DNA from: Wenjunlia tyrosinilytica | Lineage (GTDB): Bacteria > Actinomycetota > Actinomycetes > Streptomycetales > Streptomycetaceae | DNA: 36,964 bases | Assembly (NCBI RefSeq): GCF_014646055.1 | Contig: NZ_BMMS01000047.1 | Coordinates: forward strand, 1 to 36,964 | Reading direction: 5' to 3' | Shown here: positions 1 to 36,964 of the stretch, piece by piece | Layout: each line of letters starts with the position of its first letter | How positions within the stretch are numbered: position 1 is the first letter of the stretch | The notes under the pieces: generated by a model | Told to the model about the DNA's origin: nothing | Seen by the model: only the letters and a program-made list of their open reading frames with translations | The model's database searches: none | Made by a program: the position numbers and the translations under genes

Positions 1-229
1 CGTTCCGGTCTGGACCATGGACATGTGTGACTCCTTGCGGTTTCAACGTCACCGACTGCGGCCGCAGGTGTCCTGCCCCGGACGGTATTCACCCATCCGC
101 CAGTCACTCCATCGGATGATCACTAATCAGCCAATCCGAGTGCATTCGACATCCCGGCACGCCCAGGCGGCAGGTCATCCCGGCAGGCAGCGTCGGGCCG
201 CGCCCCGCGGTGGGCGGCGGCCCGACGGC

Positions 230-1440
230 TCACTCCTGGGCATCCACATGGTCCGCCTCGGGCTCGATTTCCAGAACCGCCAGGTATTCGGCGGCAGCGG
301 GGTGCTTCCGCAGCGCCGATGCGCTGGCAGATGCTCACCGCTTGGCGGAGGTCGGCTAAGGCGGTGTGGTGGTCGCCGGTGCTCGCCTGGCAGCGGGCGG
401 TTCCTTCGAGAGCGTGGGCTTCGTCAAGGGGGCTTTGTACCTGGTGTGCAAGGCGCAGGGCTGCCCGGTACACGGAAAGTGCCTGCCCCGGCTCTGTGGA
501 CGCGGCCAGGAAAGCACCAGTGCTGTTGAGCGCCTCGGCTTTCCCCTGGGCGTCGCCCACTTCCCGGAACAGGGTCAGAGACCGCTGGAGCAGGTCGGCC
601 GCCGCCGAGTACTCCGCGGTCGCGGCCCGTGCCCGGCCCAGATCCTGCAAGGCGTCGGCTTCCCCGAGACGATCACCGGTGTGGTGTGCGGTGACGGCGG
701 CGGTCTGGTGGAGGGTGATGGCTTCGTTCCAGGGGACTTGCTGGCGCAGGAAGGCGGCCAGGGCAGCGGTGAGGCGGATGGCTCGGCGGTGATGTGCGGT
801 GGCGTGGCTGTGGTGGGTGCAGGCGGTGAGGTTGGCGCGTTCGGCGCGCATCCAGGCCAGGGCCTGCCGGTGGGTGGACAGGACGGGTTTGGCGGCGGGG
901 GCCGTATCGGCGGGCCGGGGTGTGGGGCGGGGGGTGTCGGTGAGGTGGTGGTCGGCTGTTTCGGCGGTGTGCTGGTAGTAGTCCAGCAGGCGCCCGGTGG
1001 CGGCGTCGCGGTCCTCGGCCGGGTCGTGTCCGGTGGTGAGGGTTTGGGCGTAGGTGCGGATGAGGTCATGGAGGCGGTAGCGGCCGGTGGCGGGGGAGTC
1101 GATGAGGTGGCTGTTGTAGAGGGCTTCCAGTTCCGGCGTGCTTGGGGAGAGGGATACCGGTCAGGGCGGCGGTGGCGTAGGCGTCGGTGTCGGGTCCGGG
1201 GTGCAGGCCGAGGTAGCGGAAGAGGCGCTGCCGCTGGGGCGGCATGGCGCTGTAGGACATGTCGAAGGCTGCCGCCACCGCCCGGTCGTCGGCAGCGAGT
1301 TCACTGAGCCGGTCGCGGGTTGCGGCGAACTCCTCGGCGTACTGGGACACGTCCCAGTGGGGGTGGTGGCCGAAGCGGCCGCCGAGCAGGGCGATGGCCA
1401 GCGGCAGGATGCCGCACAGCTCCACGATCTGGGCGACGGC
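230..1440 (-). pseudogene. NB-ARC / TPR regulator remnant (AfsR-like STAND family), frameshifted
   Basis: Read on the minus strand, the segment begins inside an NB-ARC domain (AVAQIVELCGILPLAIALLG near 1440-1385), continues through the winged-helix part (LFRYLGLHPGPDTDAYA), then LEALYNSHLID and RYRLHDLIRTYA near 1130-1060, and ends in TPR-like helices rich in AL.DLG patterns. The frame breaks near 1143, where the reading moves from the TGIPLPK frame to the TPELEALYNSHL frame. It breaks again near 318, after which the natural C-terminus EYLAVLEIEPEADHVDAQE ends at a TGA at 232-230. The P-loop half is missing. Intact relatives are STAND ATPases that regulate transcription or act as signalling switches. 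With at least two frameshifts and no N-terminus, this copy is almost certainly dead, unless the indels are sequencing errors. Confidence 0.8.
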
Positions 1441-1599
1441 ACTGGGACAGGGCGGTGGAGCTCAGGCTTGTTGGGTGCCTTCGCGTCGTCACTGCGCTTG
1501 TGACGGGCAGGGGTGCTGCTGCGGGGTGTGGTGCAACCGCGGCAGGGTGCGGGAGCGTGAACGCAGCAGGTGACGGGGCGGGCTTCAAGGAGGCGATCG

Positions 1600-2240
1600 G
1601 TGACGTTACTGGCCGGTGATCCCACGTCTGTGGGCGGCTACACCCTGGAGCGGCGTCTGGGGAGCGGCGGGATGGGGTGGTCTACCTTGCCCGGTCCAGC
1701 ACGGCCGAACGGGTCGCGCTGAAGGTGATAGGTCAGGAGTGGACGCAGGATTCGCAGTTCCGGGCCCGGTTCGAGCTGGAAGCGGCTGCTGCCCGCATGG
1801 TCCACAGCGCCTGCACCGCACCGATGGTGGACGCGGATCCGTACGCGCCGCTGCCGTGGCTGGCGACACTGTTCGTTCCGGGTGTCTCGTTATCGGTCCG
1901 CGTGCGTGACGACGGCCCCATGGCGGAGGAAGAGCTGCGCGTCCTGGCTCTCGGGCTGTCCAGGGCCCTGCAGGACATCCACCGTACCGGTGTGGTCCAT
2001 CGTGACCTGAAGCCGACCAATGTGCTGCTGACCGAGGACGGCCCATGCTTGATCGACTTCGGTGTGGCGCGGGCCGTGGACGGCAACTCCTTGACCCAGA
2101 CAGGCCAGGTGGTGGGGACGCCTCCGTTCATGGCGCCGGAGCAGTTCACCGCCGCACCCAAGGTGGGGCCGGGGGCGGACGTGTTCTCCCTCGGCTCTCC
2201 CGGCGTCGGTCCGCGCTGCGGCACAGGCGTACCCCGGTGA
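1600..2240 (+). pseudogene. Hanks-type Ser/Thr protein kinase, frameshifted and truncated
   Basis: A GTG at 1600 sits 7 nt behind a strong AAGGAGG ribosome site (1587-1593) and opens VGGYTLERRLGSGGMG, the glycine-rich loop. The frame then slips by one base near 1677, in the run ggggtgg; the next frame resumes exactly with VVYLARS. It continues through the VALKV lysine, the catalytic HRDLKPTN motif near 2000, DFGVAR near 2060 and the MAPEQF activation segment. After GADVFSLG (about 2195) the sequence departs from the family and stops at 2240, so the C-lobe helices, juxtamembrane part and any sensor domain are missing. Codon 3 is TTA. In Streptomyces such kinases are often membrane receptors; this copy could not fold as one. 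It lies divergent from the NB-ARC remnant. Confidence 0.8.
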
Positions 2241-2492
2241 CGTGGGTGAGCAGCGGGCAGGCACCCGGTGGCAGCGCGGCCACCGCGTGCAGGGTAAGCG
2301 GCATCAGGACTGTGATCAGCCACGGAAGATCTCCCATCGGCAGGCGGGACGGCGCAAGGCAGGCTGTATGCGAAGTTGCGCCGACGCAGCTGTCCTCGCC
2401 CCGGCTGCGCGGCACTGGACCGGGGCCGCTGCGGCCGGGTGGAGCACGCACAGTGCTGGGCACCCGGCGCGCGAGGGTCCAGCCCCCGGAGT

Positions 2493-2930
2493 TCAAAGCT
2501 GGTGGTGTGCGGTGGCCAGCAGGGCGCGCAGCAGGGTGAAGGCGCGTTCGGCGTCGGTGACCTGGTCCGGCGTCGGGACGGTGCTGCCGTAGGCCCGGCC
2601 GGTCCCACCGGGTTCGGCCTCCCAGTGGGTGACGGGGGTGAAGGCGGTGATGCACTTGCCGAGGAACCAGGCGAGCTGTCCGCTGGAACTCGCCGACGCC
2701 ACGGCCGTGGCGGCCACCGCCTCGCGCAGCTGTTCCAGCCGCGCTGCCAGCGGCAGTGCGGCTCGCTGTGCGTCGGGCAGCTTTCCCAGCACGGTGAGCA
2801 GTTCCCGGACCGACGCGCGGTCGGCTTCGGTCACTTGCCAGGTCCCCGAGGCCAGTTGCGCCCGGGCATCGCGGACGGCCGCCCTGATCGCCGGTTCCAT
2901 GGTCACAACGGCACAAAGTACCGGCATCAC
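2493..2930 (-). CDS. Hypothetical protein, 145 aa
   Basis: An open, codon-biased minus-strand frame encodes about 145 residues, or 135 if the downstream ATG at 2900 (MEPAIRAAVRDARAQL) is used. The product looks soluble and mostly helical: an Ala/Arg-rich N-terminal half with TWQVTEADRASVRELLTVL, a Ser/Ala-rich linker, then SGQLAWFLGKCITAFTPV and a C-terminal helix ERAFTLLRALLATAHHQ. I see no signal peptide, membrane segment or catalytic motif, and I do not recognise the family. It stands alone between the kinase remnant and a hairpin repeat that lies about 50 nt upstream of its start. The absence of frameshifts suggests it is still a gene, but its expression is unproven. Confidence 0.5.
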   Translation of the reverse strand: MMPVLCAVVTMEPAIRAAVRDARAQLASGTWQVTEADRASVRELLTVLGKLPDAQRAALPLAARLEQLREAVAATAVASASSSGQLAWFLGKCITAFTPVTHWEAEPGGTGRAYGSTVPTPDQVTDAERAFTLLRALLATAHHQL

Positions 2931-2979
2931 CGCCGTCCGGCGGGCACGTCACACAGCCGACACACCTTCCTGCCCCGCC

Positions 2980-3046
2980 TGTGGCGGGTCGGGGCCGCAC
3001 CCGAATGCGGCCCCGGCCCTCAACCTCCGGGATGCAGCCATCCGTG
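2980..3046 (+). repeat. Dispersed hairpin repeat, copy A
   Basis: This 67-nt stretch runs from TGTGGCGGG to GCAGCCATCCGTG and is largely matched by a second copy at 4383-4448. It contains a perfect 10-bp stem, CGGGGCCGCA (2990-2999) with TGCGGCCCCG (3006-3015), closing a 6-nt loop. It lies upstream of the 2493-2930 gene, which is read on the other strand. It could be a miniature mobile element end, a terminator or a structured RNA. Confidence 0.55.
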
Positions 3047-3398
3047 AGGGACAGACCGACCAGGGCGTCCCTTCCCTGCACGCCGGAAGCCTGCTTCCCT
3101 CATCCCCAGCCCGCCCGGCCCACCCGGGAGTTCGCCCGTTCGCCGCACTCGTGGCAGGCGGAAGCGGGACCGGCACGAGGCCCGGGGGAGATGTCGGCCT
3201 CACCTGCGATCTCGCGCACGTGCTGCACCGTCACGCTGGCGACGCCGCCACCAGCACCGCGCAGCCACCTGCGACCGCCGCTGGTATGAGACCACCGCCA
3301 CGGCGATCACATGACCTGTGAACCGCCAAGGTCACGAACTGCAGTTGCCCGGGTCGGAGCGATGCCGGCTTCGGCCAGGAACCGAGGCTGACCGCCCG

Positions 3399-3602
3399 CT
3401 ACTTCTTTCGAAATTCCTCGACCACGGCGTCCGCGTCCGCGTCGTTGGTCTCGGTACCTACGCTGCCGATGCCGGTACGCCCGCCTTCATTCTGCCACTT
3501 CTGCATCAGCCGGCGCTTTTGGTCACTGGGCAGTTGCTCCACCCACTTCCGGTTCTCCGGTGACATCCGGCCCGTCATCTCCGCCATCGGGTCCTCAGCC
3601 AT
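3399..3602 (-). CDS. Small hydrophilic hypothetical protein, 67 aa
   Basis: The ATG at 3602 is chosen because GGAGG lies 7 nt upstream; an earlier ATG at 3623 lacks such a site. The product begins MAEDPMAEMTGRMSPENRKW, continues with a charged helix rich in Lys/Gln (DQKRRLMQKWQNEGG), and ends in an acidic tail and EEFRKK. There are no membrane segments or cysteines. I do not recognise the family; the composition suggests a small soluble helical protein. It stands alone, with remnants on either side. Confidence 0.5.
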   Translation of the reverse strand: MAEDPMAEMTGRMSPENRKWVEQLPSDQKRRLMQKWQNEGGRTGIGSVGTETNDADADAVVEEFRKK

Positions 3603-3870
3603 CTCACGTCCTCCTCCAATCACGGCAGGACCGCTGCCGCTGTTTTACAACCTCTCGTTGTTTTCAACCTCTCAGACGGTCGGCCCCGCCGCCACCGGGG
3701 GCCCGGTCCGCGAGCTGTGCCCGCGAACACCGGGTGACGTGCGGGAGCCGACCGCCGAAGCCAGAGAGCGGCCGACCCCCGCTCCAGCCGCGCGGGCTCC
3801 CGCCGCTCCCCGTCGCAATCCCGCCTCCGCCCGCTATCTGGGAGGGGCCGCGCCTCGAGAGGATGACCGC

Positions 3871-4181
3871 ATGAGCGACCTGGAGGAGCTGCGCCGGCGG
3901 CCGGAGGCCCTGGAGGGCGAGGTGGACCGGCCGCGCGAGGAGAACGCGGCCACGCGCACCCCGGTCGGCATGGCCGACCGCGACATCGCCGAAATGTGCA
4001 CCACCATGGGCGCCCAGACCCAGACCCTCAACGCCCTGCGGGAGACGCAGCTCGAGCAGGGCCGCCCCCTGCGACTGCCGCCGAGGTGGTGGGCACACTG
4101 ATGACCGGTCAGGCCGCGCTCGCCGAAGCGCTTGAGCGGCTGGCCGCCCAGCAGCCGCCCAGGGAGCCGGACGGCACTTGA
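3871..4181 (+). pseudogene. Coiled-coil hypothetical protein, frameshifted
   Basis: ATG 3871 follows an AGAGGA-type ribosome site. The frame gives MSDLEELRRRPEALEGEVDR, a heptad-patterned coiled coil, then GMADRDIAEM and TQTLNALRETQLEQG. Near 4065 the reading frame slips: the original frame becomes Pro/Arg-rich and stops at 4101, while a neighbouring frame continues naturally with AEVVGTLMTGQAALAEALER and ends at 4181. Together these make one helical protein of about 103 residues. Streptomyces genomes commonly encode short MSDLEELR-type coiled-coil proteins of unknown role. A truncated product of 76 residues could still be made. Confidence 0.6.
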
Positions 4182-4382
4182 GTGCCGGGGGCCGGGCCAA
4201 GGTCCCCCACGGAAACCGTGCCACCCGCACTGTCGGGGTGGGCCTCCGCTCAGGGGGTGGGTTCTGACAATTCCGGCCGGGAAGTACGAGGCCGAAAGGC
4301 ACTGCCGTGGCCGGGACTGCCGTCATCAACCGAAACTGCTCACGTCGAATTCGTGCGGTAGGTGGCCCGGCCAGCCGGGAGG

Positions 4383-4448
4383 TGTGGCGGGCCGGGGCTG
4401 CACCGGAACGCGGCCCGGCCCTCGGCCTCCGGGGTGCAGCCATCCGTG
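4383..4448 (+). repeat. Dispersed hairpin repeat, copy B
   Basis: This is the second copy of the 2980-3046 element, in the same orientation. It shares TGTGGCGGG, a GC hairpin (GCCGGGGCTGC with GCGGCCCGGC around a loop of about 8 nt), the CCCTC-CCTCCGGG block and the terminal GTGCAGCCATCCGTG. Substitutions fall partly in the stem while pairing is largely kept. Its right end abuts the coding remnant of a YihY/BrkB gene, so it may mark the breakpoint where that gene lost its 5' part. Confidence 0.5.
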
Positions 4449-4619
4449 TGGCTGTGGATCACCAATCTGGCCATCCTGCTGGGGCTGGAATTCGACGCCG
4501 AGATGGCCCGCGAGCGGGCGATCGCCGGCGGCCACCCCGAGCGGGAGGAGCCCTACGTCCAGCCACGCGACACCCGCAAATGGACCGAGGAGGACCGCAA
4601 GGAGACGGGCGGCAACTGA
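4449..4619 (+). pseudogene. C-terminal fragment of a YihY/BrkB-family membrane protein
   Basis: The frame reads WLWITNLAILLGLEFDAEM, then an Arg/Glu-rich tail with AGHPEREEPYVQPRDTRKW and ends at 4619. The pattern of a last membrane helix with N-x-A-I-L-L-G-x-E followed by AGHP..EEP....RDTRK is characteristic of the end of YihY/virulence factor BrkB (old name RNase BN) proteins, which are multi-pass membrane proteins of about 300 residues. Only some 55 residues survive. The upstream part of the frame is repeat copy B, so the stub has no proper start. It is a broken relic. Confidence 0.65.
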
Positions 4620-4727
4620 CCCCGCCGCGGCTTGAGGGCCCGCGCGGCTGGCCGCGGGCGGCAGCGCCCCGCCTGCTGCTACGAGCGCTGTGCCACCGTC
4701 GTCGACGCTTGGTGGGGGCCGTCGGCG

Positions 4728-5126
4728 TCACAGGTCGGTGGTCCCGGGATTGAGTGATGGGCGACGGCCGGTGATACGGGTGACGCTGACGACGATGGTG
4801 ACGGGTCCCTGGATGGCGTTGCGGGTCACATGTGGACTGACCGCCGCTCTGACGTAGTCGTGGACGTCGCGTGCGATGTCCAGTGCGCGGCGGTCGTCGT
4901 TGACTGCGCAGCGGACTTCGACGTGCCAGGCACCGGTTCGGGGAGTGTATTCGGCGCGGATGCCGGCCTCGGGGGGTGGTGCGCAGGAGCCGAGAGCCTG
5001 CCGGGCCCGGATGGCGGCGTCGGCCAGGCACTGGCGGAGGCTGGGCTGCAGTTCAGCCACCCCGGCAACCGCCAGTGCCGCCTGGGCGGCAGCCCGCTCG
5101 ACGCCCGTCGTGTCGACGGCGGTCAC
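4728..5126 (-). CDS. Asp23/Gls24 family envelope stress response protein
   Basis: The start is GTG 5126, which overlaps the stop of the upstream gene in a GTGA arrangement. The product has 132 residues. It shows the Asp23/Gls24 fold pattern: an N-terminal helical stretch (AAQAALAVAGVAELQPSL), then GIRAEYTPRTGAWHVEVRCA, ARDVHDYVRAAVSPHV and VTIVVSVTRITG. Asp23-family proteins are small alpha/beta proteins that in Firmicutes gather at the membrane through AmaP. In Streptomyces they occur as paralogous sets beside sigma factors and AmaP homologues. This is the last gene of a three-gene leftward operon with a sigma factor at its head. Its partner is probably another Asp23 protein or a membrane anchor from the divergent operon. 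Confidence 0.8.
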   Translation of the reverse strand: MTAVDTTGVERAAAQAALAVAGVAELQPSLRQCLADAAIRARQALGSCAPPPEAGIRAEYTPRTGAWHVEVRCAVNDDRRALDIARDVHDYVRAAVSPHVTRNAIQGPVTIVVSVTRITGRRPSLNPGTTDL

Positions 5127-5788
5127 CGTCCGCGTCCGTTCTGTGGCGCGGGTTCAGCAGAAGCTGTGGACTTCAGCGGTTCCAGTACGGACACGATTTT
5201 CAGGTCGATGCCGCTCACGGCCAGGCCGAGCTCTTCTCTGGCGGCGTACGCGACGGCCCGGCGCACTTCGGCGGCCCGAGGGGGGAGGGGTTGATCGAGG
5301 GTGGTGGCGAGGGTCATGGCGATGGTCACCTCGGTGTTGCTTTGGTCGAGGGACAGACGGCAGCTCGCGGCGCGCACCCCGGGGACGCGGTCGGCGGCCC
5401 GGCGCAGGACCTTTGCCACTGCGGTCTGCGCGATCCGCAGTTCTCGCGCCGGATCGTCCAAGGGCAGCATCCGGCCGAGCCGGACCTCGGCGCGTACCGC
5501 GCGCACAACCCTTTCCGCCACTGTGTGAGCGCTGGGGCGTTCCCCACGGAGGGTGCGGGTGGCGTTGTCCAGGGCTGTCAGCCCCTCGAGCGCCTGTCGG
5601 CAGAACGTGCAGTCGGCTTGGTGTGGGTCGGCCTGATCACCGGCGGCGCGGGCCCGATCCCAGACGTGGCTGACCAGGCGTCCGCAGGGCAGCCGTTCGT
5701 CCCCGACGAGCCGGGCCGCGTCGATGTCCCGTCGCGAGGTGGCCGGCTCGTCGCACGGGGATGTGCCACGCGGGTCGTCTATCGCCAT
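5123..5788 (-). CDS. Asp23/Gls24 protein with N-terminal zinc-anti-sigma-like motif
   Basis: ATG 5788 lies inside the end of the sigma gene (10-nt overlap) and follows GGAGGAGATGG, so translation is probably coupled. The 221-residue product has two parts. Residues 30-75 contain LPCGRLVSHVW and then DPHQADCTFCRQAL, giving H56-x3-C60-x2-C63, the spacing of zinc-binding anti-sigma (ZAS) domains, with Cys35 as a possible extra ligand. Residues 85-205 have the Asp23 pattern (AERVVRAVRAEVRLGRM, CRLSLDQSNTEVTIAMTL, GLAVSGIDLKIVSVL). Its position directly after an ECF sigma gene suggests it is the cognate anti-sigma factor, with the Asp23 domain as localiser or sensor. The role is inferred; the motif is seen. 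There is no membrane helix. Confidence 0.75.
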   Translation of the reverse strand: MAIDDPRGTSPCDEPATSRRDIDAARLVGDERLPCGRLVSHVWDRARAAGDQADPHQADCTFCRQALEGLTALDNATRTLRGERPSAHTVAERVVRAVRAEVRLGRMLPLDDPARELRIAQTAVAKVLRRAADRVPGVRAASCRLSLDQSNTEVTIAMTLATTLDQPLPPRAAEVRRAVAYAAREELGLAVSGIDLKIVSVLEPLKSTASAEPAPQNGRGR

Positions 5789-6432
5789 GAGGCCATCTCC
5801 TCCATCAGGGTTCGCCGTGCTCGAAACAGCCTGCCGCGTACGGTCTGCTGGTTCTCGCCCACCACCTGCGCGATCTCCTCGTACGACAGCCCTTGCAGCT
5901 CCCGCAGGACCCAGCAGACGCGCTGAGCGGGCCGGAGGTTGCGGAGCGCTTGGGCCAATGCCGCCGTGGCGGCTGCACTTTCGGCGGCACGGGCGGGTTC
6001 GCCACTGCCATCGTGGGCCGCCGGCTCGGCAACGGCGCCCAGGGGCACGGAGGGGGTGTGTCCGCGTGAGGCGTTGAGGCACCGGTTGGTTACGATGCGG
6101 TACATCCATGTGCGGAACGTCGCGTCCCCGCGGAACTCCGGGAGTCTGCGCCATGCGCTGATCAGGGCTTCCTGCACGGCCTCCTCGGCGTCCGAGAGGT
6201 TGTCCAGCATGTGGTAGGCCAGTGCCAGCAGCGCCGAGCTGTGCCGGTGGACCAGTACGGCGAACGCGTCGTCGTCGCCCTCGGCCGCCCGGGTGACCAG
6301 CAGCCCGTCGTCCAGGGCACCCAGGTCGTCCGCGGTATCGCCGATCCGCTGCACCGGGGCAGGAGCCGGCCTGGTGGGCGGGCACGGGTCCGCACGCCGA
6401 GGTTGTGAGTATTCTCCCTGCTTTGTGCCCAC
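5779..6432 (-). CDS. ECF-type RNA polymerase sigma factor
   Basis: Region 2 is clear: DDAFAVLVHRHSSALLALAY, then DAEEAVQEALISAWRRLPEF and TWMYRIVTNRCLN. After an Ala/Glu-rich linker comes region 4: LRPAQRVCWVLRELQGLSYEEIA with a QQTVRGRLFRARR recognition helix. The product is a two-domain ECF sigma factor without region 3. The start is uncertain. GTG 6432, used here (217 aa), has a weak GGGAAG site; GTG 6354 would also keep region 2 intact. Longer starts would run into the divergent gene. The stop overlaps the downstream ZAS-Asp23 gene by 10 nt. It probably directs transcription of this locus in response to envelope stress. A 14-bp tandem repeat covers the proposed start. Confidence 0.85.
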   Translation of the reverse strand: MGTKQGEYSQPRRADPCPPTRPAPAPVQRIGDTADDLGALDDGLLVTRAAEGDDDAFAVLVHRHSSALLALAYHMLDNLSDAEEAVQEALISAWRRLPEFRGDATFRTWMYRIVTNRCLNASRGHTPSVPLGAVAEPAAHDGSGEPARAAESAAATAALAQALRNLRPAQRVCWVLRELQGLSYEEIAQVVGENQQTVRGRLFRARRTLMEEMASWR

Positions 6433-6455
6433 TGTTCGCTTCCCACTGTTCGCTT
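6428..6455. repeat. Perfect 14-bp tandem duplication at the sigma gene start
   Basis: CCCACTGTTCGCTT occurs twice without a gap (6428-6441 and 6442-6455). On the minus strand each unit contains GTG preceded by GGGAAGCGAACA, so the ribosome site and start codon are duplicated. Because 14 is not a multiple of 3, only one GTG (6432) is in the sigma frame; the other (6446) opens a different frame. Confidence 0.8.
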
Positions 6456-6621
6456 CCCGCGCGATTCGTGTTTCGTGGACCGGAAAAGAGTCCGGCCAGG
6501 CGCCCCAATCGCCGGCTTGCGCAAATTGGGTCCCCGGCAACTGTGACGATTTCGACCTAATTGTGTCTAATCCTATGACGGGCGCTGACCCGGTGTCCGC
6601 ACCCCGGCTCTGGAGAACGTC

Positions 6622-7107
6622 ATGACGGACACGACCCCCCCGGCTGCCACTGAAAAGCGCCGACCTGCCGACGAGACAACGGCACGGCAAGGCCCGAAGG
6701 ACCACCTCCGCTCACCGGAGAGCCGCGGGCGGACCACGATCGCGGACAGCGTCGTGGAGAAGATGGCGGGGACACTGACCCGCGAGGTTCCGGGCATCCA
6801 CAACCTCGGCACCGGAATGGCCCGGACCATGGGGGGCGTCCGGGAGCGGATGCCCGGCGGGCAGCCCAGCGTCACCCGCGGCGTGCACGTTGAGGTGGGC
6901 GAGCACCAGGCAGCCGTGGACCTCGATGTGGTCATCGACTACGGCTACCCCATCACGGACGTCGTCTCGGATGTCCGCATCAACGTCATCTCGGCCCTGG
7001 AACGCATGACCGGGCTGGAAGTCGTCGAGGTGAACGTCGCCGTCGACGACATCGACGTGCCCGGAGACGAGGAGGAACGGGAAGAGGGCGAGCACCGGGT
7101 GGAGTGA
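6622..7107 (+). CDS. Asp23/Gls24 family envelope stress response protein
   Basis: ATG 6622 is preceded by GGAG at a spacing of about 8 nt. The 161-residue product has a charged disordered N-terminus of about 30 residues, then TIADSVVEKMAGTLTREVPG, the classical Asp23 opening, followed by SVTRGVHVEVGEHQAAVDLD, VVIDYGYPITDVVSDVR and MTGLEVVEVNVAVDDI. The end is very acidic (EEEREEGEHRVE). It is the best-conserved Asp23 member of the locus. It is soluble and is expected to gather at the membrane through the AmaP-like protein at 8623-9222. It leads the rightward operon and shares a roughly 190-bp promoter region with the sigma gene. Confidence 0.88.
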   Translation: MTDTTPPAATEKRRPADETTARQGPKDHLRSPESRGRTTIADSVVEKMAGTLTREVPGIHNLGTGMARTMGGVRERMPGGQPSVTRGVHVEVGEHQAAVDLDVVIDYGYPITDVVSDVRINVISALERMTGLEVVEVNVAVDDIDVPGDEEEREEGEHRVE

Positions 7108-7185
7108 ACCCCCAGCCTCCGCCCCGGCCGCGCGGCCGGCACCACGCGCCGGAGGAGGCGACGACACAAGACTGGTGAATGGAAG

Positions 7186-7443
7186 ATGAACACAACTGTG
7201 GCGGGACTCCTGACCGGCCTGGCCTTGGGCTTCGCCGGCTACTTCGGCGGCTTCGGGGCTTTCATCGTGGTTGCTGCCCTGGGTCTGGTCGGCCTGATCG
7301 TCGGCTTCCTGGCGCGTGGCGATGTGCATGTCACCGATTACGTGCACTCCCGTAGCGGTGACGGGCGCCGCGAGACCTTCGAACCCCGCCGGAGCGGTTA
7401 CGGACCCGCTTCCCGCACCGAGTACAGGGGACGCGTGCGGTGA
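7186..7443 (+). CDS. Small membrane protein of the Asp23 locus
   Basis: The 85-residue product starts MNTTVAGLLTGLALGFAGYF and has one long or two short Gly/Ala-rich hydrophobic stretches covering residues 5-45, followed by a basic, hydrophilic C-terminus rich in Arg, Tyr and Ser. The stop overlaps the next gene's GTG in a GTGA arrangement, so it is probably translationally coupled to the following Asp23 gene. Small glycine-rich membrane proteins are usual in Streptomyces Asp23 clusters, where they are thought to help anchor Asp23 proteins. That role is inference here. Confidence 0.75.
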   Translation: MNTTVAGLLTGLALGFAGYFGGFGAFIVVAALGLVGLIVGFLARGDVHVTDYVHSRSGDGRRETFEPRRSGYGPASRTEYRGRVR

Positions 7444-7850
7444 ACGCCCGGTCCCCGTCGCACGCCCTCCCAGGTGTCCCAGGACGCGAGGCTGCGGACG
7501 CTCCCTCCCTCCCGGCGCCCGCCCAGCGCGGCGCGACGCTGATCCCCGACACCGTGGTGGCCCGCATCACGGCCCGGGCGACGCGTGAAGCCCTCAGCCG
7601 GCAAGGAGGCGAATCTCCCGCGGGCCTGGGCGCGCCCCACTCCACGGCCACCGTGCACGACGGCTCGGCACGGCTCGCAGTCACCTTGGACCTGCCGTAT
7701 CCCGTCGACATCGCCGGCGCCTGCGGCGAGATTCGGCACTACATCGCTCAACGGGTCTCTCACCTGACCGGCATGCGCATCGACGACATCGCTGTGTCCG
7801 TCCAGCGACTCGTCCCCGGCGAGAGCCGGCGACGAGGACGAGTCCACTGA
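7440..7850 (+). CDS. Asp23/Gls24 family protein
   Basis: GTG 7440 overlaps the preceding stop. The 136-residue product has a Pro/Ala-rich N-terminus, then LIPDTVVARITARATREALS, HDGSARLAVTLDLPYPVDIA and YIAQRVSHLTGMRIDDIAVSVQ, matching the Asp23 pattern of an N-terminal helix, a beta hairpin and the closing strand with hydrophobic V-x-V spacing. The C-terminus is a short basic tail (ESRRRGRVH). It is the fourth Asp23-type protein encoded here. Such paralogues may form mixed filaments or assemblies at the membrane. Confidence 0.8.
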   Translation: MNARSPSHALPGVPGREAADAPSLPAPAQRGATLIPDTVVARITARATREALSRQGGESPAGLGAPHSTATVHDGSARLAVTLDLPYPVDIAGACGEIRHYIAQRVSHLTGMRIDDIAVSVQRLVPGESRRRGRVH

Positions 7851-7875
7851 TCCGGAGACACCAAGCCTTGACAGG

Positions 7876-8580
7876 ATGATCATGACTTTCCGCAATTCGA
7901 GCACCCCGCCGGACCCCCGCGGCGAATCCCCGCGACCGCGGCCGGACACCACGGCGGCACCGGCCGAGAATGCGCGCCCCCACGACTCGCCGACCGCCCA
8001 ACCGCCACCTCGACGAACACCGACGCAGGAACCGCCTCACCGTCCTTGGGGAACGCGCAGGGTCTGCGCCGCCGTGACCGCCTCGCTGATCGTGCTCGCC
8101 GCTGGCGCGCTGCTCTTCGAAGCCGTCTGGACACGCACCGGGCACCGCGCCACCGCTTGGTGGACGCGCCTGACCGCCGAGTTCGCCACCCGCCCGGTCG
8201 ACGACGTCTGGATCCTCACCGGCGCCGCCGTCGCAGCCGCCCTGGGCCTGATGCTGCTCGTCCTGGCCCTCACACCCGGCCTGCGCCGCCAACTGCCGCT
8301 GCGAGTTCCCGCCGACAGCCCTGGACCGATGCGTGCCGTACTCGACCGCAAGGGTGCGGCGCTGCTCCTGCGTGACGCCGCCATGCGTGTCCCGGGAATC
8401 AGCGCCGCGCGAGTCCAGGTACGCCGACGCCAGGTCAAAGTCCGAGCCGACGTGCGCTTCCGCGACACAGCAGAAGTAGAGGACGAACTCACCGATGCCG
8501 TCCGGCGCGAAGGGCGCGACCAACTCGCCCTGGCCCGCCCGCCGCGTCCGGCGGTCCGCGTACGCCGAAGCCCGACCTGA
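7876..8580 (+). CDS. DUF6286 domain membrane protein
   Basis: Two ATGs (7876 and 7882) are possible; the second has the better-placed AGGA. The 234-residue product has a disordered Pro/Arg-rich cytoplasmic N-terminus of about 50 residues, a membrane helix (TASLIVLAAGALLFEAVW), a short extracellular segment with WWTRLTAEFATRPVDD, a second helix (ILTGAAVAAALGLMLLVLAL), and a cytoplasmic alpha/beta domain (GAALLLRDAAMRVPGISAAR ... VRADVRFRDTAEVEDELTDA). The last domain resembles Asp23 in outline. DUF6286 genes are regular members of Streptomyces Asp23/AmaP clusters. It probably acts as a second membrane scaffold for Asp23 proteins. Confidence 0.78.
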   Translation: MIMTFRNSSTPPDPRGESPRPRPDTTAAPAENARPHDSPTAQPPPRRTPTQEPPHRPWGTRRVCAAVTASLIVLAAGALLFEAVWTRTGHRATAWWTRLTAEFATRPVDDVWILTGAAVAAALGLMLLVLALTPGLRRQLPLRVPADSPGPMRAVLDRKGAALLLRDAAMRVPGISAARVQVRRRQVKVRADVRFRDTAEVEDELTDAVRREGRDQLALARPPRPAVRVRRSPT

Positions 8581-8622
8581 ACGGCATAGGACCGGGTCCG
8601 CCAACCAGTACTGGAGCAGACG

Positions 8623-9222
8623 ATGAGGGAACACACCAGGACCAACCGCGTTCTTCTGGCCCTGCTCGGCCTCGTGCTGCTGGGCGGCGGCCTCCTTGTG
8701 CTCGCCGGCGGTGCCGACATCTACCGGCGTTGGAACCTCACACCGCCCGCCGGCTGGCCGCTGACCACCCCCCAGGACGTCCTGATCCCGCGCGCCGACC
8801 AGACCCGATGGCTCGACCAGGGCTGGTGGTGGCCGACCGTCATCGCCGCCCTGATCCTGATCATGCTGCTCGCCCTGTGGTGGCTGTTGTCCCAAGCCCG
8901 GCGGCGCCGCCCGCGCAAACTGGTCGTCAAAGACACTCCGCGGGAAGCCGTGGCGGTCAACGACCATGGGCTGCGAGACGCCCTCACCACAGACCTCGAC
9001 ATGCTGCCCGGCGTCCGGCGGGCCAAGGCACGCTTCTGCGGGCCTGCCCATCGCCCGCAGGCCCGGATCGGCCTCACCCTCGACTCCGGCAGCACTCCGG
9101 GGCGAGTGCTCGAGGACGTGAGCGCAACTGTGGAACGGGCCCGCCGGTCGGCCCGTTGGGACGAACTTCCCACCCATGTCCGCCTGGGCGTCGCCCCGCA
9201 CGGCCCGCACCGGGTGGAATGA
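8623..9222 (+). CDS. amaP: AmaP-like alkaline shock response membrane anchor protein
   Basis: ATG 8623 follows GGAG at 6 nt. The 199-residue product begins with a basic stretch and a helix ([20 protein letters not shown]), then an external loop with DIYRRWNL, a second helix ([20 protein letters not shown]), a positively charged stop (ARRRRPRK) and a cytoplasmic domain with [20 protein letters not shown] and [12 protein letters not shown]. This two-helix topology with a cytoplasmic alpha/beta domain is that of Streptomyces AmaP homologues. The staphylococcal AmaP anchors Asp23 at the membrane. It closes the rightward operon and probably tethers the Asp23 proteins of both operons. Confidence 0.8.
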
Positions 9223-9283
9223 CGTCACGGTGCACGCTCCTCCCCGAGGAAGCTTTGACCAGCGCCAGGACGCGTTTGTCCTT

Positions 9284-9317
9284 CACCCGACCCGTTCGAA
9301 CCGGCGGTTGCCGGGTG
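9284..9317. terminator. Possible terminator hairpin after the Asp23 operon
   Basis: About 60 nt after the amaP-like stop, CACCCG (9284-9289) can pair with CGGGTG (9312-9317), enclosing a smaller AACC/GGTT hairpin (9299-9309). There is no T tract, as is usual in streptomycetes. The pairing is modest, so this is tentative. Confidence 0.3.
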
Positions 9318-9384
9318 AGAAGACGGTCACCTGCCGGAAGGGCGGCGCCCGAGGGTGCCGAAGCCCGGAGGCGGACGGGTCGGC

Positions 9385-9975
9385 CCCGCCCGAACGTCAT
9401 GGCGAGGCGTTCAAGAAGCAGCTCACCGTCGCCACCTCCTCCGTCCAGGGCTCCGGCTGGGGCATGCTGGCCTGGGAGCCCCTGGGCAGGCGGCTGATCG
9501 TGGAGCAGGTCTACGACCATCCCACGGCAACCCGAGATCGACGTGGCGCACAGTGGGTCCGCTGTCCACCGACCCCGCCCGCCTCGCGGACCAGGTCGCG
9601 AAAGTGTCCTGGGACGGCGGACACATCATGAACGGCGTGGCCGCCATGCTGGACTACGCCTCACGCCCCGGCCCCGTCCGCCCGCGGCTGCGCGCGGCCG
9701 CCCTGCGGGTCCTGGCCAAGAGCCCGTCGGTCCGTGTCGTCGGCACAACGTCATGGCTGGGGCACCAGGCCATTGCCGTCTACCAGACCGAGACCTGGCA
9801 CGGCAGCACCCAGCGCGTCTCCGTACTCTTCGATCCCGCCACCGGCTATCCCATGGGCAGCGAGGACGCCCTGTTCGGCAACGCTCGAAAGCTCAACGTG
9901 AAAGTGCCCGCCGCCCTCGAGGTCAGCGAGATCCTCAGCAGCGGCCGCACACACGATCCCGACGGAAGGCCCTGA
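9385..9975 (+). pseudogene. CU044_5270-like protein remnant, frameshifted
   Basis: The first part (to about 9525) reads [20 protein letters not shown] and [16 protein letters not shown]. The frame then shifts, and the next frame continues [68 protein letters not shown] and VSVLFDPATGYPMGSEDALF, to a stop at 9975. The order 'threshold of percentages, LRAAALRVLA, P.V.VVG, FDP.TGY' resembles the C-terminal half of CU044_5270 family proteins, which in actinomycetes usually sit beside sigma-factor genes and may act as anti-sigma-like envelope proteins. No signal anchor or N-terminus is present, so the copy is truncated and frameshifted. Family assignment is moderate. Confidence 0.5.
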
Positions 9976-9977
9976 AC

Positions 9978-10364
9978 ATGCCTGAGCGGAGGTATCCGAG
10001 GCCAACCTGGGCGAAGTCAGCCGGCCTGCCCGGCGTGTCCCCGGAACAGACCGCTATTCCCACGCCGGAGCACTTGATCAAGGACGTGCGCGAGGGCGTC
10101 GAGGCAGGCCGCTATCAGCGGGGGGAGCTGCTTCCCCCTCGAGAAGAACTCCAGAGCCTGTACCGACTGTCCGCAGCCGACGTGGATGCCGCCATCCGCC
10201 ACCTTCGACGAGCAGGGCTCCTTCAGCTCACCGACGAGTACCAGGACACCTACTTCATCGAGACGCGAGGCCAGCACTTGCCGGAAAGCACCGGCGCAAG
10301 CTCCGCCAGCGGGCTCCGCTGGCGGCCATGGAAGTGGCATCGCAGCGCACAACAGCGCCCGTAG
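9978..10364 (+). CDS. GntR-like winged-helix regulator (short)
   Basis: ATG 9978 lies 3 nt after the previous stop and has GGAAGG upstream. The 128-residue product has a GntR-type winged-helix domain at about residues 30-90: HLIKDVREGVEAGRYQRGEL, LPPREELQSLYRLSAADVDA, AIRHLRRAGLLQL, with the family's G-x-x-L-P-x-x-x-x-L turn. There is no effector-binding domain. The last 35 residues (from about 10260) are low-complexity Ser/Trp/Arg and lie close to the transposase remnant, so the natural C-terminus may have been replaced by insertion. Short GntR-like proteins are common in Streptomyces accessory DNA. The target is unknown. Confidence 0.6.
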   Translation: MPERRYPRPTWAKSAGLPGVSPEQTAIPTPEHLIKDVREGVEAGRYQRGELLPPREELQSLYRLSAADVDAAIRHLRRAGLLQLTDEYQDTYFIETRGQHLPESTGASSASGLRWRPWKWHRSAQQRP

Positions 10365-10494
10365 CAGGAGCCGCCAGCGTCGTAGATGGTGGCTGGGGCG
10401 CCACAGGACCACCGCCAGAGGGCATTTGGTTCGGGTGTGGCTCCCTCTGCAGGGATGTTTGTGATCAGGCCCGTGAGTTCGTAGTTGTGCTGGT

Positions 10495-10900
10495 CGGGGG
10501 TGGGGTAGAGGCGCTGGTGCTCGCGGGCGAGGTGCGAACGCTCGCCGTAGGCGTCGAAGTCGCCGTTGTCGATGAGAGCGTGGGGCTTGAGTACGGCTTC
10601 GGCGCCGTCCATTCCCCAGCGGCTGCCGGTGGTGTCGAGGCGGTCGCCGATCAAGTTGCGGCAGGCGCCTTCGATCGGGCCGGTGGCGATCGGCCAGCCT
10701 GCGGTGAACGCGGTGTCGTAGCGGAGGGCGAGGTGGCCGGTAAGGGAGCTGACGCAGGCGTCGGCTCCCTCGCGCCGGGTTCCGCGCAGCCCGGTCTGAT
10801 CCGCCTGGGTGCTGATCTCGGTCGCCGCCCGCGCGGCGTGGCCGCGGAGGATCGTGGTGAGGTGACCGGCGACCCAGGATTCGCCCACGGGTGTCTCGTT
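10495..10900 (-). mobile_element. ISKra4-family transposase remnant
   Basis: Read on the minus strand, the segment contains GWPIATGPIEGACRNLIGDR, LDTTGSRWGMDGAEAVLKPH and NGDFDAYGERSHLAREHQRL, the conserved C-terminal block of ISKra4-type transposases (ATG-x-IEGACRHL-x-DR and RW-x-x-x-GAEAVL with the final DFD-x-Y and EH). The upstream half of the transposase is absent: coding identity ends near 10888, just before the next gene's promoter region. The frame downstream of the block runs on into non-family sequence. I could not define terminal inverted repeats. It is a dead fragment that may explain the altered C-terminus of the neighbouring GntR-like gene. Confidence 0.7.
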
Positions 10901-10958
10901 CCGGGGATGCGCTGCGTACCCGGCCCGTTACCATGCCGATGCGGCGAGGGGGAGAGGC

Positions 10959-12203
10959 ATGGACTCACGGCGTGCGCACTTATGGCGCGCGGCGGCTTGG
11001 CGGCCGCTGGTTGCGGGCGTTCTGTGCGTCCTGCTCGGCCCGGGCGCCGCTAGCGCGGCCGACGGCAGCCCGCTCGCCGGTGAACTGCTCACCTCGTCGG
11101 ACACCATCGACTCCGGACACCCGGTCGACCTCGTGCTCTCGGTCCAGAACCGGCAGTCCGTGCCGGTGAGCCTGCAAAAGGTCGACGTCCTGGCCTCGGA
11201 CGGACTCAGGGCGTGCGCCTGGCGGCAGACCGCATGCGACGCACATTTCGCGTCCCGCCCGGCGCCGGTCCGCAGCGTGGCGGCTGGCGATACCGCCACC
11301 CTCCGCTACCGGCTGCGGTCCCAGGGACGCCTGTGGCCGGGTCCGAAGCTGGTGGTCGTCAGCGTACACGGACGCTACGTCCTCAAGGGCAAGCCGCACC
11401 AGGTGTCACTGACGCTGAGCAAACGGGTTCAGTTCGCTGTGCTGGGCGAGGCGCAGTTCATCAGCGGCATCGGGGTCCCCTCGTTCCTCCTGCTGCCCGG
11501 GTTCCTGCTGCTCGCCACGTACCGCCTCCTCGCACGGCGCAGCCGGCAGGGCGAGGCCGCCTTACCGCAACTGGACGTCAACGCCATGGAGTTCGTCGCC
11601 CTGTCGGCGTCGCTCTCTATCGCTGCGGTACCCCTCTTCTGGGTGATCTCGTGGTTCGCCGGGGAGCCGAGAACCTATCTCGATGGCTACGACACCCAGG
11701 ATCTCCTCGCGGTGTGGATCGGCTCGATCGCCGCCGGGGCCGTCGCCTTTTCCGTGCCCGCCGCCCTGGCTGCCATACAGCTGTGGCTGCGGACCCCGCA
11801 GCTGACCGACAGCCCGGGGCAGGCGCTGAGCCGGCTGGCCAGAGCCGGCGAGGGGCTCACCCGGACGCAGATGCGCTTCCGCCACGCCGGGCCCGGCGGC
11901 GAGGTGCCGGCGCAGGCCTTCGTCTACGCTGCTCCGGCCGTCGAAGGAGATCCCTATTGGCTGATGCCCCCGATCCGCTACACCTGCCGGGCCGGGGCCG
12001 CGCCGGACGTGCACCGAAGACTTGTGGAACTGCTGCGCGGCGAAGCACCGGCCAAGGCGGTCCACGACTTCCTGCGCCAGCACGCGAAGGACGTGGACCT
12101 GTCGTGGGCGCCGGGCGCGCTGCGCGGCCCCGTCCAGGTGAGCGCCCCACAGGTGCGGGGCGAAGTTGCAGCGGCTCCGCTGCTGCGGATGGAGGCGCCC
12201 TGA
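10959..12203 (+). CDS. Membrane protein with secreted N-terminal domain, unknown function
   Basis: ATG 10959 follows GGGGAGAGG. The 414-residue product has a signal peptide (ending GPGAASA, cleavage near residue 34) and an extracellular beta-rich domain of about 130 residues with SVQNRQSVPVSLQKVDVLAS and VRSVAAGDTATLRYRL, which resembles an immunoglobulin-like fold. Three membrane helices follow: near 168-190 (VPSFLLLPGFLLLATY), 208-232 and 247-275 (GSIAAGAVAFSVPAALAAI). A cytoplasmic C-terminal domain of about 135 residues contains YWLMPPIRYTC and HDFLRQHAKDVDL. Two leucines are encoded by TTA (codons 8 and 202), which predicts dependence on the bldA tRNA. I do not recognise a named family. 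It heads a rightward three-gene set, 154 bp before the next gene. Confidence 0.75.
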   Translation: MDSRRAHLWRAAAWRPLVAGVLCVLLGPGAASAADGSPLAGELLTSSDTIDSGHPVDLVLSVQNRQSVPVSLQKVDVLASDGLRACAWRQTACDAHFASRPAPVRSVAAGDTATLRYRLRSQGRLWPGPKLVVVSVHGRYVLKGKPHQVSLTLSKRVQFAVLGEAQFISGIGVPSFLLLPGFLLLATYRLLARRSRQGEAALPQLDVNAMEFVALSASLSIAAVPLFWVISWFAGEPRTYLDGYDTQDLLAVWIGSIAAGAVAFSVPAALAAIQLWLRTPQLTDSPGQALSRLARAGEGLTRTQMRFRHAGPGGEVPAQAFVYAAPAVEGDPYWLMPPIRYTCRAGAAPDVHRRLVELLRGEAPAKAVHDFLRQHAKDVDLSWAPGALRGPVQVSAPQVRGEVAAAPLLRMEAP

Positions 12204-12357
12204 CATGGGCCGGGAAGGGCGGCCCCGTGGACCGCCCCCGGCGCGAACGCCTGAATCCTCCTCCCACCTGGGCAACCCCAGGCCGCCGGTGAGCCACGTC
12301 ACGGGAGTCGGATGAATCAAGGTGGAGGATACGGACTCTTATGGAGGTGTCAAGCCA

Positions 12358-13554
12358 ATGCTTCGCGTTCAGCAGCTCCGCCTGACCTATGCGTGGAGCG
12401 TCACCACTCCGGGGCTGCTGGACGGCGCCACGCATGGGGCCCCGGCACCCGCGATGACGTTTCCCGCCGACTACGTCCGCGCCTTCGACGCCGTCGGGAA
12501 CACCGGCGTGATTCCCGCGGGCGGCGCCCCCTGGCCCGGTAGCACGGACGAACCGTCCCTGACCCGTCCATGGCCCCCGCGCAACGAGGCCGTGGACGAG
12601 GTAGTCAACGTGTGGGCCAGAGCGCTTGGTTCGCGGGACTACGCCTCGCTGAGCAGTCGGCGCTTCTGGCGCGCCCAGATCCCGCTGGCAGTTCCTCGCC
12701 CGCCTCTGCGCCTCGCGCAGGACACGGCAGAGACGGTGGTGACCGGGACCGCCCTGTGCCACCCGCTGGGCAACTCCGTCGCCGTCACGGCGGCGATCAG
12801 CGGCGATCTCGACCCCGGCCGACTGGCCGAGCGTGTGGCCGACATCGATCAGAGCGCGCGGCTCCGGCTGGCAGACGGGCACACCACCCAGACCTACCCG
12901 CTGCGCACCCTCGGCCCCGAGCTGCTGCGGCGGTTGCACACGCACCGGGGCGGGACGGGCATCGGCGAGCCCGAATTCGATCCGTTTGTCGTCGTCACCG
13001 TCGTCCGGGCCGACCCGGACTGCACGGACGACGAATGCCGGGCGACCGAGGGCGGCGCTGTGCACCATCTGCTGCACGCCCTGGCCACGCGCGCCCGCCT
13101 CACGGAGTGTCCGGTGCCGCGCCGGCTCGCGGAACACAGCCTGCCGGGCCGCACCCACCAAGGGGGAGGCGTCCTCTACCGGCTGCCCCGGACCCGCGTG
13201 GTCTGGGCACCGTACCGGTTCCGGCGTGCAGGACGCAGCCGCTGGCTCGGCTGCTACCACCACAACCTGGCCTTGGCGAGCATGCTCACCGACGCCTGGC
13301 TCGGCGTCACCGCCTGGGCCGCCGACACCATCGCCGAGGGGCCGCTCGCACCGGGAGCTTTCGAGGTGGCGGAGCGTTGCGCCGCACTCCTCGGCCTCGT
13401 TTATGAGGAGAACCCCCGGCCGGCCCCCGTGTACCGCACCCGAAGCATGGCCGCTCAGATCGTGGACAGCGGGCTGGTACCCGCCCTGCAGGACGTCCGT
13501 GGCTATGTCGGCGCCCTCAGGGAACTCAAGCCCGCCTCACTAACCCCCGGATGA
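12358..13554 (+). CDS. Unrecognised 398-aa protein
   Basis: ATG 12358 is preferred because GGAGGT (12343-12348) lies 9 nt upstream; the in-frame GTG at 12322 has no such site. The product is soluble with no signal peptide. Recognisable stretches are LCHPLGNSVAVTAAISGDLD, FDPFVVVTVVRADPDCTDDE, RLPRTRVVWAPYRFRRAGRS, RWLGCYHHNLALASMLTDAW and ERCAALLGLVYEENPRP. The CYHHNLALASM segment and a final helix set give it the look of a folded enzyme or a receptor-like domain, but I see no classical catalytic signature. The stop overlaps the start region of the DUF1653 gene. I cannot name the family. Confidence 0.7.
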   Translation: MLRVQQLRLTYAWSVTTPGLLDGATHGAPAPAMTFPADYVRAFDAVGNTGVIPAGGAPWPGSTDEPSLTRPWPPRNEAVDEVVNVWARALGSRDYASLSSRRFWRAQIPLAVPRPPLRLAQDTAETVVTGTALCHPLGNSVAVTAAISGDLDPGRLAERVADIDQSARLRLADGHTTQTYPLRTLGPELLRRLHTHRGGTGIGEPEFDPFVVVTVVRADPDCTDDECRATEGGAVHHLLHALATRARLTECPVPRRLAEHSLPGRTHQGGGVLYRLPRTRVVWAPYRFRRAGRSRWLGCYHHNLALASMLTDAWLGVTAWAADTIAEGPLAPGAFEVAERCAALLGLVYEENPRPAPVYRTRSMAAQIVDSGLVPALQDVRGYVGALRELKPASLTPG

Positions 13555-13568
13555 GAGGAAGACAGACC

Positions 13569-13895
13569 ATGGCCATTCAGTCCGGCGCTCAGGGGACCGA
13601 GCAGGTCCATTCAACTTCCGGCGCCGAGCAACTCCCCTTCAGGCTGGGCGTGTACGAGCACTTCACCGGCAACCAGTACCAAGTCGACGGCTTCGGTCGT
13701 CTGGTGTTCGGGGACGGGGAGCAGGAGAACGTCGGCGAGCAGGTCGTCGTCTACCACGCCCTATTCACCTCGCCGAGGTACGGAGAGCAGGCGGTCTGGA
13801 TCCGCCCCGTCGACAACTTCACGGAGGAAATCGTGATCGACGGCCGCACTGTCCAGCGCTTCCGCTACGTCGGCGAGCATCCGTCTGACGAGTGA
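13569..13895 (+). CDS. DUF1653 domain protein
   Basis: The ATG at 13569 has GAGGAA about 9 nt upstream; a second ATG at 13551 overlaps the previous stop (ATGA) but lacks spacing for a site of its own. The 108-residue product reads LGVYEHFTGNQYQVDGFGRL, then EQVVVYHALFTSPRYGEQAV and WIRPVDNFTEEIVIDGRTVQ, ending RFRYVGEHPSDE. The order Y-x-H-F-x-G-x-x-Y-x-V, VVVY-x-A-L and W-x-RP-x-x-x-F is that of DUF1653 (PF07866), a small beta-barrel-like domain of unknown function. It is probably co-transcribed with the preceding gene. It meets the leftward operon head-on, 19 bp from the UbiA-like stop. Confidence 0.8.
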   Translation: MAIQSGAQGTEQVHSTSGAEQLPFRLGVYEHFTGNQYQVDGFGRLVFGDGEQENVGEQVVVYHALFTSPRYGEQAVWIRPVDNFTEEIVIDGRTVQRFRYVGEHPSDE

Positions 13896-13914
13896 CGTGA
13901 CCCGGCGGCGGGGC

Positions 13915-14544
13915 TCACCGGGGTGTCAGCCGATAGGTGAGGGCCTGCACCGCGAGGGCGCAGCACCAGACCCACCACGGTAGTCCCGCCATGGCCACCC
14001 ACACCGCGGACGTGACCGCGAGGCCGAGGGGGTAGACGAGGGGCGTGTGCCTTCGGTAACCCAGCCGCACGGGAATCGATGCGACCCCCTCGCCCGCGTC
14101 CTTGGCCGCGTCCCGCACGTCACCCAGGAGGTTGCGGATCGTCATCAGGACGAAGACCAGCAGGACCTGTCTGGCATGGGCACCGGGCAGGGGCTCGATG
14201 AGGGCGACCTTGAGGCCCGCGTTGATCAGCGGCGACACAGCCGCCAGGAACGGGATGCGTTTTTTGAGGGAATAGCCCGCGGCCAGCACGAGGAAGGGCA
14301 CACACATCGGGTCGGCGACTAGGACCACCCCGGCGATCCACAGCAGCGCCCAGACCGGCCAGGGCCACCGCAACCGCCCCATGTCCCGGTGCTGCCACTC
14401 GAGATGGATCAGGAATCCGAACCAGAGAAGGCTCAAGCCCACCATGTCGCGCAGCCCTGCGTGCAGGGCCTGAAAGAGCAGAAGCAGGTCGACGTACGAG
14501 TAGATACGTAACTGGCCGAGGTAGTTGAGAGCGTGCTGCATCAC
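13915..14544 (-). CDS. UbiA-like membrane prenyltransferase homologue, short and lacking the first Asp motif
   Basis: The 209-residue product is strongly hydrophobic with about five to six membrane helices. Residues 136-162 read IRNLLGDVRDAAKDAGEGVA and SIPVRLG, the second aspartate-rich motif (D142-x2-D145-x3-D149) and following stretch of UbiA prenyltransferases. The usual first motif (N-D-x-x-D-x-x-x-D) is not visible; the equivalent loop has HLEWQHRDMG. Typical members have 280-300 residues. It could be a degenerate or specialised member, and prenyl transfer should not be assumed. Codon 12 (LGQLRI) is TTA. It follows the ALDH gene after 59 bp that hold a 32-bp palindrome. Confidence 0.65.
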   Translation of the reverse strand: MMQHALNYLGQLRIYSYVDLLLLFQALHAGLRDMVGLSLLWFGFLIHLEWQHRDMGRLRWPWPVWALLWIAGVVLVADPMCVPFLVLAAGYSLKKRIPFLAAVSPLINAGLKVALIEPLPGAHARQVLLVFVLMTIRNLLGDVRDAAKDAGEGVASIPVRLGYRRHTPLVYPLGLAVTSAVWVAMAGLPWWVWCCALAVQALTYRLTPR

Positions 14545-14562
14545 TGACCCCCCACGTCGTCG

Positions 14563-14594
14563 AGGCCCGGTGAGAGCGCGCTCTCACCGGGCCT
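14563..14594. terminator. Perfect 32-bp palindrome between ALDH and UbiA-like genes
   Basis: AGGCCCGGTGAGAGCG (14563-14578) is followed directly by its exact reverse complement, CGCTCTCACCGGGCCT (14579-14594). It starts 9 nt past the ALDH stop and ends 18 nt before the UbiA-like start. Such a stable hairpin without a T tract can terminate transcription in streptomycetes; a palindrome at this spot could equally be an operator. Confidence 0.6.
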
Positions 14595-14603
14595 ACCGAG
14601 AAC

Positions 14604-16094
14604 TCAGATCCGGAACACGGCCTTGGCGTCCAAAAATTCATCGAGCGCGCTCAGCCCCAGTTCCCGCCCCTGCCCCGAGAGCTTCACGCCGCCCCACGGC
14701 ACTTCGATGGCGAAATAACCGAAGCAGTTGACCCAGCACGTTCCCACGCGGACCTCACGGATGAACCTGTCGGCGAAACTCTCGTCCGACGTCCATACGG
14801 ACGTGGACAGGCCGTAGTCCGTGTCGTTGGCCGCTGCGATGGCATCGTCCGGACCGTCGACGGGGTAGATGCAGCCGACGGGGCCGAAGACCTCCTCCCG
14901 GGTGATCCGCATGCCGCGGGTGGCGCCGGTCAGGATCGTCGGCGCGTAGAACAGGCCGCCCAAGTCCGCTCCGCCCCCGCCCGTGGCACAGCTTGCACCC
15001 TCCTTCAGGGCACCCTTGACATAGCCGTCGATGCGCTCGAAGTGCTGCCGGTCGATTTGCGGCCCCTGCTGGGTCGCCTCGTCGAGTGGGTCGCCGAGGC
15101 GCCGCGACTCCGCGGCCGTGACCAGCCGGGCGAGGAAGTCTTCGTAGATGTCCCGCTGGACGTAAGTCCGGCTCCCGGCACAGCAGTTCTGCCCCGCGAC
15201 GTCGAACATGGCGTCGATCGTCCCGGCCACGGCGGCGTCCAGGTCGCAGTCCGCCATGACGACATTTGCGCCCTTCCCACCCAGTTCGAGGGTGAGGCGG
15301 GGCATCCGGCTGGTGGAACCGGCCACGATGGACCGGGCAGTGTCCACCGATCCGGTGAAGGTGATTTTGTCGACCCGGGGGTCGGCGGCCAGCGCCCGCC
15401 CCGCGACATCACCGACGCCGGTGACCACGTTGAACACACCCGGCGGGAACCCCGCCTCGGTCGCGAGCGCCGCTAAGGCCTGAGCGGACAAGGGGGCCCG
15501 CTCGGGCGGCTTGACGACTACCGTGCAGCCAGCGGCGAGGGCCGGGGCGATCTTCCACGAGATACAGGCGAACGGGAAGTTCCACGGGGTGATCGCCGCA
15601 CACACCCCGACCGGCACGGCGCATACGACGACACGCGCCGTGCCAACGTCCGGCTGGGTTGACGGCTCCCGTTCCAGGGCCGCGCGGGCGTAGTACCGGT
15701 ACACCTCCAGCGACTGGGGCACATCCCACCCGCGCACCCCCGCGAGGCGCTTGCCGGTGTCCGTCGCCTCCAGCAGGGACAGGCGCTCGGCGTCCCGCTC
15801 GATCAGGGCGGCGAACCGCTCCAGCGTGTCAGCCCGCTCCTGGGCGGTCATGCGGGGCCAGGGCCCCTCGTCGAAGGCGGTGCGGGCAGCGCCCACGGCG
15901 GCGTCGACGTCGCGGGGACCCGCGGTCGGCAGCACGGCGAGGGTCCGCTCCGTCGTGGGGTCGAGGTCGGTGAGCTCCGCGCTGCTCACGGGATCCCGGA
16001 ATCCGCCGTCGATGAACGGACGGAGATCGAGGGCGGGGATGAGGGAGGAGACGACCTGGTTCCTGCGGACGTCGGCGGGGGTTTCCCTGGTCAT
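14604..16094 (-). CDS. NAD(P)+-dependent aldehyde dehydrogenase
   Basis: ATG 16094 follows AAAGGAAC and overlaps the upstream stop in an ATGA arrangement. The 496-residue length is normal for the family. Visible signatures are the cofactor and catalytic asparagine motif TPWNFPF (N172), VVKPPE, FTGSVDTAR, the general base in LELGGKG (E270), the catalytic cysteine in GQNCCAGSRT (C304), and REEVFGPVGCIYPV with the terminal GGVKLSGQGRELG. The enzyme oxidises an aldehyde to the acid; the substrate cannot be read from sequence, but the GQ-x-CCAGSR form is that of betaine/retinal-type dehydrogenases. Leucine 207 is encoded by TTA. Its coupling to a DUF4365-like gene is unexpected. Confidence 0.93.
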   Translation of the reverse strand: MTRETPADVRRNQVVSSLIPALDLRPFIDGGFRDPVSSAELTDLDPTTERTLAVLPTAGPRDVDAAVGAARTAFDEGPWPRMTAQERADTLERFAALIERDAERLSLLEATDTGKRLAGVRGWDVPQSLEVYRYYARAALEREPSTQPDVGTARVVVCAVPVGVCAAITPWNFPFACISWKIAPALAAGCTVVVKPPERAPLSAQALAALATEAGFPPGVFNVVTGVGDVAGRALAADPRVDKITFTGSVDTARSIVAGSTSRMPRLTLELGGKGANVVMADCDLDAAVAGTIDAMFDVAGQNCCAGSRTYVQRDIYEDFLARLVTAAESRRLGDPLDEATQQGPQIDRQHFERIDGYVKGALKEGASCATGGGGADLGGLFYAPTILTGATRGMRITREEVFGPVGCIYPVDGPDDAIAAANDTDYGLSTSVWTSDESFADRFIREVRVGTCWVNCFGYFAIEVPWGGVKLSGQGRELGLSALDEFLDAKAVFRI

Positions 16095-17512
16095 GAAGTT
16101 CCTTTCGGATGGGTTCCGTGCACCAACAGCCGATCCGGTTGAGCAATAAAGAGTTCTCTCGGATAACGGACGAACAGCGACTCCCGCGGGAACATGAACT
16201 GCGGGCACGATCCTGGCAGCCGTAATTGCTCCCGGGGGATGTGGAACACCCGCGCCGCGTCCGCCTCGGTGTGGTTCGCGTCGAGCCAGGATTCCCGCTC
16301 GCGCGCGTTGATGAAATCGAGATTGTCCGCCAGGGCGTGTGTGCTCCCGATCTCGATCACCCAGTCCGCCCGGTCGCCCGACAGCGTGAACCAGGGAAAG
16401 TACCCGATGCCACCGCCGTAGTAGCTGAAGTCGTCCCCGGCATGGCTGCTCGGGCGCTGCACGAGGCGTACCTCCGTGTGCAGGGTCCGGTAGACCAGCA
16501 GGACGTGCCACAGGGTGGCCAGCATGATGAGCGGCACATCGCGGATGTCCTCCGAGGGCAAGGGGAGGAGCCGCTGGCTGAAATAGTCGTCGCGCCCGTT
16601 GCCGATCTCTCCGGAGGTCCGCATGAAATGGTGGTAGCAGGAGGAGAACAGCCAGAGGTTCGCGGTGCCGAAGAGGGATTCGGGGCAGTAGTTCCGTACC
16701 ACGTCGAGGCAGTGTGCCGCCTCGTACATCCGGTGCCTGATCACACCGAGCCCGGCCGCAAGTCCGGTCTGGAAGGAGATCTTCGAGAAGGTTGGTGGGT
16801 CGAACTCCCTGCGGAACCGGGGTAATCGCTGCTCCAGCAGCGACCAGCCCCTCTCCCCGATGGCGTCCACGCTCCGCTGCGGATGGAAGAAGTGCGGGAT
16901 GAGCCGGCTCAATTCCGGCAGCATCAGTAGTTCGGGTCCGGACAGCGAGGAGAAGTAGTCCGCCACCCAGCGCGCTCCCCACAGCAGCGAGAACGTGGCG
17001 AGGTTGAGCCGGTTCTGTTCCGGTATGTAGATGGCCTCGGCGCGGGATCTCCAGTCCGTGCGGCTGAAGTACTGGTTCAGGTCGAGGCCCCACCAGTGGA
17101 AGCGCTCGAAGGGCGACACCATCAGCAGGTCGTTCGGCCGCTGGGAACGGTCCCGCTGCACCGCGAGCGCCAGCATCAGCGGCGAGCCGCTTCGGCTGAA
17201 CTCGAACAGACTCTCCAGATCGCGGCGTTTGACGCCGAGTTTGATGCAACGGCCGCCGAGCGGGCTTTTGTCGACGAACTCCAACCGTGCGGTGGATTTC
17301 ACCTGCCATTCCAGGGTGATGTTCTCGGAGTTCTTCCAGAGCGAGGGAACGGTGATCCGAAAATCCACCTTCTGGGTGTCCGGCACTATCTGTGAGATCT
17401 GCGGCGCTCCGCTGCCGGTCAGCCACCATTCGAGCATGTCCTGGAAAGTGCGCTCAGCGATGTGACCGCGCTGTTCCGCCTCCTGCCCGGGGACGATGGT
17501 GTTGCCAGGCAT
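16091..17512 (-). CDS. DUF4365-like (PD-(D/E)XK-type) protein, unknown function
   Basis: ATG 17512 follows AGGGGGTC. The 473-residue product begins with EQRGHIAERTFQDMLEWWLT, then KVDFRITVPSLW (D near 49), ENITLEWQVKSTARLEFV with E-x-Q-V-K, IKLGVKRRDLESLFEF and SPLMLALAVQ. The order of N-terminal helix, acidic residue, (D/E)-x-Q-x-K strand and later K-x-x-x-L helix is that of DUF4365 domains, related to PD-(D/E)XK nucleases. Residues 150-473 are Trp/Tyr/His-rich (FHWWGLDLNQYFSR, GIGYFPWFTLSGDRADWV, WLDANHTEADAARVF) and match nothing I recognise. Two leucines are encoded by TTA (codons 230 and 430). It leads a leftward operon with ALDH. Nuclease activity is inference. Confidence 0.7.
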   Translation of the reverse strand: MPGNTIVPGQEAEQRGHIAERTFQDMLEWWLTGSGAPQISQIVPDTQKVDFRITVPSLWKNSENITLEWQVKSTARLEFVDKSPLGGRCIKLGVKRRDLESLFEFSRSGSPLMLALAVQRDRSQRPNDLLMVSPFERFHWWGLDLNQYFSRTDWRSRAEAIYIPEQNRLNLATFSLLWGARWVADYFSSLSGPELLMLPELSRLIPHFFHPQRSVDAIGERGWSLLEQRLPRFRREFDPPTFSKISFQTGLAAGLGVIRHRMYEAAHCLDVVRNYCPESLFGTANLWLFSSCYHHFMRTSGEIGNGRDDYFSQRLLPLPSEDIRDVPLIMLATLWHVLLVYRTLHTEVRLVQRPSSHAGDDFSYYGGGIGYFPWFTLSGDRADWVIEIGSTHALADNLDFINARERESWLDANHTEADAARVFHIPREQLRLPGSCPQFMFPRESLFVRYPRELFIAQPDRLLVHGTHPKGTS

Positions 17513-18589
17513 TATGACCCCCTAGGGTTCATTTGGATCGGGACGTTCGTCGGGGGGTTGCCGAAAAGGCCGCCTGAGCATAGCGTCGGCGCATGACGCC
17601 GTACACGGGAAACCTCGCTCCCGGATTACTCACACCGGCGTACACGCCACCGTTCGCGCGATCCCGTGCGTGGGGCATGCCACCCGCGTGTCCCGGCTCC
17701 CACTTCGACCGGCCGGTGCGCGGTGTGCACCCACCACAGCCCGGGCGACGACCACCAGCAAGCCCCGAAGCCACGAAATCCCGCCCGATCGAAGTGGTCG
17801 GACGGGATCTCGTCAACCGAACCCGGGCTAACTCAAGAACGGCCGCCACCCCCAGAGCCAGGGACTCAAGGGACACGAGTTCCCGATGTAAGTCGTGAAA
17901 GTCGAGGATCCAGCCGTCTGGAACCCAATGATCGACTCGCTGCACTTGCCCCCCTCGCCACCCTCACTCGGATAGCTCAACGAGTCGGCGGTCCGACAGT
18001 TCTGTTGGGCAGTGAATCGGCGTCAAATCCAAAGGGCCTGACCCGGTACGCCGACCAGCTCACCTCCGCCGACCTCCCTAGCCTGGTCCTACGGCCCACG
18101 CCGCCGCAACACCCGCCTGCCCACCTGTACACACCGGGCGAAAGACTGCGCCAACTGCCTGGACTACGCGCTGCGCTGGCACTCGCGGATCCTCCAGCCC
18201 TGACCGGCCCGGCTCGCAAGCAGAAGATGACCCGGCTCGGGTGGCACCGGCCACGGGCGCTGACGCAGGGGCGGCCGCCGACACCCGGTACCAACCACTT
18301 GATCCCTCCGATCCCAGCTGCGCCCAGGGACCTCCCACAGAGCCGGATGGGGCGGCATTGGGCTGGGTAGGGTGGAAGGACTGTCGTGGGGGTAGGACGG
18401 ACGCGGGTGCCCTGACATGGGGTTCCTGGCATCCGCCCCCAATTTTCGGGGCCTCGCGGCACCTGCACCGGCACGGGGTGGGCCGCGCGGGGCCCGGCAA
18501 CCGGGCCGTTCCCGGCGGCCTGTGATGGTATGGCTTCTATGCGGGCACTGCGGTGGCGTCGGCTTCGACCGCGACGGCGGGCACCGTTG
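17513..18589. other. No convincing gene
   Basis: This kilobase contains short open frames on both strands but none with a ribosome site, family motif or steady codon bias. A minus-strand frame near 17529-17945 (WVPDGWILDFHDLHRELVSL) and a plus-strand scrap near 18125-18200 (THRAKDCANCLDYALRWHSR) have protein-like composition and may be tails of decayed genes. I could not identify either. Confidence 0.4.
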
Positions 18590-19167
18590 CTGCCGAGGGT
18601 GTAGGAGACCGAGCCCTGCCTGCGTTCGCGGTCCAGGAAACCCTTCGCGACGAGCGCTTCGAGTGTGTTGCGCACCACCTGGAAACCCGGCTCTTCGCGG
18701 TGGGGGTGCGCCGTGGCGAGCTCGGCGATCACCTCGCGGACCGTGCGGGGCTGCTCGTGCCGGGCGAACAGCCCTTGACCAGCCCGCGCAGCGTGGATGC
18801 GCTGCCCCGCACCGCGGGCACCGCCTGGGACCCGGCCGCTGCCCTCTTCTTCCGGTCTGTGCCCGCTGTGCTGCCGACCTGGTCGCCCGCGCCCGGGGAA
18901 CCGGCGCGGCAGGGTTCGCCGCCCCGGGCCCACCACTGCCCACCGACCCCGGTGCAGCCGACGGCGCCGACGGGGCGGACTCACCGGTCAGGGTCCCGTG
19001 CACGCACACCAGCAGGGCGTGATCGCCCTCCAGAGCGGCCAGCCGGACCCGCAGCACCCGCAGCTGCTCGCCGATACGTGCCTGCTCCCGGGTGTTGGCC
19101 TCCAGGTCCGCAGCACCCTGGCCGCGTACTGGTCCTTCAGGGCGGTGGTGCCCGACTCGGCCGACAT
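18590..19167 (-). pseudogene. Winged-helix regulatory protein, multiply frameshifted
   Basis: ATG 19167 opens MSAESGTTALKDQYAARV. The frame slips near 19110; the neighbouring frame continues ADLEANTREQARIGEQLRVL, RVRLAALEGDHALLVCVHGT and a Pro/Ala linker. After a further change of frame near 18775 comes the C-terminal domain: LFARHEQPRTVREVIAELAT, HREEPGFQVVRNTLEALVAK and GFLDRERRQGSVSYTL. The whole is a coiled-coil N-terminus, a flexible linker and a winged-helix DNA-binding domain of about 190 residues, a layout found in conserved Streptomyces regulatory proteins. At least two frameshifts separate the parts, so no full product is made if the sequence is right. Confidence 0.6.
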
Positions 19168-19496
19168 GGCAGCTCGCTCTCCTGACACCGCGGTTGTTGC
19201 TGCCGGATGCTACTCACCCGGCAACAGCAAAATGGCATATGCATCAGCATCGGCAACGGCCCCCCGGCGCCACGCCGAAGCCGGGCAGAGCGCTCGAGGC
19301 TTCCGGCGAGGCGCACAGCCACGCAGACACTGCCGCCCCACCCATCCGGGGCGTACGGTCGGCAAGGCCCCACAGCCGCCCCGCATCAGAGGTCACCGGG
19401 CGAGGCCCACCACCGTGTACTCACGGTTCGAAACGCATCTCGACGCTCGCGCCGTCGGGGCTTGCGGCGGGTGGAGAGAGCGCCGTCCCCTTGATG
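19168..19496. other. No gene seen
   Basis: Between two frameshifted minus-strand genes, this stretch shows no coding frame with a start signal, no clear hairpin and no RNA gene. Confidence 0.4.
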
Positions 19497-20053
19497 TCAC
19501 TGCGGACCGAGCCCGTACTCGGTCAACCACCCGAGCATTTCCTCGCGAGAGGCCTCGACGAGACGCCCTCCGGTGAAGCGACATCGTAGGTCACCTCTGC
19601 CACGCACCCCGCAGGAGGAACGAAGGACAGCGCCTCCTCCTCGGTGGCGAACTCGGCCTCCGCCAGGACCAGGCCCTGCAGGAGACCCTCGAAGACATCG
19701 ACGCCCAACGGAGGCACGCTCAAACGCGTCTTGCACACCACCGCGGCCGGCAGCGAGGCGAGCAGCTCGTACTCGGCCGGCGACAAGTACGTACTGGTGA
19801 CCAGGCCCTGAACACCGCCCGGACGAGGGACCGGCACCTTCTGAGTGAGCTTGAGCTCGCAACCGCCGCCCGGAAAATCTGCACGCCGCAGCCGCAGACG
19901 TGTCCCCACCAGATACCGGTCGGTGATCACACGGGCGACCGTCACCCTTGACCGCGCCGGCGGTCCGGCCAGCAGGAACCGCCTCTCCCGCTCCACACGC
20001 GCATACCTTCCGGCACAAACCGACCGACCCTGAACCCCACCAGCCCCCTCCAT
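19497..20053 (-). pseudogene. CYTH domain protein (triphosphate tunnel family), one frameshift
   Basis: The minus-strand frame gives VERERRFLLAGPP at the N-terminus, TRLRLRRADFPGG, CELKLTQKVPVP, STYLSPAEYELLASLP, VFEGLLQGLVLAEAEF and VAEVTYDV. These are the charged strands of a CYTH beta-barrel, which binds triphosphates with metal ions; the usual E-x-E-x-K entrance appears as ERERR. Near 19583 one base appears lost (TACGATGTCGCTTC): the proper frame resumes as RFTGGRLVEASREEMLGWLT and ends at 19497. If the base is restored, the protein has about 180 residues and an intact CYTH core. Relatives act as inorganic triphosphatases or have unknown roles. An assembly error is possible, since all core motifs are kept. 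The start is uncertain. Confidence 0.7.
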
Positions 20054-20378
20054 CACGAAAACAGCCTCTCACCTCCTTCTCCCACATCACCTCGAGCCGC
20101 CGCGCTCCGCCCCTTTCACACGCACGCGAGACGATGACCGGCGCTTGGCCCTCAATGGCTCCGGCGTCTGATTTCAGTCGCTGGGTACGAGCCGTCCTGC
20201 CCCCGGACACCGGCGCACACCTCCGCCCGGACCGTCCGCCGTCCGCCACCCGCAACAGCACCACAGGCACACCGCCGTGCGCCCCGCCAAACGGCCTCTT
20301 CGACGCGCCCGGCCTGCACCATATGTAGGGGTCATTTCTGCCAGGATGTGGCTAAAGGCACAAGGGAAACGGGAGTGC

Positions 20379-21167
20379 ATGTTCGAGCTGATCTACTCGG
20401 CCCCATATCCACTGACGGGACCGGTGTTCGTTGCCGCCTTCGTGCTGTTCTCCGCGCTGGGTGTGTTCCTGTTCCGCCCCCTGGGCGCAAGGATGTTGGG
20501 TCAGGAGAGCACTTGGCGTGAGATGGTCACACTGGCGCTGCAAATTTGCGTCACCTTCTTCGCGCTTCTGCTCGCGTTGGCGGCCATCACGACGGTCGGC
20601 AACTACGCGGACGCCCGCAACAAGGTATCGGCGGAAGCCTCGGCCATCGCTGTGCTCTATCGAGGGGTGTCGGAATTCCCTCAGCCCACTCGCGGTGAGT
20701 TGCAGAAGGAAATTGCCTCCTACACCAGGTACGTCGTGTACACCTCCTGGCCCGAGCAACGCCGAGGGAAGACGCCGACCGGTGCCATCAAGATCGTGTC
20801 GAGTATGCAGCAGACCCTCTTCTCATTCAGACCGGGTACCGCTGCGGAGGGCATCCTTCTGTCCAGCACGGTGTCGGCGTTCCAAGTCTTCATCGACGCG
20901 CGGCGTGAAAGAATCTCGGCGACCGGTGAATCCATTCCCGGGCTACTCTCGGCAGTACTCACGATCGGGGTACTGATCACGATCGCCCTCACGTGGTTCC
21001 TGCCCGTCAGGACGCGGGCGGCCCACTGGCTGATCGCCGGAGTTGTCGCCGTCCCCGCAAGCCTGATCCTCTTCACCATTGCGGCTCTGAGCCATCCCTT
21101 CCGTGGCAGCGCCGGCATCAGCCCGTCCCCGTACCTGGTGCTCCTGCAGACGCGCCTGCCCCACTGA
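20379..21167 (+). CDS. DUF4239 membrane protein
   Basis: ATG 20379 follows GGGAG; an upstream ATG at 20345 is less likely. The 262-residue product has helices at about 10-30 (TGPVFVAAFVLFSALGVFLF), 50-75 (LALQICVTFFALLLALAAIT), and two near the C-terminus (SAVLTIGVLITIALTWFLPV and IAGVVAVPASLILFTIAALS). The central soluble segment contains ARNKVSAEASAIAVLYRGVS and FIDARRERISATGESIPGLL. The four-helix layout with A-E-A-x-A-I-x-x-LYR and R-R-x-R-I is that of DUF4239, bestrophin-like membrane proteins of unknown function. It stands alone, divergent from the CYTH gene across about 325 bp without other genes. Confidence 0.75.
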   Translation: MFELIYSAPYPLTGPVFVAAFVLFSALGVFLFRPLGARMLGQESTWREMVTLALQICVTFFALLLALAAITTVGNYADARNKVSAEASAIAVLYRGVSEFPQPTRGELQKEIASYTRYVVYTSWPEQRRGKTPTGAIKIVSSMQQTLFSFRPGTAAEGILLSSTVSAFQVFIDARRERISATGESIPGLLSAVLTIGVLITIALTWFLPVRTRAAHWLIAGVVAVPASLILFTIAALSHPFRGSAGISPSPYLVLLQTRLPH

Positions 21168-22180
21168 GTGCTCAGGGCCTACCTCATTCAGTCCGTCGGA
21201 ACCTCAGGAAGTGCTGGATCCTAGCGCTCCCGGCCGCGCGGGGGAGACTGCCCACAGACTGGCAGGCAGGGGCGACACGGGGCCGGGGCGTCCGGGGCGG
21301 TTTCCTTACACGGCCTGGCCTGCGGCGTACGGACTGGTACTACCTCTGTCTGCGGCTGGTCCAGGAGCGGTATCCGAGTACGGACGACGGCTTCAAACTG
21401 CGCACCGCCGAAGTAGACCGTGCCGCCGGAGGGAAAGCTGAGGCCAGCGGCGGCACGGTCCCCACCCGGACCGGCCAGTGCACCGGGTCGGCCTGCACGA
21501 TGGTGGTGTGGTGGGTGAGCCCGCCCTGGCGGTCGGGCAGGAGTGAGCGGCCCCGGTGCGGGTGGGCCATCTTCTGCGAGCAGGATCCCGCGGGGCGTGC
21601 TGGAGGCGATGCGCACAAGCGGGCACGGGCGGGCTGCACGATGAGTCGTGCTGTTCTACCGGCACTGGCCCTCGAGGCCGGCGCCGCCTCCGACGCGGGC
21701 AAGCCCCTTCCCGGCCTGCCGATGGGAGACGGCCGCAACAACCTCGACGTCCCCCACGTGCCCGTCCTCATCAGCTACAGCCGCTACTCCGGCCTGCGCG
21801 CATCCCACATCACCGACCTGCTCTGGCTCGGCGACCCAAGACCGGCACACCCGTGCGCCTCGCGGCACGTGCCGGGGGCGCACCCGGCATCCGAGCAACT
21901 GGCAACCGGAGCACGTCCGGGTGTCGTACGCCACAGACCCGGGCCCTGCACCGCTACCCGCACCGGCGCAACGCCAACGTCCGCTCTACCAGGGCGGATC
22001 GCGCACCGGGCAGTGACGCCCCGCCCCCGGCGCCTCCGCCGACCCGGCCGAGGCGTACCGAGCAGCCCGACGAGCCCGCGCCGCACGACCGGCCAGGCGG
22101 TAACCGGCCCATCTCTCACCGGGCGACGTTTCGGTACCTTCAACGGGATGGTCCCGACCACCAGTGATGCATCAGCCGTC
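21168..22180. other. Decayed region with a small NB-ARC-type scrap
   Basis: No intact gene is visible. On the minus strand at about 21424-21519 the translation GLTHHTTIVQADPVHWPVRV followed by GTVPPLASAFPPA resembles the linker that precedes the P-loop in Streptomyces NB-ARC/TPR proteins, but the P-loop itself is missing. A plus-strand frame near 21780-21840 reads SYSRYSGLRASHITDLLWLG, protein-like but unidentified. The rest appears non-coding. Confidence 0.35.
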
Positions 22181-22213
22181 AGGCAGATAGGTGGGCAGGC
22201 TCCCGGGGCCGGC

Positions 22214-22585
22214 TCAGACGCGCCAGCTCTTCAGTACCTCGGTGACACTGGCGGCGGTGGATTCGGGACGCTTGAGCTCGGCGGCCAGCGCGCTGACGCC
22301 GGACTGGCTGAGCTTGACCTCGGTGCCGGCAGCGAGCAGGTAGCCGTGGGCGACGGCTACCGCGACCCGCAGGTTGGAGCGCTCCAGCCACCGCATCCGG
22401 CCCAGCGTGTGGGTCAGGGCGGCCGCACGTGCGTAGTTGCCGTGGTAGACCTGCTGCCCGGCCAGAACCGCGCGGTGGCGCTCGACGGCGGCGATCGGCA
22501 CGCCGTAGTCCTCCGGCGCCGGATCGTCCTGCCCTGCCCGGCGGGCGACCTCGAGGATCCAGGACAGGTCGACGTGCAGGATCAC
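22214..22585 (-). CDS. Fic/Doc-like toxin of a toxin-antitoxin pair
   Basis: GTG 22585 overlaps the antitoxin stop (GTGA). The 123-residue product starts MILHVDLSWILEVARRAG and carries YARAAALTHTLGRMRWLERS with N71 following. This matches the short Doc-like proteins of Streptomyces in which the Fic loop (H-P-F-x-x-G-N-x-R) is replaced by H-x-L-x-x-x-x-W-L-E-x-x-N; H59 is in the expected place. Classical Doc phosphorylates EF-Tu; whether this degenerate loop has any AMP or phosphoryl transfer activity is unknown. The C-terminal helices (VSALAAELKRPESTAASVTE) close the fold. Its only partner is the upstream antitoxin. Confidence 0.7.
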   Translation of the reverse strand: MILHVDLSWILEVARRAGQDDPAPEDYGVPIAAVERHRAVLAGQQVYHGNYARAAALTHTLGRMRWLERSNLRVAVAVAHGYLLAAGTEVKLSQSGVSALAAELKRPESTAASVTEVLKSWRV

Positions 22586-22791
22586 GCGGCCTCGATCTCG
22601 TCGATGAGATCCCCGTATCCGTCCAGGACCTCCTGGGCGCCGGCGAGGAAGGACTCACGCAGCTGCTCGTTGTCCGCCCGGATCAGCCCCTCGACGTACT
22701 CGTTCACGGGCATGTGCCGGGTATCGGCCGCCTGCCGGGCCATCTCCGCAGCGTCTTCATCCAGTCTTAGGTTGACCTGGGTCTTCGCCAT
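22582..22791 (-). CDS. Antitoxin (ribbon-helix-helix type)
   Basis: ATG 22791 opens a 69-residue protein beginning MAKTQVNLRLDEDAAEMARQ and then AADTRHMPVNEYVEGLIRAD. This is a ribbon-helix-helix pattern: one beta strand (TQVNLRL) followed by two helices. The acidic C-terminus (DGYGDLIDEIEAA) is suited to wrapping the toxin. The stop overlaps the toxin start, so both are made together. A perfect 11-bp inverted repeat ends 9 nt upstream of the start codon and is the likely operator, so autoregulation is expected. Confidence 0.75.
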   Translation of the reverse strand: MAKTQVNLRLDEDAAEMARQAADTRHMPVNEYVEGLIRADNEQLRESFLAGAQEVLDGYGDLIDEIEAA

Positions 22792-22799
22792 AGCCGCGA

Positions 22800-22840
22800 T
22801 GCTACCACCTGATAGCACCGCTTGCTGCCAGGTGGTAGCA
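22800..22840. promoter_or_regulatory. Inverted-repeat operator of the toxin-antitoxin pair
   Basis: TGCTACCACCT (22800-22810) and its exact reverse complement AGGTGGTAGCA (22830-22840) are separated by 19 bp, just upstream of the antitoxin start. The centre-to-centre distance is 30 bp, close to three helical turns, so two ribbon-helix-helix dimers could bind on one DNA face. The inner half (TGATAGCA) partly repeats the motif. Confidence 0.6.
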
Positions 22841-23350
22841 GAGCCTCGACCGCAGAACAGAACCAGGCACCCTCCGCGAACACCGACGACTGCCCAGCGA
22901 AGAGGCGACCAAAGAAGACGCGGCGAGCCACAACAACCCGGTCCCCCCGCCCGGCACACACCCGGGTGCTTCCCTGGGTCACCGCTGATGGGGATTCTTG
23001 AAAAGGACCAGGGCTGCTCCTCGCCTCAGTCGATCACGCCCTCAAGCAAGTGGGGAAGTTTGGCGAGCACCGGACCCGAGTGAGTCGCATGGAGGACGCA
23101 GCCGACGGGACGTTGGACGCCCTGCGAGGAGCAGCAGTTCGCCGCCGTGACCCGGGCGGGAGCAACTCATCGTGCCCGCACACGAACAAGCCGTACTCGC
23201 AGAGAAGATCTGTCAGGCGATGCGCAACTGACCACCGCACGTCCTGAGCGGCCCACCGGCCGAGGAGGTAGGGCTCCGTCTCACGGGCCTGGCGCACGGT
23301 GTGGTGCAGCGTCGGTTCCCTGTCTCCGTGGCGTATCGGCGGCCGCCGCC
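22841..23350. other. No intact gene
   Basis: About 500 bp upstream of the antitoxin hold no supported gene. A minus-strand frame near 23290-23165 reads ARETEPYLLGRWAAQDVRWS followed by VAHRLTDLLCEYGLFVCGHD, which looks like real protein, but it has no start and I do not recognise it; it may be a gene tail left by a rearrangement. Confidence 0.35.
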
Positions 23351-24196
23351 TCAGCCGGGTGCGACGTTGTAGGCCACCGTGCCGGGCATGAACCGGCCCT
23401 CGATGTAGGGAAACGGCCCGTCGGGCAGGTCGTAGACGGCCTTGGCCGGGCCGGGCAGTGGCCGCTGCGAAAGGGCAGTGTCCCAGGTCGTGACCGGGGT
23501 CCTCCAGCGAGCCAGCGTCAGGCCGCTCGGCAGCGTGGCGTAGCGGTCGGCGTGGAAGTCGACGGGAGCGCCGCGCTCGTCGAGGAACACCCGTGCTGTC
23601 ACGGAGCGCGCCGCGTCGGTGAGTGTGACGTCGAACGCGCGGCCGTCGACCGCTGCCCACGATGCGGCAGGGCCGAGGAGCATCGAGGGGGCGAGCAGGA
23701 CGGCGTCGTTGAGATAGGTGATCAGCTCGCTGTGGTCGAACTCCTCGCCCTTGCCGTCGGCCACAGGGACGAGGTTCATCAGCTTGACGAGCATCCGCCC
23801 GTGTCCGTGGACGTACGTGTCCCGGCCGACGACCGGTACCAGGTGTGCGAGGCGGATCCGCAGGAAGAAGACGCGGGCGATCTCGACGGCGGAGTTGTAC
23901 TGCCATGCCTCCGCCGTCGCCCAGCCGGCGTCGGGCCGCATGCGGAAACGGCCGACGAAGCGGGCTCGGAACGACCAGTCGCGGGGCCTGCCGACGACGC
24001 CCATGAACCGCATGTAGGGCTGCACGGCGTCCGGCAGCCCGGCCAGGTCGGCGTCGGTCACCACACCTTCGGGGTGACCGGACCGCAGGTGGGCGGCGGC
24101 GACGTCCGCCACCAGCCGGTCGTAGAGGCGGTCCTTCGGCCGGAGCGGGTTCTCGCCCGGACTGCCGCGGCCTGTTCCTGCGCGTGTGCTGATCAT
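23351..24196 (-). CDS. DUF6544 family protein
   Basis: ATG 24196 gives 281 residues; the ribosome site is weak. Features in order: an Arg-rich N-terminus, LPDAVQPYMRFMGVVGRPRD, FRARFVGRFRMRPDAGWATA, EAWQYNSAVEIARVFFLRIR, DTYVHGHGRMLVKLMNLVPV, SELITYLNDAVLLAPSMLL and ARVFLDERGAPVDFHADRYA. This order, with the ELITYLNDA block and the following beta strands, is that of DUF6544, a family of unknown role with a lipid-binding-like beta-cup outline. It is divergent from the ABC transporter across about 250 bp, so both may share a regulator, although none is encoded nearby. Confidence 0.75.
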   Translation of the reverse strand: MISTRAGTGRGSPGENPLRPKDRLYDRLVADVAAAHLRSGHPEGVVTDADLAGLPDAVQPYMRFMGVVGRPRDWSFRARFVGRFRMRPDAGWATAEAWQYNSAVEIARVFFLRIRLAHLVPVVGRDTYVHGHGRMLVKLMNLVPVADGKGEEFDHSELITYLNDAVLLAPSMLLGPAASWAAVDGRAFDVTLTDAARSVTARVFLDERGAPVDFHADRYATLPSGLTLARWRTPVTTWDTALSQRPLPGPAKAVYDLPDGPFPYIEGRFMPGTVAYNVAPG

Positions 24197-24392
24197 CGGC
24201 CCTGGCTCTCTGGCGTGGTGCCGCCGCGCGCGGCACCACCCCCATGCGACGCCTTGGGAGACCCGGCGGACAAGGGCCGTGAGTCCCCGTCGCTCGGGAC
24301 CGGTGGTCCCCACGTGCCGCCTGCCCGCCACACAGGAAGATGGGCCCGGGACCCGGGACTGTTCGGCCCTACCCCGAGGCCGCCTTCTGCGT

Positions 24393-24440
24393 GGATGCTC
24401 GCGATGAGGTGGGCGAAGGATGCTCGCGATGGGGTGAGCG
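24393..24440. repeat. Direct repeat upstream of the ABC transporter
   Basis: Two 23-bp units beginning GGATGCTCGCGATG and ending GCG lie at 24393-24415 and 24418-24440 and differ at two positions. The second unit ends 3 nt before the GTG start of the transporter and includes its probable ribosome site. It could be a regulator-binding site or a slippage duplication. Confidence 0.65.
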
Positions 24441-24443
24441 GAC

Positions 24444-25379
24444 GTGAAAGCGACGATCTCGGTAACCGGACTGGTCAAGAAGTTCGGTGCGACCCGGGCC
24501 CTCGACGGTCTCGACCTGACGGTTGGGACCGGGGAGGTGCACGGTTTCCTGGGGCCGAACGGCGCCGGCAAGACCACCACGCTCCGAGTCCTGCTGGGAC
24601 TGCTGCGCAGGGACGCCGGGGCGGTTTCCGTGCTGGGCGGGGATCCGTGGCGGGACGCGGTCTCGCTCCACCGCCGGCTGGCGTTCGTGCCGGGGGAGGT
24701 GAATCTGTGGCCGAACCTCACCGGGGGCGAGGTGATCGACCTGCTGGGCACGTTGCGCGGGGGCCTCGACCGCAAGCGCCGGGCCGACCTGCTGGAGCGT
24801 TTCCAGCTCGACCCGGGCAAGCGGTGTCGCGCCTACTCCAAGGGCAACCGGCAGAAGGTGGCCCTCGTGGCGGCCCTCGCCTCCGACGTCGAGCTGTACC
24901 TCCTGGACGAGCCGACCTCCGGTCTCGACCCGCTGATGGAGGCGGTCTTCCAGGAGGTGGTCCGAGAGCTGCGTGGGGCCGGCCGGAGTGTGCTGCTGTC
25001 CAGCCACATCCTGTCCGAGGTGGAGGCGCTGTGCGACCGCGTCACCATCATCCGCGCGGGCCGGACCGCCGAGTCGGGCACCTTCGACGAACTGCGCCAT
25101 CTGACCCGTACGACGGTGACCGTCGAGACCGCCGAGCCGATCGACGCGCTGGGTGAGGTGCCCGGCGTGCACGACCTGAGCAGGGACCACACCCGTGCGC
25201 GGTTCAGTGTGGACCCCGGTGAAGTGGGTGAGGTGCTCAGACGCTTGGTGACGTTCGACGTCCGTACCCTGACCAGCTCGCCACCCACGCTCGAGGAGCT
25301 GTTCCTGCACCACTACGGGGACGACATACGCGTCCCGGACGCCTCGGACGCCGAAGCGGGTCTGGGGAGTTCACGATGA
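24444..25379 (+). CDS. ABC transporter ATP-binding protein (drug-exporter type)
   Basis: GTG 24444 opens a 311-residue ATPase. Walker A is GPNGAGKTT (residues 37-45), the signature is [10 protein letters not shown] (131-140), Walker B with the catalytic glutamate is [10 protein letters not shown] (151-160), and the H-loop is [13 protein letters not shown]. The Q-loop region reads [17 protein letters not shown], with Gly where glutamine is usual; several exporter ATPases of this subgroup share that form. A C-terminal domain of about 90 residues ([14 protein letters not shown] ... [15 protein letters not shown]) is typical of DrrA-like exporters. It overlaps the permease gene by ATGA, and together they form an exporter, perhaps of a hydrophobic antibiotic or lipid. 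Confidence 0.92.
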
Positions 25380-27013
25380 CCGGGCGGACGGCCGGGCTGA
25401 CCGGCACGGTCGCGCTCACCCGGCTCGCGCTGCGGCGCGACCGGCTCACCCTCTCCGCCTGGGTTCTCGGGCTGAGCGCCTTCATGGCCGGCATCACCGC
25501 CATGAGCGTCAGCGGCCTCCCCACGCGCCAGGACGTGATCGAACAGACCGAGCTCATGGCGGGCAACGCGGCGATGCGCATGCTCGGCCTGGCCTCCGGC
25601 GCCAGTGTCGGCGGTTACACGCTGGTCCGCGGCTATCTCACGCTGGCGGTGCTCGCGGCGCTGATGAGCACATTCGCCGTGGTGCGGCACACCCGCCAGA
25701 ACGAGGAGACCGGGCGCGCCGATCTGGTCGGCGCGACCGCCGTGGGGCGGTACGCGGGGCTCGCCGCGGGAGTCGTCGTCACGGTCGGCGCGAACATCGC
25801 GCTGTCGGCGCTGCTGGGCCTGGGGATGATTGTGAACGGTCAGCCGATGGCGGGTTCAGTCACGGCCGGCGCGTCGGTCGGCGCAGTGGGCATCGTGTTC
25901 GCCGGTGTCGCCGCGATCGCTGTACAGCTGTCGTCCACCACGCGCGGGGCGAGTGGTATCGCCTCGGCGGTCCTCGGGCTCGCCTTCCTGCTCAGCGGCG
26001 TCGGGAACATGCTCGGCCGGGCCGACGCGAGCGGGCTGCGGGTGGTCAGTGCCTGGCCGTCCTGGGCGTCCCCGATCGGCTGGGGCCAGCAGATGCGGCC
26101 GTTCGGCGGCGACCGCTGGTGGCCGCTCGCGCTGTTCGCCGTCCTTTTCGCCGTCCTGCTCGGCGTGGCCGGCGCGCTCGTGCGCCGACGGGATGTCGGC
26201 AGGGGCATGCTCCCCGAGCGGCGCGGCCACGCCGAGGCCGCGCCCGGGCTGCTCAGCCCCTTCGGGCTGGTCCGGCGGCTGCAGCGCGGCGCCCTGCTCG
26301 CCTGGGCGGTCGGCATGCTCGGTTTCGGCCTGGTCCTCGGCGCCATCGGCGGCGAGATCGCGGACATGGACGGCTCGGCCCGCTACTGGTACACACGCGT
26401 GGGCGGCACGGACCGGATCGTCGACGCCTACCGCACCTCGATCATCGGGATGGCCGGCATGGCCGCCGCGATCTACACGGTGCAGATCCTGCTGCGCATG
26501 CATGCCGAGGAGACCGAGGGCCGTCTGGAGCCCGTCCTGGCGACCGCGGTGAGCAGGGCACGGTGGGCGACGGGCCACATCATGAACGCCGTACTCGGCG
26601 CCGCCGGGCTCCTCCTGCTCTTCGCGGTCGGCATGGGAGTAACGGCCGGCCGGACGCTGGGCGGAGGTGTCGCCGCCCAGCTGGGCGACCTGACGACGGC
26701 CGCGCTCGCCCAGCTGCCGGGGATCCTGGCGCTCGGCGGTGTCGTGGTCGCGGTGGTCGGGCTGCTGCCGCGGTGGGCCGGCCCGGTCTCCTGGACCGTG
26801 CTCATGGCGTCCGTCCTGCTGGGCCCACTGTTCGGCCCGAGCCTGAAATGGCCCCAGTGGGCCCAGGACCTCTCGCCGTTCACCCATACCCCCAAGGCAC
26901 CGGCCGCCGCGATCACCATGGCCCCCGTCCTCACACTCCTCGTGGCCTTCACCGCCCTCGCGGTGGTCGGCATCGTCACATCCCGCCACCGCAACCTGGC
27001 CCTCCCGGCCTGA
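25376..27013 (+). CDS. ABC-2 type permease (polyketide-antibiotic exporter type)
   Basis: ATG 25376 overlaps the ATPase stop. The 545-residue product contains about twelve hydrophobic helices in two halves, as in the long fused ABC-2 permeases annotated as exporters of polyketide antibiotics. Stretches include [97 protein letters not shown] and [20 protein letters not shown]. The R-x-x-EE-x-GR cytoplasmic loop occurs in each half and is a hallmark of the group. One ATPase and one double-length permease probably make a complete exporter. The substrate is unknown; no biosynthetic genes are near. Confidence 0.9.
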
Positions 27014-27103
27014 CCTCCCGACGTGGAGGGGGACTCTGACGGGCCTGCCGCACAACTTCCGTGAGGTGTTGCTGAAGGAGGATGCGGGCCTCGCGGCTGG
27101 AGT

Positions 27104-27135
27104 GGGGCGCAACCGGCCGTGACCGGTTGCGCCCC
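27104..27135 (+). terminator. Strong hairpin after the ABC operon
   Basis: GGGGCGCAACCGG (27104-27116) pairs perfectly with CCGGTTGCGCCCC (27123-27135) around the 6-nt loop CCGTGA, about 90 nt after the permease stop. No T tract follows. This is a probable transcription terminator. Confidence 0.75.
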
Positions 27136-27239
27136 GCTGCCGCGCTGCCCGTCCTGGAGGCGTACGCCCGGCTGGCCTGACCGTACTGAGCGGCGGTGCG
27201 CGGTACCGAACGGCGTGCGGACGTATTCGGCGGGATCGC

Positions 27240-27284
27240 GTCGAGGCTGCGGGGTGCGGTGCTTCCCCACCCCGCGGCCTCGAC
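27240..27284. terminator. Second long hairpin, bidirectional terminator candidate
   Basis: GTCGAGGCTGCGGGGTG (27240-27256) pairs with CACCCCGCGGCCTCGAC (27268-27284) across an 11-nt loop; the only non-Watson-Crick pair is a G-T wobble. It separates the ABC operon from the leftward-reading remnant that ends at 27311. Confidence 0.65.
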
Positions 27285-27310
27285 CCACCCCATGAGCCGT
27301 CAGCTGACGC

Positions 27311-27560
27311 TTACCCGCTCATGAACGGCTCCACGGTGTGGCTGACGTACCAGGTGTCCTGCGCGGCACCGGAGCACAGTCGGAGCCCCCGGGTGCCCAC
27401 GCAGCTGTCGTTGTCACGCTGGAACGCAGAAGGAATGCTTGTCCCCCGAGGCCATGGCCAGCGCAGGTCCGCCTGGGGAAACAAGCTGAGCGACTCTGTG
27501 ACAGCCAGAGCACCGGATGGGGAGATTCAAATATCGCCATCACCGCGACCGCGTGGCCCC
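27311..27560 (-). pseudogene. C-terminal remnant of an unidentified protein
   Basis: The minus-strand frame ending at TAA 27313-27311 reads EISPSGALAVTESLSLFPQ, then FQRDNDSCVGTRGLRLCSGA and AQDTWYVSHTVEPFMSG. Two cysteines, acidic turns and an aromatic tail suggest the end of a secreted or lectin-like protein, but I do not recognise it. There is no start, and the neighbouring sequence is degenerate, so it is a fragment. Confidence 0.35.
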
Positions 27561-27645
27561 GGACAACCGGAACGCACCACCACCGCCGAGAAAGCCGCGC
27601 CCGCCCTGGCGCCGACGGCTGCGCCGCTGTTGCTGCGCGCCGGTG

Positions 27646-28300
27646 CTACGGCTGGTCCAGGTCGTGCAGGAGTGTGTACTGCCCGGGCGCGTGTGCGGTG
27701 GCCGGGCTCGGGCGGGGGCGTTGGCCCAGGGCCAGGGGGTGTGCGGTCCGGTACCGGCTGCCGACCGTCGTCGCTGTCCCGCAGCCCCGTAGGGGTCGGG
27801 GATCATGCCCCGGCCCCAGTACGGCAAAGGCCTCTCGGGCACGATGCCCACTTCCTTCAGCGGGTCGATCGGGTCCGGGGCCGCGGAGCAGCGGTGCCGC
27901 CAGTTCTCGCTCGGGTCGAAGGTGTGGCCGAAGACCTCCGCGGGCGCGACGGCTTCGCCGACCGTGACGACGTCGGCGTCGAGCTCGACCCCGGGGATCG
28001 CCGCCGTCGCTGTCCCCGTGCTCGATCGCGGTCCGGCCCGAGGCGGGGAAGTCGAACCGGTGCAGATGGCTGCGGTCCCAGCGCAAGCGTCGTCGATCGC
28101 CTCCGTCGGCACATGCAGGGTGCGGCCGGGATCCACGGCGAAAGTGCGTCCCGGTGTGGGCCACAGGTCCCCGGCGAGCCCGCCGCCCAGCAGATCCACC
28201 CGCACCGTCCACCAGCCGCCCAACACCGCCATGGACACACACTGGAACCGCCGTCGGCCCCGCTCCGCCCGGTGAAGCGCGATCACCCGGTCGGGACACG
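27646..28300 (-). pseudogene. Plasmid pRiA4b ORF-3-like protein remnant, frameshifted
   Basis: On the minus strand the pieces read in order SMAVLGGWWTVRVDLLGGGL, PGRTFAVDPGRTLHVPTEAI, RWDRSHLHRFDFPASGRT (frame change near 28085), then VELDADVVTVGEAVAPAEVF (frame change back near 28020), GHTFDPSENWRHRCSAAPDP and PLPYWGRGMIPDPYG. After about 27800 a further frame change leads to GQYTLLHDLDQP, ending at TAG 27646. The pattern HLHRF, F-x-Y/H-x-F-D and W-x-HRC with a 'LPYWG-x-G-x-IPD-x-YGR' end is that of the pRiA4b ORF-3-like family. The family's function is unknown. At least three frameshifts make this a pseudogene. Confidence 0.55.
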
Positions 28301-28359
28301 CCCCGCGCCCGCCGACGAGCGCTCCGGCTCGCGCGACAACGGCGATGTCACCCGCGGCG

Positions 28360-28546
28360 TGAGGGTCGCCGGTGATGTCCACGCCGTCTTCGAGTACATC
28401 GAGCGCAAATCCGATGGGCGCCCGACTGGCTCGACCTGACCGTGCCGGACGACCGTTTCGTCGCCTCCACCTTGCTGCTGCAGTCCTGGCACCCCGGGTC
28501 CGCGTGGTTCGTCGCCGCCAGCGACATCGACCTGCAGACCAACTGA
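28360..28546 (+). pseudogene. PIN-domain-like C-terminal fragment
   Basis: The plus strand reads VHAVFEYIERKSD, then, one frame over, DWLDLTVPDDRFVASTLLLQ, SWHPGSAWFVAASDIDLQTN and a stop at 28546. The order D-D-R-F-V-A-x-x-L-x-L-Q, HPG, F-V-A-x-SD-x-x-LQT resembles the last half of PIN ribonuclease domains, where the two Asp residues help bind metal. The N-terminal half and the final helix are missing. No antitoxin gene is near. Confidence 0.4.
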
Positions 28547-28561
28547 CGGCAGTCGCACCGC

Positions 28562-28636
28562 GACGACAAAGGTCTTCGCCCTGGGCCGCTGGATCAAGCG
28601 GGCGGGCAAGGCGTACGCGGCCGGCACCCTCAAGCC
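28562..28636 (+). pseudogene. Possible helicase-associated-domain scrap
   Basis: The frame reads KVFALGRWIKRAGKAYAAGT followed by LKPEG. The pattern L-G-x-W-I-x-x-x-x-x-A-Y-x-x-G-x-L-x-PE matches one helicase-associated (HA) repeat, a small DNA-binding helix unit. With only about 25 residues the call is weak, and the piece ends at the response regulator stop. Confidence 0.25.
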
Positions 28637-28651
28637 TGAAGGGTTGCCCGT

Positions 28652-29380
28652 TCAGTCGGGGTCGGCCGCCTGCCGGGCCGCCACCAGGCCCGACTCGTAG
28701 GCCGCGATGACGGCCTGCGCCCGGTCACGGACGCCGAGTTTGTCGTAGATGCTGGTGATGTAGTTCTTGACGGTGGAGACACTGATCTCCAAGGCGCGCG
28801 CGATCTCGTTGTTGTCCAGGCCGGTGGCCAGCAGGCGCCAGACCTCCACCTCGCGCGGGGTGAGGTCGACAGTGTTTCCGGCGGCGGGCCGCCGCCGGCC
28901 CGGGGGCGCGACCTGCTCGGCCCTGACGTAGGCGGAGATCAGCCGGGACAGCAGACGGGGAGCGACGGCGGCCTCGCCCGCACGGACGGTGCGGATCGCG
29001 GCCACCAGGTCCTCGGGCGAGCTGTCCTTGGGCAGGAAGCCGTACGCGCCGGCGCGCAGGGCAGCGACCACGTACTCGTCCATGTCGAAGGTGCTGAGGG
29101 CGAGCACCCGGCACTCGGGCAGGTCACGGGCCAGTCGCTCGGTGGCGGCCACCCCGTCGAGCACGGGCATCCGGATGTCCATCACCACGACGTCGGGAAG
29201 GTGCTCGCGGGCGAGCGCGAGGGCCTGCTCGCCGTTCTCGGCCTCGGCGACCACCGTGACGGCCGGGGCGGGACCGAGGATCAGGGCCAGCCCGCGCCGC
29301 ACGAGCGGCTGGTCGTCCGCAATCAGTACCCGGATCGTCCGCTCGCCCGCGTCCTCGTCCACGGCATCGGTCCCGCTCAC
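28652..29380 (-). CDS. NarL/FixJ-type response regulator
   Basis: GTG 29380 has AAGGAG about 9 nt upstream, within the end of the kinase gene. The 242-residue product has a receiver domain (IRVLIADDQPLVRRGLALIL) with acidic residues D22/D23, the phosphorylatable D68 in VVVMDIRMPVLDG, the conserved S/T in LALSTFD and the lysine in FLPKDSSPEDL. After a Pro-rich linker comes a LuxR helix-turn-helix: LTPREVEVWRLLATGLDNNE and IARALEISVSTVKNYITSIY. All key residues are present. The gene follows its kinase with a 3-nt gap. The likely target is its own operon and the divergent MMPL pump. Confidence 0.93.
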   Translation of the reverse strand: MSGTDAVDEDAGERTIRVLIADDQPLVRRGLALILGPAPAVTVVAEAENGEQALALAREHLPDVVVMDIRMPVLDGVAATERLARDLPECRVLALSTFDMDEYVVAALRAGAYGFLPKDSSPEDLVAAIRTVRAGEAAVAPRLLSRLISAYVRAEQVAPPGRRRPAAGNTVDLTPREVEVWRLLATGLDNNEIARALEISVSTVKNYITSIYDKLGVRDRAQAVIAAYESGLVAARQAADPD

Positions 29381-29383
29381 CGG

Positions 29384-30613
29384 TCAGCTCTCCTTGTCCT
29401 CGCCCGTCGGAGCTTCCAGCGGCAGGTTCGCCACGACCCGGAAGCCGGCCTCGGGCAGCGGGCCGGCCTTCAGAGTGCCGCCATGCAGGGCGACCCGTTC
29501 GCGCATGCCGATCAGACCGTATCCGGTGCCGATGCCGACGGCCGGGGCGGACTGCGCGCGGTCCGTCGCGCCCCGGTCGGCGACGGACACGCGCACGCGC
29601 TCCGGCAGGCAGGTGAGGCGGACCTCCACCGGGACGTCGGGCCCGGCGTGCTTGCGGGCGTTGGTCAGTGCCTCCTGGACGATCCGGTAGAGGGTGAGAC
29701 CGAACACCGGGGGCAGCTGTCCGGGATCGCCGTCCACGGTCAGCTCGGCCGGCTGTCCGGCCTGCCGGGACTCCTTGATCAGGCGGTCGAGGTCGGCCAG
29801 GCCGGGCTGCGGCGCCTCCGGGGCGCCGTGCGGGTCGGCCGCCGTGTCCTCGTCGGCCCGCAGGACGTCGAGGAGTTGCCGCATCTCGCGCAGGGCCAGC
29901 CGCCCCGACCCCTCCAGGGTGACCAGGGCGTCGCGGGCGGCACCGGGGTCGTGGTCGAGATTGGCACGGGCGCCGCCCGCCATCAGCTGCATGGTGGTGA
30001 TGCGGTGGGCGACTACGTCGTGCAGCTCCCGCGCGATGTGGCGGCGTTCCTCGGCCACCGCCCGGTCGGCGAGGAGCCGGCGGTTGGCCTCCGTCTCCTG
30101 CTGCCACCGGTTGACCGCGAGGGCGGCGCCGACGATAAGGCAGGCGGCCAGGCAGGCGCTGGTCACGTTCAGGAACCCGCGCGGGGCGGCGAAGTTCGGG
30201 GTGAGCAGGGTGACGCCGATCGCACCGATCGTCAGGGTGGCCGTCGCCCACGGACGGCCGGCCCGGGCGGCCGAGTAGAGGGCGACCGTCAGGACGGCGC
30301 CGAAGTGCTGGTCTGTGGCCACCGTCAGGTTCAGCAGCGCGCCGAGGACCAGGATGACGGTCATGACGGTGAGCGGGAAGCGCCTCCGCATGAGCAGCGG
30401 CAGCGCGGACACCGTCAGCAGCAGGACGCCGACACTTGACACAGGCACGCCTGTGACCTGCGAGAACGCGGTATATCCGACGAGGTCCACGACGGCCGCG
30501 CCGACGGTCAGCAGGGCGTCGTTGCGGGTCCACGGCAAGGCGTCGGCGTGCGGTGGAAAGAGGCGCCCGCGCAGTGTCTGACGCGTCGGCACGGCGCTGC
30601 GACGTGTCACCAT
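29384..30613 (-). CDS. Sensor histidine kinase (NarL-family partner, HisKA_3)
   Basis: ATG 30613 has GAGAGGA upstream. The 409-residue product has about five N-terminal membrane helices (residues 33-170; e.g. LLLTVSALPLLMRRRFPLTV, VMTVILVLGALLNLTVA, CLAACLIVGAALAVNRW) with little extracellular sequence, which suggests sensing within the membrane. The dimerisation box EERRHIARELHDVVAHRITT carries the phosphorylated histidine H198. The ATPase domain shows QEALTNARKHAGP (N box), ADRGATD as a weak G1 box and GTGYGLIGMRERVALHGGTL. The pair is typical of drug- or envelope-responsive systems in Streptomyces. It is divergent from the MMPL transporter across about 265 bp. Confidence 0.92.
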   Translation of the reverse strand: MVTRRSAVPTRQTLRGRLFPPHADALPWTRNDALLTVGAAVVDLVGYTAFSQVTGVPVSSVGVLLLTVSALPLLMRRRFPLTVMTVILVLGALLNLTVATDQHFGAVLTVALYSAARAGRPWATATLTIGAIGVTLLTPNFAAPRGFLNVTSACLAACLIVGAALAVNRWQQETEANRRLLADRAVAEERRHIARELHDVVAHRITTMQLMAGGARANLDHDPGAARDALVTLEGSGRLALREMRQLLDVLRADEDTAADPHGAPEAPQPGLADLDRLIKESRQAGQPAELTVDGDPGQLPPVFGLTLYRIVQEALTNARKHAGPDVPVEVRLTCLPERVRVSVADRGATDRAQSAPAVGIGTGYGLIGMRERVALHGGTLKAGPLPEAGFRVVANLPLEAPTGEDKES

Positions 30614-30878
30614 GGCGGGCGGTCCTCTCTTCGCCGTTCTCCGCTGTCGTGCCGGACGGTCCGCTCGGCATCAAGGTTCTTCGGCCATTGTCCCTCCGCG
30701 CCGCAGCCCATGGCTCCGCCCCAGGGCCGAAACCGGACCAGGACCAGGGTCCCGGTCCGGCGGCCGACCGGGTCCAGGGCACCATACGGCTTCTCATCCC
30801 ACGCTCGTACGATCTCCGCGCACTCCGGTGATGTGCTGGAAGGGCACTGTCCGAGACAGCTTTCGAACGGGAGTCCCC

Positions 30879-33116
30879 GTGATTCGTGCCCTGACCGGAT
30901 TCTCCACGAGAAATCCATGGAAAGTCATCACTCTCTGGATGCTGCTGGGAATAGGACTGGCCATAGTGGGTCAGGCACTGATGTACCGGGTCACCGAGAG
31001 CCAGCTCGGTGACTTCCTGCCCGAGAAGTACGACTCGGCGGCGGCACTGAAGGTCGCCGAGGACAAGTTCGGGATCAAGCCGGACGCCAATGCGGTGACC
31101 ATGCTGGTGAAGCGGGCCGACGGAAAGCCGCTCGGCGCGGCCGACCAGAAGCGCGCGGAGGCAGCCGCAGCGGCGCTCGGCAGGCAGCGGGTGACCATGC
31201 CGAAGTCCGAGGACGCCCCCGACTTCCTGGCGAAGGACTATTCCCAGACGCCGAAGGTGACGCCCGGCGCGGTCGCCCCCCACCGCGCTTTCGTTCTCTT
31301 TTCCGTCGGCCTCTCCGGTAATTCGACCGACCCCGGTCTGCAGAATGTGTTCAAGGAATTCCGGAATACCGCTTCCGGCAGGTACGCGCAGGACGGACTG
31401 CGCACCGGATTCGCCGGCGGTCTGGCCGACCTCGTCGACAGCCACGAGGCTGACAAGACCACGAGCACAGTGGCCGGGGCACTCACCATCGGTCTGATCG
31501 TGCTGCTGAACGTGCTGGTGTTCCGCGGTGCCTTGGCGGCGCTGCTGCCGCTGGTGGCGGTCGGCGTCGTCGGCGGGGCCGCCGCGGGTGTCGTGGTCGG
31601 CGCGGCGGTGCTCACCGGGACCAGGCTGGACCCGAGCACACCGCAGCTGATCAGCGTGGTAATGCTCGGCATCGGGATCGATTACTTCCTGTTCCTGCTG
31701 TTCCGCTTCCGTGAGCGGTTGCGCGCGCAGCCCGAGCGCGGCGCCCGCGAGATCGCGGGTGAGGTGACGGGGCGGGTGGGCGCCGCGATCACCTCGGCGG
31801 CGCTCACCATCGTCGCCGCATTTGCCACCCTCGGTGTCGCCAGCTTCGAGCAGTTCCGGGTACTCGGCCCGGCCGTCGCGATCTCAGTCATGGTGATGCT
31901 GCTGGCCAGCCTGACCTTCATGCCCGCCCTGCTGGCGGTCACCGGCCGCAGGATGTTCTGGCCCTCCCGCGCCCTGAAGCGCACGCCGCGCGAGGGTTCG
32001 GCCGGACGCTTCGGCGACGCCGTCGCCCGGCGACCGCTCGCCGTGACGGTCGGTGCCGTCGTCCTGCTGGGTGCGCTGGCCGCCGGGATGGCCGGCATGA
32101 AGATGGACTACAGCACCGGCAGCGGCGGCGGTGGTACACCGGCCGCGGCCACCGCCGCAGAGATCTCCCGCACCCTGCCCGCGGGGGTGTCCGACCCTAC
32201 CGAGGTCTACGTCACCAGCGGCGGCGGCGGCGCCCTCGACCGGCATGACGTCGACGTCCTGGTCAAGGCGCTCGGCCGCACGCAGGGCGTGGGCCAGGTG
32301 ACTCCGGTCGTCTACGACAAGGCGGGCGACGCCGCCCGGATCGGCCTCTACCTGACCGCCGACCCGCAGAGCCAGAAGGCACGCGACCTAGTGTCCGGGC
32401 CGGTGCGGACGACCGTCGCACGGCACACACCCACGGGCGCCGAGGCACACGTCGGCGGCACGGCGGCGATCTTCGCGGACATCTCCACCGCCGTCTCCGA
32501 GGACCTGAAGCTGGTCTTTCCCGTGGCCGCCGCGCTCATCGCGCTGATCCTGTTCGTCCTGCTGCGCAGCGTCCTGGCACCGGTGGTGCTCATTGTCTCC
32601 GTCGGGCTCGGCTTCGCCGCCACGCTCGGCGCCTCCGCCCTGGTGTTCCAGCATCTGCGCGGAGAAGCGGGCGTCAATTTCACCCTGCCGCTGGTGCTCT
32701 TTCTGTTCGTGGTCGCCTTGGGCACGGACTACAACATCCTGATGAGCGACCGCATCAGGGAGGAGATGGAGTGCCCGGGCCCGGCCCGCTCGGCGGTGGC
32801 ACGCGCGGTACGGCATACGGCACCGGCCGTGGCCAGCGCAGGACTGGTGCTGGCCGGTTCCTTCGGCAGCCTCGCGGTGAACCCCGCCCCGTCCACCCAG
32901 CAGATCGGCTTCGCGACCGCCCTGGGCATCCTGCTCTCGGCGTTCGTTCTCTCCGTCGCGCTGGTCCCGGCGCTCGCCGCGCTGCTCGGCCGTTCCCTTT
33001 GGTGGCCCGTCCGGCCGCACCGCACCGCGAGGCAGCCCTTGGCGTACGAGTCCGGGCGGCAGCCCGGCGAGCCGGGTTCCGCCCCGGTCCCGTACGACCG
33101 CATCGGCACAAAGTGA
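30879..33116 (+). CDS. MMPL family (RND-type) transporter
   Basis: GTG 30879 follows GGGAG; a longer frame exists but its upstream part is the promoter region. The 745-residue product has the MMPL plan: helix 1 (VITLWMLLGIGLAIVGQALM), a first extracytoplasmic loop of about 180 residues, five helices with GIGIDYFLFLLFRFRERLRA, a second loop of about 190 residues with LDRHDVDVLVKALG, then six helices with VALGTDYNILMSDRIREEM. The two G-x-DY motifs carry proton-relay aspartates. Such pumps export lipids, siderophores or drugs with proton entry. The last 35 residues are a Pro/Gly-rich tail. It is presumably controlled by the divergent two-component system. Confidence 0.92.
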   Translation: MIRALTGFSTRNPWKVITLWMLLGIGLAIVGQALMYRVTESQLGDFLPEKYDSAAALKVAEDKFGIKPDANAVTMLVKRADGKPLGAADQKRAEAAAAALGRQRVTMPKSEDAPDFLAKDYSQTPKVTPGAVAPHRAFVLFSVGLSGNSTDPGLQNVFKEFRNTASGRYAQDGLRTGFAGGLADLVDSHEADKTTSTVAGALTIGLIVLLNVLVFRGALAALLPLVAVGVVGGAAAGVVVGAAVLTGTRLDPSTPQLISVVMLGIGIDYFLFLLFRFRERLRAQPERGAREIAGEVTGRVGAAITSAALTIVAAFATLGVASFEQFRVLGPAVAISVMVMLLASLTFMPALLAVTGRRMFWPSRALKRTPREGSAGRFGDAVARRPLAVTVGAVVLLGALAAGMAGMKMDYSTGSGGGGTPAAATAAEISRTLPAGVSDPTEVYVTSGGGGALDRHDVDVLVKALGRTQGVGQVTPVVYDKAGDAARIGLYLTADPQSQKARDLVSGPVRTTVARHTPTGAEAHVGGTAAIFADISTAVSEDLKLVFPVAAALIALILFVLLRSVLAPVVLIVSVGLGFAATLGASALVFQHLRGEAGVNFTLPLVLFLFVVALGTDYNILMSDRIREEMECPGPARSAVARAVRHTAPAVASAGLVLAGSFGSLAVNPAPSTQQIGFATALGILLSAFVLSVALVPALAALLGRSLWWPVRPHRTARQPLAYESGRQPGEPGSAPVPYDRIGTK

Positions 33117-33480
33117 CCGCCGCACCGCCGTTTTCGCGCTCCCGCACGGCCATCACCGCGAGGAAGGCGCGGGCGAGCACGGCGAGCCTGTGTGCCGGTC
33201 CCAGCCCCGTCGCCCCCGCTGGCGGCAACCAGGGCATCGGCGGTGGCACCGGCGGATCACACGGGTCAGTACTTCAACCGCATGTGAGGGGTCGTGGCCT
33301 CGGCATTGAGCCGTCCCGTTCGATGCGAGCACCGCCGAATGATCGCGTCCGGGGAGGGCGTTCATCACGCAAACAGCCTCTCAACCTCCACCCGATCGAG
33401 TGCTCGGACGGCCACGCGCAGTGGCGCGTCTCGTGCGCCGTCCGGGATCCACACGCAAGTTGATTGAAGTGCAAGAACAC
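33117..33480. other. No gene seen
   Basis: Downstream of the MMPL gene there is no supported coding frame. I did not find a strong perfect hairpin directly after the stop. Confidence 0.4.
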
Positions 33481-33744
33481 ATGGCCAGGCACATGAAGCG
33501 CATCACTCGCCGACGGCTGCTGGCGACGGCGGTGATGGCGGCGGGGGCGGTCCTCGCTCCGGTGGCGGTCAAGGCGGCCACCGTCGACCGCTGTGATCGG
33601 ACCGGGCCTCGATGGCGTGCAGGACCGCGACCATGTCGGACTGGTCGTGCCCCAGGGCCGCGGTCTCGCCGAAGAGGGCATCGCCTGGTGGCCCACCTCT
33701 GCCGGTGCGGCCACCGCATCGTTGGAGGCCGTCCGGCCCCCTGA
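33481..33744 (+). pseudogene. Orphan Tat-type signal peptide, decayed body
   Basis: The frame from ATG 33481 reads MARHMKRITRRRLLATAVMA followed by AGAVLAPVAVKAA. It has the Tat layout: a basic n-region with twin arginine in TRRRLLA, a moderate hydrophobic core and A-x-A cleavage near residue 33. After about residue 38 the frame becomes Arg/Pro-rich (RTGPRWRAGPRP), while a neighbouring frame is more protein-like (GPGLDGVQDRDHVGLVVPQG, EEGIAWWPTSAGA). This points to a frameshift in a small exported protein. No strong ribosome site is present. I cannot name the protein. Confidence 0.35.
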
Positions 33745-33895
33745 GCCCACCGATGGCTCGAGCGCGACATCGACGAGTTCGAGGAGCGCACCGGAGACCC
33801 GGTGCGCCGGCGCCGCAAAGCTCCCCGGTCGGCCCGACGTGCTGTCCCCGGGTGCGGCACGGGGCAGTCTGTGGTGGCGAGGTCGTCGCCCGTGA

Positions 33896-35371
33896 TCAGG
33901 CCAGGTACTGGTAGGGGGTGTCGGCGCTGGTGCCGGCCGGGGTGTGCACGGTGACGGGGACGGTGCCGGGCGGCCCGGCGGGGGCGGCAGCGACGATCTT
34001 GGTGTCGGAGATCGCTGTGAAGGACACCGCGATGCCGCCGAAGCGTACCTCGTCGGTGTAGGTCAGGTTGCTGCCGGTGATGGTGACGACGTCGCCTCCC
34101 GCGGCCGGGCCCTGGGAGGGGTCGAGGGCATTGACCACCGGGGTCCCGAGGTAGGTGTAGTAGGCACCGCCGAGTCCGGGCAGGCTGGTGCCGCCCGGTG
34201 TGGTGACGGTGACTGTCGCCGTGCCCGAGCCGCTGGGAGCTTGGGCGGTGATCTGGCTGTCCGACAGGACGGTGATGCCGGTGGCGGTGCCGGTTGCGAA
34301 GTGGACGGCGCCGGTGAGGGTCAGGTTGCTGCCGGTGATGGTGACGGTGTTCCCGCCGGAGACCGGCCCTTGGGTGGGGTCGAGCCGTGTGACGGTCGGG
34401 GCGGGGATGTAGAAGTAGGGCAGCGGATTGCTGGTGCCGCCCGGCGCGGTGACCGAGACGTTGACGGCAGCTGCGGGGGCCGTGACGGTGAGTTGGCCGG
34501 CGGTGTTGCCGGTGATGGTGGCAGGCTTGGTCCCGAACGTCACCGTGGTGGCACCGATGAGAGCGGTACCGGTGATGGTGACGGTGTTCGCGCCGGCGGC
34601 CGGTCCCTGGCTGGGAGTCAGAGCGCTGATCGCGGGCACGGGGTTGTAGGTGAATGCCGCACCGTTGCTGGTGCCGCCCGGGGTGGTGACCGTGACGTTG
34701 ACCGTTCCCGAGCCGGCGGGCGCGGCCGTTGTGATCTGGGTGGCGCTGACCGGCGTGAACGACACCGATACCGAACCGAACTTCACCAGGGTCGCTCCGG
34801 TGAAGTCCGTGCCGGTGATCGTGACGGGCGTGCCCCCGGCGTTCGAACCGCCGTTGGGACTGAGACCGGTGATCACCGGAACGGCGTTGTACGTGTACGG
34901 CACACCGTTGCTGGTGCCGCCCGGGGTGGTGACCGTGACGTTGACCGTTCCCGAGCCGGCGGGTGCGGCCGTTGTGATCTGGGTGGCGCTGACCGGCGTG
35001 AACGACACCGATGTCCCACCGAACCTCACCGCGCTCGCTCCGGTGAAACCCATGCCGGTGATCGTCACGGGTGTGCCCCCCGCGGCCGGGCCGCTGGTGG
35101 GACTGACACCGGTGATCACCGGCACGGTGCTGTAGGTGTACGGCACACCGTTGCTGGTGCCGCCGGGGGTGACCACCGTGACGTTGACCGTTCCCGAGCC
35201 GGCGGGTGCGGCCGTTGTGATCTGGGTGGCGCTGACCGGCGTGAACGACACCGATGTCGCACCGAACCTCACTGTGGTCGCTCCGGTGAAGTCCGTGCCG
35301 GTGATCGTCACGGGCGTGCCCCCGGCGTTCGAACCGCCGTTGGGACTGAGACTGGTGATGACCGGGACCAT
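33896..35371 (-). CDS. IPT/TIG repeat protein, six repeats
   Basis: ATG 35371 has AAGGAG at 7 nt. The 491-residue product is made almost entirely of six immunoglobulin-like IPT/TIG repeats of about 81 residues. Each has the order P-x-I-x-x-L-S-P-x-x-G-x-x-x-GG-x-x-VTITG, V-x-FG, VS-x-TQIT, and VTVTTPGGTS with a final PYTY. Repeats 1-3 share long identical stretches at DNA level with a 243-bp period, while repeats 4-6 are diverged. I see no signal peptide, membrane helix, LPXTG-type motif or catalytic domain; the protein starts directly with repeat 1 (MVPVITSLSPNGG). IPT/TIG domains usually occur in surface proteins, so a leaderless repeat protein is odd. It follows a second IPT gene after about 90 bp. 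Confidence 0.88.
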   Translation of the reverse strand: MVPVITSLSPNGGSNAGGTPVTITGTDFTGATTVRFGATSVSFTPVSATQITTAAPAGSGTVNVTVVTPGGTSNGVPYTYSTVPVITGVSPTSGPAAGGTPVTITGMGFTGASAVRFGGTSVSFTPVSATQITTAAPAGSGTVNVTVTTPGGTSNGVPYTYNAVPVITGLSPNGGSNAGGTPVTITGTDFTGATLVKFGSVSVSFTPVSATQITTAAPAGSGTVNVTVTTPGGTSNGAAFTYNPVPAISALTPSQGPAAGANTVTITGTALIGATTVTFGTKPATITGNTAGQLTVTAPAAAVNVSVTAPGGTSNPLPYFYIPAPTVTRLDPTQGPVSGGNTVTITGSNLTLTGAVHFATGTATGITVLSDSQITAQAPSGSGTATVTVTTPGGTSLPGLGGAYYTYLGTPVVNALDPSQGPAAGGDVVTITGSNLTYTDEVRFGGIAVSFTAISDTKIVAAAPAGPPGTVPVTVHTPAGTSADTPYQYLA

Positions 35372-35399
35372 GGCGCACTCCTTCTGGCTCACGCACGCT

Positions 35400-35432
35400 G
35401 TGCCCCGGCTGACGCGGTGTCGGCCGGGGCAC
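35400..35432. terminator. Hairpin between the two IPT genes
   Basis: GTGCCCCGGC (35400-35409) pairs exactly with GCCGGGGCAC (35423-35432) over a 13-nt loop. It lies between the stop at 35461 and the next start at 35371, both read leftward, and could stop or attenuate transcription into the larger IPT gene. Confidence 0.6.
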
Positions 35433-35460
35433 GGCGGCGGTCCCCCGTTGGGCCGAGGGA

Positions 35461-36246
35461 TCAGACGACGGTGAACACGTCGGCGGCGACGACAGCGCTG
35501 GTGCCGCCCGGGGTGGTGACCTGGACGTCGTAGGTGCCGGCGGCGAGCCCGGCGGGGACGTCGGTGAGCAGGCTGCCGGGACCGGTGGGGGTGAAGGAGG
35601 CCGCCACCGACGCTCCGCCGCCCGTGGGGGTGAAGGTCACGGCGCTGGTGTCGCTCAGGCAGGTTCCGCTGACGATGACGCCCAGGGTGCCGGCCGCCCC
35701 GGAGGTGGGCGACAGGCCGGTGACCGCGGGAACGTCGCAATAGGTGAACTGGCCGGGGGCGCCGATCGGGAGGCTGACGCCGCCGGCGCTGGTGACCGTG
35801 AGGTCAACGGTGTCCGTGCAGGCCGCGAAGGCACCGTGCACCGGCGGTGTGACGGTGAGCTGGGAGTCCGACACGACAGTGGGCACGGCGGTGCCGACCG
35901 CACCGAAGGTCACCAGGGTTGCGGTCGACAGCGCGCTGCCGGTGATGGTGAGTGCAGGAGGGGCGGCCGGCCCGATCTGGGCGCTCAGAGCCCCGGGCGC
36001 CGGTGCGGCGATGTAGAACAGCGGCAGGGAGTTGCTGGTGGTGGTTCCCGCGGTCACGCTGACGCTGACCTGACCGGCGCAACCCGCCGGGATGACGGAG
36101 GTGACCGTGCCGGCGGCAACGGTGGCGGGGGTGACCGACTTGGTCCCGAAGTTCACCTTGGTGGTGCCCCCCAGGGCGCTGCCGGTGATGGTCAGCGTGA
36201 CCCCGCTGTGGCTCTGGGTCGGGCTCAGTGCGGTGATGGTGGCCAT
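35461..36246 (-). CDS. IPT/TIG repeat protein, about three repeats
   Basis: ATG 36246 follows AAGGAG at about 8 nt. The 261-residue product has three diverged IPT/TIG-type units: MATITALSPTQSHSGVTLTI with NFGTKSVTPATVAAGTVTSV, then GPAAPPALTITGSALSTATL with FGAVGTAVPTVVSDSQLTV, and VPAVTGLSPTSGAAGTLGVI ending with VQVTTPGGTSAVVAADVFTV. Cysteines at CAGQ, CTDTVD, YCDV and TCLSD are unlike the second protein, which has none. There is no signal peptide or anchor. It is probably co-transcribed ahead of the six-repeat gene, subject to the hairpin in between. Its role is unknown; sugar- or protein-binding is possible. Confidence 0.85.
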   Translation of the reverse strand: MATITALSPTQSHSGVTLTITGSALGGTTKVNFGTKSVTPATVAAGTVTSVIPAGCAGQVSVSVTAGTTTSNSLPLFYIAAPAPGALSAQIGPAAPPALTITGSALSTATLVTFGAVGTAVPTVVSDSQLTVTPPVHGAFAACTDTVDLTVTSAGGVSLPIGAPGQFTYCDVPAVTGLSPTSGAAGTLGVIVSGTCLSDTSAVTFTPTGGGASVAASFTPTGPGSLLTDVPAGLAAGTYDVQVTTPGGTSAVVAADVFTVV

Positions 36247-36964
36247 GGTGTGTCTCCTTTTCGGGGATTGCTGCCCCGTGGAAGGGGCCGGATGGTTGTG
36301 ATGCGGGTGGGCAGTCCGCTCAAATCGCACGGCCTGCCGGGCCGCAGGGCGCCAGGACCCCTCGGACCGCATTGGGGACGCGCGAATCGGGCCGACCGGC
36401 AGGGCCGTCAGGACGCGCCCCGTTCCGTCCCGGCGCAAGGCACCTGGATCAGGGGTGGGCTGACCGCCCTCGCGGCCGTCGGTCCCTCAGCAGGGCGCAG
36501 GGCCGCCCGTGGCGGCGCAGTTGTGCGGTCTCTCGTCGTTCACCGGAGCGGCTGTCACAGCACCGTGCATCCGAAGTCCTTCGAGACGCTGCGCCGGGCG
36601 GCCACGCCGGACTTGTGGCCACCGCTGCCGTTGAGTCTGTGGGCACCGTCTGCAGCGGAGGGACCGGATGCTGCTGCGCGCACGACGCTCCTCGGTCGTG
36701 TCCGTGAGCCACCGCACCACCCGACGCCCCCGGAGGGAGTGCACCGTCCGATGGATCAAGTTCCCCGCAACCATGAGAGGGCCTGCTCGTCGCGACCCGG
36801 CGACGTGAGCGCTGCCGCACAGGTTCCCTGCCGCTCTCCCCGGTGGAGGGATGGGCAGCCCACCTGCTCGGATGCTCTCAGTGAGCGTTTTCAGCGCTGC
36901 CGCTCCAGGGCGAGGATGGCTGCGGTGATTGACGACATTCGATTCGGACTGCATCGTGCCCTGC
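36247..36964. other. No convincing gene; window end
   Basis: Upstream of the IPT operon, 718 bp hold only unconvincing frames. A minus-strand frame at 36487-36954 (beginning MQSESNVVNHRSHPRPGAAA) is open but its Arg/Pro-rich composition and lack of a ribosome site argue against coding. The promoter of the IPT operon is presumably within 36250-36450. Confidence 0.35.

Follow-up and report, generated by a model that had tools for sequence, protein, structure and literature searches.

Related systems

In the excerpts of the literature cited here, DUF4365 nucleases are effectors of short-Argonaute defence systems. The residues D41, Q60 and K62 are catalytic in the DREN domain of NbaSPARDA (excerpt of PMC12205087), and in TmuRE the glutamine and lysine have been proposed to form the active site (excerpt of PMC10810196). 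In Streptomyces, TTA codons are mostly poorly conserved and the genes bearing them are variable, and the authors of that work suggested that many of these genes may be horizontally transferred (excerpt of PMC10327506). A search of one limited library returned no paper joining DUF4365 with an aldehyde dehydrogenase (ALDH), nor one joining UbiA, an aldehyde dehydrogenase and a Streptomyces TTA codon.

These systems were compared with a DUF4365-like gene, an ALDH gene and a UbiA-like gene of the soil-type actinomycete Wenjunlia tyrosinilytica. The three genes lie in an atypical part of the genome, in a window of 36,964 nucleotides, the whole stretch of DNA that was analysed. The first two genes are read here, with a probability of about 0.55, as an acquired and strain-specific accessory pair of a nuclease and an ALDH, the UbiA-like gene being separate and the TTA codons reflecting foreign codon usage. 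The co-expression of the pair, its foreign origin and its dependence on bldA are what we infer. If this reading is true, a DUF4365 member with an unrecognised C-terminus and a metabolic partner would extend the kinds of input to which such nucleases can respond.

Layout of the locus

The three minus-strand genes of the initial annotation, including the 473-aa DUF4365-like frame, were recovered at matching coordinates, and the ATGA overlap described for the first two was seen in the sequence:

16091..17512, minus strand: DUF4365-like gene, open reading frame of 473 aa
16091..16094, minus strand: ATGA in which the DUF4365-like stop codon overlaps the ALDH start codon
14604..16094, minus strand: ALDH gene, 496 aa, start set at the ATGA inside a longer open frame of 941 aa
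14563..14594, minus strand: perfect palindrome of 32 bp lying between the ALDH gene and the UbiA-like gene, a terminator-like hairpin without a T-run
13915..14544, minus strand: UbiA-like gene, open reading frame of 209 aa

The operon of three genes that had been proposed was supported only for the first two, joined by the ATGA, through which they would be co-translated. Membership of the third gene was not confirmed: its start lies 59 bp past the ALDH stop, and the palindrome in this gap sets it apart from the ALDH gene. The hairpin had a z value of -4.38, and the palindrome raised no flag when checked as an intrinsic terminator. A 4-bp overlap is on its own ordinary, being present in 48 of 346 same-strand neighbours of the first background sample, mostly from large contigs.

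The first gene as a candidate nuclease

The following features were assigned to the DUF4365-like protein:

16976..17449, minus strand: DUF4365-like domain, residues 22-179 in one hhalign alignment and 40-175 in a second
17297..17365, minus strand: candidate catalytic residues D50, Q70 and K72 (D-x19-Q-x-K), from alignments
C-terminal part of about 290 aa of the 473-aa protein: no recognised family, APAZ included

The match to the DUF4365/DREN family (PF14280) reached 20.1 bits, below the Pfam gathering cut-off of 24.3 (22.6 bits in the genome search), yet nearly the whole domain aligned and the catalytic D, Q and K were kept, so that the nuclease domain named in the initial annotation was upheld. 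The three residues were in register with the conserved columns D29, Q48 and K50 of an alignment of 17 of 26 rows. Our own DUF4365 profile gave 18.2 bits, the best of 200 shuffles reaching 1.4; it was built from 21 of the 26 rows, omitting the query (L174), the fragment L172, and L162, L164 and L165, whose length is like that of L161. Judged by these alignments, the protein appears to be a distantly related DUF4365 (DREN) nuclease and is a probable DNA-cutting enzyme. It would act as a Mg-dependent nuclease of the PD-(D/E)XK fold (DUF4365/DREN type), probably controlled by its own C-terminal region of about 290 residues. Additionally, PADLOC gave only two weak PDC-M02A matches (E 0.008 and 0.035), both inside the nuclease domain, and the PHROGs search gave no match. 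The single-sequence AlphaFold2 model had a pLDDT of 31.6, too low for a fold search.

The protein is similar to the SPARDA chains in its order, a nuclease domain followed by about 290 aa, and in its size, since DUF4365/DREN-APAZ chains measure 442-467 aa. D50, Q70 and K72 also fall at the same three positions as the catalytic residues of NbaSPARDA (excerpt of PMC12205087). A relict of such a system, namely a DUF4365-APAZ partner whose short Argonaute was lost, would account for these likenesses and for a short local APAZ similarity around the DWVI stretch (hhalign probability 1%, E 0.051; BLASTP E 1.7). However, an APAZ profile of 9 proteins, out of 33 matched plasmid records, gave -0.2 bits against the whole 473-aa protein, within the range of 300 shuffles (best 2.5), whereas the positive control L152 scored 172.9 bits. 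Furthermore, the gene overlapping the 3' end encodes an ALDH and not an Argonaute, the downstream neighbours are the ALDH and UbiA-like genes, and the Argonaute family was absent among the 24 window ORFs tested. SPARDA membership was hence rejected, and since the APAZ profile test was negative, the relict is already largely refuted and can be given next to no weight. A profile of nine SPARDA-type DREN domains was likewise blind to the protein (-1.0 bits, against 3.3 for the best of 300 shuffles). This result and the PF14280 score below the cut-off count against the acquired pair, as far as its nuclease is concerned.

The ALDH and UbiA-like genes

The identity of the second gene was confirmed, with a Pfam Aldedh (PF00171) match of 519.5 bits over residues 39-493 (cut-off 23, reached). 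The catalytic Cys and Glu motifs of this family were present in the 496-aa sequence. The protein departs from described members in that it reached none of the curated NCBIfam cut-offs among the best 25 of 44 rows; among the matches listed, the nearest of these models were betaine- and phenylacetaldehyde dehydrogenase, and the best-scoring proteins were 45-47% identical. By its sequence the gene product is an ordinary, canonical aldehyde dehydrogenase, and the partner in the proposed pair would be NAD(P)-dependent.

A more elaborate arrangement of the same two genes was considered. It would be a new nuclease effector module, in which a DUF4365 nuclease carries a new sensor domain of about 290 residues, the ALDH makes or removes the releasing signal (an aldehyde or the NAD(P)H state) and three UUA codons delay the module until late growth. 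We regard it as speculative and very improbable.

The UbiA-like assignment of the third gene was borne out for its C-terminal half and the second Asp motif, and failed for the first Asp motif and at the Pfam cut-off. UbiA (PF01040) matched with 14.1 bits (cut-off 34.2), and our own profile, for which 25 of the listed UbiA rows were used, with 21.3 bits, against 6.0 for the best of 500 shuffles. The match covered residues 82-203 of the 209-aa protein and included the second motif, DxxDxxxD (D142, D145 and D149), followed by a G...S.PVRLG stretch. At the alignment place of the first motif, NDxxDxxxD, the protein has HLEWQHRD instead, and its 209 aa compare with about 290 aa for UbiA proteins. 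It is predicted to be a membrane protein and would be a separate gene product, degenerate or divergent, encoded behind the terminator-like palindrome. Its single-sequence structure model had a pLDDT of 51.2, too low for a fold search, and a PDB match to a viral spike (E 0.1) was dismissed as chance.

Relatives and neighbourhoods in other genomes

The conservation of the three-gene neighbourhood had been set beforehand as a test of the initial annotation. The DUF4365-like gene was found only in its own genome, both among 394 genomes of the family and, besides two chance matches, among 345 genomes of the class. It had no match in plasmids, in phages or in the pattern scans of viral contigs and GTDB contigs. 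The two chance matches, L036 and L037 (E 0.0017 and 0.0028; query residues 2-62), were judged so because they lie in frames of 543 and 562 aa that resemble solute-binding proteins, and the same query stretch had a weak PDB match to dipeptide-binding lipoproteins (E 0.36-0.4). The UbiA-like gene had no convincing relative in 394 family and 325 class genomes, in the GTDB contig pattern scan or in plasmids; L003 (E 5.5e-4), where the frame of 80 aa holds a stop, and L038 (E 0.0065, class genomes) were considered chance matches.

Since neither outer gene yielded a convincing relative, a conserved neighbourhood was not supported in the genomes, contig scans and plasmids searched. Additionally, 88 loci (32 ALDH, 26 DUF4365 and 30 UbiA) were analysed, with thresholds that recover the window's own genes and flanks of about 1.5 kb per side (shorter in L171, L175, L180, L190 and L194). 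The only DUF4365-ALDH or ALDH-UbiA neighbours among them were the window's own (L004 and L174). The proposed three-gene system was thus not sustained, the outer genes being without convincing relatives in the searched sets and the palindrome splitting off the third. The left-hand neighbour (12358-13554) was found in 0 of 20 relatives, which counts for the acquired pair.

The three genes might also be unrelated passengers of a hypervariable region, with even the first two functionally unlinked. The frequency of 4-bp overlaps, the lack of a second DUF4365-ALDH pair in the 88 loci and the strain-specific appearance of the stretch would all be consistent with this. Nevertheless, the overlap makes co-translation of the first two genes likely, and co-translation usually implies some shared use; we consider this explanation possible, if rather unlikely.

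TTA codons and codon usage

The claim that all three genes carry in-frame TTA codons proved correct, with four codons at exactly the positions reported:

16823..16825, minus strand: TTA codon 230 of the DUF4365-like gene
16223..16225, minus strand: TTA codon 430 of the DUF4365-like gene
15474..15476, minus strand: TTA codon 207 of the ALDH gene
14509..14511, minus strand: TTA codon 12 of the UbiA-like gene

Two background samples of the genome were used, 40 stretches mostly from large contigs and 40 from small contigs (one of them all N), picked by contig and not at random; the first includes the smaller contigs C38, C41, C48, C59 and C73. The gene caller was tuned to high-GC3 genes, so atypical genes may escape it. 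The rarity of TTA was confirmed in the first sample, with 6 in 190,288 codons (570 called genes), or 0.037 expected in the 1,181 codons of the three genes, which hold 4. The small-contig sample, with a sixfold higher rate, had 23 in 120,551 codons (309 called genes), or 0.225 expected (Poisson P about 9e-5). The four codons are therefore more than chance against both samples, and neither sample contained a run of three consecutive TTA genes. A tRNA-Leu(TAA) gene, of the bldA type as anticipated, was located at L073 8435-8518.

In codon adaptation, the DUF4365-like, ALDH and UbiA-like genes ranked at percentiles 2.0, 9.2 and 2.2 among 500 reference genes, so their codon usage is atypical overall, beyond TTA alone. 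This low adaptation and the higher TTA rate of the small-contig sample count for the acquired pair. Compared with small-contig genes it was within range (15-42 percentile), and for this reason the foreign origin of the three genes is not proved. This small-contig-like usage, the absence of a mobile-element gene among the 24 window ORFs tested and a run of three consecutive TTA genes exceeding even the small-contig background count against the acquired pair.

The initial annotation had suggested a development-timed system, in which the nuclease, the ALDH and the membrane protein would be held back by TTA until the bldA tRNA is available. TTA codons in all three genes above either background, the tRNA-Leu(TAA) gene and the overlap of the first two genes speak for it. 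Against it stand the outer genes without convincing relatives in the genomes and plasmids searched, the adjacencies that only the window itself showed among the 88 loci, the palindrome ahead of the third gene and a codon usage that is atypical in general; we consider it improbable. The atypical usage, together with the reports on Streptomyces (excerpt of PMC10327506), makes the TTA codons explicable without developmental selection, and the best explanation takes them as a sign that the genes were acquired and not as that of a conserved development-timed system. For the acquired pair, full expression would then depend passively on the bldA-type tRNA, without selection as a developmental switch. 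These observations suggest that, in GC-rich actinomycetes, a TTA run can signal DNA that was acquired, and that such a run, taken alone, is no proof of developmental control.

The locus shares with the TTA-bearing accessory genes of Streptomyces (excerpt of PMC10327506) the rare TTA in genes without relatives and a genome with tRNA-Leu(TAA), and differs in having three such genes adjacent, above the sampled background. In the window as a whole, TTA occurred in 5 of the 23 called genes, the three described here and two others.

Gene layout and distribution

The genes and the intergenic feature analyzed were the following:

16091-17512, minus strand: 473-aa DUF4365-like gene, from an open-frame scan
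14604-16094, minus strand: 496-aa aldehyde dehydrogenase (ALDH) gene, counted from an ATG within a longer open frame
14563-14594: perfect palindrome of 32 bp in the gap from the ALDH stop to the UbiA-like gene, from sequence and folding
13915-14544, minus strand: 209-aa UbiA-like gene, from an open-frame scan

The ATGA overlap of the first two genes at 16091-16094, described in the initial annotation, was seen in the sequence. The contig is number 47 of a draft genome of 8.49 Mb in 172 contigs, and the genus was represented by one further genome in the collection searched.

The 473-aa protein was found in its own genome only, both among the 394 family genomes (1/394) and among the class genomes (1/345, two matches being set aside as chance), and was absent from the GTDB contig pattern scan, the plasmids, the phages and the viral-contig pattern scan. 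Similarly, the 209-aa protein was restricted to its own genome in the family (1/394, after one chance match) and in the class (1/325, apart from one match at E 0.0065), and none was detected in the contig pattern scan or the plasmids. These pattern scans detect close relatives only; distant relatives may exist. The neighborhoods of 88 loci (32 ALDH, 26 DUF4365 and 30 UbiA, including the two from the window) were compared, with flanks mostly of about 1.5 kb and cut-offs loose enough to recover the window's own genes, and adjacency of DUF4365 and ALDH, or of ALDH and UbiA-like, was observed in the window alone. A development-timed operon of three genes had been proposed. Since the outer proteins occurred in their own genome only and the adjacency was unique among the 88 loci, no conserved neighborhood of the three genes emerged from the searched genomes, loci and plasmids, the result that the initial annotation had named as refuting that proposal. 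The left-hand gene at 12358-13554 (+; 398 aa, queried as a longer frame from 12322) was absent from 20/20 relatives and had no match in Pfam, NCBIfam or PHROGs.

A putative nuclease and an aldehyde dehydrogenase

The Pfam DUF4365 match of the 473-aa protein scored 20.1 bits, below the cut-off of 24.3. A purpose-built profile of 21 domains from 21 searched genomes gave 18.2 bits (top of 200 shuffles, 1.4), and hhalign aligned residues 22-179 to it with a probability of 81%; a second, independent alignment to DUF4365 covered residues 40-175 (70%). Residues D50, Q70 and K72 fell in the D, Q and K columns conserved in 17 DUF4365 domains. According to the available part of PMC12205087, the DREN (DUF4365) domain of NbaSPARDA adopts a PD-(D/E)XK fold, with D41, Q60 and K62 as catalytic residues; for TmuRE, the available part of PMC10810196 gives Q62 and K64 as candidate residues of the active site. 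These correspondences make nuclease chemistry likely for the 473-aa protein. Its residues 180-473 had no match in Pfam, PADLOC or PHROGs.

Because the protein resembles in size the DREN-APAZ proteins, which pair with a short Argonaute in SPARDA defense systems, an APAZ profile was built from nine plasmid-borne proteins reached via an Aminobacter DREN-APAZ/Argonaute pair. The window protein scored -0.2 bits (top of 300 shuffles, 2.5), and the control, a 489-aa DREN-APAZ protein from an actinomycete of the same order (L152, 481-1950, minus strand), scored 172.9; hence, it was not recognizable as a SPARDA protein. A short DWVI-containing stretch common to the protein and APAZ was taken as chance (hhalign probability 1%, E 0.051). 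The N-terminal DREN profile of the same nine proteins also missed it (-1.0 bits; top shuffle, 3.3; L152, 117.3), so that its sequence would place it, if anywhere, in the wider DUF4365 set.

Two plasmid loci were recorded during these searches. In Aminobacter aminovorans plasmid pAA03 (L228, 2926-5699), a DREN-APAZ gene overlaps a short Argonaute gene (PDB match) annotated as 'hypothetical protein', and this SPARDA-type pair is not labeled as such in the table. A Roseomonas sp. OT10 plasmid (L227, 2926-5217) carries a DREN-APAZ relative whose match is split into two pieces flanking an IS5 family transposase gene.

By sequence, the product of the second gene belongs to the canonical aldehyde dehydrogenases (Pfam, 519.5 bits); no curated NCBIfam cut-off was reached among its best 25 of 44 matches. 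Its best matches were 45-47% identical in 121 family genomes and 345 class genomes, where class matches were counted only with E up to 1e-120. Identity was below 60% in all 2,547 matching plasmid records, the best among those listed being about 46%.

Sequence features and distribution are all that these analyses demonstrate; from them, we infer the following activity, control and partnership. The overlapping genes are most likely co-translated. The DUF4365 domain would cut nucleic acid with Mg once the C-terminal part permits, and the ALDH would be either an independent enzyme or the supplier or remover of the nuclease trigger.

The third gene and the palindrome

The third gene probably lies outside this unit. 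Its product is probably a membrane protein, predicted to consist of helices only (poor model). The UbiA match covered residues 82-203, and the whole protein scored 21.3 bits versus 6.0 for the top of 500 shuffles. A UbiA prenyltransferase requires two Asp motifs, whereas only the second is present here and the first is missing; the protein therefore appears, from its sequence, to be degenerate or of other function.

The 71-nt stretch carrying the palindrome had a folding energy of -40.4 kcal/mol (z -4.38). No T-run follows the palindrome, and the consensus terminator scan gave no flag. Hairpins with perfect arms of at least 12 numbered 72 in 1,356,185 sampled bases, and 63 were outside called genes, as terminators would be. 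Read-through into the third gene is possible.

TTA codons

The four TTA codons named in the initial annotation were all in frame at the positions given there. Forty stretches of the same genome, mostly from large contigs (746,034 bases), contained 6 TTA in 190,288 codons, in 5/570 called genes; 40 stretches from small contigs (613,117 bases, with one of the 40 consisting entirely of N) contained 23 in 120,551, in 19/309. The three genes carry 4 in 1,181 codons versus 0.037 or 0.225 expected from the mostly large-contig and the small-contig samples, respectively, and no run of three consecutive TTA-bearing genes occurred in either sample. Therefore, the clustering is real. Other small contigs were also TTA-rich (for example L112, with seven TTA in 3/6 called genes). 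Besides the three genes, 1677-2240 and 10959-12203 (+) are TTA-bearing in the window, which makes 5 of its 23 called genes. The gene at 10959-12203 has TTA at codons 8 and 202, and it matched DUF1616 weakly, below cut-off.

Codon-usage percentiles of the first, second and third genes were 2.0, 9.2 and 2.2 against 500 reference genes, low overall, and 15.4, 42.3 and 15.8 against 253 small-contig genes. The genome encodes a tRNA-Leu with anticodon TAA (L073, 8435-8518), which is of the bldA kind. Together with GC content and genome size, this tRNA points to an organism of the streptomycete type. The link between the bldA tRNA and TTA is described in the available part of PMC10327506, a survey of 213 Streptomyces species in which TTA genes were very variable, most TTA codons were poorly conserved, and transposase, nuclease and helicase genes were often TTA-bearing; its authors deemed horizontal transfer of many TTA genes conceivable. 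Because of the low codon usage and that survey, as far as its available text goes, we read the TTA codons as marking acquired DNA; dependence on bldA would then be a side effect.

Other features of the window

Upstream of the nuclease gene, the ORF at 17977-18984 (-) had weak Penicillinase_R and GPP34 matches below cut-offs and is possibly a decayed regulator. The ORF at 19523-20056 (-) showed very atypical codon usage and no Pfam match, and presumably resembles a CYTH/triphosphate-tunnel protein. Three IPT/TIG repeats were found at 33896-34543 (-), which has near-identical stretches in common with the plus-strand called frames at 34650-35474.
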